NCBI RefSeq assembly: GCF_013177315.1
Contig: NZ_CP053661.1
Span: 5,146,001-5,210,000 of the forward strand
Direction: 5' to 3'
DNA: 64,000 bases
Source: Thermoleptolyngbya sichuanensis A183
GTDB taxonomy: Bacteria > Cyanobacteriota > Cyanobacteriia > Elainellales > Elainellaceae
Each line of letters starts with the position of its first letter. Position 1 is the first letter of the stretch. A model generated the notes under the pieces. It was given only the letters and a program-made list of their open reading frames with translations. It searched no databases and had not been told where the DNA came from. Positions 1 to 64,000 of the stretch are shown in pieces. The translations under genes were made by a program, and so were the position numbers.

Positions 1-690
1 CAGCGGGTTTTGCGTCCTACTAATCGCCTGTTGCAGCGTCGTCACCACCTGCGATGCAATCCAGATCGCGTCGATCGCCTCATGCGGTCGCGCCCCATGC
101 CCCGATTCGCCCATAATCACCAGTTCCAAATCGTCCGCCGCCGCCGTCAGCGCCCCATAGCGAATCCCCACCGATCCCCCCGGAATCGTCGGAAACGTGT
201 GAACCCCAAAGATAGCCGTCACGCCCTCCATCACCCCATCACGAATCATCCAGCCTGCGCCCTGCGCCGTTTCCTCCGCAGGCTGAAACAAGAACCGAAT
301 CGTGCCTGGAAACTGAATCCCCAACTGCGCCAGCACCATCGCTGTCCCCAGCCCCACAGTGGTATGCACATCATGACCGCAGGCGTGCATAATTCCCGGC
401 TGCCGCGAAGCAAATTCCAGGCCTGTACGCTCCTGAATTGGCAGCGCATCCATATCCGTGCGAATTGCCAACATTCGGGAGTCTCTGTCTGTGCCGCGCA
501 GTTCTGCCACTACGCCTGTCTTGCCGACTAGTTCCTGCACATGCAGTCCACAAGACGACACCACACCTGAAACATAAGCAGCCGTCTGGTATTCCTGTCC
601 GCTCAGTTCAGGATGGCTATGCAGATGGCGGCGAATTTCAACCAGTCGGGGGGCAAGGCTCGCAGCAAGATCTTTAATTTGGCTCAGCAT
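1..690 (-). CDS. M20-family amidohydrolase/peptidase, N-terminal part
   Basis: The frame is open from an ATG at 690 to the window edge, giving 230 residues; the C-terminal half lies outside. The translation carries the M20 dinuclear-metal signatures: RTDMDALP near residues 77-84, HACGHD at 102-107 and the catalytic Glu pair in QPAEE at 137-140. These match N-acyl-amino-acid / hippurate-type amidohydrolases, which cleave an amide bond next to a carboxylate, usually in the cytoplasm. No signal peptide is seen. The lid domain begins around residue 180. The exact substrate (IAA-amino acid, hippurate, N-acetyl-diaminopimelate) cannot be told from this part. It is divergent from the SPFH gene to its right, and about 200 bp of shared upstream DNA separates them. 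Confidence 0.88.
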   Translation of the reverse strand, partial: MLSQIKDLAASLAPRLVEIRRHLHSHPELSGQEYQTAAYVSGVVSSCGLHVQELVGKTGVVAELRGTDRDSRMLAIRTDMDALPIQERTGLEFASRQPGIMHACGHDVHTTVGLGTAMVLAQLGIQFPGTIRFLFQPAEETAQGAGWMIRDGVMEGVTAIFGVHTFPTIPGGSVGIRYGALTAAADDLELVIMGESGHGARPHEAIDAIWIASQVVTTLQQAISRTQNPL

Positions 691-895
691 GGAGACAGAC
701 AATGGTAGAGGTTAACCTCATAATAAAGAGTTGTTAAGAAAAGGTTCTACTGGCCGCCTCCATCACCTCATCACCCTATCACGGTTCATCCGTACCAAAT
801 CCCGCCACAAAGGATACATTAGAGGAACAGTCTCTTCTCTATAGTCTTTCTCCCTACTCTCTTCTCTCTAACGCTGCTTTGGAGAATCGCACCCT

Positions 896-1738
896 ATGGA
901 GTCCATCGTTGCTGCCCTTGCTCTCCTAATTGTGGGTTACACTGTCGGCTCCGTCAGAATCATCAATCAGGGCACCGAGGCGCTAGTAGAGCGACTCGGG
1001 AAGTTTCACCGCAAGCTCACGGCAGGGCTGAATTTTGTGGTGCCGTTCCTCGACACGATTGTTCTAGAAGAATCCACCCGGGAGCGCGTGCTGGATATCG
1101 ACAAGCAAAAGGCGATTACCGGGGACAACGTATCGGCTGACGTAGACGCGGTAGTCTACTGGCGAATTTTGCAGCTAGAGCGCACGTTCTATGCCGTGGA
1201 AAATATTGAGGAAGCGCTGGAGAGCCTAGTGACGACGACGCTCCGTTCCGAAATTGGGCGAATGAGTCTGGCTCAGACTTTTTCCTCTAGAAACGAGATC
1301 AACCAGGCCTTGCTGCACCAGCTTGACGAAGCAACTGCAACCTGGGGCGTGAAGGTGACGCGGGTGGAGGTGCAGAGCATTGAGCCTGCCCCAGATGTGC
1401 TGCGGGCAATGGAGCTAGAACGTGCTGCCGAAAGTAAAAAGAAGGCGGCTATTTCTGAAGCGCAGGGCAAAAAACAGGCGGCAATTGAAGAAGCCGAGGG
1501 TGCAGTGCAGTCCATGAAGATGATTGCGGATGCGCTAAAGTCTCAGCCCAATAGCCGGGAGATTATGAAATATCTGGTCGCACAACGATACGTCGATGCC
1601 AGCTATCGACTCGGCGACAGCCCAAACTCCAAAATTGTGTTCATGGACCCGAAGGCACTGACCGAAGCCCTGAGCGAATTAATCGATCCTAATGCTCCAC
1701 CACCCAGTCAGCATCCCCTAAATCCGCCCAAAGAGTAA
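896..1738 (+). CDS. SPFH/band 7 (stomatin-like) membrane protein
   Basis: A 280-residue protein with one N-terminal hydrophobic segment (about residues 3-20), then the SPFH/band 7 fold: INQGTEALVERLGKFHR at about 23-39, VDAVVYWRI near 83-91 and TTTLRSEIGRMSL near 111-123. A charged Ala/Glu/Lys-rich helix follows at about 165-215 (flotillin/stomatin coiled coil), and a Pro-rich tail ends it. Family members form ring-like oligomers at the inner membrane and help membrane protein quality control or microdomain organisation (family knowledge). The usual slipin/QmcA partner, an NfeD-like gene, is not adjacent here. The upstream region is pyrimidine-rich, and a TTTGGAG stretch precedes the ATG by about 14 bases. 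The specific role is unknown. Confidence 0.88.
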   Translation: MESIVAALALLIVGYTVGSVRIINQGTEALVERLGKFHRKLTAGLNFVVPFLDTIVLEESTRERVLDIDKQKAITGDNVSADVDAVVYWRILQLERTFYAVENIEEALESLVTTTLRSEIGRMSLAQTFSSRNEINQALLHQLDEATATWGVKVTRVEVQSIEPAPDVLRAMELERAAESKKKAAISEAQGKKQAAIEEAEGAVQSMKMIADALKSQPNSREIMKYLVAQRYVDASYRLGDSPNSKIVFMDPKALTEALSELIDPNAPPPSQHPLNPPKE

Positions 1739-1804
1739 TAGGCCTCTCTTGACTCTAGTGTCCTGCTAAAACGGACGGAGTAGAGGTATCGAGCTTCACG
1801 AAGA

Positions 1805-1846
1805 CTTGATGCAGGCTTGACATGCATCGGCCGGGCTTGCATCAAG
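1805..1846. repeat. Imperfect inverted repeat covering the prfA stop codon
   Basis: The arms CTTGATGCA (1805-1813) and TGCATCAAG (1838-1846) pair exactly. Four further inner pairs (two G-U) extend the stem. The prfA stop codon (1842-1844, minus strand) sits inside the right arm. No T-run follows on either strand, so a simple Rho-independent terminator is not supported. The same core words (TTGATGCA, ATCGGCCG, TTGCATCAA) recur in the last CRISPR spacer at 32466-32505. Confidence 0.6.
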
Positions 1847-2933
1847 AAGACGCAGCCATTTCCTCCAGTCGCTCTTGCTGGTCTTTGGAAATGCAAGATT
1901 GAATCAGGTCTTCTAAATCGCCTTCAAGGACGGCGTTGAGACTAAAGTTTTGGTTTAAGCGATGGTCGGTGACACGATTGTCCTTGTAGTTGTAAGTCCG
2001 AATTTTTTCGGAGCGTTCACCCGTACCAACCTGAGAGCGGCGCATTGAGGTGACGGCTTCTTGCTGTTCTCGCAGCTTGATTTCGTAGAGCTTGGCTCGC
2101 AAGATTTGCATGGCACGTTCGCGGTTTTGAAGCTGCGATCGCTCTTCGGTGCAAAATACGCGAATGCCTGTTGGCTTGTGGATCAGGTCAACAGCGGTTT
2201 CCACCTTGTTCACGTTCTGCCCGCCTGCGCCACCCGATCGCGCTGTTTTTAGCTCAATATCCTTTGGATCGATTTCCACTTCCACATCATCGACTTCCGG
2301 CATGATAGCGACCGTCGCCGTCGAGGTGTGAACCCGCCCGCCTGCTTCCGTCACGGGGACTCGCTGCACTCGATGAACGCCAGCCTCGAACTTGAGCTTG
2401 CTGTATACCTGGTCGCCCTGAATTTCCAAAATGGCTTCTTTAAAGCCGCCCATATCCGCCAGCGACTCGCTGACCATCTTGACCCGCCAGTTTTGGCTTT
2501 CGGCGTATCGGGAATACATTCGCAGCAGGTCACCCGCCCAAATGCTAGCCTCGTCGCCACCTGCACCCGCCCGGATCTCCAGCATGATGTTCTTGTCATC
2601 GTTGGGATCTCGCGGCAGCAGCAGCACCTTTAGCCGATTTTCCAGGTGCGCGATTTTTTCTTCTAGCTCGTCCACTTCCAGCGCCGCCATTTCCCGCAGT
2701 TCTGCGTCGCCACCCGCGTCTTTCAGAATCTGTCGCGCCCCTTCTAGGTCGCTTTGGGCTTTTTTCCATGCGTCAAAGGTCGTCACCGTTTCTTCTAGTG
2801 ACGACCGAGTTTTAGCAAGCTTCTGGAACTCCGTGGGATCGGTTGCAATATCGGGATCAGCTAGCCGCCGCGTCAGTTCGTGAAAGGTTTGCTCTACAGA
2901 ATTCAGCTTGTCGAGAAGATAGGCTTCTGCCAT
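1842..2933 (-). CDS. prfA: Peptide chain release factor 1
   Basis: 363 residues from the ATG at 2933, the usual RF1 length. An upstream in-frame start at 2981 would add 16 residues that do not look like RF1. The GGQ peptidyl-tRNA hydrolysis motif is at residues 237-239 ([14 protein letters not shown] context), and the stop-codon recognition tripeptide PVT is at 193-195, which marks a UAA/UAG reader (RF1, not RF2). [10 protein letters not shown] at 121-130 is the conserved domain 2 entry. It is the last gene of the long minus-strand ribosomal block, 99 bases after rpmE, an arrangement known in other cyanobacteria. Its stop codon lies in an inverted repeat. Confidence 0.97.
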
Positions 2934-3032
2934 AACGGTGGGAGTGGGAAAGAACGATAGGTGAGGCGAAGGGTTCGCCACCCGTGAGGGTCAAAATTCA
3001 GAAAATGGAGGCGATCGCCAATTTTCCTATCG

Positions 3033-3281
3033 CTACTTCTTCTTATCCGCCGCTGCGCCATCGCCTGTGCGCGAGTCGGTCATCCCATACTTCCGCAAGA
3101 AGCGCTCCACGCGACCCTCAGTGTCGATAATCTTCTGAGTGCCCGTGTAGAAGGGATGGTTTCCAGACCACACATCGACGTGCAGTTCGGGCTTAGTGGA
3201 ACCAACGGTCGTGACCAATTCACCGTTGCAGTAGACCTTGGCTTCAGGATACCAAGTAGGATGGATGTCAGGCTTCGGCAT
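3033..3281 (-). CDS. rpmE: 50S ribosomal protein L31 (bL31), Cys-poor form
   Basis: 82 residues from the ATG at 3281, beginning MPKPDIHPTWYPEAKV; the longer frame from 3308 adds nine unlikely residues. WSGNHPFYTGTQKI near residues 38-51 is the L31 core. The zinc-binding Cys pair normally just before HPFYTG is missing (WSGN instead), and only one Cys (residue 18) remains, so this is the zinc-free C-minus form. The tail is Lys/Asp-rich. It sits between rpsI and prfA. L31 bridges the 50S and 30S head regions. Confidence 0.95.
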   Translation of the reverse strand: MPKPDIHPTWYPEAKVYCNGELVTTVGSTKPELHVDVWSGNHPFYTGTQKIIDTEGRVERFLRKYGMTDSRTGDGAAADKKK

Positions 3282-3383
3282 AGCAGTCTCAAGTCTGTTG
3301 CTTTTCAAGGGTTGTCAAGGATTGTCAAACGGTCAATGCAGGCAATCGGGCAAGGTGCAGCCTACATCGCCCCTACAGCCAGT

Positions 3384-3797
3384 CTAGCGCTTCGAGTATT
3401 GGGGAGCCTTGCGGGCCTTGTGCAGACCGTACTTCTTCCGCTCCTTAGCACGGGGATCGCGGGTCAAGTAGCCTTCAATTTTCAGCGGCTTGCGGTTCTC
3501 AGGGTCTAGCTCGCAGAGCGCTCGCGCTACACCCAGGCGGATTGAGTCTGCCTGTCCGGTCAGTCCGCCACCCGTTGCATTCACCAACACGTCGTATTCA
3601 TTTTCCAGTCCCAGGGTTTCCAGCGGCGCTTTGGCGATCGCCAAATAGGATGGGTTGAACTGGAGATACTCTTCTCCGGGGCGGCCATTCACGATCAGCT
3701 TACCCGTACCAGGCACCAGCCGAACGCGGGCGATCGCCGACTTGCGACGACCCGTCCCCCAATACACAACACGACCAGACTTCTCAGTAGCTTGCAT
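3384..3797 (-). CDS. rpsI: 30S ribosomal protein S9 (uS9)
   Basis: 137 residues. [16 protein letters not shown] near residues 12-27 is the S9 signature, and the protein ends in the conserved basic KAPQYSKR tail that reaches the P-site tRNA anticodon arm. The start at 3797 is two bases from the rplM stop, with a GGAGAG Shine-Dalgarno inside the rplM end, so the two are translationally coupled as in most bacteria. About 100 bases separate it from rpmE downstream. Confidence 0.97.
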
Positions 3798-3799
3798 TC

Positions 3800-4252
3800 T
3801 TAATTCTCTCCAGGAATCGTTTTAATTGTCAAAACTTCGGGCTGCTGAGCCGCATGAGGATGGGTCGGACCCGCGTAGACCTTGAGCTTAGTAAACAACT
3901 GGCGACCCAAAGAGTTCTTCGGCAACATCCCCTTCACGGCTTGTTCTACAATCCGTTCTGGCAGGCGAGACTGGAGCTTGGTAAAGTTCTCCACCTTCAT
4001 GCCGCCGGGCCGCCCAGAATGACGACGGTAGAGCTTTTGAGTGCGCTTTTTGCCCGTCACGTCTACTTTCTCAGCATTCACGATGATTACGAAATCACCC
4101 GTGTCCAGATGCGGCGTAAAGGCCGGCTTGTTTTTGCCGCGCAGCACATTGGCGACTTCGCTGGCCAGCCGTCCGAGGCGCTGATCGGTCGCATCGACGA
4201 CGTACCACTTACGCTCAATTTCGGTTGTGGGAGGAAGATAGGTCTTGTTCAT
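3800..4252 (-). CDS. rplM: 50S ribosomal protein L13 (uL13)
   Basis: 150 residues with the L13 core [25 protein letters not shown] (about residues 16-40, quoted here in part), followed by the [12 protein letters not shown] and GGMKVENF segments. L13 is an early 23S rRNA assembly protein. It lies about 100 bases after truA and directly before rpsI. The MNKTYLPP start is normal for cyanobacterial L13. Confidence 0.97.
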
Positions 4253-4354
4253 GATGTTCTATCGGGTTCCAGGAGGGTCAAAGGGTCAGGAAAGGCTCGT
4301 AGGAGGCTCAGAGTAGGAGGCTTAGGCAAAAGAGGAAAAAGGCTTGACGACGCA

Positions 4355-5251
4355 CTAGCTAGACGAGGCAACGGCGATCGCTGGCTCGGTCAGCGGCAAG
4401 AGGAACTGGGGCTGCGTGTCATACCAGAGGCTCGGCTCAAAGGGCGAATCAGGATAGCCTACGCGCAGCAAGCAGAGTCCCTGCGGCGGAGCGGCATACT
4501 TTACCTCGTCCCGGCGCTGCTCTTGCCAGAGGCGGGTAAACTCGGTGGGCGATCGCTCTCCCCGTCCCACGTCAACCAGCATTCCCACCAGCAGACGCAC
4601 CATGCCGTAGAGGAACCCACTCGCCTGAATCTCTAGCTGCACAAAGGGCCCGCGTCGGACGCACTCTACCGCCTGCACATCGACCCAGGAATGAGCCCGC
4701 TTCGAGCCAGCCCGGTGAAATGCCGCCAAATGCTGTCGCCCCAGCAATGGGGTCAGCGCTTTCTGCATGGCTTCAACATCCAGCGGCGCATGGTAATAGT
4801 GCCAACTAAAGGGGCGGACAAACAAATTGGGGCAAGCGTCGGTGTAGAGCGTATAGCGATAGCGTCGCCAAATCGCTGAAAACCGAGCGTGCCAGGAACG
4901 ATCCACCGGGGCCGAAGCCCGAATCAGCACGTCTTCTGGCAGGCGGCTATTGAGAATATCGCGCCAGCGGTAGGGCGGTATCAGGGTCGCCGCATCAAAA
5001 TGAGCCACCTGAGCGGCTGCGTGAACGCCAGAATCGGTTCGCCCTGCGCCATGCAGCGTCACAGAATGCCCCAGCACAGCGGCGATCGCCCGCTCAATTT
5101 CTTCCTGGACGGTGCGATGCTGCGCCTGCCGCTGCCAGCCGTGAAACCGAGTGCCTAGGTATTGAATGACCAAGGCAACCCGTTGTGAGTCTACCGAGCA
5201 GGCTTCCCCTGAACTAGCAGACTCCTTTAGCGTTGGCAGCGCGATCGCCAT
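4355..5251 (-). CDS. truA: tRNA pseudouridine(38-40) synthase
   Basis: 298 residues. The catalytic Asp is D73 in GAGRTDSGVHA (68-78). QYLGTRFHGWQRQ near 30-42 and IQASGFLYGMVRLLVGMLVDVGRG near 213-236 are further TruA motifs (the latter named in part). TruA isomerises U38-40 in the anticodon arm. The N-terminal 20 residues are not conserved in the family, so a later start is possible, but no better in-frame ATG with a ribosome site was found. It lies between rplQ and rplM, the normal cyanobacterial order. Confidence 0.95.
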   Translation of the reverse strand: MAIALPTLKESASSGEACSVDSQRVALVIQYLGTRFHGWQRQAQHRTVQEEIERAIAAVLGHSVTLHGAGRTDSGVHAAAQVAHFDAATLIPPYRWRDILNSRLPEDVLIRASAPVDRSWHARFSAIWRRYRYTLYTDACPNLFVRPFSWHYYHAPLDVEAMQKALTPLLGRQHLAAFHRAGSKRAHSWVDVQAVECVRRGPFVQLEIQASGFLYGMVRLLVGMLVDVGRGERSPTEFTRLWQEQRRDEVKYAAPPQGLCLLRVGYPDSPFEPSLWYDTQPQFLLPLTEPAIAVASSS

Positions 5252-5269
5252 AGCCAGATGCCTACATCC

Positions 5270-5620
5270 TCAAGTCAGTTCGATAATCGCCATTTCAGCA
5301 TTATCGCCCCGGCGGCTTACGGTTCGCTGAATGCGAGTGTAGCCCCCATTGCGATCGCCATAGCGCTCCTTCGCACCCTCAAACAGGGCGTGAACAAGCT
5401 GCTTGTCATAAAGGTAGCCCAGAACCTCACGTCGAGCAGCCAGAGAGCCGTCCTTTGCAAGCGTAATCATTCGCTCTGCTTCGGAACGAACTGCCTTGGC
5501 CCGCACCTTGGTCGTTGTGATGCGACCGTGACGAATGAGCTCGGTAGTCAGCGCTCTGAGGAGAGCGCGCCGCTGATCTGCGGGCTTACCCAGTTGTGGA
5601 ACACGACGACGGTGACGCAT
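5270..5620 (-). CDS. rplQ: 50S ribosomal protein L17 (bL17)
   Basis: 116 residues, the compact L17 form. [20 protein letters not shown] opens the protein and [20 protein letters not shown] is the family core at about residues 33-52. It follows rpoA by about 117 bases, the usual end of the alpha operon, and leads into truA with an 18-base gap. L17 lies near the peptide exit tunnel of the 50S subunit. Confidence 0.97.
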
Positions 5621-5737
5621 ATCACTTAGAAATTAAACTAAACAGCAAAACGAAAGCAGCACGGTAAAGTCCCCACCCAAAGTCCTTAACCCTTGCCCAG
5701 CCCCAATACGGCACAGCAAGCTAGAACCCCAACGACC

Positions 5738-6685
5738 TTAACCAGTCTTGGCAGGCTTTTCATGGGGCAAGGTAATCCCCATGCGAGTTTGAAGCGCCTC
5801 GATCACCTCTTCGGCAGACTTAGCACCAAAGTTTTTGATTTCTAACAAATCTTCTTGGGAGTACTCCAGTAAATCCGCCACTGTATTGATCTGGGCCCGT
5901 TTCAGACAGTTGTAGGCGCGAACCGAAAGATTCAGTTCCTCAATCAAGATCTGGTTGTGGGGATCTTCATCATCCGGGAAGATGGGCCCAATGTCATCAA
6001 TCGTGATGTCTTTCAGCGGGGTAAATAGATCCACCAGAATACTGGCAGCCTGACTCAGGGCATCTTGAGGAGTGATGCTACCATTCGTCCACACTTCCAT
6101 GATTAGGCGATCTTTTTCTAGAGATCCGCCAACCCGTGCATCCTCAACGGTGTAATTCACCTTACGCACAGGCATGAAAATTGAGTCGATCTGCAAATAA
6201 TCAACCGCCGAAGAGTCATCCCGGCTCCGATCAATGGCTCGATAGCCGATGCCCTTCTCGATCTTAAACTCCATCTCCAGCACAGAACCTGCGGAAACTG
6301 TCGCGATGTGCTGAGTCTCATCCACCACTTCGACATCAGATGGAAGATCGAAGTAAGCAGAGGTGACCTCCAGCGGGCCCTCCACCCGAAGCCGTCCAAT
6401 CTGGGGCTGAGAAGAGTAACTCTTCAGCACGACTTCCTTCATGTTCAGCAGGATGTCGAGGGCATCCTCTTTCACACCCGGCACGGTCATAAACTCATGC
6501 GTCACCCCTGCAATGCGGACTGCCGTAACCGCAGCCCCCTCTAGGTTCGACAGCAGCACACGTCGGAGTGCATTTCCGACCGTCGTACCCTGACCCCGCT
6601 CCAAAGGCTCAAGAACAAACTTGCTGTATAGACTCTGGTTTTTCCCTGTTTCGGACTCTATGCACTCAACCTTGAAATGTGCCAT
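5738..6685 (-). CDS. rpoA: DNA-directed RNA polymerase subunit alpha
   Basis: 315 residues from the ATG at 6685 (MAHFKVECIES). A longer GTG frame from 6712 is rejected because AGAGAGG lies just upstream of the ATG and cyanobacterial alpha subunits begin at this point. The N-terminal dimerisation/assembly domain spans about 1-230, including RGQGTTVGNALRRVLLS. The C-terminal domain (about 240-315) has the LNLSVRAYNCLKRAQI helix used for UP-element and activator contacts. It follows rpsK in the alpha operon. Confidence 0.98.
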   Translation of the reverse strand: MAHFKVECIESETGKNQSLYSKFVLEPLERGQGTTVGNALRRVLLSNLEGAAVTAVRIAGVTHEFMTVPGVKEDALDILLNMKEVVLKSYSSQPQIGRLRVEGPLEVTSAYFDLPSDVEVVDETQHIATVSAGSVLEMEFKIEKGIGYRAIDRSRDDSSAVDYLQIDSIFMPVRKVNYTVEDARVGGSLEKDRLIMEVWTNGSITPQDALSQAASILVDLFTPLKDITIDDIGPIFPDDEDPHNQILIEELNLSVRAYNCLKRAQINTVADLLEYSQEDLLEIKNFGAKSAEEVIEALQTRMGITLPHEKPAKTG

Positions 6686-6919
6686 AGACCAACCTCTCTT
6701 CTCCTTAGCCACAGAAGGCAGGCAACCTTCTTATGTTTTCAATGTTCTCGTCTGCCAGCGCTCTATCCCCTTGCTCTGGAGAAACAAAACCTGACTGGTC
6801 AGCCTAGCAAAGATATCAACCGTCGAAACAAAAACCAGCGCTTTATCCCTCAACTGAATCCGCTCGACTCCCTGCTTGCTGAGCTTCCGGCAGTCCTTGC
6901 CCCAACAAAGCAGGAAAAA

Positions 6920-7315
6920 CTAGACTCGACGCCGCTTGGGAGGACGACAGCCGTTGTGTGGGATAGGCGTTACGTCGCGGATTAGTGTGATTTCCAGTCC
7001 AGCGCCCTGGAGCGCTCGAATGGCAGTCTCCCGTCCTGACCCGGGCCCACTGACCATCACCTCAATCTGACGCATTCCCTGATCCATGGCACGACGAGCC
7101 GCATTTTCAGCAGCAGTCTGAGCCGCAAAAGGGGTTCCTTTCTTGGCCCCTTTGAAGCCGCTGGAGCCAGCAGAGGCCCAAGAAATCGCCTCTCCGTTTG
7201 CGTCCGTGATCGTCACGATCGTGTTGTTGAATGTGGACTGGATATGGGCAACGCCGCTGGGGATGTTCTTCTTTTGCTTCTTGGGGCCAGTTCGTTTCGT
7301 GGGTTGTCGAGCCAT
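6920..7315 (-). CDS. rpsK: 30S ribosomal protein S11 (uS11)
   Basis: 131 residues. The core [22 protein letters not shown] and the C-terminal [16 protein letters not shown] tail are both typical of uS11. S11 lies on the platform of the 30S subunit by the mRNA exit channel. It follows rpsM after an unusually long 356-base spacer and precedes rpoA. Confidence 0.98.
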
Positions 7316-7671
7316 TTCTCTTCGCTAAGTCTAGGAATAGGGTTTACTTTGTCAAACCAAGGGTAGTCAAACTGTTAGGACAGGGAAATAGATTCAGAGG
7401 GATGGGGTGAATAGGCGTGGAAGATTGGACTGGCAGCACTTGAGAGGAAAGTAGAAGGGCGATCGCACTCAAACAGCCTTAGAGCCAGGACTAAAAGCCT
7501 TCCCGCCCGCAACTATCTCGATCGCTGAGGCAAGTAGGTCAAGCAATCAGATACAACCACACCAAAGAGGGAACAAAACCAACGCGCTAATTCACTTCTG
7601 GCAAAAGCGGCCTGACAAAGAACCACGCACTGGTTCACACAAGTCCGCTAGCACCACCCTCAACCTATCGT
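7316..7671. other. 356 bp spacer inside the alpha operon (rpsM-rpsK)
   Basis: No open frame, tRNA or clear terminator was found. It contains a GCGATCGC site near 7460 and otherwise unremarkable mixed sequence. Its length inside an operon whose genes are usually close together suggests it may hold an internal promoter, but no convincing -35/-10 pair could be assigned. Confidence 0.4.
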
Positions 7672-8055
7672 CTACTTCTTGCCAGGAGCCTTCTTCTTGC
7701 CAGCCACCGTGCGCCGACCGCCGCGACGGGTTCGAGCATTCGTGCGAGTCCGCTGTCCGCGAACGGGTAGACCCATCCGGTGCCGCCGGCCGCGGTAGGT
7801 GCCGATGTCCATCAGGCGCTTAATGTTCAGGGATTCCAAACGTCTGAGGTCACCCTCGACCTCATAGTCAGACTCCACCGTTTCGCGCAGGGCTGCAACA
7901 TCTGCGTCGCTCAGATCCTTAACGCGAGTATCGGGGTTCACACCCGTCTTCGCAAGGATTGCTTTGGATCGGGTCAGCCCGATGCCATAGATATAGGTCA
8001 AACCGATTTCAACACGCTTATCGCGAGGAAGATCCACTCCGGCAATTCGTGCCAC
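7672..8055 (-). CDS. rpsM: 30S ribosomal protein S13 (uS13)
   Basis: 127 residues. [20 protein letters not shown] opens the protein, [14 protein letters not shown] is the helix-two-turn-helix region, and [16 protein letters not shown] is the tRNA/rRNA-contacting C-terminal motif, followed by a Lys/Gly-rich tail. It lies 84 bases after rpmJ. S13 forms the B1 intersubunit bridges and touches the P-site tRNA. Confidence 0.98.
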
Positions 8056-8139
8056 GCTTTGTACTCCTACTTCTGCCGCTCAGCAATGAACTCAACTTCA
8101 AACTGACCTAAGATTAGGTCGATTCAACCACTCAACGTA

Positions 8140-8253
8140 CTAACCCTGCCGTTGCTTATGCTTGGGGTTAGAACAAATCACCATAACTCGGCCGCGGCGA
8201 CGGATGACGCGACACTTCTCACAGATTTTCTTGACGGATGCTCGGACTTTCAT
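8140..8253 (-). CDS. rpmJ: 50S ribosomal protein L36 (bL36), zinc form
   Basis: A 37-residue gene, [14 protein letters not shown] at the start and NPKHKQRQG at the end. It keeps all four zinc ligands (C11, C14, C27 and His in the NPKH segment), so it is the C-plus form. It lies between infA and rpsM, its standard place. The short length and the clear ATG at 8253 leave little doubt. Confidence 0.96.
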
Positions 8254-8417
8254 GCCCCGAAATGTCCCAAATTTGAGTACTGACTACAAACCCAGTATCT
8301 TATCAACTTTTTAGATAGAATGTCAAGGAAAAGTCTCAGATTAAATATGCCGCCTGTGGGCAGGCGATCGCGCTAAACGCCATTAACAGCTACTAACACT
8401 TGAATGCAGTGCGTCTC

Positions 8418-8645
8418 CTACTTCTTATTTCGGAGGCGATAGGTAATTCGCCCTTTTGTCAGGTCGTAGGGTGTTAGCTCAACCTTGACGCGATCGCCCG
8501 GCAAAATTTTGATGTAATTTCGGCGAATCTTGCCCGAAATATGGGCCAAGACGTTAAATCCGTTGTCTAAGTCCACGCGAAACATGGCGTTGGGCAACGA
8601 ATCCGTTACCGTTCCTTCCATTTCAATCAGATCCTGTTTAGACAA
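8418..8645 (-). CDS. infA: Translation initiation factor IF-1
   Basis: 75 residues forming a single OB (S1-like) fold: [20 protein letters not shown] at the start, [20 protein letters not shown] in the middle and [11 protein letters not shown] at the end. IF-1 blocks the ribosomal A site during initiation. It lies between adk and rpmJ as in the spc/alpha junction of many bacteria. A 352-base spacer precedes it on the adk side and 164 bases follow, so it may have its own promoter. Confidence 0.98.
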
Positions 8646-8997
8646 TGCATCCTCCTAAACTACAAACGATTCAAACCAGTGACTCAGACCATTGATCCAG
8701 ACCCCATAGCGCTTTGCAGCGTGCCAATTTACAGCCTAGAGCGATCCTGCCTCTCTGATGTTCCAAGCGGGTATTCCAAACATATCCATCACAAAGGGTC
8801 TTGAAGCAAACCGCTTTCATACCCCAGGGAACCGTTGAGTACCCTAAACACCTAAAAAATGCGCCATCTATAAAAAATGCGCCATCTATTAGATTAACAA
8901 ATACTCCAAGAACCTGCGTGTGTTGTTATCCGCGGCACGACCAATGAGCTTGGGACGGTCTATCTATACATGTTTTTTTCAAGCCAAGCTACGCTGC
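8646..8997. other. 352 bp spacer between adk and infA with an 18 bp tandem repeat
   Basis: No gene is seen. Two exact neighbouring copies of an 18 bp unit containing AAAAAATGCGCCATCT lie at about 8853-8888. The rest is unremarkable. It probably contains the infA promoter, though no clear -35/-10 pair was fixed. Confidence 0.45.
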
Positions 8998-9552
8998 TTA
9001 GCTGCTAATCAACTGGCGTAGCGCCGCCCCCACATGTTCAATGGATTGATTGCCATCGATTGAAACAAGCTGCTGGCGATCGCGATAAAAGTCAATCAGC
9101 GGCGCAGTTTGATTGCGGTATACCGCCAGACGAGTACGAATCACTTCCTCGTTATCGTCTGTCCGCCCTCGACCCAGGAGGCGGGCCACCAAAACCTCAT
9201 CGGGCACTTCCAAATTAACGACACAATCGCAGGACTGTTCAATTTCTGCCAATAGCTCATCGAGAAACTTGGCCTGCTCAACATTGCGAGGAAAGCCGTC
9301 CAAAATCCAGCCTCCTTGGGCATCTGGCTGGCTGAGGCGATCGCGCACCAAGTCCAGAATCAAAGCATCCGGCACCAGTTCCCCGCGATCCATGTAGGAC
9401 TGAGCCTTTTGCCCAAGCTCGGTTCCGCTTGCCACAGCAGCCCGCAAAATATCTCCTGTAGAAACATGAGGAATCGAAGAGCTAGCCGCTAGTTCGGCCG
9501 CCTGAGTTCCTTTGCCCGCTCCGGGCGGTCCTAAAAATATCAGTCGTGCCAC
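8998..9552 (-). CDS. adk: Adenylate kinase
   Basis: 184 residues, the short-LID type. The P-loop [10 protein letters not shown] is at residues 8-17, the AMP-binding STGDILR near 31-37, and the LID replaced by the short [16 protein letters not shown] segment. It interconverts ATP + AMP and 2 ADP in the cytoplasm. Its start is a GTG at 9552 that overlaps the secY stop by one base, so the two are translationally coupled. Confidence 0.97.
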
Positions 9553-10856
9553 TATTGCTTCACCATCCCTTCATAGCGCTGCGAAATTACATAGGTCTGA
9601 ATCTGCTTTGCCGTGTCGATTGCGACGCCCACTAGAATTAGCAGTGACGTAGCACCCAAGCCCTGAAAGGTCGTCACGCGGGTCGCGCCTTCAACGGCAG
9701 CCGGAACAATCGCAACCAATCCCAGAAAAATCGCACCCAAAAAGGTCAGTCGGTTCAGCACCCGCTCAAGATAGTCACTCGTTGCCTTACCAGGACGAAT
9801 CCCCGGCACGCTTGCGCCCATCTTCTTCAGGTTCTGGGACATGTCTACTGGATTGACCACTAGCGAGGCATAGAAGTAGCTGAAAAACAAGATCAGCAGC
9901 AGCAGCAGCAGCACGTAGACCCAAGTGCCCGGACGCAGATAAGACAGCACCCGCGTCACCATCTCGTTATCCCCAAAAAACTGCGAGAGGTAGATCGGGA
10001 GAGACAGAACCGCTGTAGCAAAAATAATCGGCATTACGCCGCCCTGATTGAGGCGCAGCGGCAGATAGCTGCTCTTCTCAAGGTAGAGCCTGCGCCCGAC
10101 CTGGCGACGGGCAGAGATGATGGGAATACGCCGGGTTCCCTCTTGAACAAAGACGATGCCGACGATCATTGCCAGGAACACTAGAAGCAGAATGATCACG
10201 CCGCTAACCACGCTGCGATCGCCACTCTGGGCAAGGTCGATAGTTTGTCCGAGCGATCGCGGCAAAGTTGACACAATGCTGACGAAAATTAGCAGCGACG
10301 CACCATTGCCCACACCCCGCTCCGTAATCAGCTCACCCACCCACATCACAAACATCGAGCCAGCCGTTAGAGCCAGCACCATCTGTGCAATGAACAGCGG
10401 CCCCGGCGACTCAGCAAACTGGTTCACAAAAATCGCTAGACCCAGGCTTTGAATAATGCCCCAACCCAGTGCAACGTAGCGCGTAATTTGAGCAATCTTT
10501 CGGCGTCCCGCTTCTCCCTCTTCTTTTTGCAGCTTCTCAAGACTGGGGAGCGCAGCCGTCAGCAGTTGCAGAATAATAGACGCATTAATATAAGGCAAAA
10601 TACCCAGTGCAAAAATACCCAGCGTCGAAAGTCCTCGACCCGTAAACACATCTAAAAAGCCAATGATGGCCGATAAAGCGCCGGTCTCTGTGGCCGCCTG
10701 AAAGGCCTGTCGATTAATGCCAGGGATCGGGATAAAGACACCCAACCGTACCAGAATCAACATTCCCAAAGTCAGCAAAAGTCGTCCTCGCAGTCCGGCC
10801 GCTTGGGCCATCTGCAAGAAAGTTTCCTGCGCCGTGGGTGTCTTATCGCGCACCAT
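9552..10856 (-). CDS. secY: Preprotein translocase subunit SecY
   Basis: 434 residues with about ten transmembrane helices. [16 protein letters not shown] near residues 36-51 and the [24 protein letters not shown] cytosolic loop near 117-140 are SecY hallmarks (quoted in part). It forms the protein-conducting channel in the thylakoid and plasma membranes. It follows rplO by 89 bases and is coupled to adk by a one-base stop/start overlap. Confidence 0.97.
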
Positions 10857-10945
10857 AGTCTCAGTACCTCTCCCTCTATAAAACTAAGCAGAGCAGGAGA
10901 GCCAACCACTCACCGCTCTGCCTTGCTGCAAAGTCGCTCCATATC

Positions 10946-11392
10946 TTAATCTAGCAGGTTGAAGCTTCCGCCTGCGCCCTCAATCTTACGCTTCGCCGAT
11001 TCAGTAAAGGCCGCAGCCGTCACTTGAAGCGCAACACTCAGTTCACCGTCGCCCAAAATCTTCAACGGGCCATCGTTTTGCGTCACAATTCCCAATTCCA
11101 TCAGCGAATCGAGGCTGACCTCTGTCCCCTTAGGCAGTTCAGCCAAGTCTCCGACGTTCACGATGGTGTAGGACATCCGGTTGATCAGCGGAAAATGCTT
11201 CAGCTTCGGAATCCGGCGATAGAGAGGCAACTGCCCACCCTCAAAACCCGGTCGGGTGCTGCGTCCAGAGCGCGACTTTTGTCCCCGCATTCCGAAGCCG
11301 CCGCTTGCACCCTGCCCGGCGGAAATGCCCCGGCCAACCCGGCGACGACGCTTCTGAGAACCCGGTTTTGGAAATGTGTCTGAAAGTCTCAT
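10946..11392 (-). CDS. rplO: 50S ribosomal protein L15 (uL15)
   Basis: 148 residues. The Gly/Arg-rich N-terminus ([19 protein letters not shown]) reaches into 23S rRNA, and [14 protein letters not shown] is the family core. It starts six bases after rpsE. rpmD (L30), which lies between rpsE and rplO in many bacteria, is absent here, as in cyanobacteria generally. Confidence 0.97.
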
Positions 11393-11398
11393 AGTTCG

Positions 11399-11920
11399 TC
11401 AAGAATAGAGTTTTTCAATGGGAACATCGCGTTCTTCTGCTACCTCAGAGAAGGTGCGGAGGGCAGAAAGTGCATTTGCAGCGGCCCTGGCATTATTGAG
11501 CGGGTTACCCGAACCCAACTGTTTCGCCAGAACGTTCTTCACACCCGCCAGTTCTAGCACGGTACGCACGGAACCACCTGCAATTACACCAGTTCCCGGA
11601 GCTGCAGGACGAATCATCACCTTCGCGCCGCCGCCTGCGCCGTTGGTTGGGTGAGGAATGGAGTCAGATTTAGTCAGGGGAACCTCGACCAAGTGCTTCT
11701 TGCCGTCAGCAACGCCTTTCTTCACTGCACCGATTACGTCAGCGGCCTTGCCAACCCCAACCCCAACCTGACCCCGTTCGTTGCCGACGATCACGATCGC
11801 CCGGAAGCTAAGCTTCTTACCCCCCTTAACCACTTTGGTAACGCGGCGGATTTGAACAACACGCTCCTGCCACTCAGTTTCTTTTTCTTTGACGCGACTT
11901 GTCTTGGTTTTCTTCGCCAT
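11399..11920 (-). CDS. rpsE: 30S ribosomal protein S5 (uS5)
   Basis: 173 residues. The double-stranded RNA-binding N-domain ([20 protein letters not shown]) and the [17 protein letters not shown] segment are typical, and the C-terminal domain ends in VEEERD-like [11 protein letters not shown]5 contributes to decoding accuracy and mRNA helicase activity at the entry tunnel. It lies 50 bases after rplR and six before rplO. Confidence 0.97.
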
Positions 11921-11970
11921 AGCTTGCTTGTCCTGGATAGTGTGCTTGTCCTAAAGATGAATCTGAAAGG

Positions 11971-12333
11971 CTAGAAGCTTAGACCACCTTCACGAGCGGC
12001 ATCTGCCAAAGCCTTGACGCGGCCGTGATACAGCTTGCCGCCCCGGTCAAACACGACTTGCGTAATCCCCTTTTCGAGCGATCGCGCTGCGATCAGCTTA
12101 CCGACTTCTACAGACGCATCGCAGTTAGCACCTGAAGTGAGCTTTTCGCGCAGCGCAGGCTCTAGCGTCGATGCAGCAGCAAGCGTTCGATGCTGCGTGT
12201 CATCAATGACCTGGGCGTAGATATGCTGATTAGAGCGAAATATAGCCAGACGAGGACGTTCAGACGTGCCAGAAACTGTCTGGCGGATGCGGACGTGACG
12301 ACGCTGAGTCGCTTCTTTACGAGTCAGTTTCAT
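11971..12333 (-). CDS. rplR: 50S ribosomal protein L18 (uL18)
   Basis: 120 residues. The basic N-terminus with [19 protein letters not shown], the [14 protein letters not shown] strand and the C-terminal [20 protein letters not shown] are typical of the 5S rRNA-binding L18. It starts three bases after rplF, implying translational coupling. Confidence 0.97.
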
Positions 12334-12336
12334 AGG

Positions 12337-12876
12337 TTATTTCTTCCCTGCCTTACCGGCCTTACGTCTGACAACCTCGCCAGCATAGCGAATGCCCTTG
12401 CCCTTGTAGGGTTCTGGCGGACGAACTGCGCGAACCTGAGCCGCAATATTACCGACAATTTCTTTATCAATTCCGCTGACCAGAATGTTGGTGTTATTCT
12501 CAACAGCAAATTGAACTCCATCAGGCGGCTCGATCAAAACTGGATGGCTATAGCCTACAATCAGGTTCAGATTTCGCCCTTGAATCTGAGCCCGATAACC
12601 CACCCCCTGGATTTCAAGCTTGCGCTGGAATCCCTGAGATACGCCCTCCACCATATTGGCAACCAGCGTTCGGCACAACCCGTGGCGCTGACGGGCAGCA
12701 CGGGACTCGTTGCGACGATTCACCGTTAACGTATCGCCCTCTTGCAGAACCTCAACCTCTGGCGGAAGCGTGCGCGAGAGTTCTCCCTTGGGGCCTTTAA
12801 CAACCAGAGTTTGACCGTCAAGGGTAACGGTCACCTTCTGAGGAACACTAATAGGACGTTTTCCAATGCGAGACAT
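12337..12876 (-). CDS. rplF: 50S ribosomal protein L6 (uL6)
   Basis: 179 residues with two similar RNA-binding domains. [15 protein letters not shown] opens it, and [22 protein letters not shown] is the conserved C-terminal motif (quoted in part). It sits near the GTPase-associated centre of the 50S subunit. A 161-base gap separates it from rpsH upstream; that gap holds an 11 bp tandem repeat (GCAAACACAAA twice, 12943-12964). Confidence 0.97.
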
Positions 12877-13037
12877 GACAAGTCACTCCTGGACGATCTT
12901 GCTGGCCTTCAAGCGATGCGCTTACGACACAAGCGCCACCAGGCAAACACAAAGCAAACACAAATAAAATGAAAGGCTAGATTTAGCTTTGACCCAAGCA
13001 GCCATCCGCTCAGACAAAGCCAGATCGAGAAAAATCC

Positions 13038-13439
13038 TTACCAGACGTAGCAGAGAACTTCTCCTCCCACACCCTGACGACGGGCATCCCGATCCGTCAT
13101 GATGCCGCTGGAGGTTGAAACAATGGCAATTCCAATGCCACCCAACACGCGAGGCAGATCGCGGCAGTTTGAGTAAACTCGCAGTCCAGGTTTGCTGACC
13201 CGCTGTAGCGCATTGATAATCGGACGGCGGCCTTTGCCCTTATATTTCAGAGCAATTACCAGTCGCTTCTGCGCTCCTTCGCCTGTCTCAGAAAACTCGC
13301 TAATGAATCCTTCTTCCAAGAGCACACGAGCGATGTTGCGCGTCATCTTGGTAGACGGGACTTCGGTCGTTTGATGCCGGGCGAGATTCGCGTTGCGAAT
13401 GCGGGTCAGCATGTCTGCAATTGTGTCGTTAGACGCCAT
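13038..13439 (-). CDS. rpsH: 30S ribosomal protein S8 (uS8)
   Basis: 133 residues. [14 protein letters not shown] at 5-18 and the C-terminal [15 protein letters not shown]-like [15 protein letters not shown] motif are typical of S8, which binds the central domain of 16S rRNA and in E. coli represses the spc operon. It follows rplE directly: rpsN (S14), found here in many bacteria, is missing from this cluster, as is normal for cyanobacteria. Confidence 0.97.
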
Positions 13440-13462
13440 AATTTCCTCTTTGTCAGCCTGCC

Positions 13463-14011
13463 TCAGTTATCGCGAAAGGGCATTCCCAGTTCCTTTAACA
13501 GGGCACGTCCCTCTTCATCTGTGGTTGCCGTGGTGATGATCGAAATGTCCATGCCCCGAATTTGATCAATGTTGTCGTACTCGATTTCGGGGAAAATGAG
13601 CTGTTCACGAAGCCCCAGAGTATAGTTGCCACGACCATCAAAGCTCTTGGGGCTGATGCCGCGAAAATCTCGAATCCGAGGCAGCACCAAGTTTATAAGG
13701 CGATCCAGAAAGGCATACATGCGCTCCGAGCGCAGGGTGACCATGATACCCACTGGCATTCCTTTACGGATCTTGAAACCGGCGATCGCCTTCTTAGCCC
13801 TCGTCACCACTGGCTTTTGTCCAGTGATTACCGCAATCTCTGCCAGAGAAGCCTCCAGCGCTTTTGCATTCTGAGCCGCTTCGCCCATCCCCCGGTTCAC
13901 GGTCACCTTGACCACTTTAGGAACCTGATGAACGTTTTCGTAGTTAAACTGCTCAACCAGCTTCGGAACTACGGTCTCCTGATAGTAGGTTTTTAACCTG
14001 GGACTTGCCAT
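13463..14011 (-). CDS. rplE: 50S ribosomal protein L5 (uL5)
   Basis: 182 residues. [38 protein letters not shown] and [20 protein letters not shown] are the standard L5 blocks (each 19-20 residues at most here). L5 binds 5S rRNA and contacts P-site tRNA. It lies 64 bases after rplX. Confidence 0.97.
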
Positions 14012-14075
14012 AACACTCTCCTGATATATTCCTGGGCTTGGTCAGGAATGAAACATGAAACGTGAATCTGAAACG

Positions 14076-14408
14076 CTAGTCGATAATCTCACCGGTTTTC
14101 TTCAGCATTCTGACTTTTCGGCCATCCGCATTGAAGGTATAAGAAATTCGGCTCGCAACCTTCTGCTTGGTAGAGTAGGGAAGGACATTGGAGCTATGAA
14201 TCGGAGCCTCAAAGGTCTGAATCTGACCAGACTCCCCTTCTTGCTGAGGCTTAACATGCTTCGTCCGCACGTTAACGCCCTTGACCACCACCTTGCTGGT
14301 TTCAGGATAAACACGCAAGATCTCGCCGACTTTGCCCTTATCGCTTCCTGAAATAACCTGGACGGTGTCGCCCTTCTTCACATGCATTTTGTAGCGCAGC
14401 TTGCCCAT
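14076..14408 (-). CDS. rplX: 50S ribosomal protein L24 (uL24)
   Basis: 110 residues from the ATG at 14408. A GTG three bases earlier (14411) is in frame, but GGAGGT is placed six bases before the ATG, and the ATG overlaps the rplN stop as TGATG. The KOW motif ([20 protein letters not shown]) is near residues 11-30. L24 starts 50S assembly and lies by the exit tunnel. Confidence 0.96.
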
Positions 14409-14773
14409 CACAGCACCTCCGGAGCCAGCGAGACAATCTTAGTAAAGTTCTTATCGCGCAACTCCCGCGCAACCGGGCCAAACACGCGAGTTCCTCTAGG
14501 GTTGCCATCGTTGTTGATGATCACAGCGGCATTATCGTCAAACCGAATGCTCATGCCGCTGTCTCGGCGCAGACCCTTCTTGGTTCGCACAACCACTGCC
14601 CGTACCACATCAGACTTCTTGACTGCCATATTCGGAATGGCATCCTTAACCACAGCGATGATCACATCCCCCACACCGGCATAGCGGCGGTTGCCACCCA
14701 ACACTCGAATGCACATCAGCTTGCGAGCGCCGCTGTTGTCCGCCACGCTGAGATAAGTTTCCTGTTGAATCAT
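14408..14773 (-). CDS. rplN: 50S ribosomal protein L14 (uL14)
   Basis: 121 residues. [20 protein letters not shown] opens it and [16 protein letters not shown] is the conserved C-terminal motif. L14 forms intersubunit bridges. Its stop overlaps the rplX start by one base. Confidence 0.97.
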
Positions 14774-14795
14774 GGTGTCTCTCCTCCGGGGTGGA

Positions 14796-15047
14796 CTAGC
14801 TCTCTGAAGTCTGATTTAGGATGTCCACAACGATCCAACGCTTTGTGCGGCTGAGCGGACGGGTTTCTTGAATCCGAACGCGATCGCCCGTTTTGCACTT
14901 GTTTTCTTCGTCGTGAACCTTATAACGCTTGGTTCGCACCATAATCTTGCGATACTTCGGGTGAGGGGCACGGTTCTCCACCGCGACGACGACCGTCTTT
15001 TCCATCTTGTCGCTCACCACGACTCCAACTCGCTCTTTGACTGCCAT
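14796..15047 (-). CDS. rpsQ: 30S ribosomal protein S17 (uS17)
   Basis: 83 residues forming an OB fold: [20 protein letters not shown] near the start and [18 protein letters not shown] near the end. It binds 16S rRNA early in 30S assembly. It starts six bases after rpmC. Confidence 0.97.
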
Positions 15048-15053
15048 TGCCCC

Positions 15054-15281
15054 TTACTCCTTCTCTGCATCCGCTTGTGCAGCTGCCAATTGTCGCTCCC
15101 GCTCCACAGTCATCAGTTGCGCCAGCCGGTGGCGGACATGCCCAAACTGATGCGTCTTATCCAGTTGCCGCGTCGCCTTTTGGAAGCGCAAGTCAAATAA
15201 CTGCTTCTTGGCAGCTACAATCTGCTCACTGAGTTCTTGATCACTGAGATCACGAATCTCTGAAATCTTAGGCAGAGCCAT
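15054..15281 (-). CDS. rpmC: 50S ribosomal protein L29 (uL29)
   Basis: 75 residues, two long helices. [23 protein letters not shown] and [19 protein letters not shown] are the family blocks (quoted in part). L29 lies at the exit tunnel where SRP and trigger factor dock. It is two bases from rplP and six from rpsQ. Confidence 0.96.
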
Positions 15282-15283
15282 CT

Positions 15284-15718
15284 CTACGACTCCTCCACTG
15301 CTTGCTCTTGTTGTTCCTTAACAATGAACTTGGTCTTGATTGGGAGTTTGTACTGCGCCAGTCGCATTGCCTCGCGGGCTGTCTCTTCCGGTACTCCAGC
15401 AATCTCAAACAAGATTCGACCCGGCTTTACCACTGCCACCCAAAACTCAGGGTTGCCCTTACCCGAACCCATCCGGGTTTCGGCTGGACGCATGGTAACA
15501 GGCTTATCCGGGAAAATACGAATCCAGATCTTGCCACCCCGACGGATGTATCGAGTCATGGCTCGACGGCTAGCCTCAATCTGACGGGAGGTAATCCAGG
15601 ACGGCTCCATTGCCTGAAGCCCAAAATCACCAAAGTCAATATTGTTGCCGCGAGTTGCCCGCCCTTTCATGCGGCCGCGCTGCTGCTTGCGGAATTTAGT
15701 TCGTCTTGGACTTAACAT
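15284..15718 (-). CDS. rplP: 50S ribosomal protein L16 (uL16)
   Basis: 144 residues. [19 protein letters not shown] at the start and [20 protein letters not shown] in the middle are standard. L16 helps place the A-site tRNA. The 87-base gap before it (rpsC side) and the two-base gap after it (rpmC) show close packing. Confidence 0.97.
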
Positions 15719-15805
15719 GGCTCACTACCTTGAAATTGAAGCTAGGGTCAGGGTGGGGATGGAAGCACTGGTCTGATTCAGCTTTCGCCCTTCAGCCCGC
15801 CTTCC

Positions 15806-16543
15806 CTATCCTTCGTTAGAACGATCCTCAAACTGGCGGCGGCGCTGCTGACGGCGACGGGGCGGCACATTATTGGGAGCGGCTTCTTGCGTTACTCGTT
15901 CCTGCCCAGGAATAATCTCGCCTTTGAACACCCACACCTTGATCCCCAAAATGCCGTAGATCGTCTGGGCAGTGGTGTAGGCATAGTCAATATCTGCCCG
16001 CAGCGTGTGGAGCGGCACCTTGCCTTCGCGAGTGTATTCAGTACGGGCAATTTCTGCGCCGTTTAGCCGACCACTCACCTGGATTTTGATACCCTGCACC
16101 CCTGATTTCTGAGCGCGAGTAATCGCCTGACGCACAACCCGACGGAACGAAACCCGCTTTTCGAGCTGCTGCTGCACGTATTCAGCAATCAGCGCAGCAT
16201 CAGCATCCACACGAGCAACCTCAACCACGTTGATCCGAATCTGACGGCTGGTGTCTCCCAACTCTTTTTGAAGACCCTCGCGCAGCTTTTCGATCCCCGC
16301 GCCGCCACGACCCACAACCACGCCAGGGCGGGCCGTCAGAACTTGGAGGTCGATTTGATCGGCCTTGCGCTCAATGCGAACCTCAGAGATACCTGCACTG
16401 CTCAACTCTTTGGCAACATATTTGCGGATTTTGTAGTCCTCTTGCAGCAGCTTGGGATAGCGGCTGGAGTCAGCAAACCAGAGAGAGCGATGCTCCTGGG
16501 TGATGCCGAGGCGGAAACCAACTGGATGAATCTTCTGTCCCAC
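15806..16543 (-). CDS. rpsC: 30S ribosomal protein S3 (uS3)
   Basis: 245 residues. [20 protein letters not shown] at the start, the KH-type loop [17 protein letters not shown] near residues 74-90 and the [12 protein letters not shown] segment are typical. S3 forms part of the mRNA entry channel. The C-terminus has an Arg-rich tail ([19 protein letters not shown]). Confidence 0.97.
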
Positions 16544-16631
16544 AATGCGTCCTCAGAAAAGGCAAAAATTTGAGTGAAGGGTATAAAACAAGGAGCGATC
16601 GCCATTCAAAACGCCCAAACAGGGTCGTAAC

Positions 16632-16991
16632 TTAGTCTTCAGCACCCAGCGCAACCGCAATCGTGATGTGACAAGTCGGTTTGCGGATTTGATAGGCCCG
16701 ACCCTGAGCGCGGGGACGAAACCGCTTCAGCACGGGGCCCTGATCAGCATAGGCAGTCGTCACTACGAGATCAGCAGGGGCGTAGCCCTCGTTATGCTCA
16801 GCATTGGCAACCGCAGACCGCAGCACCTTAAGCACAGGATCGCAAGCGCGGTAGGGCATAAACTCCAGGATAATCAGTGCCTCTCGGTAAGAACGCCCCC
16901 GGATCTGATCCAGAACCCGACGCACCTTGTGGGGCGACATGCGGATATAACGGGCAACAGCTTTTACTTCGTCTGCGGTCGTAACTGCCAT
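16632..16991 (-). CDS. rplV: 50S ribosomal protein L22 (uL22)
   Basis: 119 residues. [21 protein letters not shown] and the C-terminal [20 protein letters not shown] hairpin (quoted in part) identify L22, whose beta-hairpin lines the exit tunnel. It lies between rpsS and rpsC. Confidence 0.97.
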
Positions 16992-17105
16992 GATGATTTC
17001 CTCTCAAGTGTCTTGCAGAGAGCTTTTAGAGTTTGAGCAACAGCAAGCACTAAATCCAAGTATCTGTGAACTACTGCGAACGTCCTGAAATAAACCTGAC
17101 TCAAC

Positions 17106-17384
17106 CTAACGACGAGACTTCTTGTCGCTCTTGGCATGTCCCCGGAAGGTACGAGTCGGCGCAAACTCACCCAACTTGTGTCCCACCATTTGCTCCGTTA
17201 CATAAACCGGAACATGCTGACGACCGTTATGAACGGCAATCGTATGTCCAATCATCTGAGGCAGAATCGTTGAGGCACGAGACCAGGTTTTGATTACCTG
17301 CTTATCGCCCTTCACATTCAACGCTTCAACCTTTTTTAGAAGGTGATCAGCCACGAAAGGACCTTTTTTGAGTGAGCGAGACAT
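17106..17384 (-). CDS. rpsS: 30S ribosomal protein S19 (uS19)
   Basis: 92 residues. [20 protein letters not shown] at the start, [20 protein letters not shown] in the middle and [15 protein letters not shown] near the end. S19 sits in the 30S head with S13. It lies between rplB and rplV. Confidence 0.97.
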
Positions 17385-17460
17385 AACCGACTTACCTCTA
17401 CCAATTGACCAAACGTGTGATAGTCAACGAACCATAAACCCTGTAAAAAGATTCGGAACC

Positions 17461-18324
17461 TTAAGACTCACGACCTCCGCGACCGCGCTTGGACGTGCGG
17501 CGGCGGCGACGAACAATCAACGCATTACTTGCCTTCTTCTTCTTCCGAGTCTTCATGCCCAAGGCTGGCTTACCCCAGGGGGTCACAGGGCCAGAACGAC
17601 CGATCGGCGCACGTCCTTCACCGCCGCCGTGGGGGTGATCGACTGGGTTCATGACACTACCGCGAACTTCCGGACGACGGCCCAACCAACGCTTGCGTCC
17701 TGCCTTGCCTAGGCTAATGTTGCGAGACTCGGCATTACCCACCGCACCAATCGTGGCATAGCACTCGCGGCGAACCATCCGCACCTCTGTGGATGGCAGG
17801 CGGAGTGTCACAAAATCACCCTCTTTCGCTACAATTTGCGCCGAAGCGCCTGCTGCGCGAACAATCTGTCCACCCTTGCCAGGGACTAATTCCACATTGT
17901 GAACCGTCGTACCTAGCGGCATACTGCCCAGTGGTAAAGCGTTTCCGACCTCAAAAGGAGAGTCTTCACCTGCGATCACAGTTGTACCGACCGTCAAGCC
18001 AGCCGGACAAAGGATGTAGCGCTTCTCGCCATCCTGATAATATAGAAGCGCAATCCGGGCGTTGCGGTTGGGATCATACTCGATTGCTGCTACTTTAGCG
18101 GGAATGTTTCGCTTGTCGCGGCGAAAGTCAATTATCCGATACAGTCGCTTGTGCCCGCCACCCCGATGGCGACAGGTGATTACGCCCCGATTGTTGCGTC
18201 CCTTGGGACGATGCACCGAGCGAGTCAGGGACTTTTCTGGTTCACTACGAGTGATCTCAGCAAAGTCAGCAACGGAGCGCTCTCGCGTGCCAGGTGTATA
18301 AGGTCGGTATGTACGAATGCCCAT
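17461..18324 (-). CDS. rplB: 50S ribosomal protein L2 (uL2)
   Basis: 287 residues. [22 protein letters not shown] (quoted in part) near 42-63 and [18 protein letters not shown] near 226-243, which holds the conserved His at the peptidyl-transferase region. L2 is needed for subunit association. It ends in an Arg-rich tail. Confidence 0.98.
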
Positions 18325-18358
18325 GGCTTCAATCTCTTAAGGGGATGGCTTTCAGACG

Positions 18359-18661
18359 TTACACTTCGGGGAACAGGACGATGGAATCACCTGTTGCCAG
18401 GGTCACAACTGCCCGCTTGTATTGGGGCTTGTGTCCAGCAAATCGACCGACTCGACGATGCTTCTTCGGGGGCTTGCTGGTGTTCACACCAACCACCTTC
18501 ACCTCAAACAAAGATTCAATAGCTGCCTTGATCTGCGGCTTTGTTGCGCTGGGAACCACTTCAAAGACGTACTTGTTTTCCTCAAGAAGCTGAGTTGCCT
18601 TTTCAGTCACTAGGGGACGGCGAATCAGATCTGCCAGGTTGCGCGAATCAAACTTAGTCAC
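18359..18661 (-). CDS. rplW: 50S ribosomal protein L23 (uL23)
   Basis: 100 residues. [21 protein letters not shown] (quoted in part) and the [20 protein letters not shown] loop are L23 hallmarks. L23 is the main docking site for trigger factor and SRP at the tunnel exit. Its start overlaps the rplD end by eight bases. Confidence 0.97.
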
Positions 18662-19286
18662 CGTATACCTCCTGCACTTTTTCTAGGGCAGACGCAGTTG
18701 CCACGATCTTGTCAGCCGCCAGCAAATCAAAGATGTTGAGATTGCCAGCAGAAATTAGCTTGATGGAGCTAATGTTTCGAGCCGACAGATAAACCATCTC
18801 GTCTCGCTCAGAAACAATTAGGAGAGCCGTTTCGTTTTCCCCTACACCCCAGCGAGTCAGCGCCTGCGCCAGTTCCTTGGTTTTGGGACGGGGCAACTCA
18901 TTTGCGAAATCTTGAACCACAATCAGGTCTTCAGCACGGCTTTGCAGCGCGGTTCTGAGCGCCAAGCGCCTCTCCTTGCGGTTCATCTTGACGGAGTAGT
19001 CCCTGGGTTTGGGGCCAAAGATAACGCCGCCGCCGCGCCATAGGGGAGAGCGAATCGAACCCGCACGGGCGCGACCTGTGCCCTTTTGCCGCCAAGGCTT
19101 ACGTCCACCACCTCTAACCTCAGAACGAGTCTTGGTAGAGGCAGTGCCCTGTCGAGCATTATTCAACTGGCGCACCAAGGCCCGATGAACGATATGGGGC
19201 GCATTGTCTTCGTTAGCGACGCGCAGATCTAGCGAGGCGGTGCCAGCGCTTTCACCCTGCCAATTTTTAACTACACACTCAACCAT
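18654..19286 (-). CDS. rplD: 50S ribosomal protein L4 (uL4)
   Basis: 210 residues. [20 protein letters not shown] and [23 protein letters not shown] form the long tunnel-lining loop near 46-90 (quoted in part). L4 is an assembly protein and, in E. coli, the autogenous repressor of the S10 operon. It follows rplC by 79 bases and overlaps rplW by eight. Confidence 0.97.
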
Positions 19287-19365
19287 GGGTCTGTTTCTCC
19301 TCGTCGGGGTGCTGGCTCACTGCTCCAATCACCAAAATCGCAAAATCCAAACGCTCAGCAAATTT

Positions 19366-20007
19366 TTAGTTCGTTTTTCCGACCTGTTTGGCAGGAACAA
19401 TATTGACCAAGGCACCCGGCTTTCCAGGGATTGCCCCTTTGATCAGGAGCAAGTTGCGATCGCCATCCACCCGCACAATTGTCAGCTTCTTGATCGTGGT
19501 TCTCGTGCCACCCAGACGACCTGCCATGCGCTTGCCAGGATAAACGCGACCTGGCGTAGTGCCTGCACCCGTAGAACCGGGAAGACGGTGGTTCTTGGAA
19601 CCGTGAGCCATCGGCCCCCGCTTGAAGTTGTGGCGCTTTTGGTAGCCCGCAAAGCCGCGTCCGATGCTCGTTCCAATTACGTCCACCTGCTGCCCTGGCG
19701 TAAAGATATCCGCCGTCAACTGCTGCCCTAACTGATAATCAGCAGGACTGTCGAGGCGATATTCCTTTAAGTGGCGGAGGGGAGACGCTTCAGCTTTTTT
19801 GAGGTGTCCGAGTTCAGGCTTGTTCAACGCCTTTTCGGTAACCTCGCCAAAGCCAACTTGGACAGCACTGTAGCCATCCACCTCTGCTGTTTTAATTTGC
19901 GTGACTGTGCAGGGGCCAGCCTGGACGACGGTTACAGGAATAGCCTTCCCTGCCTCATCAAAAACCTGGGTCATCCCCAGTTTGGTGCCAAGAATTCCAA
20001 CAGACAC
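19366..20007 (-). CDS. rplC: 50S ribosomal protein L3 (uL3), first gene of the block
   Basis: 213 residues. [20 protein letters not shown] at the start, then [20 protein letters not shown] and [15 protein letters not shown] form the loop near the peptidyl-transferase centre. It is the promoter-proximal gene. rpsJ, which heads this operon in E. coli, is absent, because cyanobacteria keep it with the str operon. The 520-base region upstream probably holds the main promoter of the cluster. Confidence 0.98.
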
Positions 20008-20527
20008 GGTTAATCGTCCCCCTATTTACACGCTGCAAGAGTGCCAGACAAAATTTGCCTCGCAAACTTCATAAGACACCAAGCTGTTTCTGTCGAACAT
20101 AATCAATCTGCTGTCAGCCCAAAGGCGCACAGATTCACAGATGTTCTACAATCTTGCAGACAGACTTACTAGCTCAAATAAATGGCTTCTGCCTGAGTCG
20201 CCGGGACTTGAGCAGATCAACCACCCAGTATCCGTAAGGGCTTCCGGGCACTATTCCTGCCGGGAAGGCACTCGTAAACACGCACGGCCCGATTTTGGCG
20301 ACAATTTCAAATTATAAACCAATCAACACAAGCTGTCTAGCAAGTTGCAGACAGAACTTTCAAAGACAATCTGCAAGCTGTGTTAGAGATTTGTGCCTTG
20401 TCTAGGATAACGCATAAAATCAGCATCGTGAAAAAATCTTTTACAGGTTTCGCGACCCTTAAAGAGATGAGATGAGAAAAAAAGAGATGGGCAAAGTTCA
20501 GGGAGTGGAAGCGGCGGGATAGGGACT
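20008..20527. promoter_or_regulatory. Divergent upstream region of rplC and the GNAT gene
   Basis: 520 bases without a gene, presumably carrying the main promoter of the ribosomal block on the minus strand and that of the acetyltransferase pair on the plus strand. A hairpin with ten-base arms and one mismatch lies at 20241-20267 (CTTCCGGGCA and TGCCGGGAAG, loop of seven). The word TTGCAGACAGA occurs at about 20154 and 20345, and a partial inverse, ATCTGCAAG, at about 20370. No precise -35/-10 pair could be fixed. A ribosomal-protein leader is possible but not recognised. Confidence 0.45.
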
Positions 20528-21007
20528 ATGAATATTCGACTCGATGAAGAATCAGATCTGGCTGAACTGGCGGCGCTGTATCAGCACACCGTCTTGCAGC
20601 ACGGGCCGCAGCATTACAGCCTCGTTCAAACGCAGACTTGGGCATCCTTTGCCGAAAATCTGGACCTCTTTCGCCACTTTATATTTGACGCGACGACCTA
20701 TGTGGCGACTGATGAAACCGGAATTGTGGGATTTGCAGGTATCGAGATCAATGGCCACATTCGCTCGACCTATGTGCGGGGCGATCGCCTCCATCAGGGT
20801 ATCGGGTCTATGCTGCTGCAAGCGCTTTTGGACGACGCAGCCGCGAAACCTGTCACGCGGCTCTATGCAGAAGCCAGCGAGTTTAGCCTGGGGCTGTTTC
20901 AGAAATTCGGCTTCCGTCTATACGACACTGAAGCGGTGGATTTTAACGGCGTGGCGTTTACCCGATATTTGGTGGAATATCTGGCGGAAGGGAGCGTAGA
21001 GCGATGA
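20528..21007 (+). CDS. GNAT-family N-acetyltransferase
   Basis: 159 residues. The acetyl-CoA-binding motif A is visible as VRGDRLHQGIGSMLLQALLD at about 83-102 (R/Q-x-x-G-x-G/A type). EASEFSLGLFQKFGFRLYD near 119-137 is motif B. GNAT enzymes transfer acetyl from acetyl-CoA to an amine; the substrate is unknown here. Its TGA overlaps the next ATG (ATGA at 21004-21007), so it is translationally coupled to the LeuA-like gene, which suggests one pathway. An AGGG stretch lies just before the start. Confidence 0.9.
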   Translation: MNIRLDEESDLAELAALYQHTVLQHGPQHYSLVQTQTWASFAENLDLFRHFIFDATTYVATDETGIVGFAGIEINGHIRSTYVRGDRLHQGIGSMLLQALLDDAAAKPVTRLYAEASEFSLGLFQKFGFRLYDTEAVDFNGVAFTRYLVEYLAEGSVER

Positions 21008-21861
21008 GGCAGCCAGATGAAACGGTTCAAGCTACCATCTTTGACACGACGCTGCGCGACGGTGAACTGGCGCTGACGCAAAAATTTACCCTTGCTCAAA
21101 AGCTGCAACTGGCGCTGATGCTGGAGGCGGCGGGTGTAGACGTGATCGAAGTGGGCTATCCGGGCGCGTTTCGCAAAGATAGGGACGACCTGCTGGAGGT
21201 GGCAGCCCAGGTCAAGCAGGCAACGATCTGCGGACTTGCCAGCAGTCAGCCGGAAGAAATTGAGGCGGTGGCAGCAGCGCTGAAACCCGCTGAGCGGAGC
21301 CGGATCAATGTGTTCACGCCGATTCGCGTCCCGTCGGCGGGGGCTGAGTCAGAGGCGATCGCCGCTATTCGGCAGGGGGTGTCCCTAGCCAGACGCTATA
21401 GCGGAGAGGTGGAATGGTCTGCGTTTGACGCGACGCGCTGCCCTCTCGACGTGGTGTGTCGCGCGGTGGAAACGGCCATTTGCAGCGGAGCCAGCATCAT
21501 CACGATTCCCGACAGTATGGGAGTGGCAAGGCCATCTGAGTTTGTCGCGTTGGTCAAATCTGTGGGCGATCGCGTTCCGAATATTGACCAGGCAACGCTG
21601 GCGGTTCACTGTCACAATGACCTGGGGCTGGCGGACGAAAACTCCTTGGCGGCCCTGACGGTCGGTGTGCGCCAGGTGGAATGTTCGGTGAATGGGCTGG
21701 GAGCGCGGGCGGGCAACGCCGATCTAGAAGCTATCGTAGCGGCGATCGCCTCCCAGCCCAAGTTTCACACCGGGGTTCAAGCGGCTCACCTGCCTGCCTT
21801 GTCAGCGCAAGTTGCAGCTTTGGCGCAATCGCTACCGCCGAAAGCACGATTGGAAGCGTGA
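21004..21861 (+). CDS. Divergent LeuA/homocitrate-synthase-like (DRE-TIM) enzyme
   Basis: 285 residues: only the TIM-barrel catalytic domain of the HMGL-like/DRE-TIM metallolyase family, without the communication and regulatory domains of 2-isopropylmalate synthase. DTTLRDGE at 14-21 and the metal-binding HCHND in AVHCHNDLGLADENS are kept. Elsewhere it departs from isopropylmalate, citramalate and homocitrate synthases: SAFDATR replaces the usual S-x-E-D-A-T/S-R, GLGARAGN replaces G-x-G-E-R-x-G-N, and the S-D-x-H segment is INVFTPIRVPSAG. A condensation of acetyl-CoA with a 2-oxoacid is therefore only a family-level guess. It is coupled to the GNAT gene by a four-base overlap. Confidence 0.85.
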   Translation: MRQPDETVQATIFDTTLRDGELALTQKFTLAQKLQLALMLEAAGVDVIEVGYPGAFRKDRDDLLEVAAQVKQATICGLASSQPEEIEAVAAALKPAERSRINVFTPIRVPSAGAESEAIAAIRQGVSLARRYSGEVEWSAFDATRCPLDVVCRAVETAICSGASIITIPDSMGVARPSEFVALVKSVGDRVPNIDQATLAVHCHNDLGLADENSLAALTVGVRQVECSVNGLGARAGNADLEAIVAAIASQPKFHTGVQAAHLPALSAQVAALAQSLPPKARLEA

Positions 21862-21874
21862 TTGGAATAGCGAT

Positions 21875-22465
21875 CTAGGCGCGGATCTCATCCGCGAAGC
21901 TAGCCCAGCGCACAAAGTGAAACGGCCCCGCGACGGAACCCCAGATATGCTCGTCTGTTTCGGGATCGCGGCCCCGATCGAGGCTGATAAAAATCTGGTC
22001 GTCGATTTCAAACTCGCTGTCTAGATAGGTTTCCTTGCCACGACGAGTCACCATGCAGCCTTTGCCAGGTTCCACCTTGCCGCGAAAGCTGTGCCCCGTC
22101 CATTCCACAATCATGTTGCAGCCTGGTAGTTTTTCTAGGCGATCGCCCGTCAGCTTGCTCAACTGAGTCAGGTCGCGAGATGCACCATAAAACTCTGTCT
22201 CGTCCTTGACGGTGTAGTTTTCAATCTCGATATGGTCGCCTGCGTTCACTAGCTTCAGCACCCGCAGCCGATAGGGATCATTTAGCGCATAGTCGTAGGC
22301 TTGCTCCACAAACAGGCTAATGCCCGACAGCAGTTCCACGGGCAGCGGCCGCATACAGACCCGGATATGGGCAAAAAAAGGCGGGTTCTCGAAGGCTTGT
22401 TCTTGGTTGCTAAAGTCGGCAGCCATCCAGCGGGCCAGGGCGGTGAGGTCGGTCGAATGAGTCAT
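21875..22465 (-). CDS. CpcT/CpeT-type phycobiliprotein chromophore lyase
   Basis: 196 residues from the ATG at 22465 (MTHSTDLTALARWMAADFSN); the longer open frame from 22642 is a non-conserved extension. The family blocks are ENPPFFAHIRVCMRPLP, GISLFVEQAYDYALNDPYR and FRGKVEPGKGCMVTRRG. CpcT attaches phycocyanobilin to Cys of the phycocyanin beta subunit and CpeT acts on phycoerythrin; the sequence does not decide between them without a search. It is convergent with the LeuA-like gene, with stops 13 bases apart, and stands alone, away from any cpc operon in this window. Confidence 0.9.
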   Translation of the reverse strand: MTHSTDLTALARWMAADFSNQEQAFENPPFFAHIRVCMRPLPVELLSGISLFVEQAYDYALNDPYRLRVLKLVNAGDHIEIENYTVKDETEFYGASRDLTQLSKLTGDRLEKLPGCNMIVEWTGHSFRGKVEPGKGCMVTRRGKETYLDSEFEIDDQIFISLDRGRDPETDEHIWGSVAGPFHFVRWASFADEIRA

Positions 22466-22576
22466 GGGCGATCGCATTTTGAAGCATTGCAATTTATTGT
22501 AAGGGAACAAGGGGCAGGGATTTGGGAATGGCTCCGCAGCGCTAGCGGACGGGAAGCAGGAGTGAAGCACTAACCT

Positions 22577-22621
22577 CGAATTCCGAAGACTTCGACCGAA
22601 TTCCGACTGACCGAATTCCGA
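22577..22621. repeat. Three copies of CGAATTCCGA in an intergenic region
   Basis: CGAATTCCGA occurs at 22577-22586, 22597-22606 and about 22612-22621, between the divergent lyase and YgfZ-like genes, with irregular spacing of 20 and 15 bases. An operator cannot be excluded, but short intergenic duplications of this kind occur all over the window. Confidence 0.5.
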
Positions 22622-22679
22622 CGTAGAGTATTGAATAAACAAGGGTATTCAGTAAACATTTGACAGGACGGGGTTTGGA

Positions 22680-23681
22680 ATGAGTGCGGGGTTTGATTCA
22701 ACTCAGGTTTCGATTGGCGACCAAGTAACGGCAGCCCGCAGCAGCGTCGTAGTATACGATGCCTCGGAGTGGGGGCGCATTGTGGTGTCAGATGGCGATC
22801 GCCTGCGATTTTTGCACAATCAGACGACGAACACCTTCCAGACTCGTCAGCCAGGAGAGGGCTGCGATACCGTGTTTGTCACCTCGACGGGGCGGACAAT
22901 CGATCTGGCAACAGCCTACGTGCAAGATGATTCCGTGCTGCTGCTGGTGTCGCCTATCCGCCGCGAGTTTTTGATGGATTGGCTAGATCGGTTTATTTTC
23001 TTTGCTGACAAGGTGAAGCTGGCGGACGTGACCGCAGAGACTACCGCACTGGTGCTGATTGGCCCAGAGAGCGATCGCCTGATTGAAGCGCTGGGAGCGG
23101 GCGATCGCGCGGGACAGCCCTACGGTAGCCATGCCCTCTATCCCATCGCAGGAGCAGCGGTGCGGGTGGCGGTAGGCAGCGGGCTGGGGCTACCAGGCTA
23201 CACGCTCATGGCTCCAGTCGCAGCAGCAGAGCCTCTCCGGGCAGCGGTACAGGCGGCAGGCGCGACGCAGATAGAAGCGGCTGCCTGGGAGCGACTGCGA
23301 ATCGAGCAGGGACGGCCGATGCCCGACCACGAACTGACGGAAGACTACAACCCGCTAGAAGCAGGACTTTGGCACACCATTTCGCTGAATAAAGGCTGCT
23401 ACATTGGGCAGGAAACCATTGCCCGTCTGCACACCTATCGCGGGGTCAAGCAGCAATTATGGGGCGTACAATTCAGTGCCGCCACGCCGCAGGAGACGGT
23501 GCTAACCTCCGGCGAAGATAAAGTGGGGCATGTGACTAGCGTGGTAGAAACCGAGTCGGGGGCACTGGGGCTGGCCTACATCCGCACGAAGGCAATCGAG
23601 GCAGGGTTGGGGACAGTGCAAGCAAGCGACGTAGTGGGGACACTGGTTCCACTGCCTTTCCTCAGCCACGAGTACCTATAG
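22680..23681 (+). CDS. ygfZ: YgfZ/GcvT-like folate-binding protein
   Basis: 333 residues. The YgfZ signature KGCYIGQE is present in NKGCYIGQETIARLHTYRGV near residues 239-258, with the catalytic-type Cys. FLHNQTTN near 45-52 belongs to the GcvT-like folate domain. Bacterial and mitochondrial relatives (YgfZ, Iba57) use tetrahydrofolate in Fe-S cluster protein maintenance (family knowledge). It is not a true aminomethyltransferase, because no gcvH/gcvP is nearby and the signature is the YgfZ one. The start is the ATG at 22680. Confidence 0.92.
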   Translation: MSAGFDSTQVSIGDQVTAARSSVVVYDASEWGRIVVSDGDRLRFLHNQTTNTFQTRQPGEGCDTVFVTSTGRTIDLATAYVQDDSVLLLVSPIRREFLMDWLDRFIFFADKVKLADVTAETTALVLIGPESDRLIEALGAGDRAGQPYGSHALYPIAGAAVRVAVGSGLGLPGYTLMAPVAAAEPLRAAVQAAGATQIEAAAWERLRIEQGRPMPDHELTEDYNPLEAGLWHTISLNKGCYIGQETIARLHTYRGVKQQLWGVQFSAATPQETVLTSGEDKVGHVTSVVETESGALGLAYIRTKAIEAGLGTVQASDVVGTLVPLPFLSHEYL

Positions 23682-23775
23682 TTCAGCTAATTCAGCCGAT
23701 GTAGCAAGGGTTAGGGTTATTCGCCAACGGCCCCTTCGTAACCCTTAACTGCACCACTTAGCGGACTAACAGGAG

Positions 23776-25215
23776 CTATTCTGCTCCCGGCGCTTGCTTA
23801 GGAACCGTAACAGTCGGCAACGCTGCCTGATCCTCAGGCGCATTGGATGCCGCTGCGGCCTCAACCTGGGGCGTGGCCCGTTCCGCCAGCTTGCCAAAAT
23901 CCTGGAGTCCCTTTACCGAAAATTCGGACTCCGACTTTTCAACCTTGGTTGCCGGAGCCGCCAGAGCAAGCTGAACGCCGTTAAACAAGTTATTCAGCGC
24001 CGCTTGCAGCACCTGGCCCGCATCCAGCGCCACCCAGCCCTGCGGGGTCAGCTCGCGGAACTCGAAGTGGAGGTGCGGCCCGGTGGATAGGCCCGTGCTG
24101 CCAACCCGGCCAATCACTTCGCCCTGCTCGACCGTTTGCCCCGCCCGGACGAAGAGTTCCGACATGTGGGCATAGAGCGTCTGCTCACGACCGTTGTTGT
24201 GATTCAGCACAACCGTCAGGCCATAGCCGCGCAAATAATCAGCCGTTTCCACGCGCCCCGAAAAGGCAGCCAGCACCGGAGTTCCCGTCGGGGCGGCCAG
24301 GTCGGTGCCGTAGTGGAAGCGTGCATCTCCCATGACCGGATGCACCCGCCAGCCAAAGGCTGAGGAAATGGCGGCAGGAATAGACAATGGGAACATCAGG
24401 CTGGTGTTGCCATTGCCGCGCAGCGCCAGGGGACGAATCGTGCGGTTGTAGAAGGATTGCAGCGAGGCAACCGACAGGCTGAGGGCGCGACCGCCGCCCG
24501 TGGGGGCACTGGCTGCCACAGTTCCAGGGACACTACCAGGGGCGATCACCTCTGTGCCCACAATCGGTTTGCCCGTCTCTGGGTCAATTTGGACAGTTGT
24601 GACCCCGCTTGCACCCATGCCAGGAGCGCACACGCTGTTGGGTACGCCTGCGCCGGGTTGCAGCACGACCTGGCAGCCCGTAGACCGCTCCGAGAGGACG
24701 ACGGGCGCTTGTCCACTGCGGGTCGAACCAAGGTCGTATGGCGTGTTGTCGATGTAAACGTTGGTGTAATCCTGTGGATTGAGGGAGGGCTGGTTCGCCG
24801 CAGGCCGACTCTCGGCGCTAACGGGCGATTCGCTGCTAGCATCGCTTGTGCCAGTGGCGCGGGGCAGAACCGGGGCGGGCGATCGCTCTGGAGCGGGGCG
24901 CTCAACCACGGGCTGGGGCAGCGGCGCAGGCTGGGCAACCGGAGACTGGGGCGCGGGCGTTTCTCGATTCAGCCGGGGAACGCGGGCGGGCGAGGCGGAC
25001 TCTGGTGAAGCCGGGGGCGGGGGCGGCGAGAGCAACTCTTGGGCGCTGGGAACCTCATCGGCACTGTCTGCCGTTTGGGCGATCGCCACTGCGCTTGGCA
25101 AGATTCCGGTGCTGCCCATAATGCTTAGTCCTAAAACCACCGACAGGGAGCGGCGCACGCTATCCACTTTCGCGGAAGAGTTCTTTGCAGAGGTAGTGTT
25201 CCGATTCTGAGTCAT
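23776..25215 (-). CDS. Exported M23 (LytM) metalloendopeptidase
   Basis: 479 residues from the ATG at 25215, chosen because AGGA lies six bases before it and a signal-peptide-like segment (VLGLSIMGSTGILPSAVAIA) follows. A long Pro/Ser/Ala-rich linker at about 40-150 leads to a C-terminal M23 domain with RFHYGTDLAAP (H and D zinc ligands), YAHMSELF and the GPHLHFE zinc/catalytic motif. It probably cleaves peptidoglycan cross-links in the periplasm or, with the extended linker, binds the wall. The 23 residues of an upstream in-frame start are not conserved. The gene is convergent with the ygfZ-like gene. Confidence 0.92.
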   Translation of the reverse strand: MTQNRNTTSAKNSSAKVDSVRRSLSVVLGLSIMGSTGILPSAVAIAQTADSADEVPSAQELLSPPPPPASPESASPARVPRLNRETPAPQSPVAQPAPLPQPVVERPAPERSPAPVLPRATGTSDASSESPVSAESRPAANQPSLNPQDYTNVYIDNTPYDLGSTRSGQAPVVLSERSTGCQVVLQPGAGVPNSVCAPGMGASGVTTVQIDPETGKPIVGTEVIAPGSVPGTVAASAPTGGGRALSLSVASLQSFYNRTIRPLALRGNGNTSLMFPLSIPAAISSAFGWRVHPVMGDARFHYGTDLAAPTGTPVLAAFSGRVETADYLRGYGLTVVLNHNNGREQTLYAHMSELFVRAGQTVEQGEVIGRVGSTGLSTGPHLHFEFRELTPQGWVALDAGQVLQAALNNLFNGVQLALAAPATKVEKSESEFSVKGLQDFGKLAERATPQVEAAAASNAPEDQAALPTVTVPKQAPGAE

Positions 25216-25837
25216 CACCATTCCTAACAAACGAGTCCTGACAAATGCGAGTCCTGACAAATGATTCCGCTGATTCCGCGCCAACCGAGTCCTGACAAAA
25301 CAAGCCTTGAGAAATCAGCAGTTTCCGCCAATTTTTGCGCCGTGGTGCGCGAGGGCGACGCTCAGCAGTCTAAACCTGCGGTTCTCTGCACGACTTCGTA
25401 AACAATCCTAACCAACAATCCGTGATCCTCATGGAAGTAAAACTGAGCTTGATGACGACTTCATCAATTCATATAAATTTCGCATCAAGGAAACCAATAT
25501 TGTCCTTTCTTAACATAGAGCAGAGCAGACTGGCTGTCGTCGGGATGCTTTACAGACGGCTGGGCGTGCCAGAATTCCTGCGTATTGCCTGACCCAGCTT
25601 CAGATTGCTTCACTCCGCCAATCCCCACAGCGAAATCTATGTAATTTCCCAGTGCCGCCTATACAGGTTGCTCACTTTTCTAATAAACATCTATCTGATA
25701 AGCGGCGCGAATCACCGCTGAAGACCGCCAAAGCCACGGCATCCTGGAGATTCTTCACCCGCCAGAGCAATTGCTCAGGAAAAGTCGGGCGATGCGCGAA
25801 GCGATCCCTGCGGGAATCACCCCGCCGCCTTAGACCG
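25216..25837. other. 622 bp spacer with three GAGTCCTGACAAA repeats
   Basis: No supported gene. GAGTCCTGACAAA lies at 25233-25245, 25249-25261 and 25287-25299, directly in the 5' leader of the M23 gene; the first two are a 16 bp period duplication. The remainder, up to the birA end, has short open frames on both strands without recognisable content. It presumably contains the M23 promoter on the minus strand. Confidence 0.45.
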
Positions 25838-26683
25838 TCAGCCTTCAGAACAAGTTCCCGCTGGATAGCCCAACCGGATGCTGCCAGGGGGCAAGAGATG
25901 CTCTGAAAGCCCAGAGGCGTGGTTCGCTTGGACGCGCAGTTGCCCATCTAAGCCAATCCCTACGATTTCTACAGTTTCGCCAGGGGTTTCAGCATCCCCC
26001 ACCAGGGTAATTGTCTGCCCGCAGTTGCTCAGCAGCGCTTCGTATTCTATTCGCAGTGCCTCGATGCCACGCTGCTGCCAGGATGCGTATCCTAACCGCA
26101 GCCCTTGCAGGGCGATCGCCCCCAGATCTTCTAGGGACGAAATTTTCAGGGCATATCCCTGGTCTTGCAGCGTGTTCAGATTAATACCCGGTTCCGGTAC
26201 AGGATTCGCCCAATTCAGCCCCACGCCCACCACAGCCTGCCTAATGTGCCCCTGCTGCACCCGCGTTTCCGTCAGCACGCCCCCCAGCTTGCAACCCAAC
26301 ACCACCAAGTCATTCAGCCACTTAAGCTGAACAGGTACACCCGCCTGACGCAGGGCGATCGCCACACCCCAAGCGCTCCACAGGGTAATCTGGGGCGCGT
26401 GTTCTGCCCGCAGCGACGGACGAAAGCCCCAGGACAGATACAAGCCACCCAGATGCGACTGCCACTGCCGCCCCCACTGTCCCCGCCCTGCCCGCTGCTG
26501 TTCGGCAATGACCACGACCTCATCTGCGGGATGCTGGGCCAGATGCGCCCAAGCGGCCCGGTTCGTGGAATCCAGCACCTCGTAGACCTGGACGTTCAGC
26601 CCCGCTAGGTCTGGGGGACTGGAAACGTTGGCATGGGCGATCGCCGGAAGCGCGTTGTAAAAGCGATCAAGGCTAAAGGGCAT
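25838..26683 (-). CDS. birA: Biotin-[acetyl-CoA-carboxylase] ligase
   Basis: 281 residues without the N-terminal DNA-binding domain (a monofunctional BirA). The GRGQWGRQWQSHLGGLYLS segment holds the biotinyl-AMP GRGRxGR-like loop, and LKWLNDLVVLGCKLGGVLTE is the conserved KWPND-type region (KWLND here). It joins biotin to the BCCP subunit of acetyl-CoA carboxylase. The final 20 residues are not conserved. The DNA around it is gene-poor, so it is likely monocistronic. Confidence 0.93.
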   Translation of the reverse strand: MPFSLDRFYNALPAIAHANVSSPPDLAGLNVQVYEVLDSTNRAAWAHLAQHPADEVVVIAEQQRAGRGQWGRQWQSHLGGLYLSWGFRPSLRAEHAPQITLWSAWGVAIALRQAGVPVQLKWLNDLVVLGCKLGGVLTETRVQQGHIRQAVVGVGLNWANPVPEPGINLNTLQDQGYALKISSLEDLGAIALQGLRLGYASWQQRGIEALRIEYEALLSNCGQTITLVGDAETPGETVEIVGIGLDGQLRVQANHASGLSEHLLPPGSIRLGYPAGTCSEG

Positions 26684-26754
26684 CGAGGCAATTGGGCTGG
26701 CTAGCAGCGGTTATAGAGCAAAAAGGTTGTAGCGCAAGAAAAGTAGTTATAGAG

Positions 26755-26794
26755 CAAATAAAAATGTGGGAGGGCCGTGGTTTAGCTTCCCACA
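26755..26794 (-). terminator. Terminator after the pnt operon
   Basis: On the minus strand a perfect seven-base stem (TGTGGGA with TCCCACA, 26765-26771 and 26788-26794, loop 16) is followed directly by TTTTTATTT. It lies about 100 bases beyond the pntB stop at 26893 and is the expected 3' end of that operon. Confidence 0.7.
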
Positions 26795-26892
26795 CTGGGT
26801 TGAGTGATTCAAGACAAAAGCAAAGGGCGACAGGCTAAAACATAGCCACTCTCAGCTTTCCAAGACCTGAGTCCCTGGCCCTACAGCCCTAA

Positions 26893-28311
26893 CTAGAGTT
26901 CCTTTACCCCAGCAACGAGTTGCGTCACGACATCCTTTGCGCTGCCAAACAGCATTAGCGTTTTGTCTTGATAAAACAGTTCGTTTTCGACACCCGCGAA
27001 CCCTTTATTCATGCCGCGTTTGATCACGATGGTGTGGTTTGCCTTTTCCACTTCCAAAATCGGCATTCCGTAAATTGGGCTTTCCGTGTCGTGGGCAGCG
27101 GCGGGGTTCACCACGTCGTTCGCGCCGATCACCAGGGCCACGTCGGTATGCTCGAATTCAGGGTTGATCGCGTCCATGTCGTAAAGCTGGGGATAGGGCA
27201 CATTGGCCTCTGCCAGCAGCACGTTCATGTGACCGGGCATCCGTCCGGCAACGGGGTGAATGGCATATTTTACATCCACGCCCAGCCGCTCTAGCTGGTC
27301 AGCCAGTTCCCGAACGGCGTGCTGCGCCTGGGCCACCGCCATGCCATAGCCAGGAACGATGACGACCGATCGCGCATAGCCCAGCATCATCGCCGCTTCT
27401 TCGGTATCGACCGAGTGAACCGTCTTGTCGGCGATCGCCCCTGCTGCACCACCCGCCGCTTTTTCCTTTGCCTTGCTAAAGGCGCTGAAGAGGACGTTGG
27501 GCAGCGATCGGTTCATTGCTTTGCACATAATCTGCGTCAGGATGATCCCCGACGCGCCCACCAGTGCGCCAGAGATGATCAGCATGTTGTTGAACAAAAC
27601 GAACCCAGCCGCGCTGGCGGCCAGCCCCGAAAAGGAGTTCAACAGCGAGATTGCCACGGGCATATCTGCGCCGCCGATGGGAATTGCAAACAGCACGCCC
27701 AGAATCAGCGAAATGGCGACCAGCACCAAAAAGATTGTGGGATCGTTTGGTTCTGCAATCAGCAGCACGCTACCCACCAAAAACAGACCAATTAGGCCCA
27801 GGCTGACAAACCGCTGGAGCGGAAAGATAATCGGCACGCCGCTCAACAACTCTTGCAGCTTGGCAAAAGCGACCAAGCTGCCCGTGAGCGTGATGCCACC
27901 GATAAAGACGCTAAGGATAATCGTCAGCACGCTTCCCAACGGCAGCGCCTGGCCTGTGCCCGTCAGTCGCCAAAATTCTGCGATCGCCACCAAGGTCGAT
28001 GCGCCACCGCCCAGGCCGTTGAGCAAGCCCACCATCTGGGGCATGGCGGTCATTTCTACCTTCTGCGCCATCACCACGCCCACGGCCGAGCCGATCAGGA
28101 TGCCCACTGCAATCAGCGTGTAGTCGATAATGCCGCGATCTAGAAGCGTGGCGGCGATCGCCACCAGCATCCCCACCGCCGCCAGCACATTCCCCCGTCG
28201 GGCTGTGGCGGGCGATCCCAGTTGTTTCAAACCCACAATAAACAGCGAGGCGGCTGCTAAATAAGCAAGCTGGATGCCATTGAGCAATAAGCTATCGAGG
28301 GTGTTGTTCAT
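26893..28311 (-). CDS. pntB: NAD(P) transhydrogenase subunit beta
   Basis: 472 residues. Eight or nine hydrophobic helices fill about residues 5-260 (membrane domain II), followed by the NADP-binding domain III with VPGYGMAVAQAQHAVRELAD near 317-336 and ALVIGANDVVNPAA near 387-400. It forms the proton channel and the NADP site of the enzyme that uses the proton gradient to make NADPH. Its start overlaps the stop of the preceding pntA2 gene by one base. With the two alpha genes it forms an operon, read pntA1-pntA2-pntB. Confidence 0.97.
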   Translation of the reverse strand: MNNTLDSLLLNGIQLAYLAAASLFIVGLKQLGSPATARRGNVLAAVGMLVAIAATLLDRGIIDYTLIAVGILIGSAVGVVMAQKVEMTAMPQMVGLLNGLGGGASTLVAIAEFWRLTGTGQALPLGSVLTIILSVFIGGITLTGSLVAFAKLQELLSGVPIIFPLQRFVSLGLIGLFLVGSVLLIAEPNDPTIFLVLVAISLILGVLFAIPIGGADMPVAISLLNSFSGLAASAAGFVLFNNMLIISGALVGASGIILTQIMCKAMNRSLPNVLFSAFSKAKEKAAGGAAGAIADKTVHSVDTEEAAMMLGYARSVVIVPGYGMAVAQAQHAVRELADQLERLGVDVKYAIHPVAGRMPGHMNVLLAEANVPYPQLYDMDAINPEFEHTDVALVIGANDVVNPAAAHDTESPIYGMPILEVEKANHTIVIKRGMNKGFAGVENELFYQDKTLMLFGSAKDVVTQLVAGVKEL

Positions 28312-28604
28312 TAGCTCCGTGCCTCTTTTTTCTTGAACATTTGCAGCATCCGGTCGGTCACCAGAAACCCGCCGACCACGTTGACGGTGGCCAGGGCGAT
28401 CGCCACCACCCCCAGCACCGTCGTCACCGTTCCGTTGCCGCTGCCCGCCACCAGCAGCGCCCCCACCACCGCAATGCCAGAAATCGCGTTGGAACCCGAC
28501 ATCAGCGGCGTGTGCAGCGTCGGCGGCACTTTATTAATCACTTCAAACCCGACAAACGAAGCCAACACAAACACCACCAGTCCAATAATGAGACTGTCTG
28601 CCAT
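28311..28604 (-). CDS. pntA2: NAD(P) transhydrogenase subunit alpha, part 2 (membrane domain)
   Basis: 97 residues with three or four hydrophobic segments. FEVINKVPPTLHTPLMSGSN near 20-39 is the conserved alpha-2 motif at the domain II interface. In cyanobacteria the alpha subunit is usually encoded by two genes, and this matches that split. Its stop overlaps the pntB start by one base. A 145-base spacer with purine/pyrimidine repeats separates it from pntA1. Confidence 0.96.
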   Translation of the reverse strand: MADSLIIGLVVFVLASFVGFEVINKVPPTLHTPLMSGSNAISGIAVVGALLVAGSGNGTVTTVLGVVAIALATVNVVGGFLVTDRMLQMFKKKEARS

Positions 28605-28624
28605 GTTTTTCTCCCGTATTAAAA

Positions 28625-28749
28625 AATCTTCAGAGCGAGAGAAGAGGGAAGAAATAAGAGCGAAGAACGAAGAGGGAAGAACGAAGAGGGAAGAGGTTCC
28701 GTTTTTCGTTTTTCGTTCTTCTTTCTTCTTTCTGCCGTCCCCTCCCCCC
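28625..28749. repeat. Purine/pyrimidine mirror repeats between pntA1 and pntA2
   Basis: Several copies of a GAAGAACGAAGAGGG-type word (about 28630-28695) are followed by their complementary pyrimidine words such as TTCGTTCTTC (about 28710-28720), so the transcript can fold back on itself. Related purine/pyrimidine tracts occur at about 30925-31010, 32545-32575 and 61970-61995. No coding potential is seen. An effect on expression of the downstream pnt genes is possible but unproven. Confidence 0.6.
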
Positions 28750-29916
28750 TCATCCCCTTACGCCCTCACACGCCGCCGCCAGCGCTGCCTTCACGCGCTC
28801 ATTGCGAATCTCGCCCCCGTGGGCAACGCAGGCGCTGGCAATGATATCGTCCTCAAAGTTGAGCGCCAGTTCGCCGTCCTTCACAATCAGTTGCAACAGC
28901 GAGGTGAGGTTTTTGGCATACATCTGGCTGGCGTGAATGGGCAGCGACGACGGCAGGTTAATTGGGCCCATAATGGTCACGCCGTTTTTCACCACGTCTT
29001 TGCCCGGTTCGGTGCAGGCGCAGTTGCCGCCCTGCTCAGCAGCCAGATCGACCACTACGGAGCCAGGTTTCATCTGGGCGACCATTTCTTCGGTCAGCAG
29101 GATGGGCGCAGCTTTACCCGGCACTTGAGCCGTGGTGATAATCACATCAGCTTGTTTAACGTGTTCGGTGATGATCTGGCGCGATCGCGCTTTGGCCGCT
29201 TCCGAAATCTCCTTGGCATAGCCGCCCTCGGCCACGGTATCCTCTTCCAGATTCACCTCAACGAACTTCGCCCCCAGGCTTTGCACTTCTTCCTTCACCG
29301 CTGGACGAATGTCGAAGGCTTCTACCACAGCACCCAGACGGCGACAGGTGGCGATCGCCTGCAAACCTGCTACGCCCGCCCCCATCACAAACACCTTCGC
29401 GGGTGGAATCGTCCCCGCCGCCGTCGTCAGCATCGGGAAAAACTTGGGTAGCGCCGCCGCACCCAGCAGCGCCGCCTGATACCCCGCCACACCCGCCTGC
29501 GACGACAGCGCATCCATACTCTGGGCACGGCTTGTGCGGGGGATCATCTCCATACTGATTGCTGTGACCCCTCGCTCAGCAAGCCGCTGAATGCGGGACG
29601 GCTCCCCCAACGGGTTCAAAAAGCTAATCAGCACTGCACCCGGACGCAATCGGTCGATTTCGGATTGTCCATCTTCTCGCTCTCGCGGCGGACTCACCTT
29701 TAGCACCACGTCTGCTTCGCCCCACAGCCGCGCCCCATCGTTCAAAACCTGCGCTCCGGCAGACTCATAGGCTGCATCAGAAAAATAAGATAGGTCGCCT
29801 GCTCCCGCTTCGACCCACACTTCCAAGCCCTGTTTCACCAGTTTCCCAACCACATCGGGCACAAGCGCAACTCGACGTTCTCCAACTTCAATTTCCTTTG
29901 CAACTGCTATCTTCAT
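28750..29916 (-). CDS. pntA1: NAD(P) transhydrogenase subunit alpha, part 1 (NAD-binding)
   Basis: 388 residues. MKIAVAKEIEVGERRVALVP at the start (alanine dehydrogenase/PntA N-domain), the NAD-binding GAGVAGLQAIATCRRLGA near 177-194 and GKAAPILLTEEMVAQMKPGS near 261-280. The protein is domain I, which binds NADH and hands hydride to domain III of PntB. It is the first gene of the pnt operon; the ATG at 29916 follows a TCCAGGAGAATGA-type leader with an AGGAG ribosome site. Confidence 0.97.
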   Translation of the reverse strand: MKIAVAKEIEVGERRVALVPDVVGKLVKQGLEVWVEAGAGDLSYFSDAAYESAGAQVLNDGARLWGEADVVLKVSPPREREDGQSEIDRLRPGAVLISFLNPLGEPSRIQRLAERGVTAISMEMIPRTSRAQSMDALSSQAGVAGYQAALLGAAALPKFFPMLTTAAGTIPPAKVFVMGAGVAGLQAIATCRRLGAVVEAFDIRPAVKEEVQSLGAKFVEVNLEEDTVAEGGYAKEISEAAKARSRQIITEHVKQADVIITTAQVPGKAAPILLTEEMVAQMKPGSVVVDLAAEQGGNCACTEPGKDVVKNGVTIMGPINLPSSLPIHASQMYAKNLTSLLQLIVKDGELALNFEDDIIASACVAHGGEIRNERVKAALAAACEGVRG

Positions 29917-30772
29917 TCATTCTCCTGGATGACACGATTCAGTAACCACTGTTTATTCTGAAAACCTCACAAAAAATGCGCTGAATTAAAAACTCAGACG
30001 CAACCCCTCCGTGCAATCAGACTGCAATTTTCAGAATGAAATTCTGTAATTTTAATGACTGGTTTTTAATCAGACTTCAAGACTGGAAGCATGACTTAAA
30101 ACTTGGGACACAAACTCTAACAGCAACAAGGCAATCCACACAAACTACACAGTTCATAAACATTGCAAAGATAACGCTGTACAGGTAGTTTTGTACAGGT
30201 AGTTTGGATCGCCTCAATCCCTTGCTCAACCTGAAATTGTGCTGCGCCACTCCGAACAGCTTGGCAGCACCTAATCAGGACTGTACCGACCTTATATCCA
30301 CAAACGGACACCTTTCGATTGGGGACTTTCGATTGGCACCTTTCAACTAGCAGCTTGGCAACTAGCACTTTTAGCGTTTTGCAATGAGTCTAGTGCCCTA
30401 AAACTTACTGACAAACTTACTGACTCGCAACTCACCAAGCTTCAATTCGCATCCTACAAGCTTCTGAACTAGAACTGGCTCATCTTCAGGTTAATTTATG
30501 GATCGCTTATGAACGATGAAATTTTCCCCTCATAAGAATGACTCAATGTTCGTGATTACTCAGTTTGTGATTACTCAAATCATCAACCCAAACACAATCG
30601 CCAAGAAGCACTCACCCTCTAGCCTATAAAAACTCCAGGGGTTCCGGAAAGAATGTAAACATCTGGATGTATTTTGAAATATTTTTTGAAAAATTTGAAC
30701 ATATCTGGATTAAACAATATTTAGGAAGTCAGTCGAGGGCGATCGCCCAAAGCATACCCTAAACCCCCTAAC
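29917..30772. other. Gene-free region upstream of pntA1
   Basis: Between the pntA1 start and the left flank of the CRISPR locus no credible gene is found; the longest frame (30117-30368, minus) is Cys-rich and has no recognised content. A 14 bp tandem duplication of GTACAGGTAGTTTT is at 30179-30206, and degenerate ACTTTCGATTGG words lie near 30315-30350. The part after 30500 is AT-rich and may carry the pnt promoter or a CRISPR leader, but neither can be fixed. Confidence 0.4.
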
Positions 30773-30925
30773 CACCTGACACATCTCTGGGAACCCCCTA
30801 GTTTCTCCTAGAGGACGCTGACCCAAAACCCTTCAGCCAACCCCTCCAAACTCCAACCCAAAGACTACAAGCTTCAACCCCAAAACAACGCATTTCAAAG
30901 CTTTCAGAACTTTCGTCAGACAACC
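30773..30925. repeat. Left copy of a ~150 bp CRISPR-flanking element (degenerate)
   Basis: This stretch aligns end to end with 32633-32776, with many substitutions and a few gaps: both begin CCTGACACATCTCTG, share GGAACCCC/GAACCCCC, CCAACCCCTC, CGCATTT and end near GTCAG-CAACCA. The inverted terminal words are decayed here (CTGACACA and CGTCAGAC). Both copies point the same way, one on each side of the CRISPR array. A pyrimidine-rich tract of about 85 bases follows at 30925-31010. Confidence 0.65.
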
Positions 30926-31255
30926 AACCCCCTCCCCCCTCCCCCCTTCCCTCTTCTCTCTTCTCTCTTCCCTCTCCCCTCTTCCCTCTCCCCTCTTCCC
31001 CTTAACTTTTTCTTCCATTGACTTCTTTGGCGCAGGTCTTCTATCCTATACCCAGAGATAAGCCACCTCCACGATCTGTCCAAACCTTGAAAGCCGCATA
31101 ATTCCGTTGAATCGTGTCGATGCCTTATTCAGTAGGTACTTCAGGCGCTAGAGATTCAAGGTTTTAAGGGAGAAAAATCATTTTTGGGGTTCCAAAATGA
31201 TTACCGTCGATTTTCGCTTACGAGCCATTGCCAGGAGCGGGTTTCAGACAGCACT

Positions 31256-32540
31256 CTTTCAAACCCATTTCCCCGCAAGGGGACTGAACCCCAAATACCT
31301 AAAATGCCGCATCTCCGGCGGTTCAACTTTCAAACCCATTTCCCCGCAAGGGGACTGAAACTTCGTGGCGTGACGGGGCGCTACCGCTTCGTGAAGTCGC
31401 TTTCAAACCCATTTCCCCGCAAGGGGACTGAAACTTTGGGTGCAGTCAATCTGGACTGCCTCCGATGGGTTTGTCCGCTTTCAAACCCATTTCCCCGCAA
31501 GGGGACTGAAACAGATTACACACTTTGGTTTGCCTTCAAACGAAATTACCTTTCAAACCCATTTCCCCGCAAGGGGACTGAAACCTTGTGACATTGGCAA
31601 AGAGTCGGCAGATGAAGCCACTTTCAAACCCATTTCCCCGCAAGGGGACTGAAACCCGCCTGAGCTAGTATCAGGGGCAGCTTTTCGTCTAGACTTTCAA
31701 ACCCATTTCCCCGCAAGGGGACTGAAACCGGGAAATTAAAGATACAGAGGAGTATGGAAGCTACAAACTTTCAAACCCATTTCCCCGCAAGGGGACTGAA
31801 ACCTCCCTGTGCTGAGCAGAAGCGGGTGTTGTACTCTTTCAAACCCATTTCCCCGCAAGGGGACTGAAACGCGCCGAGCGTATGCAGACAGATACCGGTA
31901 TTCTTTCAAACCCATTTCCCCGCAAGGGGACTGAAACTTACGGTGATGGAACCTGTTATCCGGAATCCATTTGCCACTCTTTCAAACCCATTTCCCCGCA
32001 AGGGGACTGAAACTAGAGAGTTTCAAAATTTGGTTCTGGAGCTGGGCTCCAGCCTTTCAAACCCATTTCCCCGCAAGGGGACTGAAACCTCACTTAAAAC
32101 TACTTCAAACCGCAGTTCCTCCCACTTTCAAACCCATTTCCCCGCAAGGGGACTGAAACGACTTCATCCATCGTCAGCTTGCTCACTCCGCCATCCTCGA
32201 ACAGCTTTCAAACCCATTTCCCCGCAAGGGGACTGAAACGGGAGTTGGTGCGAGGATCTAAACCAATGATCTCGCCGTCTTTCAAACCCATTTCCCCGCA
32301 AGGGGACTGAAACAAACTGAACCCGCGCAGTTTGTGTTTCCACCAATCTGCCGCTTTCAAACCCATTTCCCCGCAAGGAGACTGAAACATCCCATCGGTC
32401 TGATTTCCCTCTACATCGGTGACATAGAGACTTTCAAACCCATTTCCCCGCAAGGGGACTGAAACAATGCAAGATCGGCTACCCCTGCGGCCGATCTTGC
32501 ATCAACTTTCAAACCCATTTCCCCGCAAGGGGACTGAAAC
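31256..32540 (+). CRISPR. CRISPR array, 18 repeats of 35 bp and 17 spacers, no cas genes nearby
   Basis: Repeats start at 31256, 31327, 31400, 31478, 31550, 31621, 31694, 31768, 31836, 31903, 31979, 32054, 32125, 32205, 32279, 32354, 32431 and 32506. The repeat opens CTTTCAAACCCATTT, continues with a CCCC stem, a GCAA (GNRA) tetraloop and a GGGG stem, and closes ACTGAAAC. Spacers are 32-45 bp. The eight bases after the stem match the 8-nt crRNA handle left by Cas6, so + strand transcription is favoured. Against this, the leftmost repeat is degenerate at its end (GAACC), which usually marks the leader-distal side. Repeat 16 has one G-to-A change. No cas gene lies in the 64 kb, so the machinery must be elsewhere. 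The type is not determined. Confidence 0.98.
32466..32505. repeat. Last CRISPR spacer is a perfect hairpin
   Basis: Spacer 17 contains ATGCAAGATCGGC (32467-32479) and its exact reverse complement GCCGATCTTGCAT (32490-32502) around a ten-base loop. No other spacer in the array looks like this. The word set resembles the inverted repeat at the prfA end (1805-1846). Confidence 0.85.
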
Positions 32541-32956
32541 GCTTGGGAAGGAACAAAAAGCGAAAAACGAAAAAACAACCTTACAGAGCTGATTTGCAAA
32601 GAAGCCTGACACCTGACTGCCTGATACTAAGCTGCCTGACACATCTCTGCGAACCCCCGATTTCTCGTAGAGAACGCTGGCCCAAAAGCTCCTTCGTCCA
32701 ACCCCTCTGGCTCCAATCCAGGGATTTCGACTCCAAGACAGCGCATTTTCGCGGCTTTTGGAACTTGTGTCAGGCAACCAGCTAAACCCCTCCTGAAAAC
32801 CTATTGTCCTAAGAAATAACGCGCCTCCTTTGCCAGGGCACTTTTTAGGAACTGGTTCGTCCACACTGCCTGATGCCCTGCATCCTGATGCCTCCGCCTC
32901 TGAATCCGAGAAGCGTAGTGTATCCTGAGAGGAGCATTAAACGGTAAAGTTTAGTG
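32541..32956. other. Right flank of the CRISPR array
   Basis: No gene. It starts with an A-rich purine stretch (32545-32575), then CCTGAC/TGCCTGA words (32604-32640), the intact flanking element (32633-32776) and further CTGCCTGATGCC/CATCCTGATGCC words near 32870-32890. The DUF2808 gene begins at about 32957. Confidence 0.5.
32633..32776. repeat. Right copy of the CRISPR-flanking element, with perfect terminal inverted repeats
   Basis: 144 bp bounded by TGCCTGACACA (32633-32643) and its exact reverse complement TGTGTCAGGCA (32766-32776). Inside, CCAAAAGC (32682-32689) pairs with GCTTTTGG (32753-32760), so the ends nest. There is no open frame long enough for a transposase. A non-autonomous mobile element (MITE) or a structured RNA gene would both fit. 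The copy at 30773-30925 is its degenerate relative. Confidence 0.7.
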
Positions 32957-33529
32957 ATGGTTCGAGAAATCATGTTACTCAAACGCAGAGCTATGGTGTC
33001 TAAGTCCTCAATTCTCCGAATGCTTTCGGCAGTGGCGGTGTCTGGATGTGTAGCAGCGGGACTAGCTCCTGTGGTTCACGCCCAAGGACTGCCGGGCCTG
33101 GTGATTTTCAGCGGTGTAGAGCGTGAAAATCAACTGAACTATCGGTTGGACTTTAATGGCAGACCCTTTCAGACGGATCGATACCGCCTGCGGATTTCTC
33201 GCCAAAAGATGCGCTCAGACGTGTACGAGTTTACGGTGACCTATCCCGATACCTACCAGGGCACGTTCGACGAGAATCGGATTGAACTACGGGTGCGAGG
33301 AAACTCGGTTCCGCTGAACGAAGTGATCTGGAATCGCGAAACTCGTGAAATTACGATTTACCCCACCGAGCCAGTTCCGGCGGGTTCCCGCGTCGAGATT
33401 GTTCTGTCAAACGTGCGAAATCCCCGAAACGGCGGCACGTTCTATTTCAACGCGCTGGTTCGAGCAACTGGAGACGTGCCTCTCCGTCGCTACATTGGCA
33501 CCTGGATTATCGGAATCGGCCGCGAATAG
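32957..33529 (+). CDS. DUF2808 family exported protein
   Basis: 190 residues from the ATG at 32957 (a GTG just before and an ATG at 32972 are alternatives; the ribosome site is not clear). An N-terminal signal peptide (VAVSGCVAAGLAPVVHAQ) is followed by a beta-rich domain with FSGVERENQLNYRLDFNG, RYRLRISRQKM and TREITIYPTEPVPAGSRVEI. DUF2808 is found almost only in cyanobacteria and has no known function. It is followed by a strong terminator and stands alone. Confidence 0.85.
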   Translation: MVREIMLLKRRAMVSKSSILRMLSAVAVSGCVAAGLAPVVHAQGLPGLVIFSGVERENQLNYRLDFNGRPFQTDRYRLRISRQKMRSDVYEFTVTYPDTYQGTFDENRIELRVRGNSVPLNEVIWNRETREITIYPTEPVPAGSRVEIVLSNVRNPRNGGTFYFNALVRATGDVPLRRYIGTWIIGIGRE

Positions 33530-33568
33530 TCCGCGAATCATCGAAATTGCCTATCAAGACAAAAATCT

Positions 33569-33607
33569 AGCCCGGAGCAAGATCCTTTCGCCTCGCTCCG
33601 GGCTTTA
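33569..33607 (+). terminator. Terminator after the DUF2808 gene
   Basis: A perfect ten-base stem, AGCCCGGAGC (33569-33578) and GCTCCGGGCT (33595-33604), follows the DUF2808 stop by about 40 bases. Only a short T-run follows (TTTAC), so it is a likely rather than a certain terminator; YiaA/B on the minus strand could use it too. Confidence 0.65.
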
Positions 33608-33682
33608 CACTTGTGGGTTGCTTTTCGCCCAGTTTGCCTTTCACCCAGTTTGCCTTTCACCGAGCAGACAGTTCCTGACGGA

Positions 33683-33973
33683 TTATTTCAGCGGATGATG
33701 CTCCGCCAGCAGCCGCTCTACCCGTGCCTCATCGACCCGTGCCGCCAGTTTTTGCGCTTCGTGAATATCGCGGGTCGTTTTCGACAGGCTGATGGTAGAC
33801 CCGACCGTAAAGGCCAACCCCATGCCAAAGTAGGCCTTCACCCAGCCATTGACAGGTAAGTAGCAAATCCCCAGACTCGTCGCTCCCAGCGAGATGATAA
33901 ATGCTGCCCACGTTTGAACCACCCAGGCAGAACTGTGCGTGGGGGAAACCATCAAATCCTTTGCCTTCGTCAT
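33683..33973 (-). CDS. YiaA/B two-helix membrane protein
   Basis: 96 residues from the ATG at 33973, chosen because AAGGAGAG lies about seven bases before it; the longer frame to 34060 is rejected. Two hydrophobic helices (WVVQTWAAFIISLGATSLGI and AYFGMGLAFTVGSTISL) followed by KTTRDIHEAQKL make the YiaA/B pattern. No function is known. It is about 240 bases from the end of the metal-permease gene, both on the minus strand, and may follow it in the transcript, though the gap argues for an independent promoter. Confidence 0.75.
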   Translation of the reverse strand: MTKAKDLMVSPTHSSAWVVQTWAAFIISLGATSLGICYLPVNGWVKAYFGMGLAFTVGSTISLSKTTRDIHEAQKLAARVDEARVERLLAEHHPLK

Positions 33974-34190
33974 TGCTGTTCTCTCCTTACGATTCAGGTT
34001 CTTGAACAGCATCGTAAGAGGGCTGATGCAGCAGATTTTATCCAGCCAGACACTTTCCAAAACTGTCTTGGGAAAAACCGATCCGCAGCACCAATTTTCA
34101 CCAATTTTCTAGGCTGGATCTGCGGTTTGGGCTGAAAGCCAGGAGTCAGTTGCCCGAACTGGATGAACAGACGTACTGATAACTAGTGCT

Positions 34191-34219
34191 GCTAATTATC
34201 GAGGTTGCTAATTATCGAG
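34191..34219. repeat. 16 bp tandem duplication at the metal-permease stop codon
   Basis: GCTAATTATCGAG occurs at 34191-34203 and 34207-34219 (period 16). The permease stop codon (34212-34214, minus) lies in the second copy. Confidence 0.75.
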
Positions 34220-35117
34220 ACTTTAGCCCACTCCACAGTGCTTTTATCTCACGCCACAGGCCCGACTCGCCCCCTGTCCCCGTTCGCGGCCGGGTGAAAA
34301 TGCCCTGGCTGGGGCTAAATAGCAGCGCCAGGAAAAACAGCACCGAGGCCACCAGCACAATCGCCGGGCCAGAGGGCAGGTTGAAATAGTAGCTGAGGTA
34401 CATGCCGCTGATGCTGGAAACAACGCCCAGCACAGCGCCCAGCCCCATGACCTGATGAAATCGCGGTACGAGGAGATAGGCCGTCGCCCCTGGTGTGATC
34501 AGCAGCGCCAGCACCAGCACTACGCCGACGGCCTTCATGCTGGCTACCACCGTCAGCGCGATCAGCAGCATCAGCCCCAGGTTGAGCAAGTTAACAGGCA
34601 GTCCTGCCGCCTGCGCCCCCAGGGGGTCAAAGCTGTAGAACAGTAGCTCTTTGTAAAGCAGCACCACGCAGGCCAGCACTAGCACGGCTATCAGGGCTGT
34701 GTCGCGGACTTCTCCTGGCGTAACGCTGAGAATATTGCCAAATAGAAAATGGTTTAAGTCAATCTTGTTTTCTTTTTGGATTAGCGTAATCAGCGTGATG
34801 CCGAGCGCAAAAAAGGACGATAGGACGATTCCCATCGCTGCGTCTTCTTTGATGGGCGATCGCCGATGAATCCAGGCAATCAGCACCGTACTCAGCACTC
34901 CTGCCACAAACGCACCCACATAGATGTTCATGCCTAGCCAAAAGGCGATCGCCAATCCGGGCAACAGCGAGTGGCTAATGGCATCGCCCAACAGCGACAG
35001 CCGCTGCACCATCAGGTAGCTGCCCACCACCGAGCAAATGACCCCGACGATGACCGCCACCAAGAGCGATCGCTGCATGAAGCTATAGCTGAGCGGGTCG
35101 AGCAGGAGATCCCACAT
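34212..35117 (-). CDS. Metal ABC transporter permease (ZnuB/MntB family)
   Basis: 301 residues from the ATG at 35117 (MWDLLLDPLSYSFMQRSLLV); 40 extra residues of the longer frame lack conservation. Eight to nine hydrophobic helices and the family motifs VGSYLMVQRLSLLGDAISHS near residues 27-46 and AQAAGLPVNLLNLGLMLLIA near 175-194. It forms the membrane channel of a divalent-metal (Zn, Mn or Fe) importer. It follows the ATPase gene by 134 bases, a spacer holding two tandem duplications. The substrate-binding partner is divergent at 36978. Confidence 0.94.
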   Translation of the reverse strand: MWDLLLDPLSYSFMQRSLLVAVIVGVICSVVGSYLMVQRLSLLGDAISHSLLPGLAIAFWLGMNIYVGAFVAGVLSTVLIAWIHRRSPIKEDAAMGIVLSSFFALGITLITLIQKENKIDLNHFLFGNILSVTPGEVRDTALIAVLVLACVVLLYKELLFYSFDPLGAQAAGLPVNLLNLGLMLLIALTVVASMKAVGVVLVLALLITPGATAYLLVPRFHQVMGLGAVLGVVSSISGMYLSYYFNLPSGPAIVLVASVLFFLALLFSPSQGIFTRPRTGTGGESGLWREIKALWSGLKSR

Positions 35118-35119
35118 TT

Positions 35120-35211
35120 GAAAGGGGGCAGGTGAAAGGGGGCAGGTGATGGGGTTTAGGAGTGAAGACGCATCCATCGCTCGTGCGTAACGGCATCTCG
35201 TGCGTAACGGC
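35120..35211. repeat. Two tandem duplications in the ATPase-permease spacer
   Basis: GAAAGGGGGCAGGT is repeated at 35120-35133 and 35134-35147 (period 14), immediately upstream of the permease ATG. CTCGTGCGTAACGGC is repeated at 35180-35194 and 35197-35211 (period 17). Both are exact. A spacer of this kind between two coupled transporter genes may change the distance or fold of the mRNA there. Confidence 0.75.
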
Positions 35212-35251
35212 GAGATCGCAAGGCAGATGCAGCACACGATGATGGGGCCAA

Positions 35252-36007
35252 TTATGCGGCTTGCGAGAAGAACTGAACCGAGGTTCCGTAGGCGCGGCGC
35301 ATATTTTCGGGGGTGAGGACGTGCGATCGCGGGCCGGCGGCGATCAGGTCACGGTTGAGCAGGACGAGTTGGTCAAAGTTTGCGATCGATTCGCCCAGGT
35401 CATGGTTGACCACTAGGACAAGCTTACTGTCGGCTGCAAGTTCGCCAAAGATGCGGAACAGCACTGCTTCCGTCGTTTGATCCACGCCGACGAAGGGTTC
35501 GTCGAAGCAAAATAGGTCGGCTTCTTGGGCCAGCGCTCTTGCCAGAAACACGCGCTGCTGTTGCCCACCGGAAAGAGATCCGATTCGGCGATCGCCATAG
35601 GCGGCCATGCCCACGCGCTCCAGTGCAGCGGCAGCAATGCGGCGGCTAACCGCAGAATAGCGCTGAAACCAGCCCGTTTTTTGGGTTCGGCCCATCATCA
35701 CCACGTCCCACACTGTCGCCGGAAAGCTCCAGTCGATCTGCGATCGCTGCGGCACGTAGGCGACACGATCGAGCTGGTGGGTGAGCGGGCGATTCCCAGA
35801 AGCATCGCTACTCGAATCGCCCCACAGCACGCGCCCGGTGACCGTCGGAATCAGCCCCAGCGCAGCTTTGATGAACGTACTTTTGCCCGCGCCGTTGGGG
35901 CCAAAGATGCCTACCAGTTGCCCCGATTCCAGCGTCAAGTTGATGTTCCGCAAGGCCTGGGTGTCGCGGTAGTTCACGGTGAGATGGTCGATGGTGAGGC
36001 GAGTCAT
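35252..36007 (-). CDS. Metal ABC transporter ATP-binding protein (ZnuC/MntA family)
   Basis: 251 residues from the ATG at 36007; the frame reaching 36250 would add 81 unconserved residues. Walker A GPNGAGKST near 36-44, LSGGQQQRVFLARAL signature near 142-156 and Walker B ADLFCFDEPF near 160-169. It powers the metal importer. It is first in a two-gene minus-strand unit. Three 9 bp copies of TTGGGYAAT lie just upstream at about 36043-36069. Confidence 0.95.
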   Translation of the reverse strand: MTRLTIDHLTVNYRDTQALRNINLTLESGQLVGIFGPNGAGKSTFIKAALGLIPTVTGRVLWGDSSSDASGNRPLTHQLDRVAYVPQRSQIDWSFPATVWDVVMMGRTQKTGWFQRYSAVSRRIAAAALERVGMAAYGDRRIGSLSGGQQQRVFLARALAQEADLFCFDEPFVGVDQTTEAVLFRIFGELAADSKLVLVVNHDLGESIANFDQLVLLNRDLIAAGPRSHVLTPENMRRAYGTSVQFFSQAA

Positions 36008-36280
36008 AGGAGTCAGGAGTTGGAGTTTGAAGGGTTCATAGACTTGGGTAATTTGGGCAATTTGGGCAAATATTCCCGAAAGGGATGAATACGCGATGTG
36101 CGATTTTCCATCTGCCCTCATCCCCGAACCCTTCTCCCAAGTCGGGCTACTGTGTACGACAAAATCTTCTAGGCTTGAGCAGCGATGCTGTGATCCCCCC
36201 TTAACCCCCCTTGAACAAGGGGGGTAATCCCCCCTGCCCCCCTTAAACAAGGGGGGAACTGATCCCGGAGTGACCCAAAG
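36008..36280. other. Left part of the metal-transporter divergent region
   Basis: Contains the ATPase gene leader with a 9 bp unit (TTGGGYAAT/A) repeated three times at about 36043-36069, and from 36190 a G/C-tract block with CCCCCCTTAACCCCCC, TTGAACAAGGGGGG and similar inverted words, which resembles the intergenic CCCCCTT-AAGGGGG repeats common in cyanobacteria. No gene is supported. Confidence 0.45.
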
Positions 36281-36748
36281 CAGGGAGAACTGGCTCGGAA
36301 GTCCCCCTTATCAAGGGGGATTTAGGGGGATCTTTCGGAGCCTGACGCAAACCATCGAGAGGTCTACACACAGTAGCCTAAGCCGGGAGAAGCGAAGCAG
36401 GGAGAACTGGCTCGGAAGTCCCCCTTATCAAGGGGGATTTAGGGGGATCTTTCGGAGCCTGACGCAAACCATCGAAATGTGTGTACACGGTAGCCCAAGC
36501 CGGGAGAAGCGAAGCAGGGAGAACTGGCTCGGAAGTCCCCCTTATCAAGGGGGATTTAGGGGGATCTTTCGGAGCCTGACGCAAACCATCGAGAGGTCTA
36601 CACACAGTAGCCTAAGCCGGGAGAAGCGAAGCAGGGAGAACTGGCTCGGAAGTCCCCCTTATCAAGGGGGATTTAGGGGGATCTTTCGGAGCCTGACGCA
36701 AACCATCGAAATGTGTGTACACGGTAGCCCAAGCCGGGAGAAGGGGAG
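36281..36748. repeat. Four tandem 117 bp repeats, alternating A-B-A-B
   Basis: Units begin at 36281, 36398, 36515 and 36632, each 117 bp. Each holds an inverted CCCCCTT/AAGGGGG core and an outer GGCTCGGAAG/CTTTCGGAGCC pair. Two variants alternate: units 1 and 3 end GAGAGGTCTACACACAGT, units 2 and 4 end GAAATGTGTGTACACGGT, so the block arose by doubling a 234 bp pair. Because 117 is 39 codons, an open frame persists through it on both strands, but nothing in it looks like a protein. It lies between the divergent ATPase and substrate-binding genes. Confidence 0.92.
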
Positions 36749-36863
36749 CAAGAGAGGTTTGAAGTTCCTATCCGAGAGCGGGAAAGGGCTTGAAGCCCTC
36801 GGCACACCAGCAGGAAAAGGGTGAGGGAGAGCGGCAAAGTTGCACATCCCGTATTAGATACGA

Positions 36864-36927
36864 AATTATGAGGCAATTATGAAAAGTCTCTGGAACCATC
36901 ATACCCGAAATTATGAATCAATTATGA
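36864..36927 (+). promoter_or_regulatory. Paired AATTATGA direct repeats upstream of the metal-binding protein gene
   Basis: AATTATGA occurs at 36864-36871 and 36875-36882, and again at 36909-36916 and 36920-36927. Within each pair the copies are 11 bp apart (8 + 3), and the two pairs are 45 bp apart. This 8-3-8 spacing is the arrangement bound by OmpR/PhoB-type response regulators (family knowledge). They end about 50 bases before the gene start at 36978. No palindromic Zur/Fur-like site was seen. The regulator is not identified. Confidence 0.6.
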
Positions 36928-36977
36928 AATTGGGTAGAGTGAAAAATGAAAAGACTATGAAAGCACTGTAGCGAGTG

Positions 36978-37952
36978 ATGCAAAACTCTGGGACGCAGAT
37001 TTTTTCCTGGACACTGGGGCGGCGGGCAGCGGCGACCGTTTTGGGGGCGATCGCCCTCGGCTGGCTGGCAAACAGTTGCCGCACGACCCCAGTGCAAACG
37101 GGGAATTCTGAAAAACCAACCGTTGTGGCGACCAACACGATCCTGGCAGATTTGACGCAGCAGGTCGGCGGCGAGGCGATCGCCCTAGTCAGCATCCTCA
37201 AGCCCGGAGATGATCCCCATGTTTACGAACCCGTGCCCCTCGACACGCAGCGGCTAGAAGACGCAGACTTGATTTTATACAACGGCTATAACCTGGAACC
37301 GGGGCTGATCCGGCTGGCGGAGTCGGTCGGCGTGCGGGGGCGTAGGGTTGCAGTGGGCGAAGTCGTGCCCCCGCTGGAGCTAGCGGAAGAAGGCAGCACC
37401 GTACCCGATCCGCACGTTTGGGGCGACGCACAAAATGCCATCCACATGGTGAACGCGATTCGAGATGAGCTAATTCGCCTGTCGCCGGAGGACGCAGCCA
37501 CCTTTACGCAAAATGCCGCCGATCTGGTTGCTACGCTGGAACGACTGGACGGCTGGATCACGCAGCAAATCCAGACCATTCCGCCCAGCCAGCGCCAGCT
37601 CGTGACGACGCACGATGCCTTTCAGTATTACGCCAGAGCCTACGGGCTGACGGTGCTGGGCACGCTAATCGGCATCAGCACCGAAGAACAGCCCAGCGCC
37701 CAAACCTTGCAACGGCTGGCAGACGCAGTAAAAGCGGCAAACGTGCCCGCGATTTTTGCTGAGACTGCGATTAATCCCCGGCTGATCAATACCGTTGCAG
37801 AGGAGGCAGGCGTGCCCCTGGCAGACGCAGAACTCTACGCCGACTCCATTGGCGGGCCGGGCAGCGGCGCAGACAGCTATATAGACATGATGGTGGCCAA
37901 TACTAGGGCGATCGCCCGCAACTTGGGCGGCACTCCGGGCGACTGGCCCTAG
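36978..37952 (+). CDS. Metal-binding lipoprotein of the ABC importer (TroA/ZnuA type)
   Basis: 324 residues from the ATG at 36978 (a GTG three bases before is an alternative). A twin-arginine-like N-terminus precedes a lipobox LANSC, Cys 34, so it is a lipid-anchored periplasmic protein. The metal ligands read as H81 (DDPHVYEP), H146 (PDPHVW), H212 (THDAFQYY) and D289 (YADSIGG). Manganese-specific MntC/PsaA have Glu at the third position; three His plus Asp is the ZnuA/TroA set. There is no His-rich loop and no Cys in the mature protein. Zinc is the likelier metal, but Mn or Fe cannot be excluded. Divergent from the ATPase/permease unit. Confidence 0.93.
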   Translation: MQNSGTQIFSWTLGRRAAATVLGAIALGWLANSCRTTPVQTGNSEKPTVVATNTILADLTQQVGGEAIALVSILKPGDDPHVYEPVPLDTQRLEDADLILYNGYNLEPGLIRLAESVGVRGRRVAVGEVVPPLELAEEGSTVPDPHVWGDAQNAIHMVNAIRDELIRLSPEDAATFTQNAADLVATLERLDGWITQQIQTIPPSQRQLVTTHDAFQYYARAYGLTVLGTLIGISTEEQPSAQTLQRLADAVKAANVPAIFAETAINPRLINTVAEEAGVPLADAELYADSIGGPGSGADSYIDMMVANTRAIARNLGGTPGDWP

Positions 37953-37962
37953 TGAAGGGCGC

Positions 37963-39261
37963 TTAGCTAAACTGCTGGCTCGACTGCCCTTCCGACTCCA
38001 AGTTGAACAGAGTGCAGAGGGTTTCCATAGCCCGCCGCCGCGCCTCAATGTCTTGCTGCGCCCGCAGTTGCACCATTGGGTCATGCAGGATTTTGTTAAC
38101 AATCCCTTTAGTCAATGCCTCAATAATGCCCTGGTGCTTGTCGGCAAACTCTGGGCCTAAGCGAGACAGCGCCTTCTCAAGCTCCTGGGTGCGGATGCTC
38201 TCCATCTTGTCTTGCAGGCACTTGATGGTGGAAACGGTTTCGAGCGATCGCACCCAGTTATTAAAGGCTTCAATCTCCTCGTCCAGCAGCGCTTCAGCTT
38301 CCAGCGCCATCTGACGGCGGCTTTCCTGATTTTGCGCCACCACTGCCTTCAGGTCGTCCACATTAAAGACATGGACATGGGGCAAATCGTTGACATCTGA
38401 ATCCACATTGCGCGGCACGGAAATGTCGAACAGCATCAAATGCTGACCCGGTTGCAAGATCGCTTCTAGCTTGGCGCGATCTAGCAGGGGTTCTGTGGCG
38501 GCCGTGCTGGTGAACACAATGTCAGAGTCGGCAATTACTGCGCCCATTTGATCGAGCGTATGCAGTTGCAGGTGTGCATCGGGGAATTGCTTAGCCAACT
38601 CTTCCGCGCCTGCCAGCGAACGGTTCACAATGGCGATTCGATGTGCCCCTTTGGACAGCAGATGCTGCACCAGCAGTCGCGCCATTTTGCCTGCGCCCAG
38701 AATCGCAACTCGGCTGGCGGCCAGGTTTTGCGCTTTGATCTGCGCCAGTTCAACCGCGGCGGAACTGATGGATACCGCGCCTGTACCAATGCTGGTTTCG
38801 CTGCGGACGCGCTTGCCCGCCTCCACCGACTTTTTGAATAGATGATTCAGCACGCGCCCAATGCCGTTGCACTGCTGCCCCAGCTTGTGGGTGTGCTTTA
38901 CTTGCGACAAAATCTGCCCCTCGCCCAGCACCAGGCTATCCAGCCCCGACGACACCCGCATCAGGTGCATCACCGCGTCTTGGTGCAGCAACACAAACAA
39001 ATGCTGGCGCAGATGTTGCAGGGGAACCTTGCCGTATTCCGATAGAAACTGAGTGACCTCGCGGATGCCGTTATCGGTTTCGCTGGCAACGATGTAGATT
39101 TCCAGCCGATTGCAGGTGCTGAGGATGGCCACCTCTTCGACGTGAGGATAGCTGCAAAGCTGGGCGATCGCCGCTTCGGTTTGGGGCGTGGGGATGCTCA
39201 GCTTTTCTCGAACTTCTACTGGGGCTGTTTTATGACTCAGGCCCACCACCGCAATGTTCAT
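37963..39261 (-). CDS. hemA: Glutamyl-tRNA reductase
   Basis: 432 residues. The catalytic Cys is C50 in [30 protein letters not shown] near 99-117 and [20 protein letters not shown] near 190-209 are the substrate and NADPH-binding motifs (quoted in part). It makes glutamate-1-semialdehyde from Glu-tRNA, the committed step to haem, chlorophyll and bilins. It is divergent from psbA across 417 bases. The C-terminal helix is the dimerisation domain. Confidence 0.98.
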
Positions 39262-39678
39262 AATCCTCCCAAAAGTTTCTCATCTGGCGCAGACAGTCAA
39301 AATCCGCCAAACGCCTAGTTTTTGTTATCTCCCGTAGTGACGACCACGGCTCATCCAAAAGTCTATCAACTCGCGGCCGCCCGGTAGATCTGCCAGTGAC
39401 GGGCAGTTTGAGGCGCTTCCAGACAATGTAACGAAGGTTTGTAACAGACCGAGATTGAGGGCGATCGCCCACCCAGATTCTTGAAACCCTTGATATTGCG
39501 TCATAATCGTCCTAACAAAAGCGCGATACCCCGTCTTCGCCGTTAGAAATCTTAAGTAAATCCAAGATCTGCTTTACAAAACGCAACCAAAAGTTTAGGA
39601 TTATACACAGGTTAGGCAATCAAACCTAGCCGTTTCATTTTCTACAAACACACTTGTAGTTTTACGGACTCATTAGCA
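39262..39678. promoter_or_regulatory. psbA: Shared upstream region of hemA and psbA, with a psbA promoter
   Basis: A -35-like TTTACA (39573-39578) and a -10-like TAGGAT (39596-39601) with 17 bases between fit a sigma-70 type promoter for psbA and would give a 5' leader of about 70 bases. In that leader CTACAA (39642-39647) and TTGTAG (39654-39659) form a small hairpin about 20 bases before the psbA ATG. No clear Shine-Dalgarno was seen, as for many psbA genes. The hemA promoter on the other strand could not be fixed. Confidence 0.5.
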
Positions 39679-40761
39679 ATGACAACGACCCTACAACGCA
39701 CCGAACGTGCAAGCGTATGGGAACAGTTTTGCAACTGGGTAACCAGCACCGAGAACCGCCTGTACGTAGGCTGGTTCGGCGTACTGATGATCCCCACCCT
39801 GCTGACTGCCACCGCTTGCTTCATCATCGCCTTCATCGCTGCTCCCCCCGTGGACATCGACGGCATCCGTGAACCCGTCGCAGGCTCCCTGCTGTACGGC
39901 AACAACATCATCACCGGCGCAGTGGTTCCCTCCAGCAACGCCATCGGTCTGCACTTCTACCCCATCTGGGAAGCCGCCTCTCTAGACGAGTGGCTGTACA
40001 ACGGTGGTCCCTACCAGCTCGTCGTCTTCCACTTCCTGATCGGCGTATTCTGCTACATGGGACGTGAATGGGAACTGAGCTACCGCCTGGGTATGCGTCC
40101 CTGGATCTGCGTCGCCTACAGCGCCCCCGTAGCCGCTGCGACCGCAGTGTTCCTGATCTACCCCATCGGACAAGGTTCCTTCTCCGACGGTATGCCCCTG
40201 GGCATCTCCGGCACCTTCAACTTCATGTTCGTGTTCCAAGCAGAGCACAACATCCTGATGCACCCCTTCCACATGCTGGGCGTAGCAGGCGTGTTCGGCG
40301 GCTCCCTGTTCTCCGCCATGCACGGTTCGTTGGTGACTTCCTCCCTAGTGCGCGAGACCACCGAAGTTGAATCGCAGAACTACGGCTACAAGTTCGGACA
40401 AGAAGAAGAAACCTACAACATCGTTGCTGCCCACGGCTACTTTGGTCGGTTGATCTTCCAATACGCCAGCTTCAACAACAGCCGCTCGCTGCACTTCTTC
40501 CTGGGTGCATGGCCTGTGATCGGCATCTGGTTCACGGCGCTGGGCATCAGCACGATGGCGTTCAACCTGAACGGGTTCAACTTCAACCAGTCCATCATCG
40601 ACTCTCAGGGTCGCGTGGTGAACACCTGGGCAGACATCCTGAACCGCGCCAACCTGGGTATGGAAGTGATGCACGAGCGCAACGCTCACAACTTCCCCCT
40701 CGACTTGGCTGCTGGCGAAGCTGCTCCTGTGGCTCTGGTTGCGCCCCAAATCAATGGCTAA
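39679..40761 (+). CDS. psbA: Photosystem II D1 protein, high-light (E130) form
   Basis: 360 residues. Residues Y161 (tyrosine Z), D170, E189, H190 and H198 (P680 ligand) are all in place, and H332, E333, H337, D342 and A344 are in the C-terminal block, followed by the 16-residue extension removed by CtpA. Residue 130 is Glu (MGREWELSY), the variant of D1:2/PsbA2-3 copies linked to high light, not the Gln of low-light D1:1. P173 is normal. The gene is monocistronic with its own terminator. Confidence 0.99.
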
Positions 40762-40823
40762 TTCTGGCTGTGCCTTGGCGTCTGCTTAGCGTTTGCTGAG
40801 TCTGTCTGATTAGCTAGTCTCTG

Positions 40824-40849
40824 AGCGCCTCCTGCGGGGGGCGCTTTTT
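40824..40849 (+). terminator. psbA: psbA terminator
   Basis: AGCGCCTCC (40824-40832) pairs with GGGGGCGCT-type sequence (40837-40845), with one G-U, loop TGCG or similar, followed by TTTTTC. It is 63 bases after the psbA stop, a normal Rho-independent terminator. Confidence 0.85.
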
Positions 40850-41019
40850 CGCGTGGGGAGGGTTTAGGCGGATTTTATGGGCAGTCGGGCGATAGGCATT
40901 TGCAGCCAGCAATAATACAGCCAGCAATGATAGGGTGAAGTTCAGCCCATCTGCGATGCGTTCTGGAAAACTATGCGACGGGCGTTTCTTAGCACTTTGG
41001 CAGTCACCCTGGCAGTTGT

Positions 41020-42006
41020 ATGTCCCAACGCCCGATTACCTCGACTAGTTCGACCGAAGCTAGTTCGACCGAAGCTAGTTCGACCGAAGCTAGTTCGACC
41101 GAAGCAGGTTTAACCGACGCGATCGCCCATCCCCAACACAATCCTGGCTCGACCTCCGATGAGTCTGACAAAAACCCCGTGCCGCCCTCTTCCCCAGGCT
41201 GGTGTCTGAGCAGGCGCGATCCCGGCTTTATTCGCGCCTGTTTGCCCTGGTGGGAGTGGGCCTATCACCATTACTTTCGGGTGCAGACCGCCGGCTGGGA
41301 ACATATTCCCGCATCTGGGCAGGTGTTGATAGTAGGGGCACACAACGGCGGGTTCGCAGCGCCCGATATGTTCATGATGATGCTGGACTGGTTTCGGCGA
41401 TTTGGTGTGGAGCGTCCTGCCTATGGGCTGATGGATGCCAATGCGTGGAAGTTGCACCCATCTTTGTCGGAATCGGCAGCAAAGCTGGGCGCAGTGGTGG
41501 CTCATCCCAAAATGGCGATCGCCGCTTTAGATCAGGGCGCCAGTGTATTGGTCTATCCCGGCGGCGTGCGGGATTTATTTCGTCCCCATCATTTGCGCGA
41601 TCGCATTTGTTTGTTCAACAACCAGGCGTTTGTCAAGCTGGCGCTGCGCTACGAGTTGCCGATTATCCCGGTCATTTCTCACGGGGCCCACGACACGCTG
41701 ATCGTGCTGGGTGATGCCTATCCGCTGGTGGAACAGTTGCATCGGTGGGGGCTATTTCCCTGGATCAATGGCGTAAATCCGGGCGTATTTCCGGTTTACC
41801 TGGGGCTGCCGTGGGGTGTGGGGCTGGGGCCGTTGCCAAACCTACCACTCCCGATGACGATTCATACGCGGGTGTGCAAACCCGTCTGGTTTCCGCGATA
41901 TGGAGCAGAAGCAGCGGGCGATCGCGCCTATGTCAATGCCTGCTACGAACAAGTCCAGCGCCATATGCAGCGATCGCTCGACTATCTCATTGCAGAGGTT
42001 GCCTGA
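41020..42006 (+). CDS. Lysophospholipid/diacylglycerol acyltransferase-like protein
   Basis: 328 residues. After a variable N-terminus with four exact SSTEA repeats (residues about 9-28) comes a domain beginning GWEHIPASGQVLIVGAHNGGFAAPDMFM: His and Asp stand seven residues apart instead of the HX4D box of PlsC. PGGVRDLFRPHHLRD and ELPIIPVISHGAHDTLIVLGD complete the family pattern. Relatives transfer fatty acyl chains to glycerolipids or alcohols at the membrane. Substrate unknown. The 15 bp repeat coding for SSTEA (41045-41104) is a likely source of length variation. Confidence 0.8.
   Translation: MSQRPITSTSSTEASSTEASSTEASSTEAGLTDAIAHPQHNPGSTSDESDKNPVPPSSPGWCLSRRDPGFIRACLPWWEWAYHHYFRVQTAGWEHIPASGQVLIVGAHNGGFAAPDMFMMMLDWFRRFGVERPAYGLMDANAWKLHPSLSESAAKLGAVVAHPKMAIAALDQGASVLVYPGGVRDLFRPHHLRDRICLFNNQAFVKLALRYELPIIPVISHGAHDTLIVLGDAYPLVEQLHRWGLFPWINGVNPGVFPVYLGLPWGVGLGPLPNLPLPMTIHTRVCKPVWFPRYGAEAAGDRAYVNACYEQVQRHMQRSLDYLIAEVA
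41045..41104 (+). repeat. 15 bp minisatellite in the acyltransferase gene
   Basis: CTAGTTCGACCGAAG is present four times, exact and in phase (41045, 41060, 41075, 41090), so each unit adds five codons (SSTEA). Confidence 0.9.
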
Positions 42007-42180
42007 CTCCTAAGCATGATAGAATTGAGATTCTGTGCATTTAGCATCTCAGGAATTGCGCATTGCAGAGAGGCTATTATTTTGCATTGCGCTGCGCCTG
42101 ACTTTGCCCACAGGTCAGATTTTTTCACAATCCGCTCCTGATCACTGAACTCAGTCAATCCTTACAAAACGAGGTCAAGA

Positions 42181-42366
42181 ATGGCTAAGCGCCGCAACCA
42201 GAAAAAAGAAAAAGCTCTCCGCAACCAGGCCTATGCCCGCAAGTTCCGCAAGCGCACCAATACCGGACGCTTTGGTCGTCGTCGTCCGGGCTTTGGCGGA
42301 TCTCAGATGGATGAAGAAACCGATCAAAACCGGAGCGGCACGGGCGCAGAAGAAGGCGCAGAATAG
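42181..42366 (+). CDS. Small basic conserved-looking protein
   Basis: 61 residues. The first 38 are strongly basic (AKRRNQKKEKALRNQAYARK, then FRKRTNTGRFGRRRPGF), the last 20 acidic (DEETDQNRSGTGAEEGAE). Such layouts occur in small nucleic-acid- or ribosome-associated proteins. No family is recognised. It has ATG at 42181 preceded by ACGAGGTCAAGA, with a GAGG ribosome site. Its 3' end overlaps the convergent FAD oxidoreductase by 43 bases. The basic start and the good ribosome site support a real gene. Confidence 0.7.
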   Translation: MAKRRNQKKEKALRNQAYARKFRKRTNTGRFGRRRPGFGGSQMDEETDQNRSGTGAEEGAE

Positions 42367-43616
42367 TCCACCCCTGGCAATGGGCGGCTGTCTAGCAGGG
42401 CATTAATCGCGTCGGCAGCCGCAATGCCGGACTCTAGCGCCTGCTCAATGCCAGGGTTCGGGGTTTTGTCAGGGCTACACCAGTCGCCCGCCAGCACCAA
42501 GGGCGCGGGTTGGGATGCCGACAAATAAGTTTGGGAGTAGGGCGATCGCACGGTTGCATATCGCCAGCGATGCACTTGCAAGACTTGGGGCAGGATCTGC
42601 GGCGCAGGCAGTCCCGACAGCAGGTGCATTTTTGCATAGTCCAGCAGCGCCGTTCCTGCGGCTGTCAGGTCAGTCTCATCAAGGTGTGCTGTGGCAAAGG
42701 CAGCGCTGCTCTGAACCACCAGCGCGGGACAATCAGGATTACGCCCCTTAGAACTTTCCTGCGAAATCCAGACTGCGGGAGCCTCTGGAGGACACTGCAC
42801 CGCCGCCCAGGGTAACGCTTCAAACAGCGCCCGCTCAGCCTCCGAAAAGCAGGCGATCGCCGTGATGCAGGGATGAAACTGCACCGCAGCCAGCGCTTCT
42901 AGCAAGTCTGCCTCCAGAACGGAACCGAGCGGTTGCAGCAAATCGAGCGCCTGGGGAGCCGGGATCGCCATCACCAAGGCTTTTGCAGACAGCGCTTGCC
43001 GATCGCCCGCCAGCGACTCAAGGGTCAGTGCCCAGCCCTGGGAGGCTGAAGAAATCGCCACTACCCGCTGCCCCCGCCAGATCTCCAGCCCCGCACCTAG
43101 CTGTTTTGCGACAGCGGTGATGCCGTCGGCTGCCACATAGCGGGGAGGGGCAGGCAGAGGAATGAACTCGTCGGGCTGCCAGCGATACACCGTCCCTGCC
43201 CACGGCTCCAATCCACGCCCCAGCATCGCCTGAATCAACTGCTGCGACTGGGGCCCCTGGGCTTCTAGCCAGCGCAGCCCGTGGTCAGCGCAAGTGTCGG
43301 GCAATCGCCGCGTCGCCATACGCCCGCCCAGTCCCCGCGATTTTTCTAGAACCACAGCCTGATAGCCTGCCCGATGCAAGCGCTGGGTGCAGACGAGGCC
43401 GGATAACCCAGCGCCGACAATCGCAATATCAATCGCAATGTCTGCAACATCTGTGGTGTCAATATCCGTGGTGTCAGTGTTTGCCATGTCACTGTTCGCG
43501 ATGCCAATATCTGTGCTGTCACTGTTTGCCATGTCAACGTTTGCCATATCGCCGTCGCCAATGTCGCCTGGACTGGAGGGTTTGGCGTTGTCTGAAAGGG
43601 GCATTGATTCTGTCAT
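42324..43616 (-). CDS. FAD-dependent oxidoreductase (renalase-like), repeat-bearing N-terminus
   Basis: 430 residues. The dinucleotide-binding IVGAGLSGLVCTQRL is at about 66-80, with EKSRGLGGRMATRR near 92-105; NAD(P)-binding/amine-oxidase-like proteins of the renalase type have this pattern. C-terminal GDWCSPDKTPNPGIEQALESG (quoted in part) fits the FAD/substrate end. The first 60 residues are low complexity: repeated D-M-A-N, S-D, T-D units (ANSDMANTDTTDIDTTDVADI and similar), coded by degenerate 15-24 bp repeats at about 43440-43560. Activity unknown. The start may lie a few codons later (MPLSDN). Confidence 0.8.
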   Translation of the reverse strand: MTESMPLSDNAKPSSPGDIGDGDMANVDMANSDSTDIGIANSDMANTDTTDIDTTDVADIAIDIAIVGAGLSGLVCTQRLHRAGYQAVVLEKSRGLGGRMATRRLPDTCADHGLRWLEAQGPQSQQLIQAMLGRGLEPWAGTVYRWQPDEFIPLPAPPRYVAADGITAVAKQLGAGLEIWRGQRVVAISSASQGWALTLESLAGDRQALSAKALVMAIPAPQALDLLQPLGSVLEADLLEALAAVQFHPCITAIACFSEAERALFEALPWAAVQCPPEAPAVWISQESSKGRNPDCPALVVQSSAAFATAHLDETDLTAAGTALLDYAKMHLLSGLPAPQILPQVLQVHRWRYATVRSPYSQTYLSASQPAPLVLAGDWCSPDKTPNPGIEQALESGIAAADAINALLDSRPLPGVDYSAPSSAPVPLRF

Positions 43617-43790
43617 TGAGGTTGGAATTTAGGCAAGTTCACGAGAGAGTTCAACAGAAATTGTGGCGATTTTGTGCGGGAAAAGCTGTTCAGGGGCGAC
43701 TTTCCCAGGATTCGCCAATCCGCGATCCCCCTGCGGTACTACACTAAGTTTTGGCATGACTTTTGGCAAAACTTTCGCTGGTATGGGTTC

Positions 43791-45494
43791 ATGAAGGCTC
43801 GCTCGTTTTACCTGGCGCTGGGTTCGGTGGCGCTGACGCTGCTGCTGCTGGCGATCGCAGGCTTTTACTGGCTGGTGGGGCAAAGTCCGCTGCGGCTGCT
43901 GCAAGGGGGACGAGTTGCGAGTCCGGAGGCGGCGATGTTTGTGCCTAAACAGGCTCCGGCAATGGTGTCGCTGCTGGTGAAACCGGAGCAACTGCGGGCG
44001 TTTCGGCTGGCGGTATCGTCGCTGGGCGATCGCCGCAAAGCGCGGGAGGAACTGGAGGCGCTGGAGCGGACGCTGCTGACCAGTCGCGGACTGAGCTACG
44101 ACGCGGATATTAAGCCCTGGCTGGGGAGCGAAATCACCCTGGCGGTTACCAGTCCCGACATCGACCGCACCCCCGCCAACGGGCAGCAACCGGGCTACTT
44201 GCTGGCGCTGGAAACCGAAAACCCGCAGCAAGCGAAGGAGTTTGTGCAGCTTTTTTGGCAGAAGCGGGCGATCGCCGGCAGCAATTTGGTATTTGAGCAA
44301 TATTCCGGTGTCAAAGTTATTTACGAGCAGGGGACAGGGGCAACATCGGCAGACACAGGCACGCCGACCCCGACGCTGGCTAGCGCAGTGGTGGGCGATC
44401 GCTTCGTATTGTTTGCCAACTATCCCAAAGTTCTGCGCGATGCCATCAACAACGTGCAAGCGCCAGACCTAAGCCTGAAAAGCAGCCAAAAATATCAGGA
44501 TGCGCTGGCGGCCCTGCCAGAGAGCCAGATCGGGCTGACGTTTGTGAACCTGCCGCAACTGGGCGCGTGGCTAGGCAGTCAGAGTCCGCTGGGCAGGCTG
44601 AGCAGCGACAAGAATCGCCAATTTGAGAGCCTGGTGGCGGGTATTGAACTGGCGCGGCAGGGACTTTTGGCAGAGACGGCGCTGCTGGCGGCTCCGGGGC
44701 AACCGCTGACGGCTCACAAGCCAGCCCTGACGGAACCCGTCGGCGCGTTGCAGTTTATTCCCCCTGCTACGCCTTTTTCCGCATCGGGGACGGACTTGAG
44801 CCAGCTTTGGGGGCAACTGACCGAAGGCTTGCAGGACTATGGTGTGCTGTCGGCCCTGCTGGGGCAGCCGATCGCCGCTCTAGAAGATCAGTGGGGCGTG
44901 ACTTTTGAGGAAGACCTCGTGCCCTGGGTAAACCGGGAGTTTGCGCTGGGGCTGGTGTCGCCGCCGGGCCGCGAACCGGAGTGGGTCTTTGTGGCAGAGA
45001 AATCGCCGGAAACCGCTGCGGGGATCGAGAAGCTGAATGCGATCGCCCAACGACGCGGCCTCACGGTCGGCCCGATTACTCTGGAGGATCGCCGTGTCTA
45101 CACTTGGACGCAGCTTTTGCCCAGCAGCAAACGGCGGGGCGCAGAACTCCAGGCCAATGTGCAGGGCGCTCACACCATGCTCGATAAGTACGAAATTTTC
45201 ACAACTTCGGTCGAGGCGATGGACGAAATTCTGAAGCATCCCCAGAAGTCGCTGAGGACTGCCCAATCGTTTCAGGAGGCGATCGCCCCCCTCGCGCCCT
45301 ACAACGATGGCTATCTCTATCTCGACTGGGAGAGCGTCCGCAAGCCGCTGGAGCAGCGCATCCCCGCCCTCAAGCTGGCAGAACTGGTGGGCAAGCCGTT
45401 TTTCGACCATCTGCGATCGCTGACCATCACCAGCTACGGCAGCGATACCAAAGTCCAGCGTGGCGCGGTTTTTGTGCAGTTGAAAAACACCTAA
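43791..45494 (+). CDS. DUF3352 domain protein
   Basis: 567 residues from the ATG at 43791; the frame from 43674 would add 39 unconserved residues. One N-terminal transmembrane helix (about 5-28, LALGSVALTLLLLAIAGFYW) is followed by a large soluble region with the DUF3352 pattern: MFVPKQAPAMVSLLVKPEQL, then WLGSEITLAV, QIGLTFVNLPQLGAWL and GYLYLDWESVRKPLEQRIP. It is probably anchored in the plasma or thylakoid membrane with its bulk in the periplasm or lumen. No function is known. It is divergent from the FAD oxidoreductase. Confidence 0.82.
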   Translation: MKARSFYLALGSVALTLLLLAIAGFYWLVGQSPLRLLQGGRVASPEAAMFVPKQAPAMVSLLVKPEQLRAFRLAVSSLGDRRKAREELEALERTLLTSRGLSYDADIKPWLGSEITLAVTSPDIDRTPANGQQPGYLLALETENPQQAKEFVQLFWQKRAIAGSNLVFEQYSGVKVIYEQGTGATSADTGTPTPTLASAVVGDRFVLFANYPKVLRDAINNVQAPDLSLKSSQKYQDALAALPESQIGLTFVNLPQLGAWLGSQSPLGRLSSDKNRQFESLVAGIELARQGLLAETALLAAPGQPLTAHKPALTEPVGALQFIPPATPFSASGTDLSQLWGQLTEGLQDYGVLSALLGQPIAALEDQWGVTFEEDLVPWVNREFALGLVSPPGREPEWVFVAEKSPETAAGIEKLNAIAQRRGLTVGPITLEDRRVYTWTQLLPSSKRRGAELQANVQGAHTMLDKYEIFTTSVEAMDEILKHPQKSLRTAQSFQEAIAPLAPYNDGYLYLDWESVRKPLEQRIPALKLAELVGKPFFDHLRSLTITSYGSDTKVQRGAVFVQLKNT

Positions 45495-45603
45495 ATCGCG
45501 TAGGACTTACACAGTTGGATGACTCCTCATGGGCTGCACTCGCGAGAAATTATCCAAAATTCAGAAAACTGATCGCACGCACGTAAGCTCTATCTCAACA
45601 CCG

Positions 45604-46209
45604 CTAGGGATTGACTGACAAACGCGAGCGGCGAGTCGCTAGGAGGATACCACTAGCCCAGGCCAGTTTGGCGATCGCCCACTCGCTCCGCTGTTCCAAA
45701 TCGGCAATCAGCGCGTCTACTTTGGGGGCGTGCCCCTCGGGCCAGTTTGCCTGGGGCAGCATATCGTCGATGAGGTACAGCCCGCCCGGTTTCACCAGCG
45801 AAAGCGCCAGATCCAGATGGGTGTATTTGCCAGGCCAGGTGTCGGCAAAGATCAGGTCAAAGGACTCGCCCTGCTGCGCCAGTGATTCTAGAAATTGACC
45901 CCCGTCTTGCACGAAAAAAGACACACGCGGATCGGCGGCAAGGTGAGCCTGGGCGATCGCCACCAGCCCTGCCTCGCAATCCACCGTCCACAGCGTAGAC
46001 TGGGCATCCATGCCGTCCAACATCCAGGCCGTCGCCGCACCCGTGCCCGTGCCCAGTTCCAGAAAGCGCCCGCCCGGTTTGCTGGCACAGAGCGATCGCA
46101 GCAGGGCCCCCGTCAGGGGTTCCGAGAGCATCTGAAAATCGAGTGCGCTCGTGTCTGCCAAGATTGCCGCCAGCACCGCAGGCGGATTTAGGTTTTCTAT
46201 ATCGTTCAT
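45604..46209 (-). CDS. Class I SAM-dependent O-methyltransferase-like protein
   Basis: 201 residues. Motif I FLELGTGTGAATAWML near residues 48-63, then the VDCEAGLVAIAQAH acidic loop and the FDLIFADTWPGKYTHLDLAL segment give a short SAM-methyltransferase of the O-methyltransferase type. LVKPGGLYLIDDMLPQANWP near 139-158 fits. Substrate unknown. It lies downstream of the porin, but the strong palindrome at 46236-46340 probably separates the transcripts. Confidence 0.85.
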   Translation of the reverse strand: MNDIENLNPPAVLAAILADTSALDFQMLSEPLTGALLRSLCASKPGGRFLELGTGTGAATAWMLDGMDAQSTLWTVDCEAGLVAIAQAHLAADPRVSFFVQDGGQFLESLAQQGESFDLIFADTWPGKYTHLDLALSLVKPGGLYLIDDMLPQANWPEGHAPKVDALIADLEQRSEWAIAKLAWASGILLATRRSRLSVNP

Positions 46210-46219
46210 CCGCTTCTTC

Positions 46220-46250
46220 TAAGTAGGTAGACCAATAAGTAGGTAGACCA
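46220..46250. repeat. 16 bp tandem duplication TAAGTAGGTAGACCA
   Basis: Exact copies at 46220-46234 and 46236-46250, just upstream (5') of the methyltransferase start. The second copy is the left arm of the larger palindrome that ends at 46340. Confidence 0.85.
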
Positions 46251-46340
46251 AATTAAAAAACAGATTCCAAACCCTGCGCCGCCCGCGCGGCGGGCGGCGC
46301 AGGGTTCTTGATTTTATGTTTATTTATGTCCACCTACTTA
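46236..46340. repeat. 105 bp imperfect palindrome with a 17 bp GC-rich core stem
   Basis: The core is a perfect 17 bp stem (46270-46286 and 46290-46306, 3-base loop) of AACCCTGCGCCGCCCGC type. The outer arms TAAGTAGGTAGAC (46236-46248) and GTCCACCTACTTA (46328-46340) also pair, with one G-T. The porin stop codon (46338-46340, minus) lies in the right arm. On the minus strand TTTTTT follows the core by eight bases, so it may terminate the porin transcript. Confidence 0.85.
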
Positions 46341-48020
46341 GAACTGAAACGTCGTCCGCAGCGTGCCGATGACAAACGCATCAAACAAATCGCGGTTTTG
46401 CTCTGGGGCCGTAACCACAATCACGCCGGGGGTAATCGAAATATTATCCGTGACGCGAATGCGGTAGAAAGCCTCGATATGCAGCGAGGTATCATTCTCT
46501 AGCTCCAGACTGGCAAGGGTATATTGACCTCTTAACCCGGTCAGGTAGGGTTCCACGCCCACCATAATACCGCCCAAGTTTCCTGCGCCAAACAGGTCAG
46601 GAAAAGCCAGCCCCAGCCCGTAATACCAGATATCGCCGCGCCCGGTTTCCAGCAGTGTCAGGTTGGTATAGCCACCAAAAGCACTGAGGCTGATGCCGGA
46701 ACTGATGCGCCACGACAGTTCTAGACCATAGGAATTGGTGACAGCGGGCACGCCCAGCGCCCCGTGCAGCGCGTTGGCAGGAACCGTGCCTGTAAAAAAC
46801 CGGCTGCTGCCCAGCCCCAGATCAAAGATGGCGTTGGGTGTGGAAATGCCGCTCGTGGCAACTTCCGTATGGTAGCCGTGGACATAGGTTAGTCCGATGT
46901 TGAAATCCTGACGGGGGGCGAAGGTGAGTTGTCCCAGCGCGGCATAGTCACCGTTAAAAAAGCCGCTGTCTTCGCCAGGATTGGCGGCGTTGTCGGCCAG
47001 GTAGCCAAGCGACAGCGCCAGCGTGCCCTCGTTGTCAAAGCGATAGTTGAACCCAAACCCCGTGCCGCCGCCGATGCGATAGATCGGGCTGTATTGGCTG
47101 AAGGGCGACAGGGAACCATTGCCGCCATCGGCATCGTTGAAGAAGGGGCTGAGGGTGCTGTGGACGTAGGCTTGATGCGTGCCGCCAATCGCCGCGACGT
47201 AGGCACTGAGGCGCTGACCCAGGTTAAAGCCATAGGTCAATCGATCCACCTGGACATTGTTGCTGGTGTCGCCCCCAAGGGCCGTAATCAGCAGTCCTTC
47301 TGCGGTGCCACGGGGCACAACGTTTGGAACCAGGTTGGAACGACCCAAACTGCTGACGACTGTGCGGGGGGTTCGGTTGCCTGCGGTCAGCCGAGTTTGC
47401 AGCAAATCATCGCCGCTGAAGCTGGTTTGAAAATTCAAGCGGGCGCGATATTGAAACACCGTAGTGTTGCCCACTGCCTCCAGCTGATCGCCGAATAGAT
47501 CGTTGATGTCGAAGATCCCCTCGCCTGCCAGCCGCGTCGTGGTCGAAAACTGGTTGGCTTCCAGTTCCGCTGTCCGGTCTTCCAGCAAATCCACGCGACC
47601 CCGCAAATCCGCCAACTCGCGGGCAAATTCTCGCTGCAAGGCTTCGATTCGCGCTAGGGCTTCCGGGTCAAGATTCTCCAGCCGCCCAACGACGGCATCC
47701 AGACAGGAAGCCAGACCTGCGGCAAATTCGTAGCGGGTTAGGGCTTGTCGCCCGCGAAAAGAGCCGTCTGGGTAGCCCTCTAAACAGTCCAATCCGCCCT
47801 GCTGTTCACTATTCGCCAGATAAGCCAACGCTTCGTAGGCCCAGTCGCCTGGGCTAACGTCGGCAAACTCGCTGACGGAAGTGACCTGGGCCATCGGGTC
47901 GCCTTCTGGGAGAGTAGATTGGGCGATCGCCCCTTTGGGCTGGGCCACCAGTCCGATCGTTGCCAGCAGCAGACCGCTGAATTTCAGAGCAGGAAGCGTT
48001 TTGGGGAAAGGAAGATGCAT
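46338..48020 (-). CDS. SLH-domain OprB-type outer membrane porin
   Basis: 560 residues from the ATG at 48020 (MHLPFPKT); nine residues of a longer frame are dropped. Signal peptide to about residue 35 (LLLATIGLVAQPKGAIAQ), an SLH domain (VSPGDWAYEALAYLANSEQQ, then CLEGYPDGSFRGRQALTRYEFA), a coiled coil near 115-150, and a long beta-barrel (OprB family) with the FNYRFDNEGTLALSLGYLADN and final TLRTTFQF strands. Such Som/iron-uptake porins are the main outer-membrane channels of cyanobacteria and bind the wall through the SLH domain. It follows the fibro-slime gene by 28 bases and may share its transcript. Confidence 0.93.
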   Translation of the reverse strand: MHLPFPKTLPALKFSGLLLATIGLVAQPKGAIAQSTLPEGDPMAQVTSVSEFADVSPGDWAYEALAYLANSEQQGGLDCLEGYPDGSFRGRQALTRYEFAAGLASCLDAVVGRLENLDPEALARIEALQREFARELADLRGRVDLLEDRTAELEANQFSTTTRLAGEGIFDINDLFGDQLEAVGNTTVFQYRARLNFQTSFSGDDLLQTRLTAGNRTPRTVVSSLGRSNLVPNVVPRGTAEGLLITALGGDTSNNVQVDRLTYGFNLGQRLSAYVAAIGGTHQAYVHSTLSPFFNDADGGNGSLSPFSQYSPIYRIGGGTGFGFNYRFDNEGTLALSLGYLADNAANPGEDSGFFNGDYAALGQLTFAPRQDFNIGLTYVHGYHTEVATSGISTPNAIFDLGLGSSRFFTGTVPANALHGALGVPAVTNSYGLELSWRISSGISLSAFGGYTNLTLLETGRGDIWYYGLGLAFPDLFGAGNLGGIMVGVEPYLTGLRGQYTLASLELENDTSLHIEAFYRIRVTDNISITPGVIVVTAPEQNRDLFDAFVIGTLRTTFQF

Positions 48021-48048
48021 GATTTCTGAAGAATGGGGGATCAGCAAA

Positions 48049-50976
48049 CTAGGTGGGCTGCGGGAAGAAAATATCGCCCGGATCAGGGTTGGAGTCTACT
48101 GGGTTGCGGGGGCGGGTATCCTGAATCACCACCACATCAGTGATTTGGGGTAATTCCCAATGGGGAAGGTAGCCGTCGCCCGGACGCAGTTGCAGCACCA
48201 CGCGCTCGTTGTCCTCGTCTTGGTTATCAGCATGGGGGGTGACCCAGATAATGCCCTGACCCGTTTGGGGATCGATGCGGACGCGCTGCGGCGGGTCGAG
48301 GGTATAGTCCCGGGGCTGCGCGGCTTTGCGGGCATTGCGATTCACCACATAGTTCACAAACATTGGCGCGGGCGGTTTGGGGCGCATCGTGACCACAAAC
48401 TTGCCCTTGTCCGCAGGGCGCATGGTTCTCTGCGCCTGAGCATCCTTGGGTTCCTTCGTCCAGCGCTGGGTGGCTTGGAGCGTGGCGATTGGCATATCCG
48501 TAATCACAATGGCTGCCGTGCGTCCGGGTTCACCCGGATTGGGCACTCGATAGGCCGCATCGGGCAGCAGTTCCAGAACGACATGCTCTGGCGTAGCGGC
48601 TTCGTCGCCGGGAACATCTGCACGGGCGAACACGGGGATATGGGCTTTGCGGCTGCTGGGATCGATCTGCACAACACCGCTCAGGGGGTCATAATCCTGA
48701 CCAAAGGTGGCGTGATGTAGACCGGGCGGCGTGATGACGCGATAGCGAACGGTGGTTTGTCCCTGGGGAGCCACGTCTTCTAAGCTGACCTCGAATAGGG
48801 CGGTATGTCTCTCGGCGATCGCCTCTCCGGGTAAGGGTTCCCTGGCATTTCGCAGGGTGCGAATCCGGGCAATGGGCAGCGGCGGCGGCACTGGGCGATC
48901 GAGAATGCGGATGCGGGCGCTGCGACCTGGTTCACCCACAGCGGGCAGACGATAGGTGACATCTGGCACCAGTTCCAGCACCACATGCTCCTGCGGGTTT
49001 ACTTCATCACCCGCGACATCGGCCCTAGCGACGACGCGAATCTGGGCATTGCCAGCAGCGCGGTTCACCGTCACGACCCCGCTCAAGGGTTCATAATCCT
49101 GACCGGGCGTGGCGTTTCGCACGTCGGCAGGCATGACCACTCGATAGCGCACCGTTGTCTGGTCTTGCAAAATCGGTCCTTCCAGGCTGACCTCAAACAA
49201 TCCCACATGGAATTCGGTCAGGGCTTCACTGGGGCGGGGTTCGAGCGCCTCGCGCACGGCGTAAATGCGGACGAGGGGGGGCGGCGGCGGCGGCAACGCT
49301 GGGTCTGTAATCGACAGCATGGCACTGCGTCCGGCTGCGCCTACGGCGGGAAGGCGGTAATCGACCTGGGGCAATAGCTCAATAGAGACGTATTCCACCC
49401 CTTCGTTACCCGCGACATCGGCTCTGGCAACAACGCGAATTTGGGCTGTGCGAGTGGCGCGATTGATCGTCACCGTGCCGCTGAGGGGTTCATAGTCCGA
49501 GCCTGGGGTGGCGGCGGGCAGGCCCGGTGTTTCGATGACCCGATAGCGCACGGGCGTATTTTCCAGCGGCAGGTCGCCCGCTAGCGAGATTTCAAACAAA
49601 CCAACATGGGTTTCGGTCATGGTTTCGCCGGGGCGCGGCTCCACGGCATCTCGCAGCTTTTGTACGGTGGCGAGGGGCGGCGCGTAGTTGGCAATGAACA
49701 CGGTATCTTCCGTGCGATCGCCCAATTGATAGCCACCGTTTTCGTAGCCCAATAGCTCTACGCATACCTCTTCGCGGCCCTCGTCGGGGTTGTTGTCGTC
49801 CAGCGGCGTGACGGTCAGCAGCACGCTGGTTTGCCCGGCGGGAATCAGCACGCGATCGCTGCTGGGCGGCATGGCCGGCGACGAGAGGACAAAGTCTTGA
49901 TGGGCGATCGCCATGCGCGGCGCAGGCAGATCCTTCAGCCGATAGCGCACCCACAGCCCACCGGCCGGAGCCGTTGCCCCATCGACCAAGCTGATGCGAA
50001 ACTGTCCGGGCACAGCCGCCGCGTAGGGAGTCGGCTCTACTGCATTGGGCTGAGTCGCCTCAATTCGGACACGGGGCAGCGGCTTGAGCAGCAGCGACGT
50101 TTCAATCCGAAAGGTGCAGCGATGGGTATGGCGTTCGGCAAAAAAGAAGAAAAACTCGTAGGTTTCGCCGACGGTTAGCTCCAGATTCAGCGGCGCGTAG
50201 GCATCGCTGAGGTTCAGCCCCAAATGCTGACGCAGGTTGAGCTTCAGATGGCGGCTGGGGTCGGCGGCCTGATTTTGGGGATTGTTGAGGCGGAGGTCGA
50301 GCTTGCGGCGCTCTTTGCCATGCACCCCGCCGATATCAATAGCGAGCAAGGCTCCGGTGCGGCCACCGCCGATGGACTGATTGCCAATGAACACCCACAG
50401 GTCATCGTCGCCTTCAAAAACAAACTCCTCTGTGCCCTGGTAGGTAAACTTGGCCGAAGTTTCTAGCGTGAAGTGGTAGTTATGAAACTTGCCATCGTCG
50501 GGGTGGCGATAGGCTCCGGGCGTGGTCAGGTTAAATCGATCGTCAGGATTGGAATTCTGGTTCTTTTTGGCTCTTAGGCGTTCGCCAATGGGAGACAGCG
50601 TATTACCCGGCATCCCGTTTTGATCGAGGAGAAAAAGTTCCTTATCCAGATTGCCAAACAGCCGATCGTCGATTGGGAAAAAGCTTTCGCGATGATAGCG
50701 ATAGTTGCCGCCGGGTTGCCCAACGCCGTTGTCTAGCTCTAGCGGAATCTCAGTTTCGGCGTTCACACCCGGAACGCTGCGAAACCATTGGTCAAAGGTA
50801 TTTTTGCTGGTAATAGTATGACTGCGGGGCGATCGCCCTTCATTAAAGACGGGCTTATTATCCTCACCTAAAATGGGCAGCACCAGTCCTGTTTCTAGCG
50901 GTGTCCGCTTATTTTCAAAATCGGGATGGTCAGCTCGAAAATCTCGAACTTTCGCGGTTAGCTGAATAATCGCCAT
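48049..50976 (-). CDS. Fibro-slime domain protein with Calx-beta-like repeats
   Basis: 975 residues. The N-terminal 300 match the fibro-slime pattern: VRDFRADHPDFE near 10-21 and FEGDDDLWVFIG near 187-198, then LAIDIGGVHG. It is followed by five Ig-like repeats of the Calx-beta type (about 300-430, 432-560, 560-690, 690-815, 820-950). The middle three are close paralogues, each with YRV-x, DYEPLSG/DYDPLSGVV and ARADV-x-G-x-E. Calx-beta domains bind Ca or mediate adhesion (family knowledge). No signal peptide is visible at the start MAIIQLTAKVRDF, which is odd for such an architecture. It precedes the porin. Confidence 0.85.
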   Translation of the reverse strand: MAIIQLTAKVRDFRADHPDFENKRTPLETGLVLPILGEDNKPVFNEGRSPRSHTITSKNTFDQWFRSVPGVNAETEIPLELDNGVGQPGGNYRYHRESFFPIDDRLFGNLDKELFLLDQNGMPGNTLSPIGERLRAKKNQNSNPDDRFNLTTPGAYRHPDDGKFHNYHFTLETSAKFTYQGTEEFVFEGDDDLWVFIGNQSIGGGRTGALLAIDIGGVHGKERRKLDLRLNNPQNQAADPSRHLKLNLRQHLGLNLSDAYAPLNLELTVGETYEFFFFFAERHTHRCTFRIETSLLLKPLPRVRIEATQPNAVEPTPYAAAVPGQFRISLVDGATAPAGGLWVRYRLKDLPAPRMAIAHQDFVLSSPAMPPSSDRVLIPAGQTSVLLTVTPLDDNNPDEGREEVCVELLGYENGGYQLGDRTEDTVFIANYAPPLATVQKLRDAVEPRPGETMTETHVGLFEISLAGDLPLENTPVRYRVIETPGLPAATPGSDYEPLSGTVTINRATRTAQIRVVARADVAGNEGVEYVSIELLPQVDYRLPAVGAAGRSAMLSITDPALPPPPPPLVRIYAVREALEPRPSEALTEFHVGLFEVSLEGPILQDQTTVRYRVVMPADVRNATPGQDYEPLSGVVTVNRAAGNAQIRVVARADVAGDEVNPQEHVVLELVPDVTYRLPAVGEPGRSARIRILDRPVPPPLPIARIRTLRNAREPLPGEAIAERHTALFEVSLEDVAPQGQTTVRYRVITPPGLHHATFGQDYDPLSGVVQIDPSSRKAHIPVFARADVPGDEAATPEHVVLELLPDAAYRVPNPGEPGRTAAIVITDMPIATLQATQRWTKEPKDAQAQRTMRPADKGKFVVTMRPKPPAPMFVNYVVNRNARKAAQPRDYTLDPPQRVRIDPQTGQGIIWVTPHADNQDEDNERVVLQLRPGDGYLPHWELPQITDVVVIQDTRPRNPVDSNPDPGDIFFPQPT

Positions 50977-51650
50977 AGTTGCGCCCTTTGTGATGACAGG
51001 TGTTGGATGCCAGCCGCGACCCCAGAAAACTTGCTGAACCGCTTGCAGCGTCTATATCGTCCTATATCGTCTATGCTGCGCTCGGACAGCTTTTACCCGG
51101 AGCAAGCGTCTGCGGGGGATGCAGAACGCTTTGGGCAACTGGCACAGGTGACTACAGTGGTGTCACAATTTTCTCCGGAGATGCCAAATAAAAAAGTGTC
51201 GATTTGCAACAAATCCCTCCCGGAGGGATTCCTGGCAGAGCGGGGCAATCTGGCTAGCAGAGCGGGGCAATCTGGCGCAGGGAATTGGGTGAACAGGTTG
51301 GAGGGCAGGGCTTTGGGGCGATCGCCCAGTGCCCCAGCTCAGGCTCCGGCAAGACGAGGGGGTGTGCTATAATTTGATATGCTGAAATGCTTGATTTTCA
51401 AGCTTTTTGGGTACTTTTCAAGTCCTCATTTAGAATCAAGTCAGCCTGTTTGATGCGGTCGGAAGCAGAGCGATGCTGTGTCTGTAAAGAAATATGTAGG
51501 CTTATCTCTCTAGACGCGGGTTGACGGTATCAACCCAGAACTTGATCTAGACTGCAATGCAAAACTGCAATCCACAACGGTAATGCAGAGCGCAGGTCGT
51601 AAAGCTCGGCTTCTAGTCCCCTTCTCACCCTTTTCGGAGCATTTCAATCT
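50977..51650. promoter_or_regulatory. Upstream region of gyrA (divergent from the fibro-slime gene)
   Basis: 674 bases without a supported gene. Features: AATCCCTCC/GGAGGGATT hairpin near 51211-51230; a 20 bp sequence GCAGAGCGGGGCAATCTGGC repeated at 51235-51254 and 51257-51276 (period 22); a perfect extended -10 TGCTATAAT (51366-51374 or so, TATAAT at 51368-51373) without a clear -35; and, 15 bases on, a GCTTGA/TCAAGC hairpin followed by TTTTT (51389-51408). gyrA starts 240 bases later. No -35 TTGACA-like site was found. Confidence 0.5.
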
Positions 51651-54233
51651 ATGACCTTCTCCTCGGAGTCGCCCCAAGACCGGATCGTGCCCACAGACCT
51701 CCGCACGGAAATGTCCCGGTCATACCTGGAATACGCCATGAGCGTGATCGTAGGGCGGGCGCTTCCCGATGCGCGAGACGGTCTTAAACCTGTTCATCGT
51801 CGTATTCTCTACGCTATGCACGAACTGGGCCTCGCGCCCGATCGCCCCTTTCGCAAATGCGCCCGCGTGGTGGGCGACGTGATTGGTAAATACCATCCCC
51901 ACGGCGATACGGCAGTGTATGACGCGCTGGTGCGAATGGCGCAAGATTTTTCGATGCGATCGCCCCTCGTCGATGGGCACGGCAACTTCGGTTCTGTGGA
52001 CAACGACCCGCCCGCCGCCATGCGATATACCGAGTGTCGTCTGCGGGCCATCACCACCAACGCGCTGCTGCAAGACATCGAGTCGGAAACAGTAGACTTT
52101 GTCCCCAACTACGACGGGTCGCAGCAGGAACCCTTGGTGCTGCCTGCTCGTATCCCCCAATTGCTGCTCAACGGCTCCTCCGGCATCGCAGTCGGCATGG
52201 CCACCAACATCCCACCCCACAACCTGGGTGAACTGCTAGACGGGCTGGTGGCGCTAATCGCTAACCCAGACATGACCGATGCCGAACTGATGCAAATCAT
52301 CCCCGGCCCCGACTTTCCCACAGGCGGCATCATCCTGGGCACCAGCGGCATCCGCGAAGCCTACGCCACCGGGCGTGGTTCCATCACCATGCGCGGCGTG
52401 GCCACCATTGAAACCATCGAGCGGCGCGGCGCACCGGATCGCGAAGCCATCATCATTACCGAATTGCCCTACCAAACCAACAAGGCCGCGCTGATCGAGA
52501 AAATCGCCGAAATGGTGAACGAGCGCAGGCTGGAAGGTATTGCCGATATCCGCGATGAGAGCGATCGCGACGGAATGCGAATCGTGATTGAATTACGCCG
52601 CGATGCCTATCCCCGCGTCGTCCTCAATAACCTCTACAAACAAACGCCGCTGCAAGCCAATTTTGGAGTCAACACCCTCGCTCTGGTGAACGGCGAACCG
52701 CAGCTTTTGGGATTAAAAGAATCCCTCCAAGTGTTCCTCGATTTTCGCATTGAAACGATTACGCGCCGCACGCGCTATGAGCTGCGAAAAGCAGAGGAAC
52801 GCGATCACATTTTGCAGGGCTATCTGATTGCCCTGGCGAATCTGGATGAGATCATCGCGCTCATTCGGGGCGCAGCGGACACGCCTACTGCAAAGCAAGA
52901 GCTGATGGAGCGCTACAGCTTGTCAGAAGCGCAGGCCGACGCGATTCTGCAAATGCAACTGCGCCGCCTCACCGCGCTAGAGGCGGGCAAAATTCAGGCA
53001 GAACACGATGAACTGCAAGTCAAAATTGCCGACCTGCAAGACATCCTGGCCAACCGGGAGCGCATTTTACAAATTATTCGGGACGAAGCAGTGGAGCTAA
53101 AAGCGGCCCACGCCACCCCGCGTCGCACAGTAATCGAACCCCTCGATGGTGAATTGGGCGATATTGACCTAATTGCTAACGAACGGGCCATCATTCTCGT
53201 AACGGAGCAGGGCTACATCAAGCGGATGCCTGTTAGCACTTTCGAGGCGCAAAACCGGGCGACGCGGGGAAAGTCCGGCACTCGCATGAAGGAAGATGAT
53301 GGCATTGATCACTTCCTGACCTGCAACGACCACGACAATATCTTATTTTTTAGCGATCGCGGCGTGGCCTATTGTCTGCGGGCCTATCAGGTGCCCACGG
53401 GGTCCCGCACGTCTCGCGGTGTGCCCATCGTGCAACTGCTGCCGATTCCTGTGGAGGAGAAGATTACCTCGGTCGTTGCGGTGACCGAATTCACCGATGA
53501 TCTTTATCTGGTGATGTTGACCCAGAAGGGCTTCATTAAAAAGACGCAGCTTTCGGCCTTCGGCAACATCCGCACCAACGGGCTGATTGCGATCTCTCTG
53601 GAAGACGGCGACCAGTTGCGCTGGGTACGACTGACCACCGCAGACGACAGCATCATCATCGGCTCTCGCAAGGGCATGACAATCCATTTCCGCACGGATC
53701 ATGAGCAACTGCGTCCCCTGGGTCGCCCAACCCGCGGCGTGCGGGCCATGAGCCTGCGCGAGGGCGATGAGCTGATGAGCATGGATATCTTACCCAGCCA
53801 GGTGGTGCAAACCATTGCCGAGGGCGACGACACCGATAGCGATGGCGATCTGGCAGAGGAGGAGTGCAGCACGGCGCAAGGGCCGTGGGTGCTGGTCATC
53901 ACCACAGGTGGGCTGGGCAAGCGCGTTCCGGTAAATCAGTTCCGGCTGCAAAAGCGGGCTGGCATGGGGCTGCGGGCAATTCGCTTCCGCAAGGCGGGCG
54001 ATGAACTGGCGGCGCTGCGCGTGGTAAACGAAGATGATGAAATGATTTTGGTGACGAGCCGTGGCATTATCATCCGCCAGGTGGTGAATGCGATTTCCTG
54101 TCAGTCGCGGGCGGCGACGGGGGTGCGTGTGCAGCGATTGGATGAGGACGATGCGATCGCCGATGTGGCGCTGGTGCCGCCCTCTGGTGAAGCGGAAGAC
54201 CCAGATGCCGAGGACGAAGCCTCCGAAAGCTAA
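51651..54233 (+). CDS. gyrA: DNA gyrase subunit A (type IIA topoisomerase)
   Basis: 860 residues. The active-site Tyr is Y126 in [10 protein letters not shown]. The quinolone-resistance region reads [20 protein letters not shown] at 81-100, with Thr at the E. coli Ser83 site. The C-terminal half is the beta-pinwheel. Its GyrA-box position reads [10 protein letters not shown] rather than QRRGGKG, a degenerate box. A GyrA versus ParC assignment needs phylogeny; gyrB is not in this window. The start at 51651 is the natural ATG, about 250 bases after an extended -10. A 13 bp repeat follows from the stop codon. Confidence 0.93.
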
Positions 54234-54275
54234 GCCCGAAAGCTAAGCCTGAAAGCTTAACCTGAAATCTAAACG
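54224..54275. repeat. 13 bp repeat (four copies) across the gyrA stop codon
   Basis: CGAAAGCTAAGCC twice (54224-54249), then TGAAAGCTTAACC and TGAAATCTAAACG (54250-54275). The gyrA TAA (54231-54233) is in the first copy; each later copy has its own TAA in the same place relative to the repeat, though not always in the same frame. Confidence 0.85.
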
Positions 54276-54296
54276 CGAGAGAGCGTCTTCAGTGCA

Positions 54297-57200
54297 TCAG
54301 TCCTGGAAGTTTTCGCGCAGGGCTTGGGGGTTTTGGCATTGGGGCGATCGCTCTAGGGGCAGTTGAATCCTCAGGCTAAGCCGCCGAGACTCGCATTCGG
54401 CCCAAATCATGCCGCCCAGATATTCCACCCGTTTTTTGACCAACGCCAGCCCCAGCCCCGTGCCGCCGTGTTTCCAGGGATCGAGGTTAGGAATGCGGTA
54501 GAACCGATCAAAGATGCGATCGCACTCGGTCGCAGGCACGTCTACCCCCGTATTCGCCACGCACAGGTTCAGGAGCGTCGCTGTCGCCGTAGCTGAAACC
54601 TCAATTGCCTCGCCTGTGGGTGTATATTTGCAGGCATTGGTCAGCAGTTCGCGCAGCACCCGCTGGAGCAGCGACGCATCGGTGACAATCGGTGGCAAAT
54701 CGGGCGTTATAGACAGGGTTAGCTGCTGCTGTTGGCGCTGGGCCCGCTCCCAAAACGGCTCCAGCACATGGGGCAACCAATCTTGCAGAGTGAGGGGACT
54801 GAGGATCAGTGGTTCTGCGTCTGCATCGAGGCGGGTTAGATCAAGCAGGTCATTAATTAGGCTAATCTCGCGCTGGCCCTCGTCCTCGAGGATTTGAAAA
54901 TATTGGGACAGTAGCGTGGGGGTAGATTGGCCTGGCTCTGGCAACAGCCCCAATTGCCGGAGGTAAACTTCGAGCAAGTCGGTGGCTAGCTTGATGCTGG
55001 CCATGGGCGTGCGGAGTTCGTGGGACACGGTGCTGAGAAAATCATCTTTGAGTCGATTCAGTCGCTGTAGCTCTGTCACTTGGGCTTGGGCAGCTTGGTA
55101 GAGCCGAGACTGGCGGAGGGCGATCGCGCACTGATTAGCCACCTGCTGCACCAGCCGAATTTCGGGTTCGCTAAACCACTGCTCGCGCGGCCGCAGCAGC
55201 CAGATATCGCCCAAACTGCCCTGATCATCTCGAATCGGCTGTGTGAGAATCGCTGAATCATGCATCAACTGCCGACTGACTTGAACCTCGAGGCAGCGGT
55301 GGCAAAACTGCTGACCCACACCCTGCAAAAGCTGTGTGTAAAGTTGAGGATGATCCTCCATCGGGAGAACCAGGCCGGCTGCCGACTGATCTGCCGCTGC
55401 ATATTCGCAATAGATGGTAGATGTGCGATGCTCCAAATCATAAAGGGCTGTGTCGCAGCACAGCACCCGCAGCGTTTGCCCCAGTTCTTGAACCACGGCT
55501 TGCAAAATCTTGCGTTCGTCCAGGCTATCGCGCACTTTGTCTGTAATGCGCTTGAGCACCGCCTCAAACTCTAGCGCTTGCTGGAGTTCGGCGGTGCGCT
55601 CCCGCACCTGCTGTTCTAGCGTGGCGGCCCATCGCTGCACCTGCTGATGCAAGTTAGATTGCTGAATGGCGATCGCCAACTGATCAGCAACACGCTTTGC
55701 CAATTTCTTTTCCTCAGCCTGCCAAGCCACCTCAGAACCCGCCCTAGATAGGGTCAAACTGCCCCAAACTTCGCCATTTGCACTGATGGGCACTAGCAGC
55801 CATGCTCCCGGAAACACCTCTGCTAGCCGTCGATTTATCGGATCTTGAATCGTTGTCGTGTTGTCAATCTGCACTATCTGCAAGCGCTTGAGCTGTTCCG
55901 CAAAGGGATTATCCGTATCCGGAATGTCAAACGCCAGCTTGTCGGGGGTATTGGGTAGCTGATTGTGAACCACCAGATGTCGCCAGCAGCGTTCTGCGGG
56001 CAGATATTGCACAATTGCCACTTCTCCCTGCAAAAACTCAGCAATATGGGCAGCAGAAATTGTGAAAATCGTGTTCAAGTCGAGGGAACTGCGAATCGCC
56101 CGCACCACCTCACTGAGCATTCGCTCTTGATAAGCTTGGCGCTGGAGGGCAGTTTCGGCGGCTTTGAGATCGCTAATATCCAGCACCACGCCATACCAGG
56201 CAACGTCCCCATTGTCGCGCTGCTTGGGGCGAGAACTGCCCTTCAGCCATTTCACCTGACCCGAAGGAGTCATAACGCGCCACTCGCAATAGAATGGTTC
56301 TAGCCCAACAAGACTACGCTGCACAGCGGCTTCATACGTTGCTCGATCATCAGGGTGAATGCATTCGACGAGCAGGTTGGGGTTTGCAATCACCTCAGCC
56401 ACGGAATACTCAAGAATCTCTTCAATTGCCCGACTCATGTGTTCTATATACAAGGAGCCATCCTGTCGCAGCACCAAAATATAGATATTGGCAGGGGACG
56501 AGTTGGAAATTTCTAGAAGCCGCAGTTCGCTTTGGCGGAGGGCAATTTCGGCGGCTTTGCGATTGCTGATATCGACGTAGGCGATCGCCACTCCATAATG
56601 CTCCAGCGGAATCGGCGCAGCGCTGACACTTACCCAGCACACCGATCCATCCGGCCGCCGAACTCCCTGCTCTTGCCCCAGGATGGTTTGTCCTTCTCGC
56701 AACGCTTTGACCGAAGCATACCTGTCCGGCGGCATTGGGCTGCCGTCGGCGTGAAGAACGTTCCATGTCGTTCCATCACAAGTCCGTCGCGTATGTTCTC
56801 TAGCCGAAATCCCCAAAATTTTCTCAGAGGCAGGATTCACCTCAATCACCCTGCCCGCTGCATCGGTAATCGATACCCCCACAGGCAAGATTTCAAACAG
56901 GGTTTGATACTTCTGCTGGCTCTCTCGGAGGGATTCTTCTAAGTGCTTACGCTCGGTAATGTCTACATGGGTGCCGATCATCCGCAATGGCGCACCCGTC
57001 GCATCGCGCTCCACCACCTTCCCCCGGTCGAGAATCCATCTCCAAGCTCCATGTTTATCCCGCAGTCGATATTCGCTGCGGAACAGAGGCGTGTGCCCAG
57101 CCAGATGAATTTCCGTTTCCCACAGAACCCGGTTTCGATCGTCAGGATGGAGCCGACGACTCCATTCCTGCAAGCGATCCCCAATTTCGTCTGTTCTGTC

Positions 57201-57941
57201 ATCGTAGCCCAGCATCTGCTTCCATGCGCCAGACAACCACAACGTTCCAGTTGGAATATGCCAGTCCCACACGCCGTCTTCAGCGCACTCCAGCGCAATT
57301 TCTGCCCGCTCTCGCTGTCGGATCTCGGCTTGCAGTCGTTGATTGGTGGCTTGCAGCATGGCGTTGGCTGCCAGCAAGTCTGCCGTGCGCTGTTGAACCT
57401 GTTGCTCCAGATCTTGGTTCAGGGCTTGCACCTGGCGCTCTAGCTGGCGACGCTCGGTCATATCCCGCAGCACCGATAAATGTCGATGAGGCACAAAGTG
57501 GGCGGTGGCGGCGTATTCCACCTCGCGCACCGTACCATCGGGACGCACCAGGGTAAATTCTCCCCGCTCCCGCCCCTTTTCTAGAAACTGCTGCCAGGCG
57601 CTTGGAAAATCAAACTCGATTTGGGAAAAATCGGCAATGCAGCGACCGAGCAAATCGTCTAAAGAAACACCAAATAACTCACAGGCAGCGGGATTAGCAT
57701 CAATGTAGTGGCCGCTGTCGTCGGCGATCGCCATTGCGTCCACCACCTCCTCAAAGAAGGCGCGGAGGTAGGATAATGCGGTCGTTTCGTCTTCTATTTC
57801 GTTCTCTAGGGCAGGGCGATCGCGCGATCTCAGCCCACCAGCCTGAGAGATGAGCGGCTGGGGCAGTAGCGACTTATCCCGACAGACCTCATTGTCCGAC
57901 AAGTCAACGTGGGGAAAATCATCAGAGGGTTGGGACAGCAT
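54297..57941 (-). CDS. Multi-PAS/GAF sensor histidine kinase
   Basis: 1214 residues. In order: PAS (about 65-170, AIADDSGHYIDANPAACELF), a coiled coil (about 170-215), PAS_3 (about 220-335, VWDWHIPTGTLWLSGAWKQM), PAS (about 345-460), PAS_3 (475-600), GAF (about 625-790), coiled coil, GAF (about 805-960), then HisKA with H974 in STVSHELRTPM, N-box LLTNACKYTP and the G-box HGGTGLGLALVKKR. No transmembrane segment or receiver domain is evident, so it is a cytoplasmic orphan kinase. It converges with gyrA. Signals may include redox, light or small ligands; none can be named. Confidence 0.95.
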   Translation of the reverse strand: MLSQPSDDFPHVDLSDNEVCRDKSLLPQPLISQAGGLRSRDRPALENEIEDETTALSYLRAFFEEVVDAMAIADDSGHYIDANPAACELFGVSLDDLLGRCIADFSQIEFDFPSAWQQFLEKGRERGEFTLVRPDGTVREVEYAATAHFVPHRHLSVLRDMTERRQLERQVQALNQDLEQQVQQRTADLLAANAMLQATNQRLQAEIRQRERAEIALECAEDGVWDWHIPTGTLWLSGAWKQMLGYDDRTDEIGDRLQEWSRRLHPDDRNRVLWETEIHLAGHTPLFRSEYRLRDKHGAWRWILDRGKVVERDATGAPLRMIGTHVDITERKHLEESLRESQQKYQTLFEILPVGVSITDAAGRVIEVNPASEKILGISAREHTRRTCDGTTWNVLHADGSPMPPDRYASVKALREGQTILGQEQGVRRPDGSVCWVSVSAAPIPLEHYGVAIAYVDISNRKAAEIALRQSELRLLEISNSSPANIYILVLRQDGSLYIEHMSRAIEEILEYSVAEVIANPNLLVECIHPDDRATYEAAVQRSLVGLEPFYCEWRVMTPSGQVKWLKGSSRPKQRDNGDVAWYGVVLDISDLKAAETALQRQAYQERMLSEVVRAIRSSLDLNTIFTISAAHIAEFLQGEVAIVQYLPAERCWRHLVVHNQLPNTPDKLAFDIPDTDNPFAEQLKRLQIVQIDNTTTIQDPINRRLAEVFPGAWLLVPISANGEVWGSLTLSRAGSEVAWQAEEKKLAKRVADQLAIAIQQSNLHQQVQRWAATLEQQVRERTAELQQALEFEAVLKRITDKVRDSLDERKILQAVVQELGQTLRVLCCDTALYDLEHRTSTIYCEYAAADQSAAGLVLPMEDHPQLYTQLLQGVGQQFCHRCLEVQVSRQLMHDSAILTQPIRDDQGSLGDIWLLRPREQWFSEPEIRLVQQVANQCAIALRQSRLYQAAQAQVTELQRLNRLKDDFLSTVSHELRTPMASIKLATDLLEVYLRQLGLLPEPGQSTPTLLSQYFQILEDEGQREISLINDLLDLTRLDADAEPLILSPLTLQDWLPHVLEPFWERAQRQQQQLTLSITPDLPPIVTDASLLQRVLRELLTNACKYTPTGEAIEVSATATATLLNLCVANTGVDVPATECDRIFDRFYRIPNLDPWKHGGTGLGLALVKKRVEYLGGMIWAECESRRLSLRIQLPLERSPQCQNPQALRENFQD

Positions 57942-58168
57942 ACAGTTAACCGGATGACGCTTACCGACAGATGCGTTAACAGATGCAGTGACCAGATTCA
58001 GGACGACTGCCCCCTAAGTTACCCGTAACCCAACGCAGTCTCTTGCTGCCACTCCGTCAACAGTCATAACTTAGGCATAACATAAACCTACCTAGAATTT
58101 TAAGATGCCCCAAACTGCCCTTGTTAAAACAATTTCCATAGACTTTGATGTTCCTAATCTCAGCAAGC
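57942..58168. other. Spacer between the kinase and TenA
   Basis: 227 bases with nothing recognised; it probably holds the kinase promoter (minus strand). No tRNA or strong hairpin. Confidence 0.4.
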
Positions 58169-58792
58169 CTAGTGGTCTGCCCAAGCTGATTCAAAGAAAT
58201 CTAGCTCACACTGCATCGCATAACGGTAGGTGGTCTGCACGAGCGGCGTAAGCGTGGCATATTGCTCCGACAAGTCGGCAAGCTGCTCCGTCAGCGGCTC
58301 AAACTCAGCACTACTGTAGGTGCGAATCCAGTCGGCATAGGCATGGGTGGGAATGCCCGACGCTGCTAGTGCCTGCCCCAAAAATGCGTAGAGCTTCATG
58401 CAGGGCAGCATAGCCACCGCTGTAACCCCGACCGTTTGGCTCCAGGCCGTGGCCAGCAAAAAGTCGGTATAGCGTCGCGTGGCGGCTCCCGGCTGCACCG
58501 ACCGCAAATCCACTCCCCACTGTATTGCATAGCTTTCGTGTAAGTTTAACTCATGCAACACACCGCCCGCCAGAGTGTGAAATACCTGAAATCCCTGCCA
58601 GTCAGGGGCTTTGGCAGCAGCAATGCTGTAGGCGCGGGCAAAGGCTTCTAGAAAAAAGGCATCCTGCCCAACGTAATAGCTAAATTTTGCCTTGTCTAGA
58701 GAGCCGTCGCCAATGCCCTGCACAAAAGGATGGTTCAAACAGGCGATCGCCAAATCCTGGTTTTCCTGCCACAGCGTTTCTGCCAGCGCCAT
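58169..58792 (-). CDS. tenA: TenA-family thiaminase-II-like protein
   Basis: 207 residues from the ATG at 58792 (MALAETLWQENQ); the 28 extra residues of the longer frame are not conserved. The pattern FSYYVGQDAFFLEAFARAY near 37-55 gives the pyrimidine-binding Asp (D44), TAVAMLPCMKLYA near 124-136 the nucleophile C131, and QCELDFFESAW the C-terminal Glu. TenA recycles degraded thiamine pyrimidines or, in the TenA_E branch, acts on aminopyrimidines. No thi gene is adjacent. A terminator separates it from prk upstream. Confidence 0.9.
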   Translation of the reverse strand: MALAETLWQENQDLAIACLNHPFVQGIGDGSLDKAKFSYYVGQDAFFLEAFARAYSIAAAKAPDWQGFQVFHTLAGGVLHELNLHESYAIQWGVDLRSVQPGAATRRYTDFLLATAWSQTVGVTAVAMLPCMKLYAFLGQALAASGIPTHAYADWIRTYSSAEFEPLTEQLADLSEQYATLTPLVQTTYRYAMQCELDFFESAWADH

Positions 58793-58821
58793 AGTCGCTC
58801 CAAAATCCAAAATCCCGAACT

Positions 58822-58860
58822 CCAAAAAATCAGCGTCCCTAGACCTCAGTCTAGGAACGC
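58822..58860 (-). terminator. prk: prk terminator
   Basis: On the minus strand a stem of two blocks (GCGT/ACGC and CCTAGAC/GTCTAGG, one mismatch between them; 58833-58860) with a four-base loop is followed by TGATTTTTT. It is about 35 bases after the prk stop at 58894, so prk is probably transcribed alone. Confidence 0.85.
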
Positions 58861-58893
58861 CAACCGCTAAACTCAAAAGTCAAGCCTCATCGC

Positions 58894-59907
58894 CTAATTG
58901 GAGCCAGCTTTTGCCGCCAGCATCGCATCGGGCGAGGTCAGCTTCTCGTAGGTGGCCCGCATCTTCAGCCCTACCAACACCTGGAACAGACCGCTGCCGT
59001 TTGCCGACCCCGGATACTCGCGGTGCTTCAGCAGCAGTTCAGTCAGTTCCCCGTAATATTTGGTGGACAGATTGCTCAGGTGGCTTTCGATGTAGATCAC
59101 CTCATCTAGGCGATCAAACTGGCCATCCACCTCCAGCACCGACACCGGATTGCCGTAGTAGCTATCGGGGCCGTAGAACAGGCGAATCCCCGGATAGGAG
59201 CAGGTCAGCTTGCGGCCGCAGGGAATCCAGTCGATGGTCGAGCCTTCATCAAACAGATAGGCAGGCTCAAATCCTTCCACACCTTCCTTCTGAACCAGAC
59301 GAACCCGTAGCACCTTACGCTCCGTGTCGTTGGGGATGAGCTTGGTCGGCAGGATCTGAATGACCACATCGGCGTACTGCTTTTGCGGGTCGATGTAAGC
59401 TTCAAAGTCGGGACGGCGGGAGTTGATGGCAGCCAGCACGTCTTCGTAAGTGTGGCCGCGCTCTGCCATGTCGCGCTGGATTTTCCAGGCAATTTTCACC
59501 TCGTCGTCGATGTCGAGATAGACGCTGAAATCGAGGAGCGATCGCACTCGCTCATCATACATCGGGTGCAGCCCCTCAATCACCACAATATGGTTGGGAT
59601 GAACCGTCTCCGGCGGGTCAATCATCCCCGTTTCATGGTTATAAATCGGCTTCTCAATCGACTTGCCTTCCTTCAGAGCCTTAATCTGCTCGTACATCAA
59701 GTCGAAGTTATTCGCCTTGGGGTTCAGCGCCGTCACGCCCACTTCTTTACGCTGCTTACGATCCAGACTGTGATAGTCGTCTAAGCAGATGACGGTCATC
59801 ATGTGTTCGCCGAAAAGATCTGCTAAGCGGCGCAAAAAGGTGGATTTGCCGCACCCAGAATCACCGGCAACGCCAATTAAAACTACACGGTCTGGCTTAT
59901 TGGTCAT
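58894..59907 (-). CDS. prk: Phosphoribulokinase
   Basis: 337 residues. P-loop GDSGCGKST at 15-23. The thioredoxin/CP12-sensitive Cys pair is C19 and C41 (VICLDDYH), and C230/C236 (WIPCGRKLTC) is the second, C-terminal pair, so the oxidation switch of the oxygenic Calvin cycle enzyme is complete. It makes ribulose-1,5-bisphosphate from ribulose-5-phosphate and ATP. It is divergent from petH. MTNKPDRVVLIGVAG is the natural start. Confidence 0.99.
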   Translation of the reverse strand: MTNKPDRVVLIGVAGDSGCGKSTFLRRLADLFGEHMMTVICLDDYHSLDRKQRKEVGVTALNPKANNFDLMYEQIKALKEGKSIEKPIYNHETGMIDPPETVHPNHIVVIEGLHPMYDERVRSLLDFSVYLDIDDEVKIAWKIQRDMAERGHTYEDVLAAINSRRPDFEAYIDPQKQYADVVIQILPTKLIPNDTERKVLRVRLVQKEGVEGFEPAYLFDEGSTIDWIPCGRKLTCSYPGIRLFYGPDSYYGNPVSVLEVDGQFDRLDEVIYIESHLSNLSTKYYGELTELLLKHREYPGSANGSGLFQVLVGLKMRATYEKLTSPDAMLAAKAGSN

Positions 59908-61887
<1,980 letters not shown>

Positions 61888-61924
61888 GTTCTAATTTCTT
61901 TTTTACGGCTTAGACAAATAAAGT

Positions 61925-61962
61925 GCGATCGCCCGGTAGTGTTTCTGCTGGGCGATTTGCTT
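61925..61962 (+). terminator. petH: Likely petH terminator
   Basis: ATCGCCCGG (61928-61936) pairs with CTGGGCGAT (61948-61956), nine pairs with one G-T, loop of 11, followed by TTGCTTT. Only a short T-run follows, and the left arm contains a HIP1 octamer, so the call is moderate. Confidence 0.55.
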
Positions 61963-62061
61963 TGGGAAAAGGGAAGAACGAAGAAGGAAAAACGTAGTGT
62001 TTCGGGTGGGTGAGTTGTTTTGTGAGGTTAGTGCTGAGCCGTTTTGGGATCTGGTGTCTGG

Positions 62062-62089
62062 TTTAATCCCCCTGATTTAATCCCCCTGA
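62062..62089. repeat. 14 bp tandem duplication TTTAATCCCCCTGA
   Basis: Exact copies at 62062-62075 and 62076-62089, then a GGGGG stretch that can pair with the C-tracts (CCCCC-TGA-GGGGG). It is in the leader of the outer-membrane transporter gene. Confidence 0.85.
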
Positions 62090-62171
62090 GGGGGAATTCC
62101 CCAAGCTGGAGGGCTGAGTGGTAGGATGCTACCAACTTTTTCAGCCGGGGGAGGCTCTGGGAAAGTATCCG

Positions 62172-64000
62172 ATGGATCGTGTAGGGACGCTACTGCTGGG
62201 ACTGGGGCTGTCTTTATTGGGCGGCTATTTTAAGATGCCAGGGGCGATCGCCCAGTCGCTTGACCCTCGTCGCCCCCAGCCGCCGGTGCCACGCCTGCCA
62301 GCGGAGCTGCTGCCTCAGCCGCCTGCGCCGCCCCAGCCACCGTTGCCCGCGGAGCCGCTGCGGCCCCTGCCGCCGCCAGAAGAACTGCTGCCGCCAGTCG
62401 ATCTAGAGCCGCCATCGCAAGACCTGCCTGCGGAAATCCCTGAGGCGCTGCCGATCGCCCGATTTGTGGTGCAGGGCGGCACGGCGTTTAGCGCCGAAAA
62501 GCTGGCGACGGTGGCGAAGCAGTCTGTGGTGGGCGGCGTGTCGGGAACTGTGGCAGAGAATGGGGGCGATCGCTGTTCCCGCAGTGTAGACTCGCCGGAT
62601 GTTTTAATCGCACAACCGCTCACTTTTGCCCAGGTGCTTCAGGCGCGGGCGGCCATCACCCAGCTTTACATCGACTGTGGCTATATCAGTTCGGGGGCGA
62701 TCGTCCCGGCAGATCAGGTCTTGCCGCAAACGCCCGACGGCTACGTGGTTACGATTCAGGTCATCGAGGGTCGCCTAGAAGCCATCAACGTGGCGGGGCT
62801 AGCTCGGCTGGATGCGGGCTACGTCCGCAGTCGGCTGCGGCGGGCGGCGGGCACTCCGCTCAACGTCAACAGTCTGCTGGAGGGGCTGCAACTGCTCCAG
62901 CTTGACCCACTGATTCGCAGCGTGTCTGCTGATCTGCAAGCGGGGACGCGCACCGGAACCAATGTGCTGCAAGTCGTCGTGCAAGAAGCCGACCCGGTAA
63001 GCCTGGACTTGACGCTGGATAATGGGCGATCGCCCAGCGTGGGCAGCTTTCGGCAGCGGGCGCAGTTCAACCACGCCAATTTTCTGGGCTATGGCGATGG
63101 GCTGAGTGTGGGCTATACGCGCACCAGCGGCAGTAACGAATTTTCGGGCAGCTATACGATTCCGCTAAACCCGCAGGACGGCACACTGCGAATCGCCGCC
63201 GGAACCACCCGCAGCGACGTGGTCGAGGAGCCGTTTGATCAACTGAATATTGCCTCGCGATCGCCCTATGCCGAACTTTCGCTACGACAGCCTGTGGGGC
63301 GATCGCCCAACGAAGAATTTGCCCTCGGCCTTACCCTCTCCCACCAGCGCAGCCGCACCACCTTTGAAATTCCTGACGAGCAGGGCTTTCCCTCGCCCGG
63401 AGCCGATGATCAGGGGCGCACCCGCGTCACTGCCCTCCGGTTTGTGCAGGAATGGACCCGGCGCAATCGCCAGCAGGTTCTCGCTGCTCGCTCACAGTTC
63501 AGCCTGGGGCTGGATTGGCTGGACGCAACGGTAAACGACGGCGAACCCGATAGTCGATTTTTTGCCTGGCGCGGCCAGGGGCAGTGGGTGCGGCTGCTGG
63601 CGACCGATACCCTGTTCTTGCTGCGGGGCGATGTGCAGTTGACAGGCGACTCGCTGCTTGCGCTGGAACAGTTTGGGCTGGGCGGAGCCGAGAGTGTGCG
63701 CGGCTATCGCCAGGATGCCCTGCTGACCGATAGCGGAGCGCTACTGTCGGCGGAGGTGCGGCTACCGATTCTGCGGGTTCCCGAAATTGACGGACTGCTG
63801 CAATTGGCTCCCTTTATCGATGCGGGCACGGTCTGGAACGCCGACAGCAGCCAGCGCAACGACAATCAGCCAGATACACTGGTCGGCGTTGGGCTTGGGC
63901 TGCTGTGGCAACAGGGCGATCGCCTGTCTGTCAGAGTCGATTGGGGCATTCCGCTGGTGGAGCTATCCGGGTCAGGCGACTCGCTCCAGGAAAGCGGCAT
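62172..64000 (+). CDS. TpsB/ShlB-type outer-membrane transporter, N-terminal and most of barrel (partial)
   Basis: The frame is open from the ATG at 62172 to the window edge (609 codons). A signal peptide (LLLGLGLSLLGGYF region, cut near AIAQS) is followed by a Pro-rich linker (about 35-90), a POTRA-like domain (VVTIQVIEGRLEAINVAGLA near 192-211), and a beta-barrel with the conserved VRGY in ESVRGYRQDALL. The pattern is the FhaC/ShlB family that exports a large partner (TpsA) through the outer membrane. No TpsA partner is visible upstream; it could lie just beyond 64000. The C-terminus is missing. Confidence 0.93.
   Translation, partial: MDRVGTLLLGLGLSLLGGYFKMPGAIAQSLDPRRPQPPVPRLPAELLPQPPAPPQPPLPAEPLRPLPPPEELLPPVDLEPPSQDLPAEIPEALPIARFVVQGGTAFSAEKLATVAKQSVVGGVSGTVAENGGDRCSRSVDSPDVLIAQPLTFAQVLQARAAITQLYIDCGYISSGAIVPADQVLPQTPDGYVVTIQVIEGRLEAINVAGLARLDAGYVRSRLRRAAGTPLNVNSLLEGLQLLQLDPLIRSVSADLQAGTRTGTNVLQVVVQEADPVSLDLTLDNGRSPSVGSFRQRAQFNHANFLGYGDGLSVGYTRTSGSNEFSGSYTIPLNPQDGTLRIAAGTTRSDVVEEPFDQLNIASRSPYAELSLRQPVGRSPNEEFALGLTLSHQRSRTTFEIPDEQGFPSPGADDQGRTRVTALRFVQEWTRRNRQQVLAARSQFSLGLDWLDATVNDGEPDSRFFAWRGQGQWVRLLATDTLFLLRGDVQLTGDSLLALEQFGLGGAESVRGYRQDALLTDSGALLSAEVRLPILRVPEIDGLLQLAPFIDAGTVWNADSSQRNDNQPDTLVGVGLGLLWQQGDRLSVRVDWGIPLVELSGSGDSLQESG

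Follow-up and report, generated by a model that had tools for sequence, protein, structure and literature searches.

A satellite type III-D CRISPR array as cargo of a predicted MITE-bounded composite transposon in Thermoleptolyngbya sichuanensis A183

The genome of Thermoleptolyngbya sichuanensis A183, a hot-spring cyanobacterium, consists of a single contig (C1) of 5,525,100 bp, of which the 64,000-nucleotide stretch C1:5146001-5210000 was analyzed (this whole stretch being the window; positions without a C1 prefix are window coordinates). In an intergenic region next to pntA, the window holds a CRISPR array that is bracketed on both sides by copies of the same MITE, and the following features could be delineated at this locus:

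30759..30767, + strand: left target-site duplication (TSD) CTAAACCCC, identical to 32782-32790 and at the exact expected position
30768..30927, + strand: left MITE copy, 160 bp, decayed, with outer end CTAACCACCTGACACA; 74% identical to the family consensus
30972..31255, + strand: CRISPR leader, homologous to the leaders of the arrays at C1:4327377 (74% across 285 bp) and at C1:3679561 (82% across 171 bp)
31256..32540, + strand: CRISPR array of 18 repeats of 35 nt (CTTTCAAACCCATTTCCCCGCAAGGGGACTGAAAC) and 17 spacers of 32-45 nt
32541..32571, + strand: array trailer, resembling those of the two other arrays
32613..32628, + strand: additional sequence of terminal-repeat type, CTGACTGCCTGATACT, which directly adjoins the right copy and matches the MITE end at 14/16 positions
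32628..32781, + strand: right MITE copy, 154 bp, with its outer end TGTGTCAGGCAACCAG intact; 83% identical to the consensus
32782..32790, + strand: right TSD CTAAACCCC, identical to the left one

The interval between the two MITE copies is made up of a pyrimidine tract, the leader, the 18 repeats with their 17 spacers, and the trailer, and no cas genes were recognized beside the array when the ORFs of the window were judged by reading. One internal repeat carries a G>A change, and the leader-proximal (first) repeat ends in ACTGAACC instead of ACTGAAAC. Since the leader-proximal repeat is normally the one that is copied when new spacers are added, this altered end suggests that spacer acquisition at the window array has probably stopped. 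Within the array, spacer 17 (window 32466-32505) contains a perfect 13-bp inverted repeat (ATGCAAGATCGGC / GCCGATCTTGCAT), and elsewhere in the window (36270-36824) an ORF of near-identical repeats (SRENWLGSPPYQGGFRGIFRSLTQTIE) looks like a translated intergenic tandem repeat.

Two other arrays are present in the genome, i.e., one of ~52 repeats at 4.327-4.331 Mb and one of 103 repeats at 3.672-3.680 Mb. The 103-repeat array adjoins Cas1, Cas2, Cas10, Csx19, Csm3- and Csx10-like proteins, a CARF protein and a WYL regulator, which marks this locus as type III-D. Compared with this array beside the III-D cas genes (C1:3.672-3.680 Mb), the window array has a leader that is 82% identical over 171 bp and a related 35-nt repeat, and by this common repeat and leader it qualifies as a satellite type III-D array. 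Just beyond the 103-repeat array, at C1:3671353-3671794, the trailer end of that array is itself repeated with a 191-bp spacing. In the passages of the A183 genome paper covered here, three arrays (35-bp repeats), one III-D cas locus and many IS elements are described, and MITEs are not mentioned (PMC8461337).

The original prediction, made from the window alone, held that the stretches left and right of the array are related over their whole length and in the same orientation, and indeed both copies proved to be 72% identical, with a local alignment score of 116 vs. a maximum of 27 in 1000 shuffles. The perfect 11-bp inverted ends foreseen for the right copy are present (32633-32643 / 32766-32776), and the left copy is decayed as described (74% to the consensus). 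The limits first drawn for both flanking stretches were too narrow, and they were widened to 30768-30927 and 32628-32781 by means of the CTGACTGCCTGACACA...TGTGTCAGGCAACCAG ends of intact copies. When folded and compared with dinucleotide shuffles, the right and left copies scored z -4.8 and z -3.0, respectively, and the consensus forms a near full-length hairpin (z -7.3), because the element is an imperfect palindrome. Further copies, a significant alignment and structure above that of shuffles were all found, i.e., the opposite of the three outcomes that had been named beforehand as speaking against the prediction.

With the right copy as query, a genome search matched 32 places, and genome searches revealed ~30 copies, full or partial, of the element across the 5,525,100 bp (copy counts that come from similarity searches). 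Alignment of the copies placed the ends at CTGACTGCCTGACACA and TGTGTCAGGCAACCAG, yielding an element of 161 bp with 16-bp terminal inverted repeats and no transposase gene within it. A proposed check for TSDs revealed exact 9-bp duplications (9/9) at 18 single copies, and 8/9 identity between the flanks of one older copy; two 83-bp relatives have 9/9 flanks too. The diverged copies L024 and L028 retain 9/9 or 8/9 TSDs, and some other copies are devoid of an own TSD (e.g., C1:2193224 and C1:3466220). The proposed search for relatives in other cyanobacteria was likewise positive, with exact 9-bp flanks (9/9) there as well, and a plasmid of Leptolyngbya sp. BL0902 carries a copy that is 89% identical to the consensus and has exact 9-bp flanks. 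At four places (C1:2276033, C1:1727237, C1:4640522, and C1:1045092), the first 105 bp of the MITE is followed directly, at the same junction, by an IS or by another MITE; the outer flanks differ among these four junctions, as if the compound end itself had spread.

The genome also contains six identical intact copies of a 1315-bp IS of which the 16-bp end CTGACTGCCTGACACA is identical to that of the MITE. This IS encodes a 395-aa protein with a match to the DDE transposase family DDE_Tnp_1 (PF01609; E 6.6e-9, above the cut-off). Its match to the NCBIfam model transpos_IS4_2 (E 2.1e-33, 116 bits) is below the curated cut-off of 152, as are all of its matches to NCBIfam IS4-family models, and the PDB contains no sequence relative of it, i.e., there is no detectable match to any solved transposase. 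The partner IS resembles IS4-family IS elements and their MITEs (with Tn5/IS50-like ends) in its CTGA... ends, 9-bp TSD and ~395-aa DDE transposase, but sets itself apart by these sub-threshold model matches and the absence of a match to solved transposases. The first 19 bp of its end (CTGACTGCCTGACACAAGT) presumably resemble the Tn5 outside end. This IS4-family-like transposase could act in trans on the MITEs. Since its copies are dispersed and bear exact TSDs of 9 bp, and since an autonomous IS shares its ends, the flanking element is a MITE, in line with the non-autonomous mobile element that had originally been proposed.

The outer flanks of the MITE pair itself are identical at 9/9 positions (CTAAACCCC), exactly at the TSD position, and on the + strand of the window CTAAACCCC occurs at these two places only. 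Between the two flanking intergenic stretches, identical 9-mers were found at 4 of 138,252 position pairs, corresponding to a chance of 2.9e-5. Moreover, when each copy was compared with its own flanks, 4/9 positions agreed for the left copy and 1/9 or 2/9 for the right copy, meaning that neither has its own TSD. The inner flank of the left copy is a C-rich tract in which, shifted inward by four bases from the expected position, CTAAACCCC is matched at 7/9 (7/9 being reached at 39 of 1280 positions in the null for such a shifted match), and given this match the left copy might conceivably have a damaged TSD of its own. The outer 9/9 match and the lack of own TSDs together form the pattern expected when the entire package is inserted once, with the features of a composite transposon, i.e., two copies of a mobile element bracketing a cargo, one outer TSD, and none for the single copies. 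This TSD across the pair also supports the earlier suggestion that the flanking element may show how the array was brought in.

The locus would then be a MITE-bounded composite transposon with a satellite type III-D array, by now decayed, that was inserted as a unit, a reading to which we assign a probability of roughly 0.6. Specifically, the composite transposon would span 2014 bp (30768-32781), with two copies of the 161-bp-type MITE in direct orientation at its ends and, as cargo, a satellite array of type III-D that has its own leader and trailer but no cas genes. A transposase resembling the IS4 family, which an IS with these same ends provided in trans, would have brought together the outer ends of the left and right copies and inserted the unit into the intergenic region beside pntA, where the 9-bp target CTAAACCCC would have been duplicated. 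The III-D Cas proteins, encoded ~1.5 Mb away, would subsequently read the array. We infer that a single transposition event made the MITE-array-MITE unit, that its transposase was that of the 1315-bp IS or a close relative, and that the III-D Cas proteins use the window array.

The identities of both copies to each other (72%) and to the consensus, which is young (74% and 83%), suggest that the event is old, or that an old subfamily was used. At the left outer end, 3 of 16 positions are mismatched, because of which the MITE-array-MITE unit is probably no longer mobile, and no second location of the unit was seen. Both copies share states that were not seen in the other aligned copies (AGAG and AACCCC), and the tree does not resolve them as sisters. 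With regard to the consensus, the changes in the left copy are strongly one-sided (20 G>A vs. 2 C>T; 5 vs. 7 in the right copy); other old MITE copies are also unlike the left copy in this G>A bias, and the + strand around the left copy is G-poor.

A first alternative is that a single MITE initially resided at the site with TSD CTAAACCCC, and that a circle with a MITE and the array (which may have been a plasmid, or may have been excised from between two MITE copies in direct orientation) was integrated by homologous recombination between both MITEs. The same outer TSD and inner flanks would be expected, and the array would still be MITE-borne cargo, with recombination as the last step. Recombination between family members is in fact frequent in this genome, since several IS copies share TSDs with distant copies. 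More specifically, exact 9-bp TSDs are common to IS/MITE ends located 0.4-2.7 Mb apart, with one reciprocal pair (C1:1455897-1456364 and C1:3771248-3772562, at 1.456 and 3.772 Mb) and further sharing ends at 1727237/4391989, 1730460/2561275, 2102033/3592663, and 2562589/3002200, as if recombination between copies had caused large chromosome inversions or translocations. IS copies in this genome have exchanged flanks by recombination, so that transposition is not the sole way in which copies can be joined, and the MITE copy on the BL0902 plasmid (89% to the consensus) is in favor of a circular donor as well. Nevertheless, this route requires that a circular intermediate existed and that two events took place rather than a single one, and just ~155-160 bp of homology would have been available, and we consider it possible but rather unlikely. 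Composite transposition by an IS transposase acting in trans is the simplest account, and under transposition or circle recombination alike the array is MITE-bounded and arrived as a package.

A second alternative, which we deem improbable, is that two MITEs were inserted independently beside a pre-existing array, with a coincidental outer 9-bp identity and decayed own TSDs. In its favor, the two copies are both old and have diverged, the family has other members that lack an own TSD, and the C-rich inner flank of the left copy allows the shifted 7/9 match. However, the outer match is 9/9 and at the exact position (chance ~3e-5), and the diverged copies L024 and L028 have kept their 9/9 or 8/9 TSDs. 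Moreover, the probability that two randomly placed MITE copies would lie on either side of any of the three arrays, each at no more than 100 bp, is ~1e-6, although this rough estimate ignores insertion bias. Finally, and also in favor of the composite transposon, the array is missing from the syntenic place in the same-genus MAG J069 (G001, RFIF01000597), where both neighboring genes lie on one contig (81-83% identity) with no array and no MITE between them. J069 was the sole find when GTDB contigs were scanned for the flanking gene; its alignment breaks off between window 30683 and 32911, the intergenic region having diverged so far that an exact empty site CTAAACCCC cannot be made out, and the absence of the array could also stem from loss.

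Lastly, it is very improbable that the flanking copies serve the array as a leader element or as a structured RNA gene, as the original prediction had also entertained: although the consensus hairpin (z -7.3) and the better-than-shuffle folding of both copies would fit such a role, the family is dispersed over ~30 scattered sites, most of them without an array, an Rfam search with the flanking element gave no match, an RNA gene is not needed for a hairpin that follows from the imperfect palindrome, the TSDs and the ends common with the IS already largely refute this option, and the true leader (30972-31255) lies inside the MITE pair and is common to the two other arrays of the genome, from which the MITE is absent.

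Beyond this genome, related arrays on plasmids were found on Nostoc plasmids only (~67% identity), with no MITE association established, and no phage match to the spacer region was obtained. Near the MITE loci of other genomes, no CRISPR-like spaced repeats were present within the short flanks covered.

MITE composites with integrons or resistance genes are known (PMC3934969, PMC13367494, PMC4133298; review PMC10969869). In Acinetobacter, class 1 integrons are bounded by a 439-bp MITE, for which both transposition and recombination were proposed by the author, and as in the window locus the same MITE is situated at both ends of a cassette array with outer target repeats (PMC3934969). The Acinetobacter elements nevertheless differ by their integron cargo with resistance genes, 5-bp TSD and other MITE family, as opposed to the CRISPR array, 9-bp TSD and IS4-type ends here. 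TIME-COMPs, in turn, are composites of Tn3-derived miniature elements (PMC13367494, PMC4133298); they differ in belonging to the Tn3 family and in carrying resistance genes and other DNA as cargo, and their mobility was shown, whereas it is deduced from sequence in the present case. In the open-licence literature, no MITE composite with a CRISPR array as cargo was found, but only ones with resistance-gene or integron cargo.

The outer TSD across the MITE pair would provide a physical record of the arrival of one array, and constitutes a signature for which the surroundings of further orphan arrays can be screened. Such orphan CRISPR arrays are common, while it has seldom been shown how they arrive far from cas genes. 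Whether MITE-bounded composite transposons can more generally carry cas-less arrays is in our estimation an evenly balanced matter; in that case, an unrelated transposase acting in trans would move or copy ready-made immune memory inside a genome or from one genome to another, where the resident Cas proteins would read it. If this were general, transposition could spread immune memory without the cas operons, much like resistance cassettes spread via MITE-bounded integrons.
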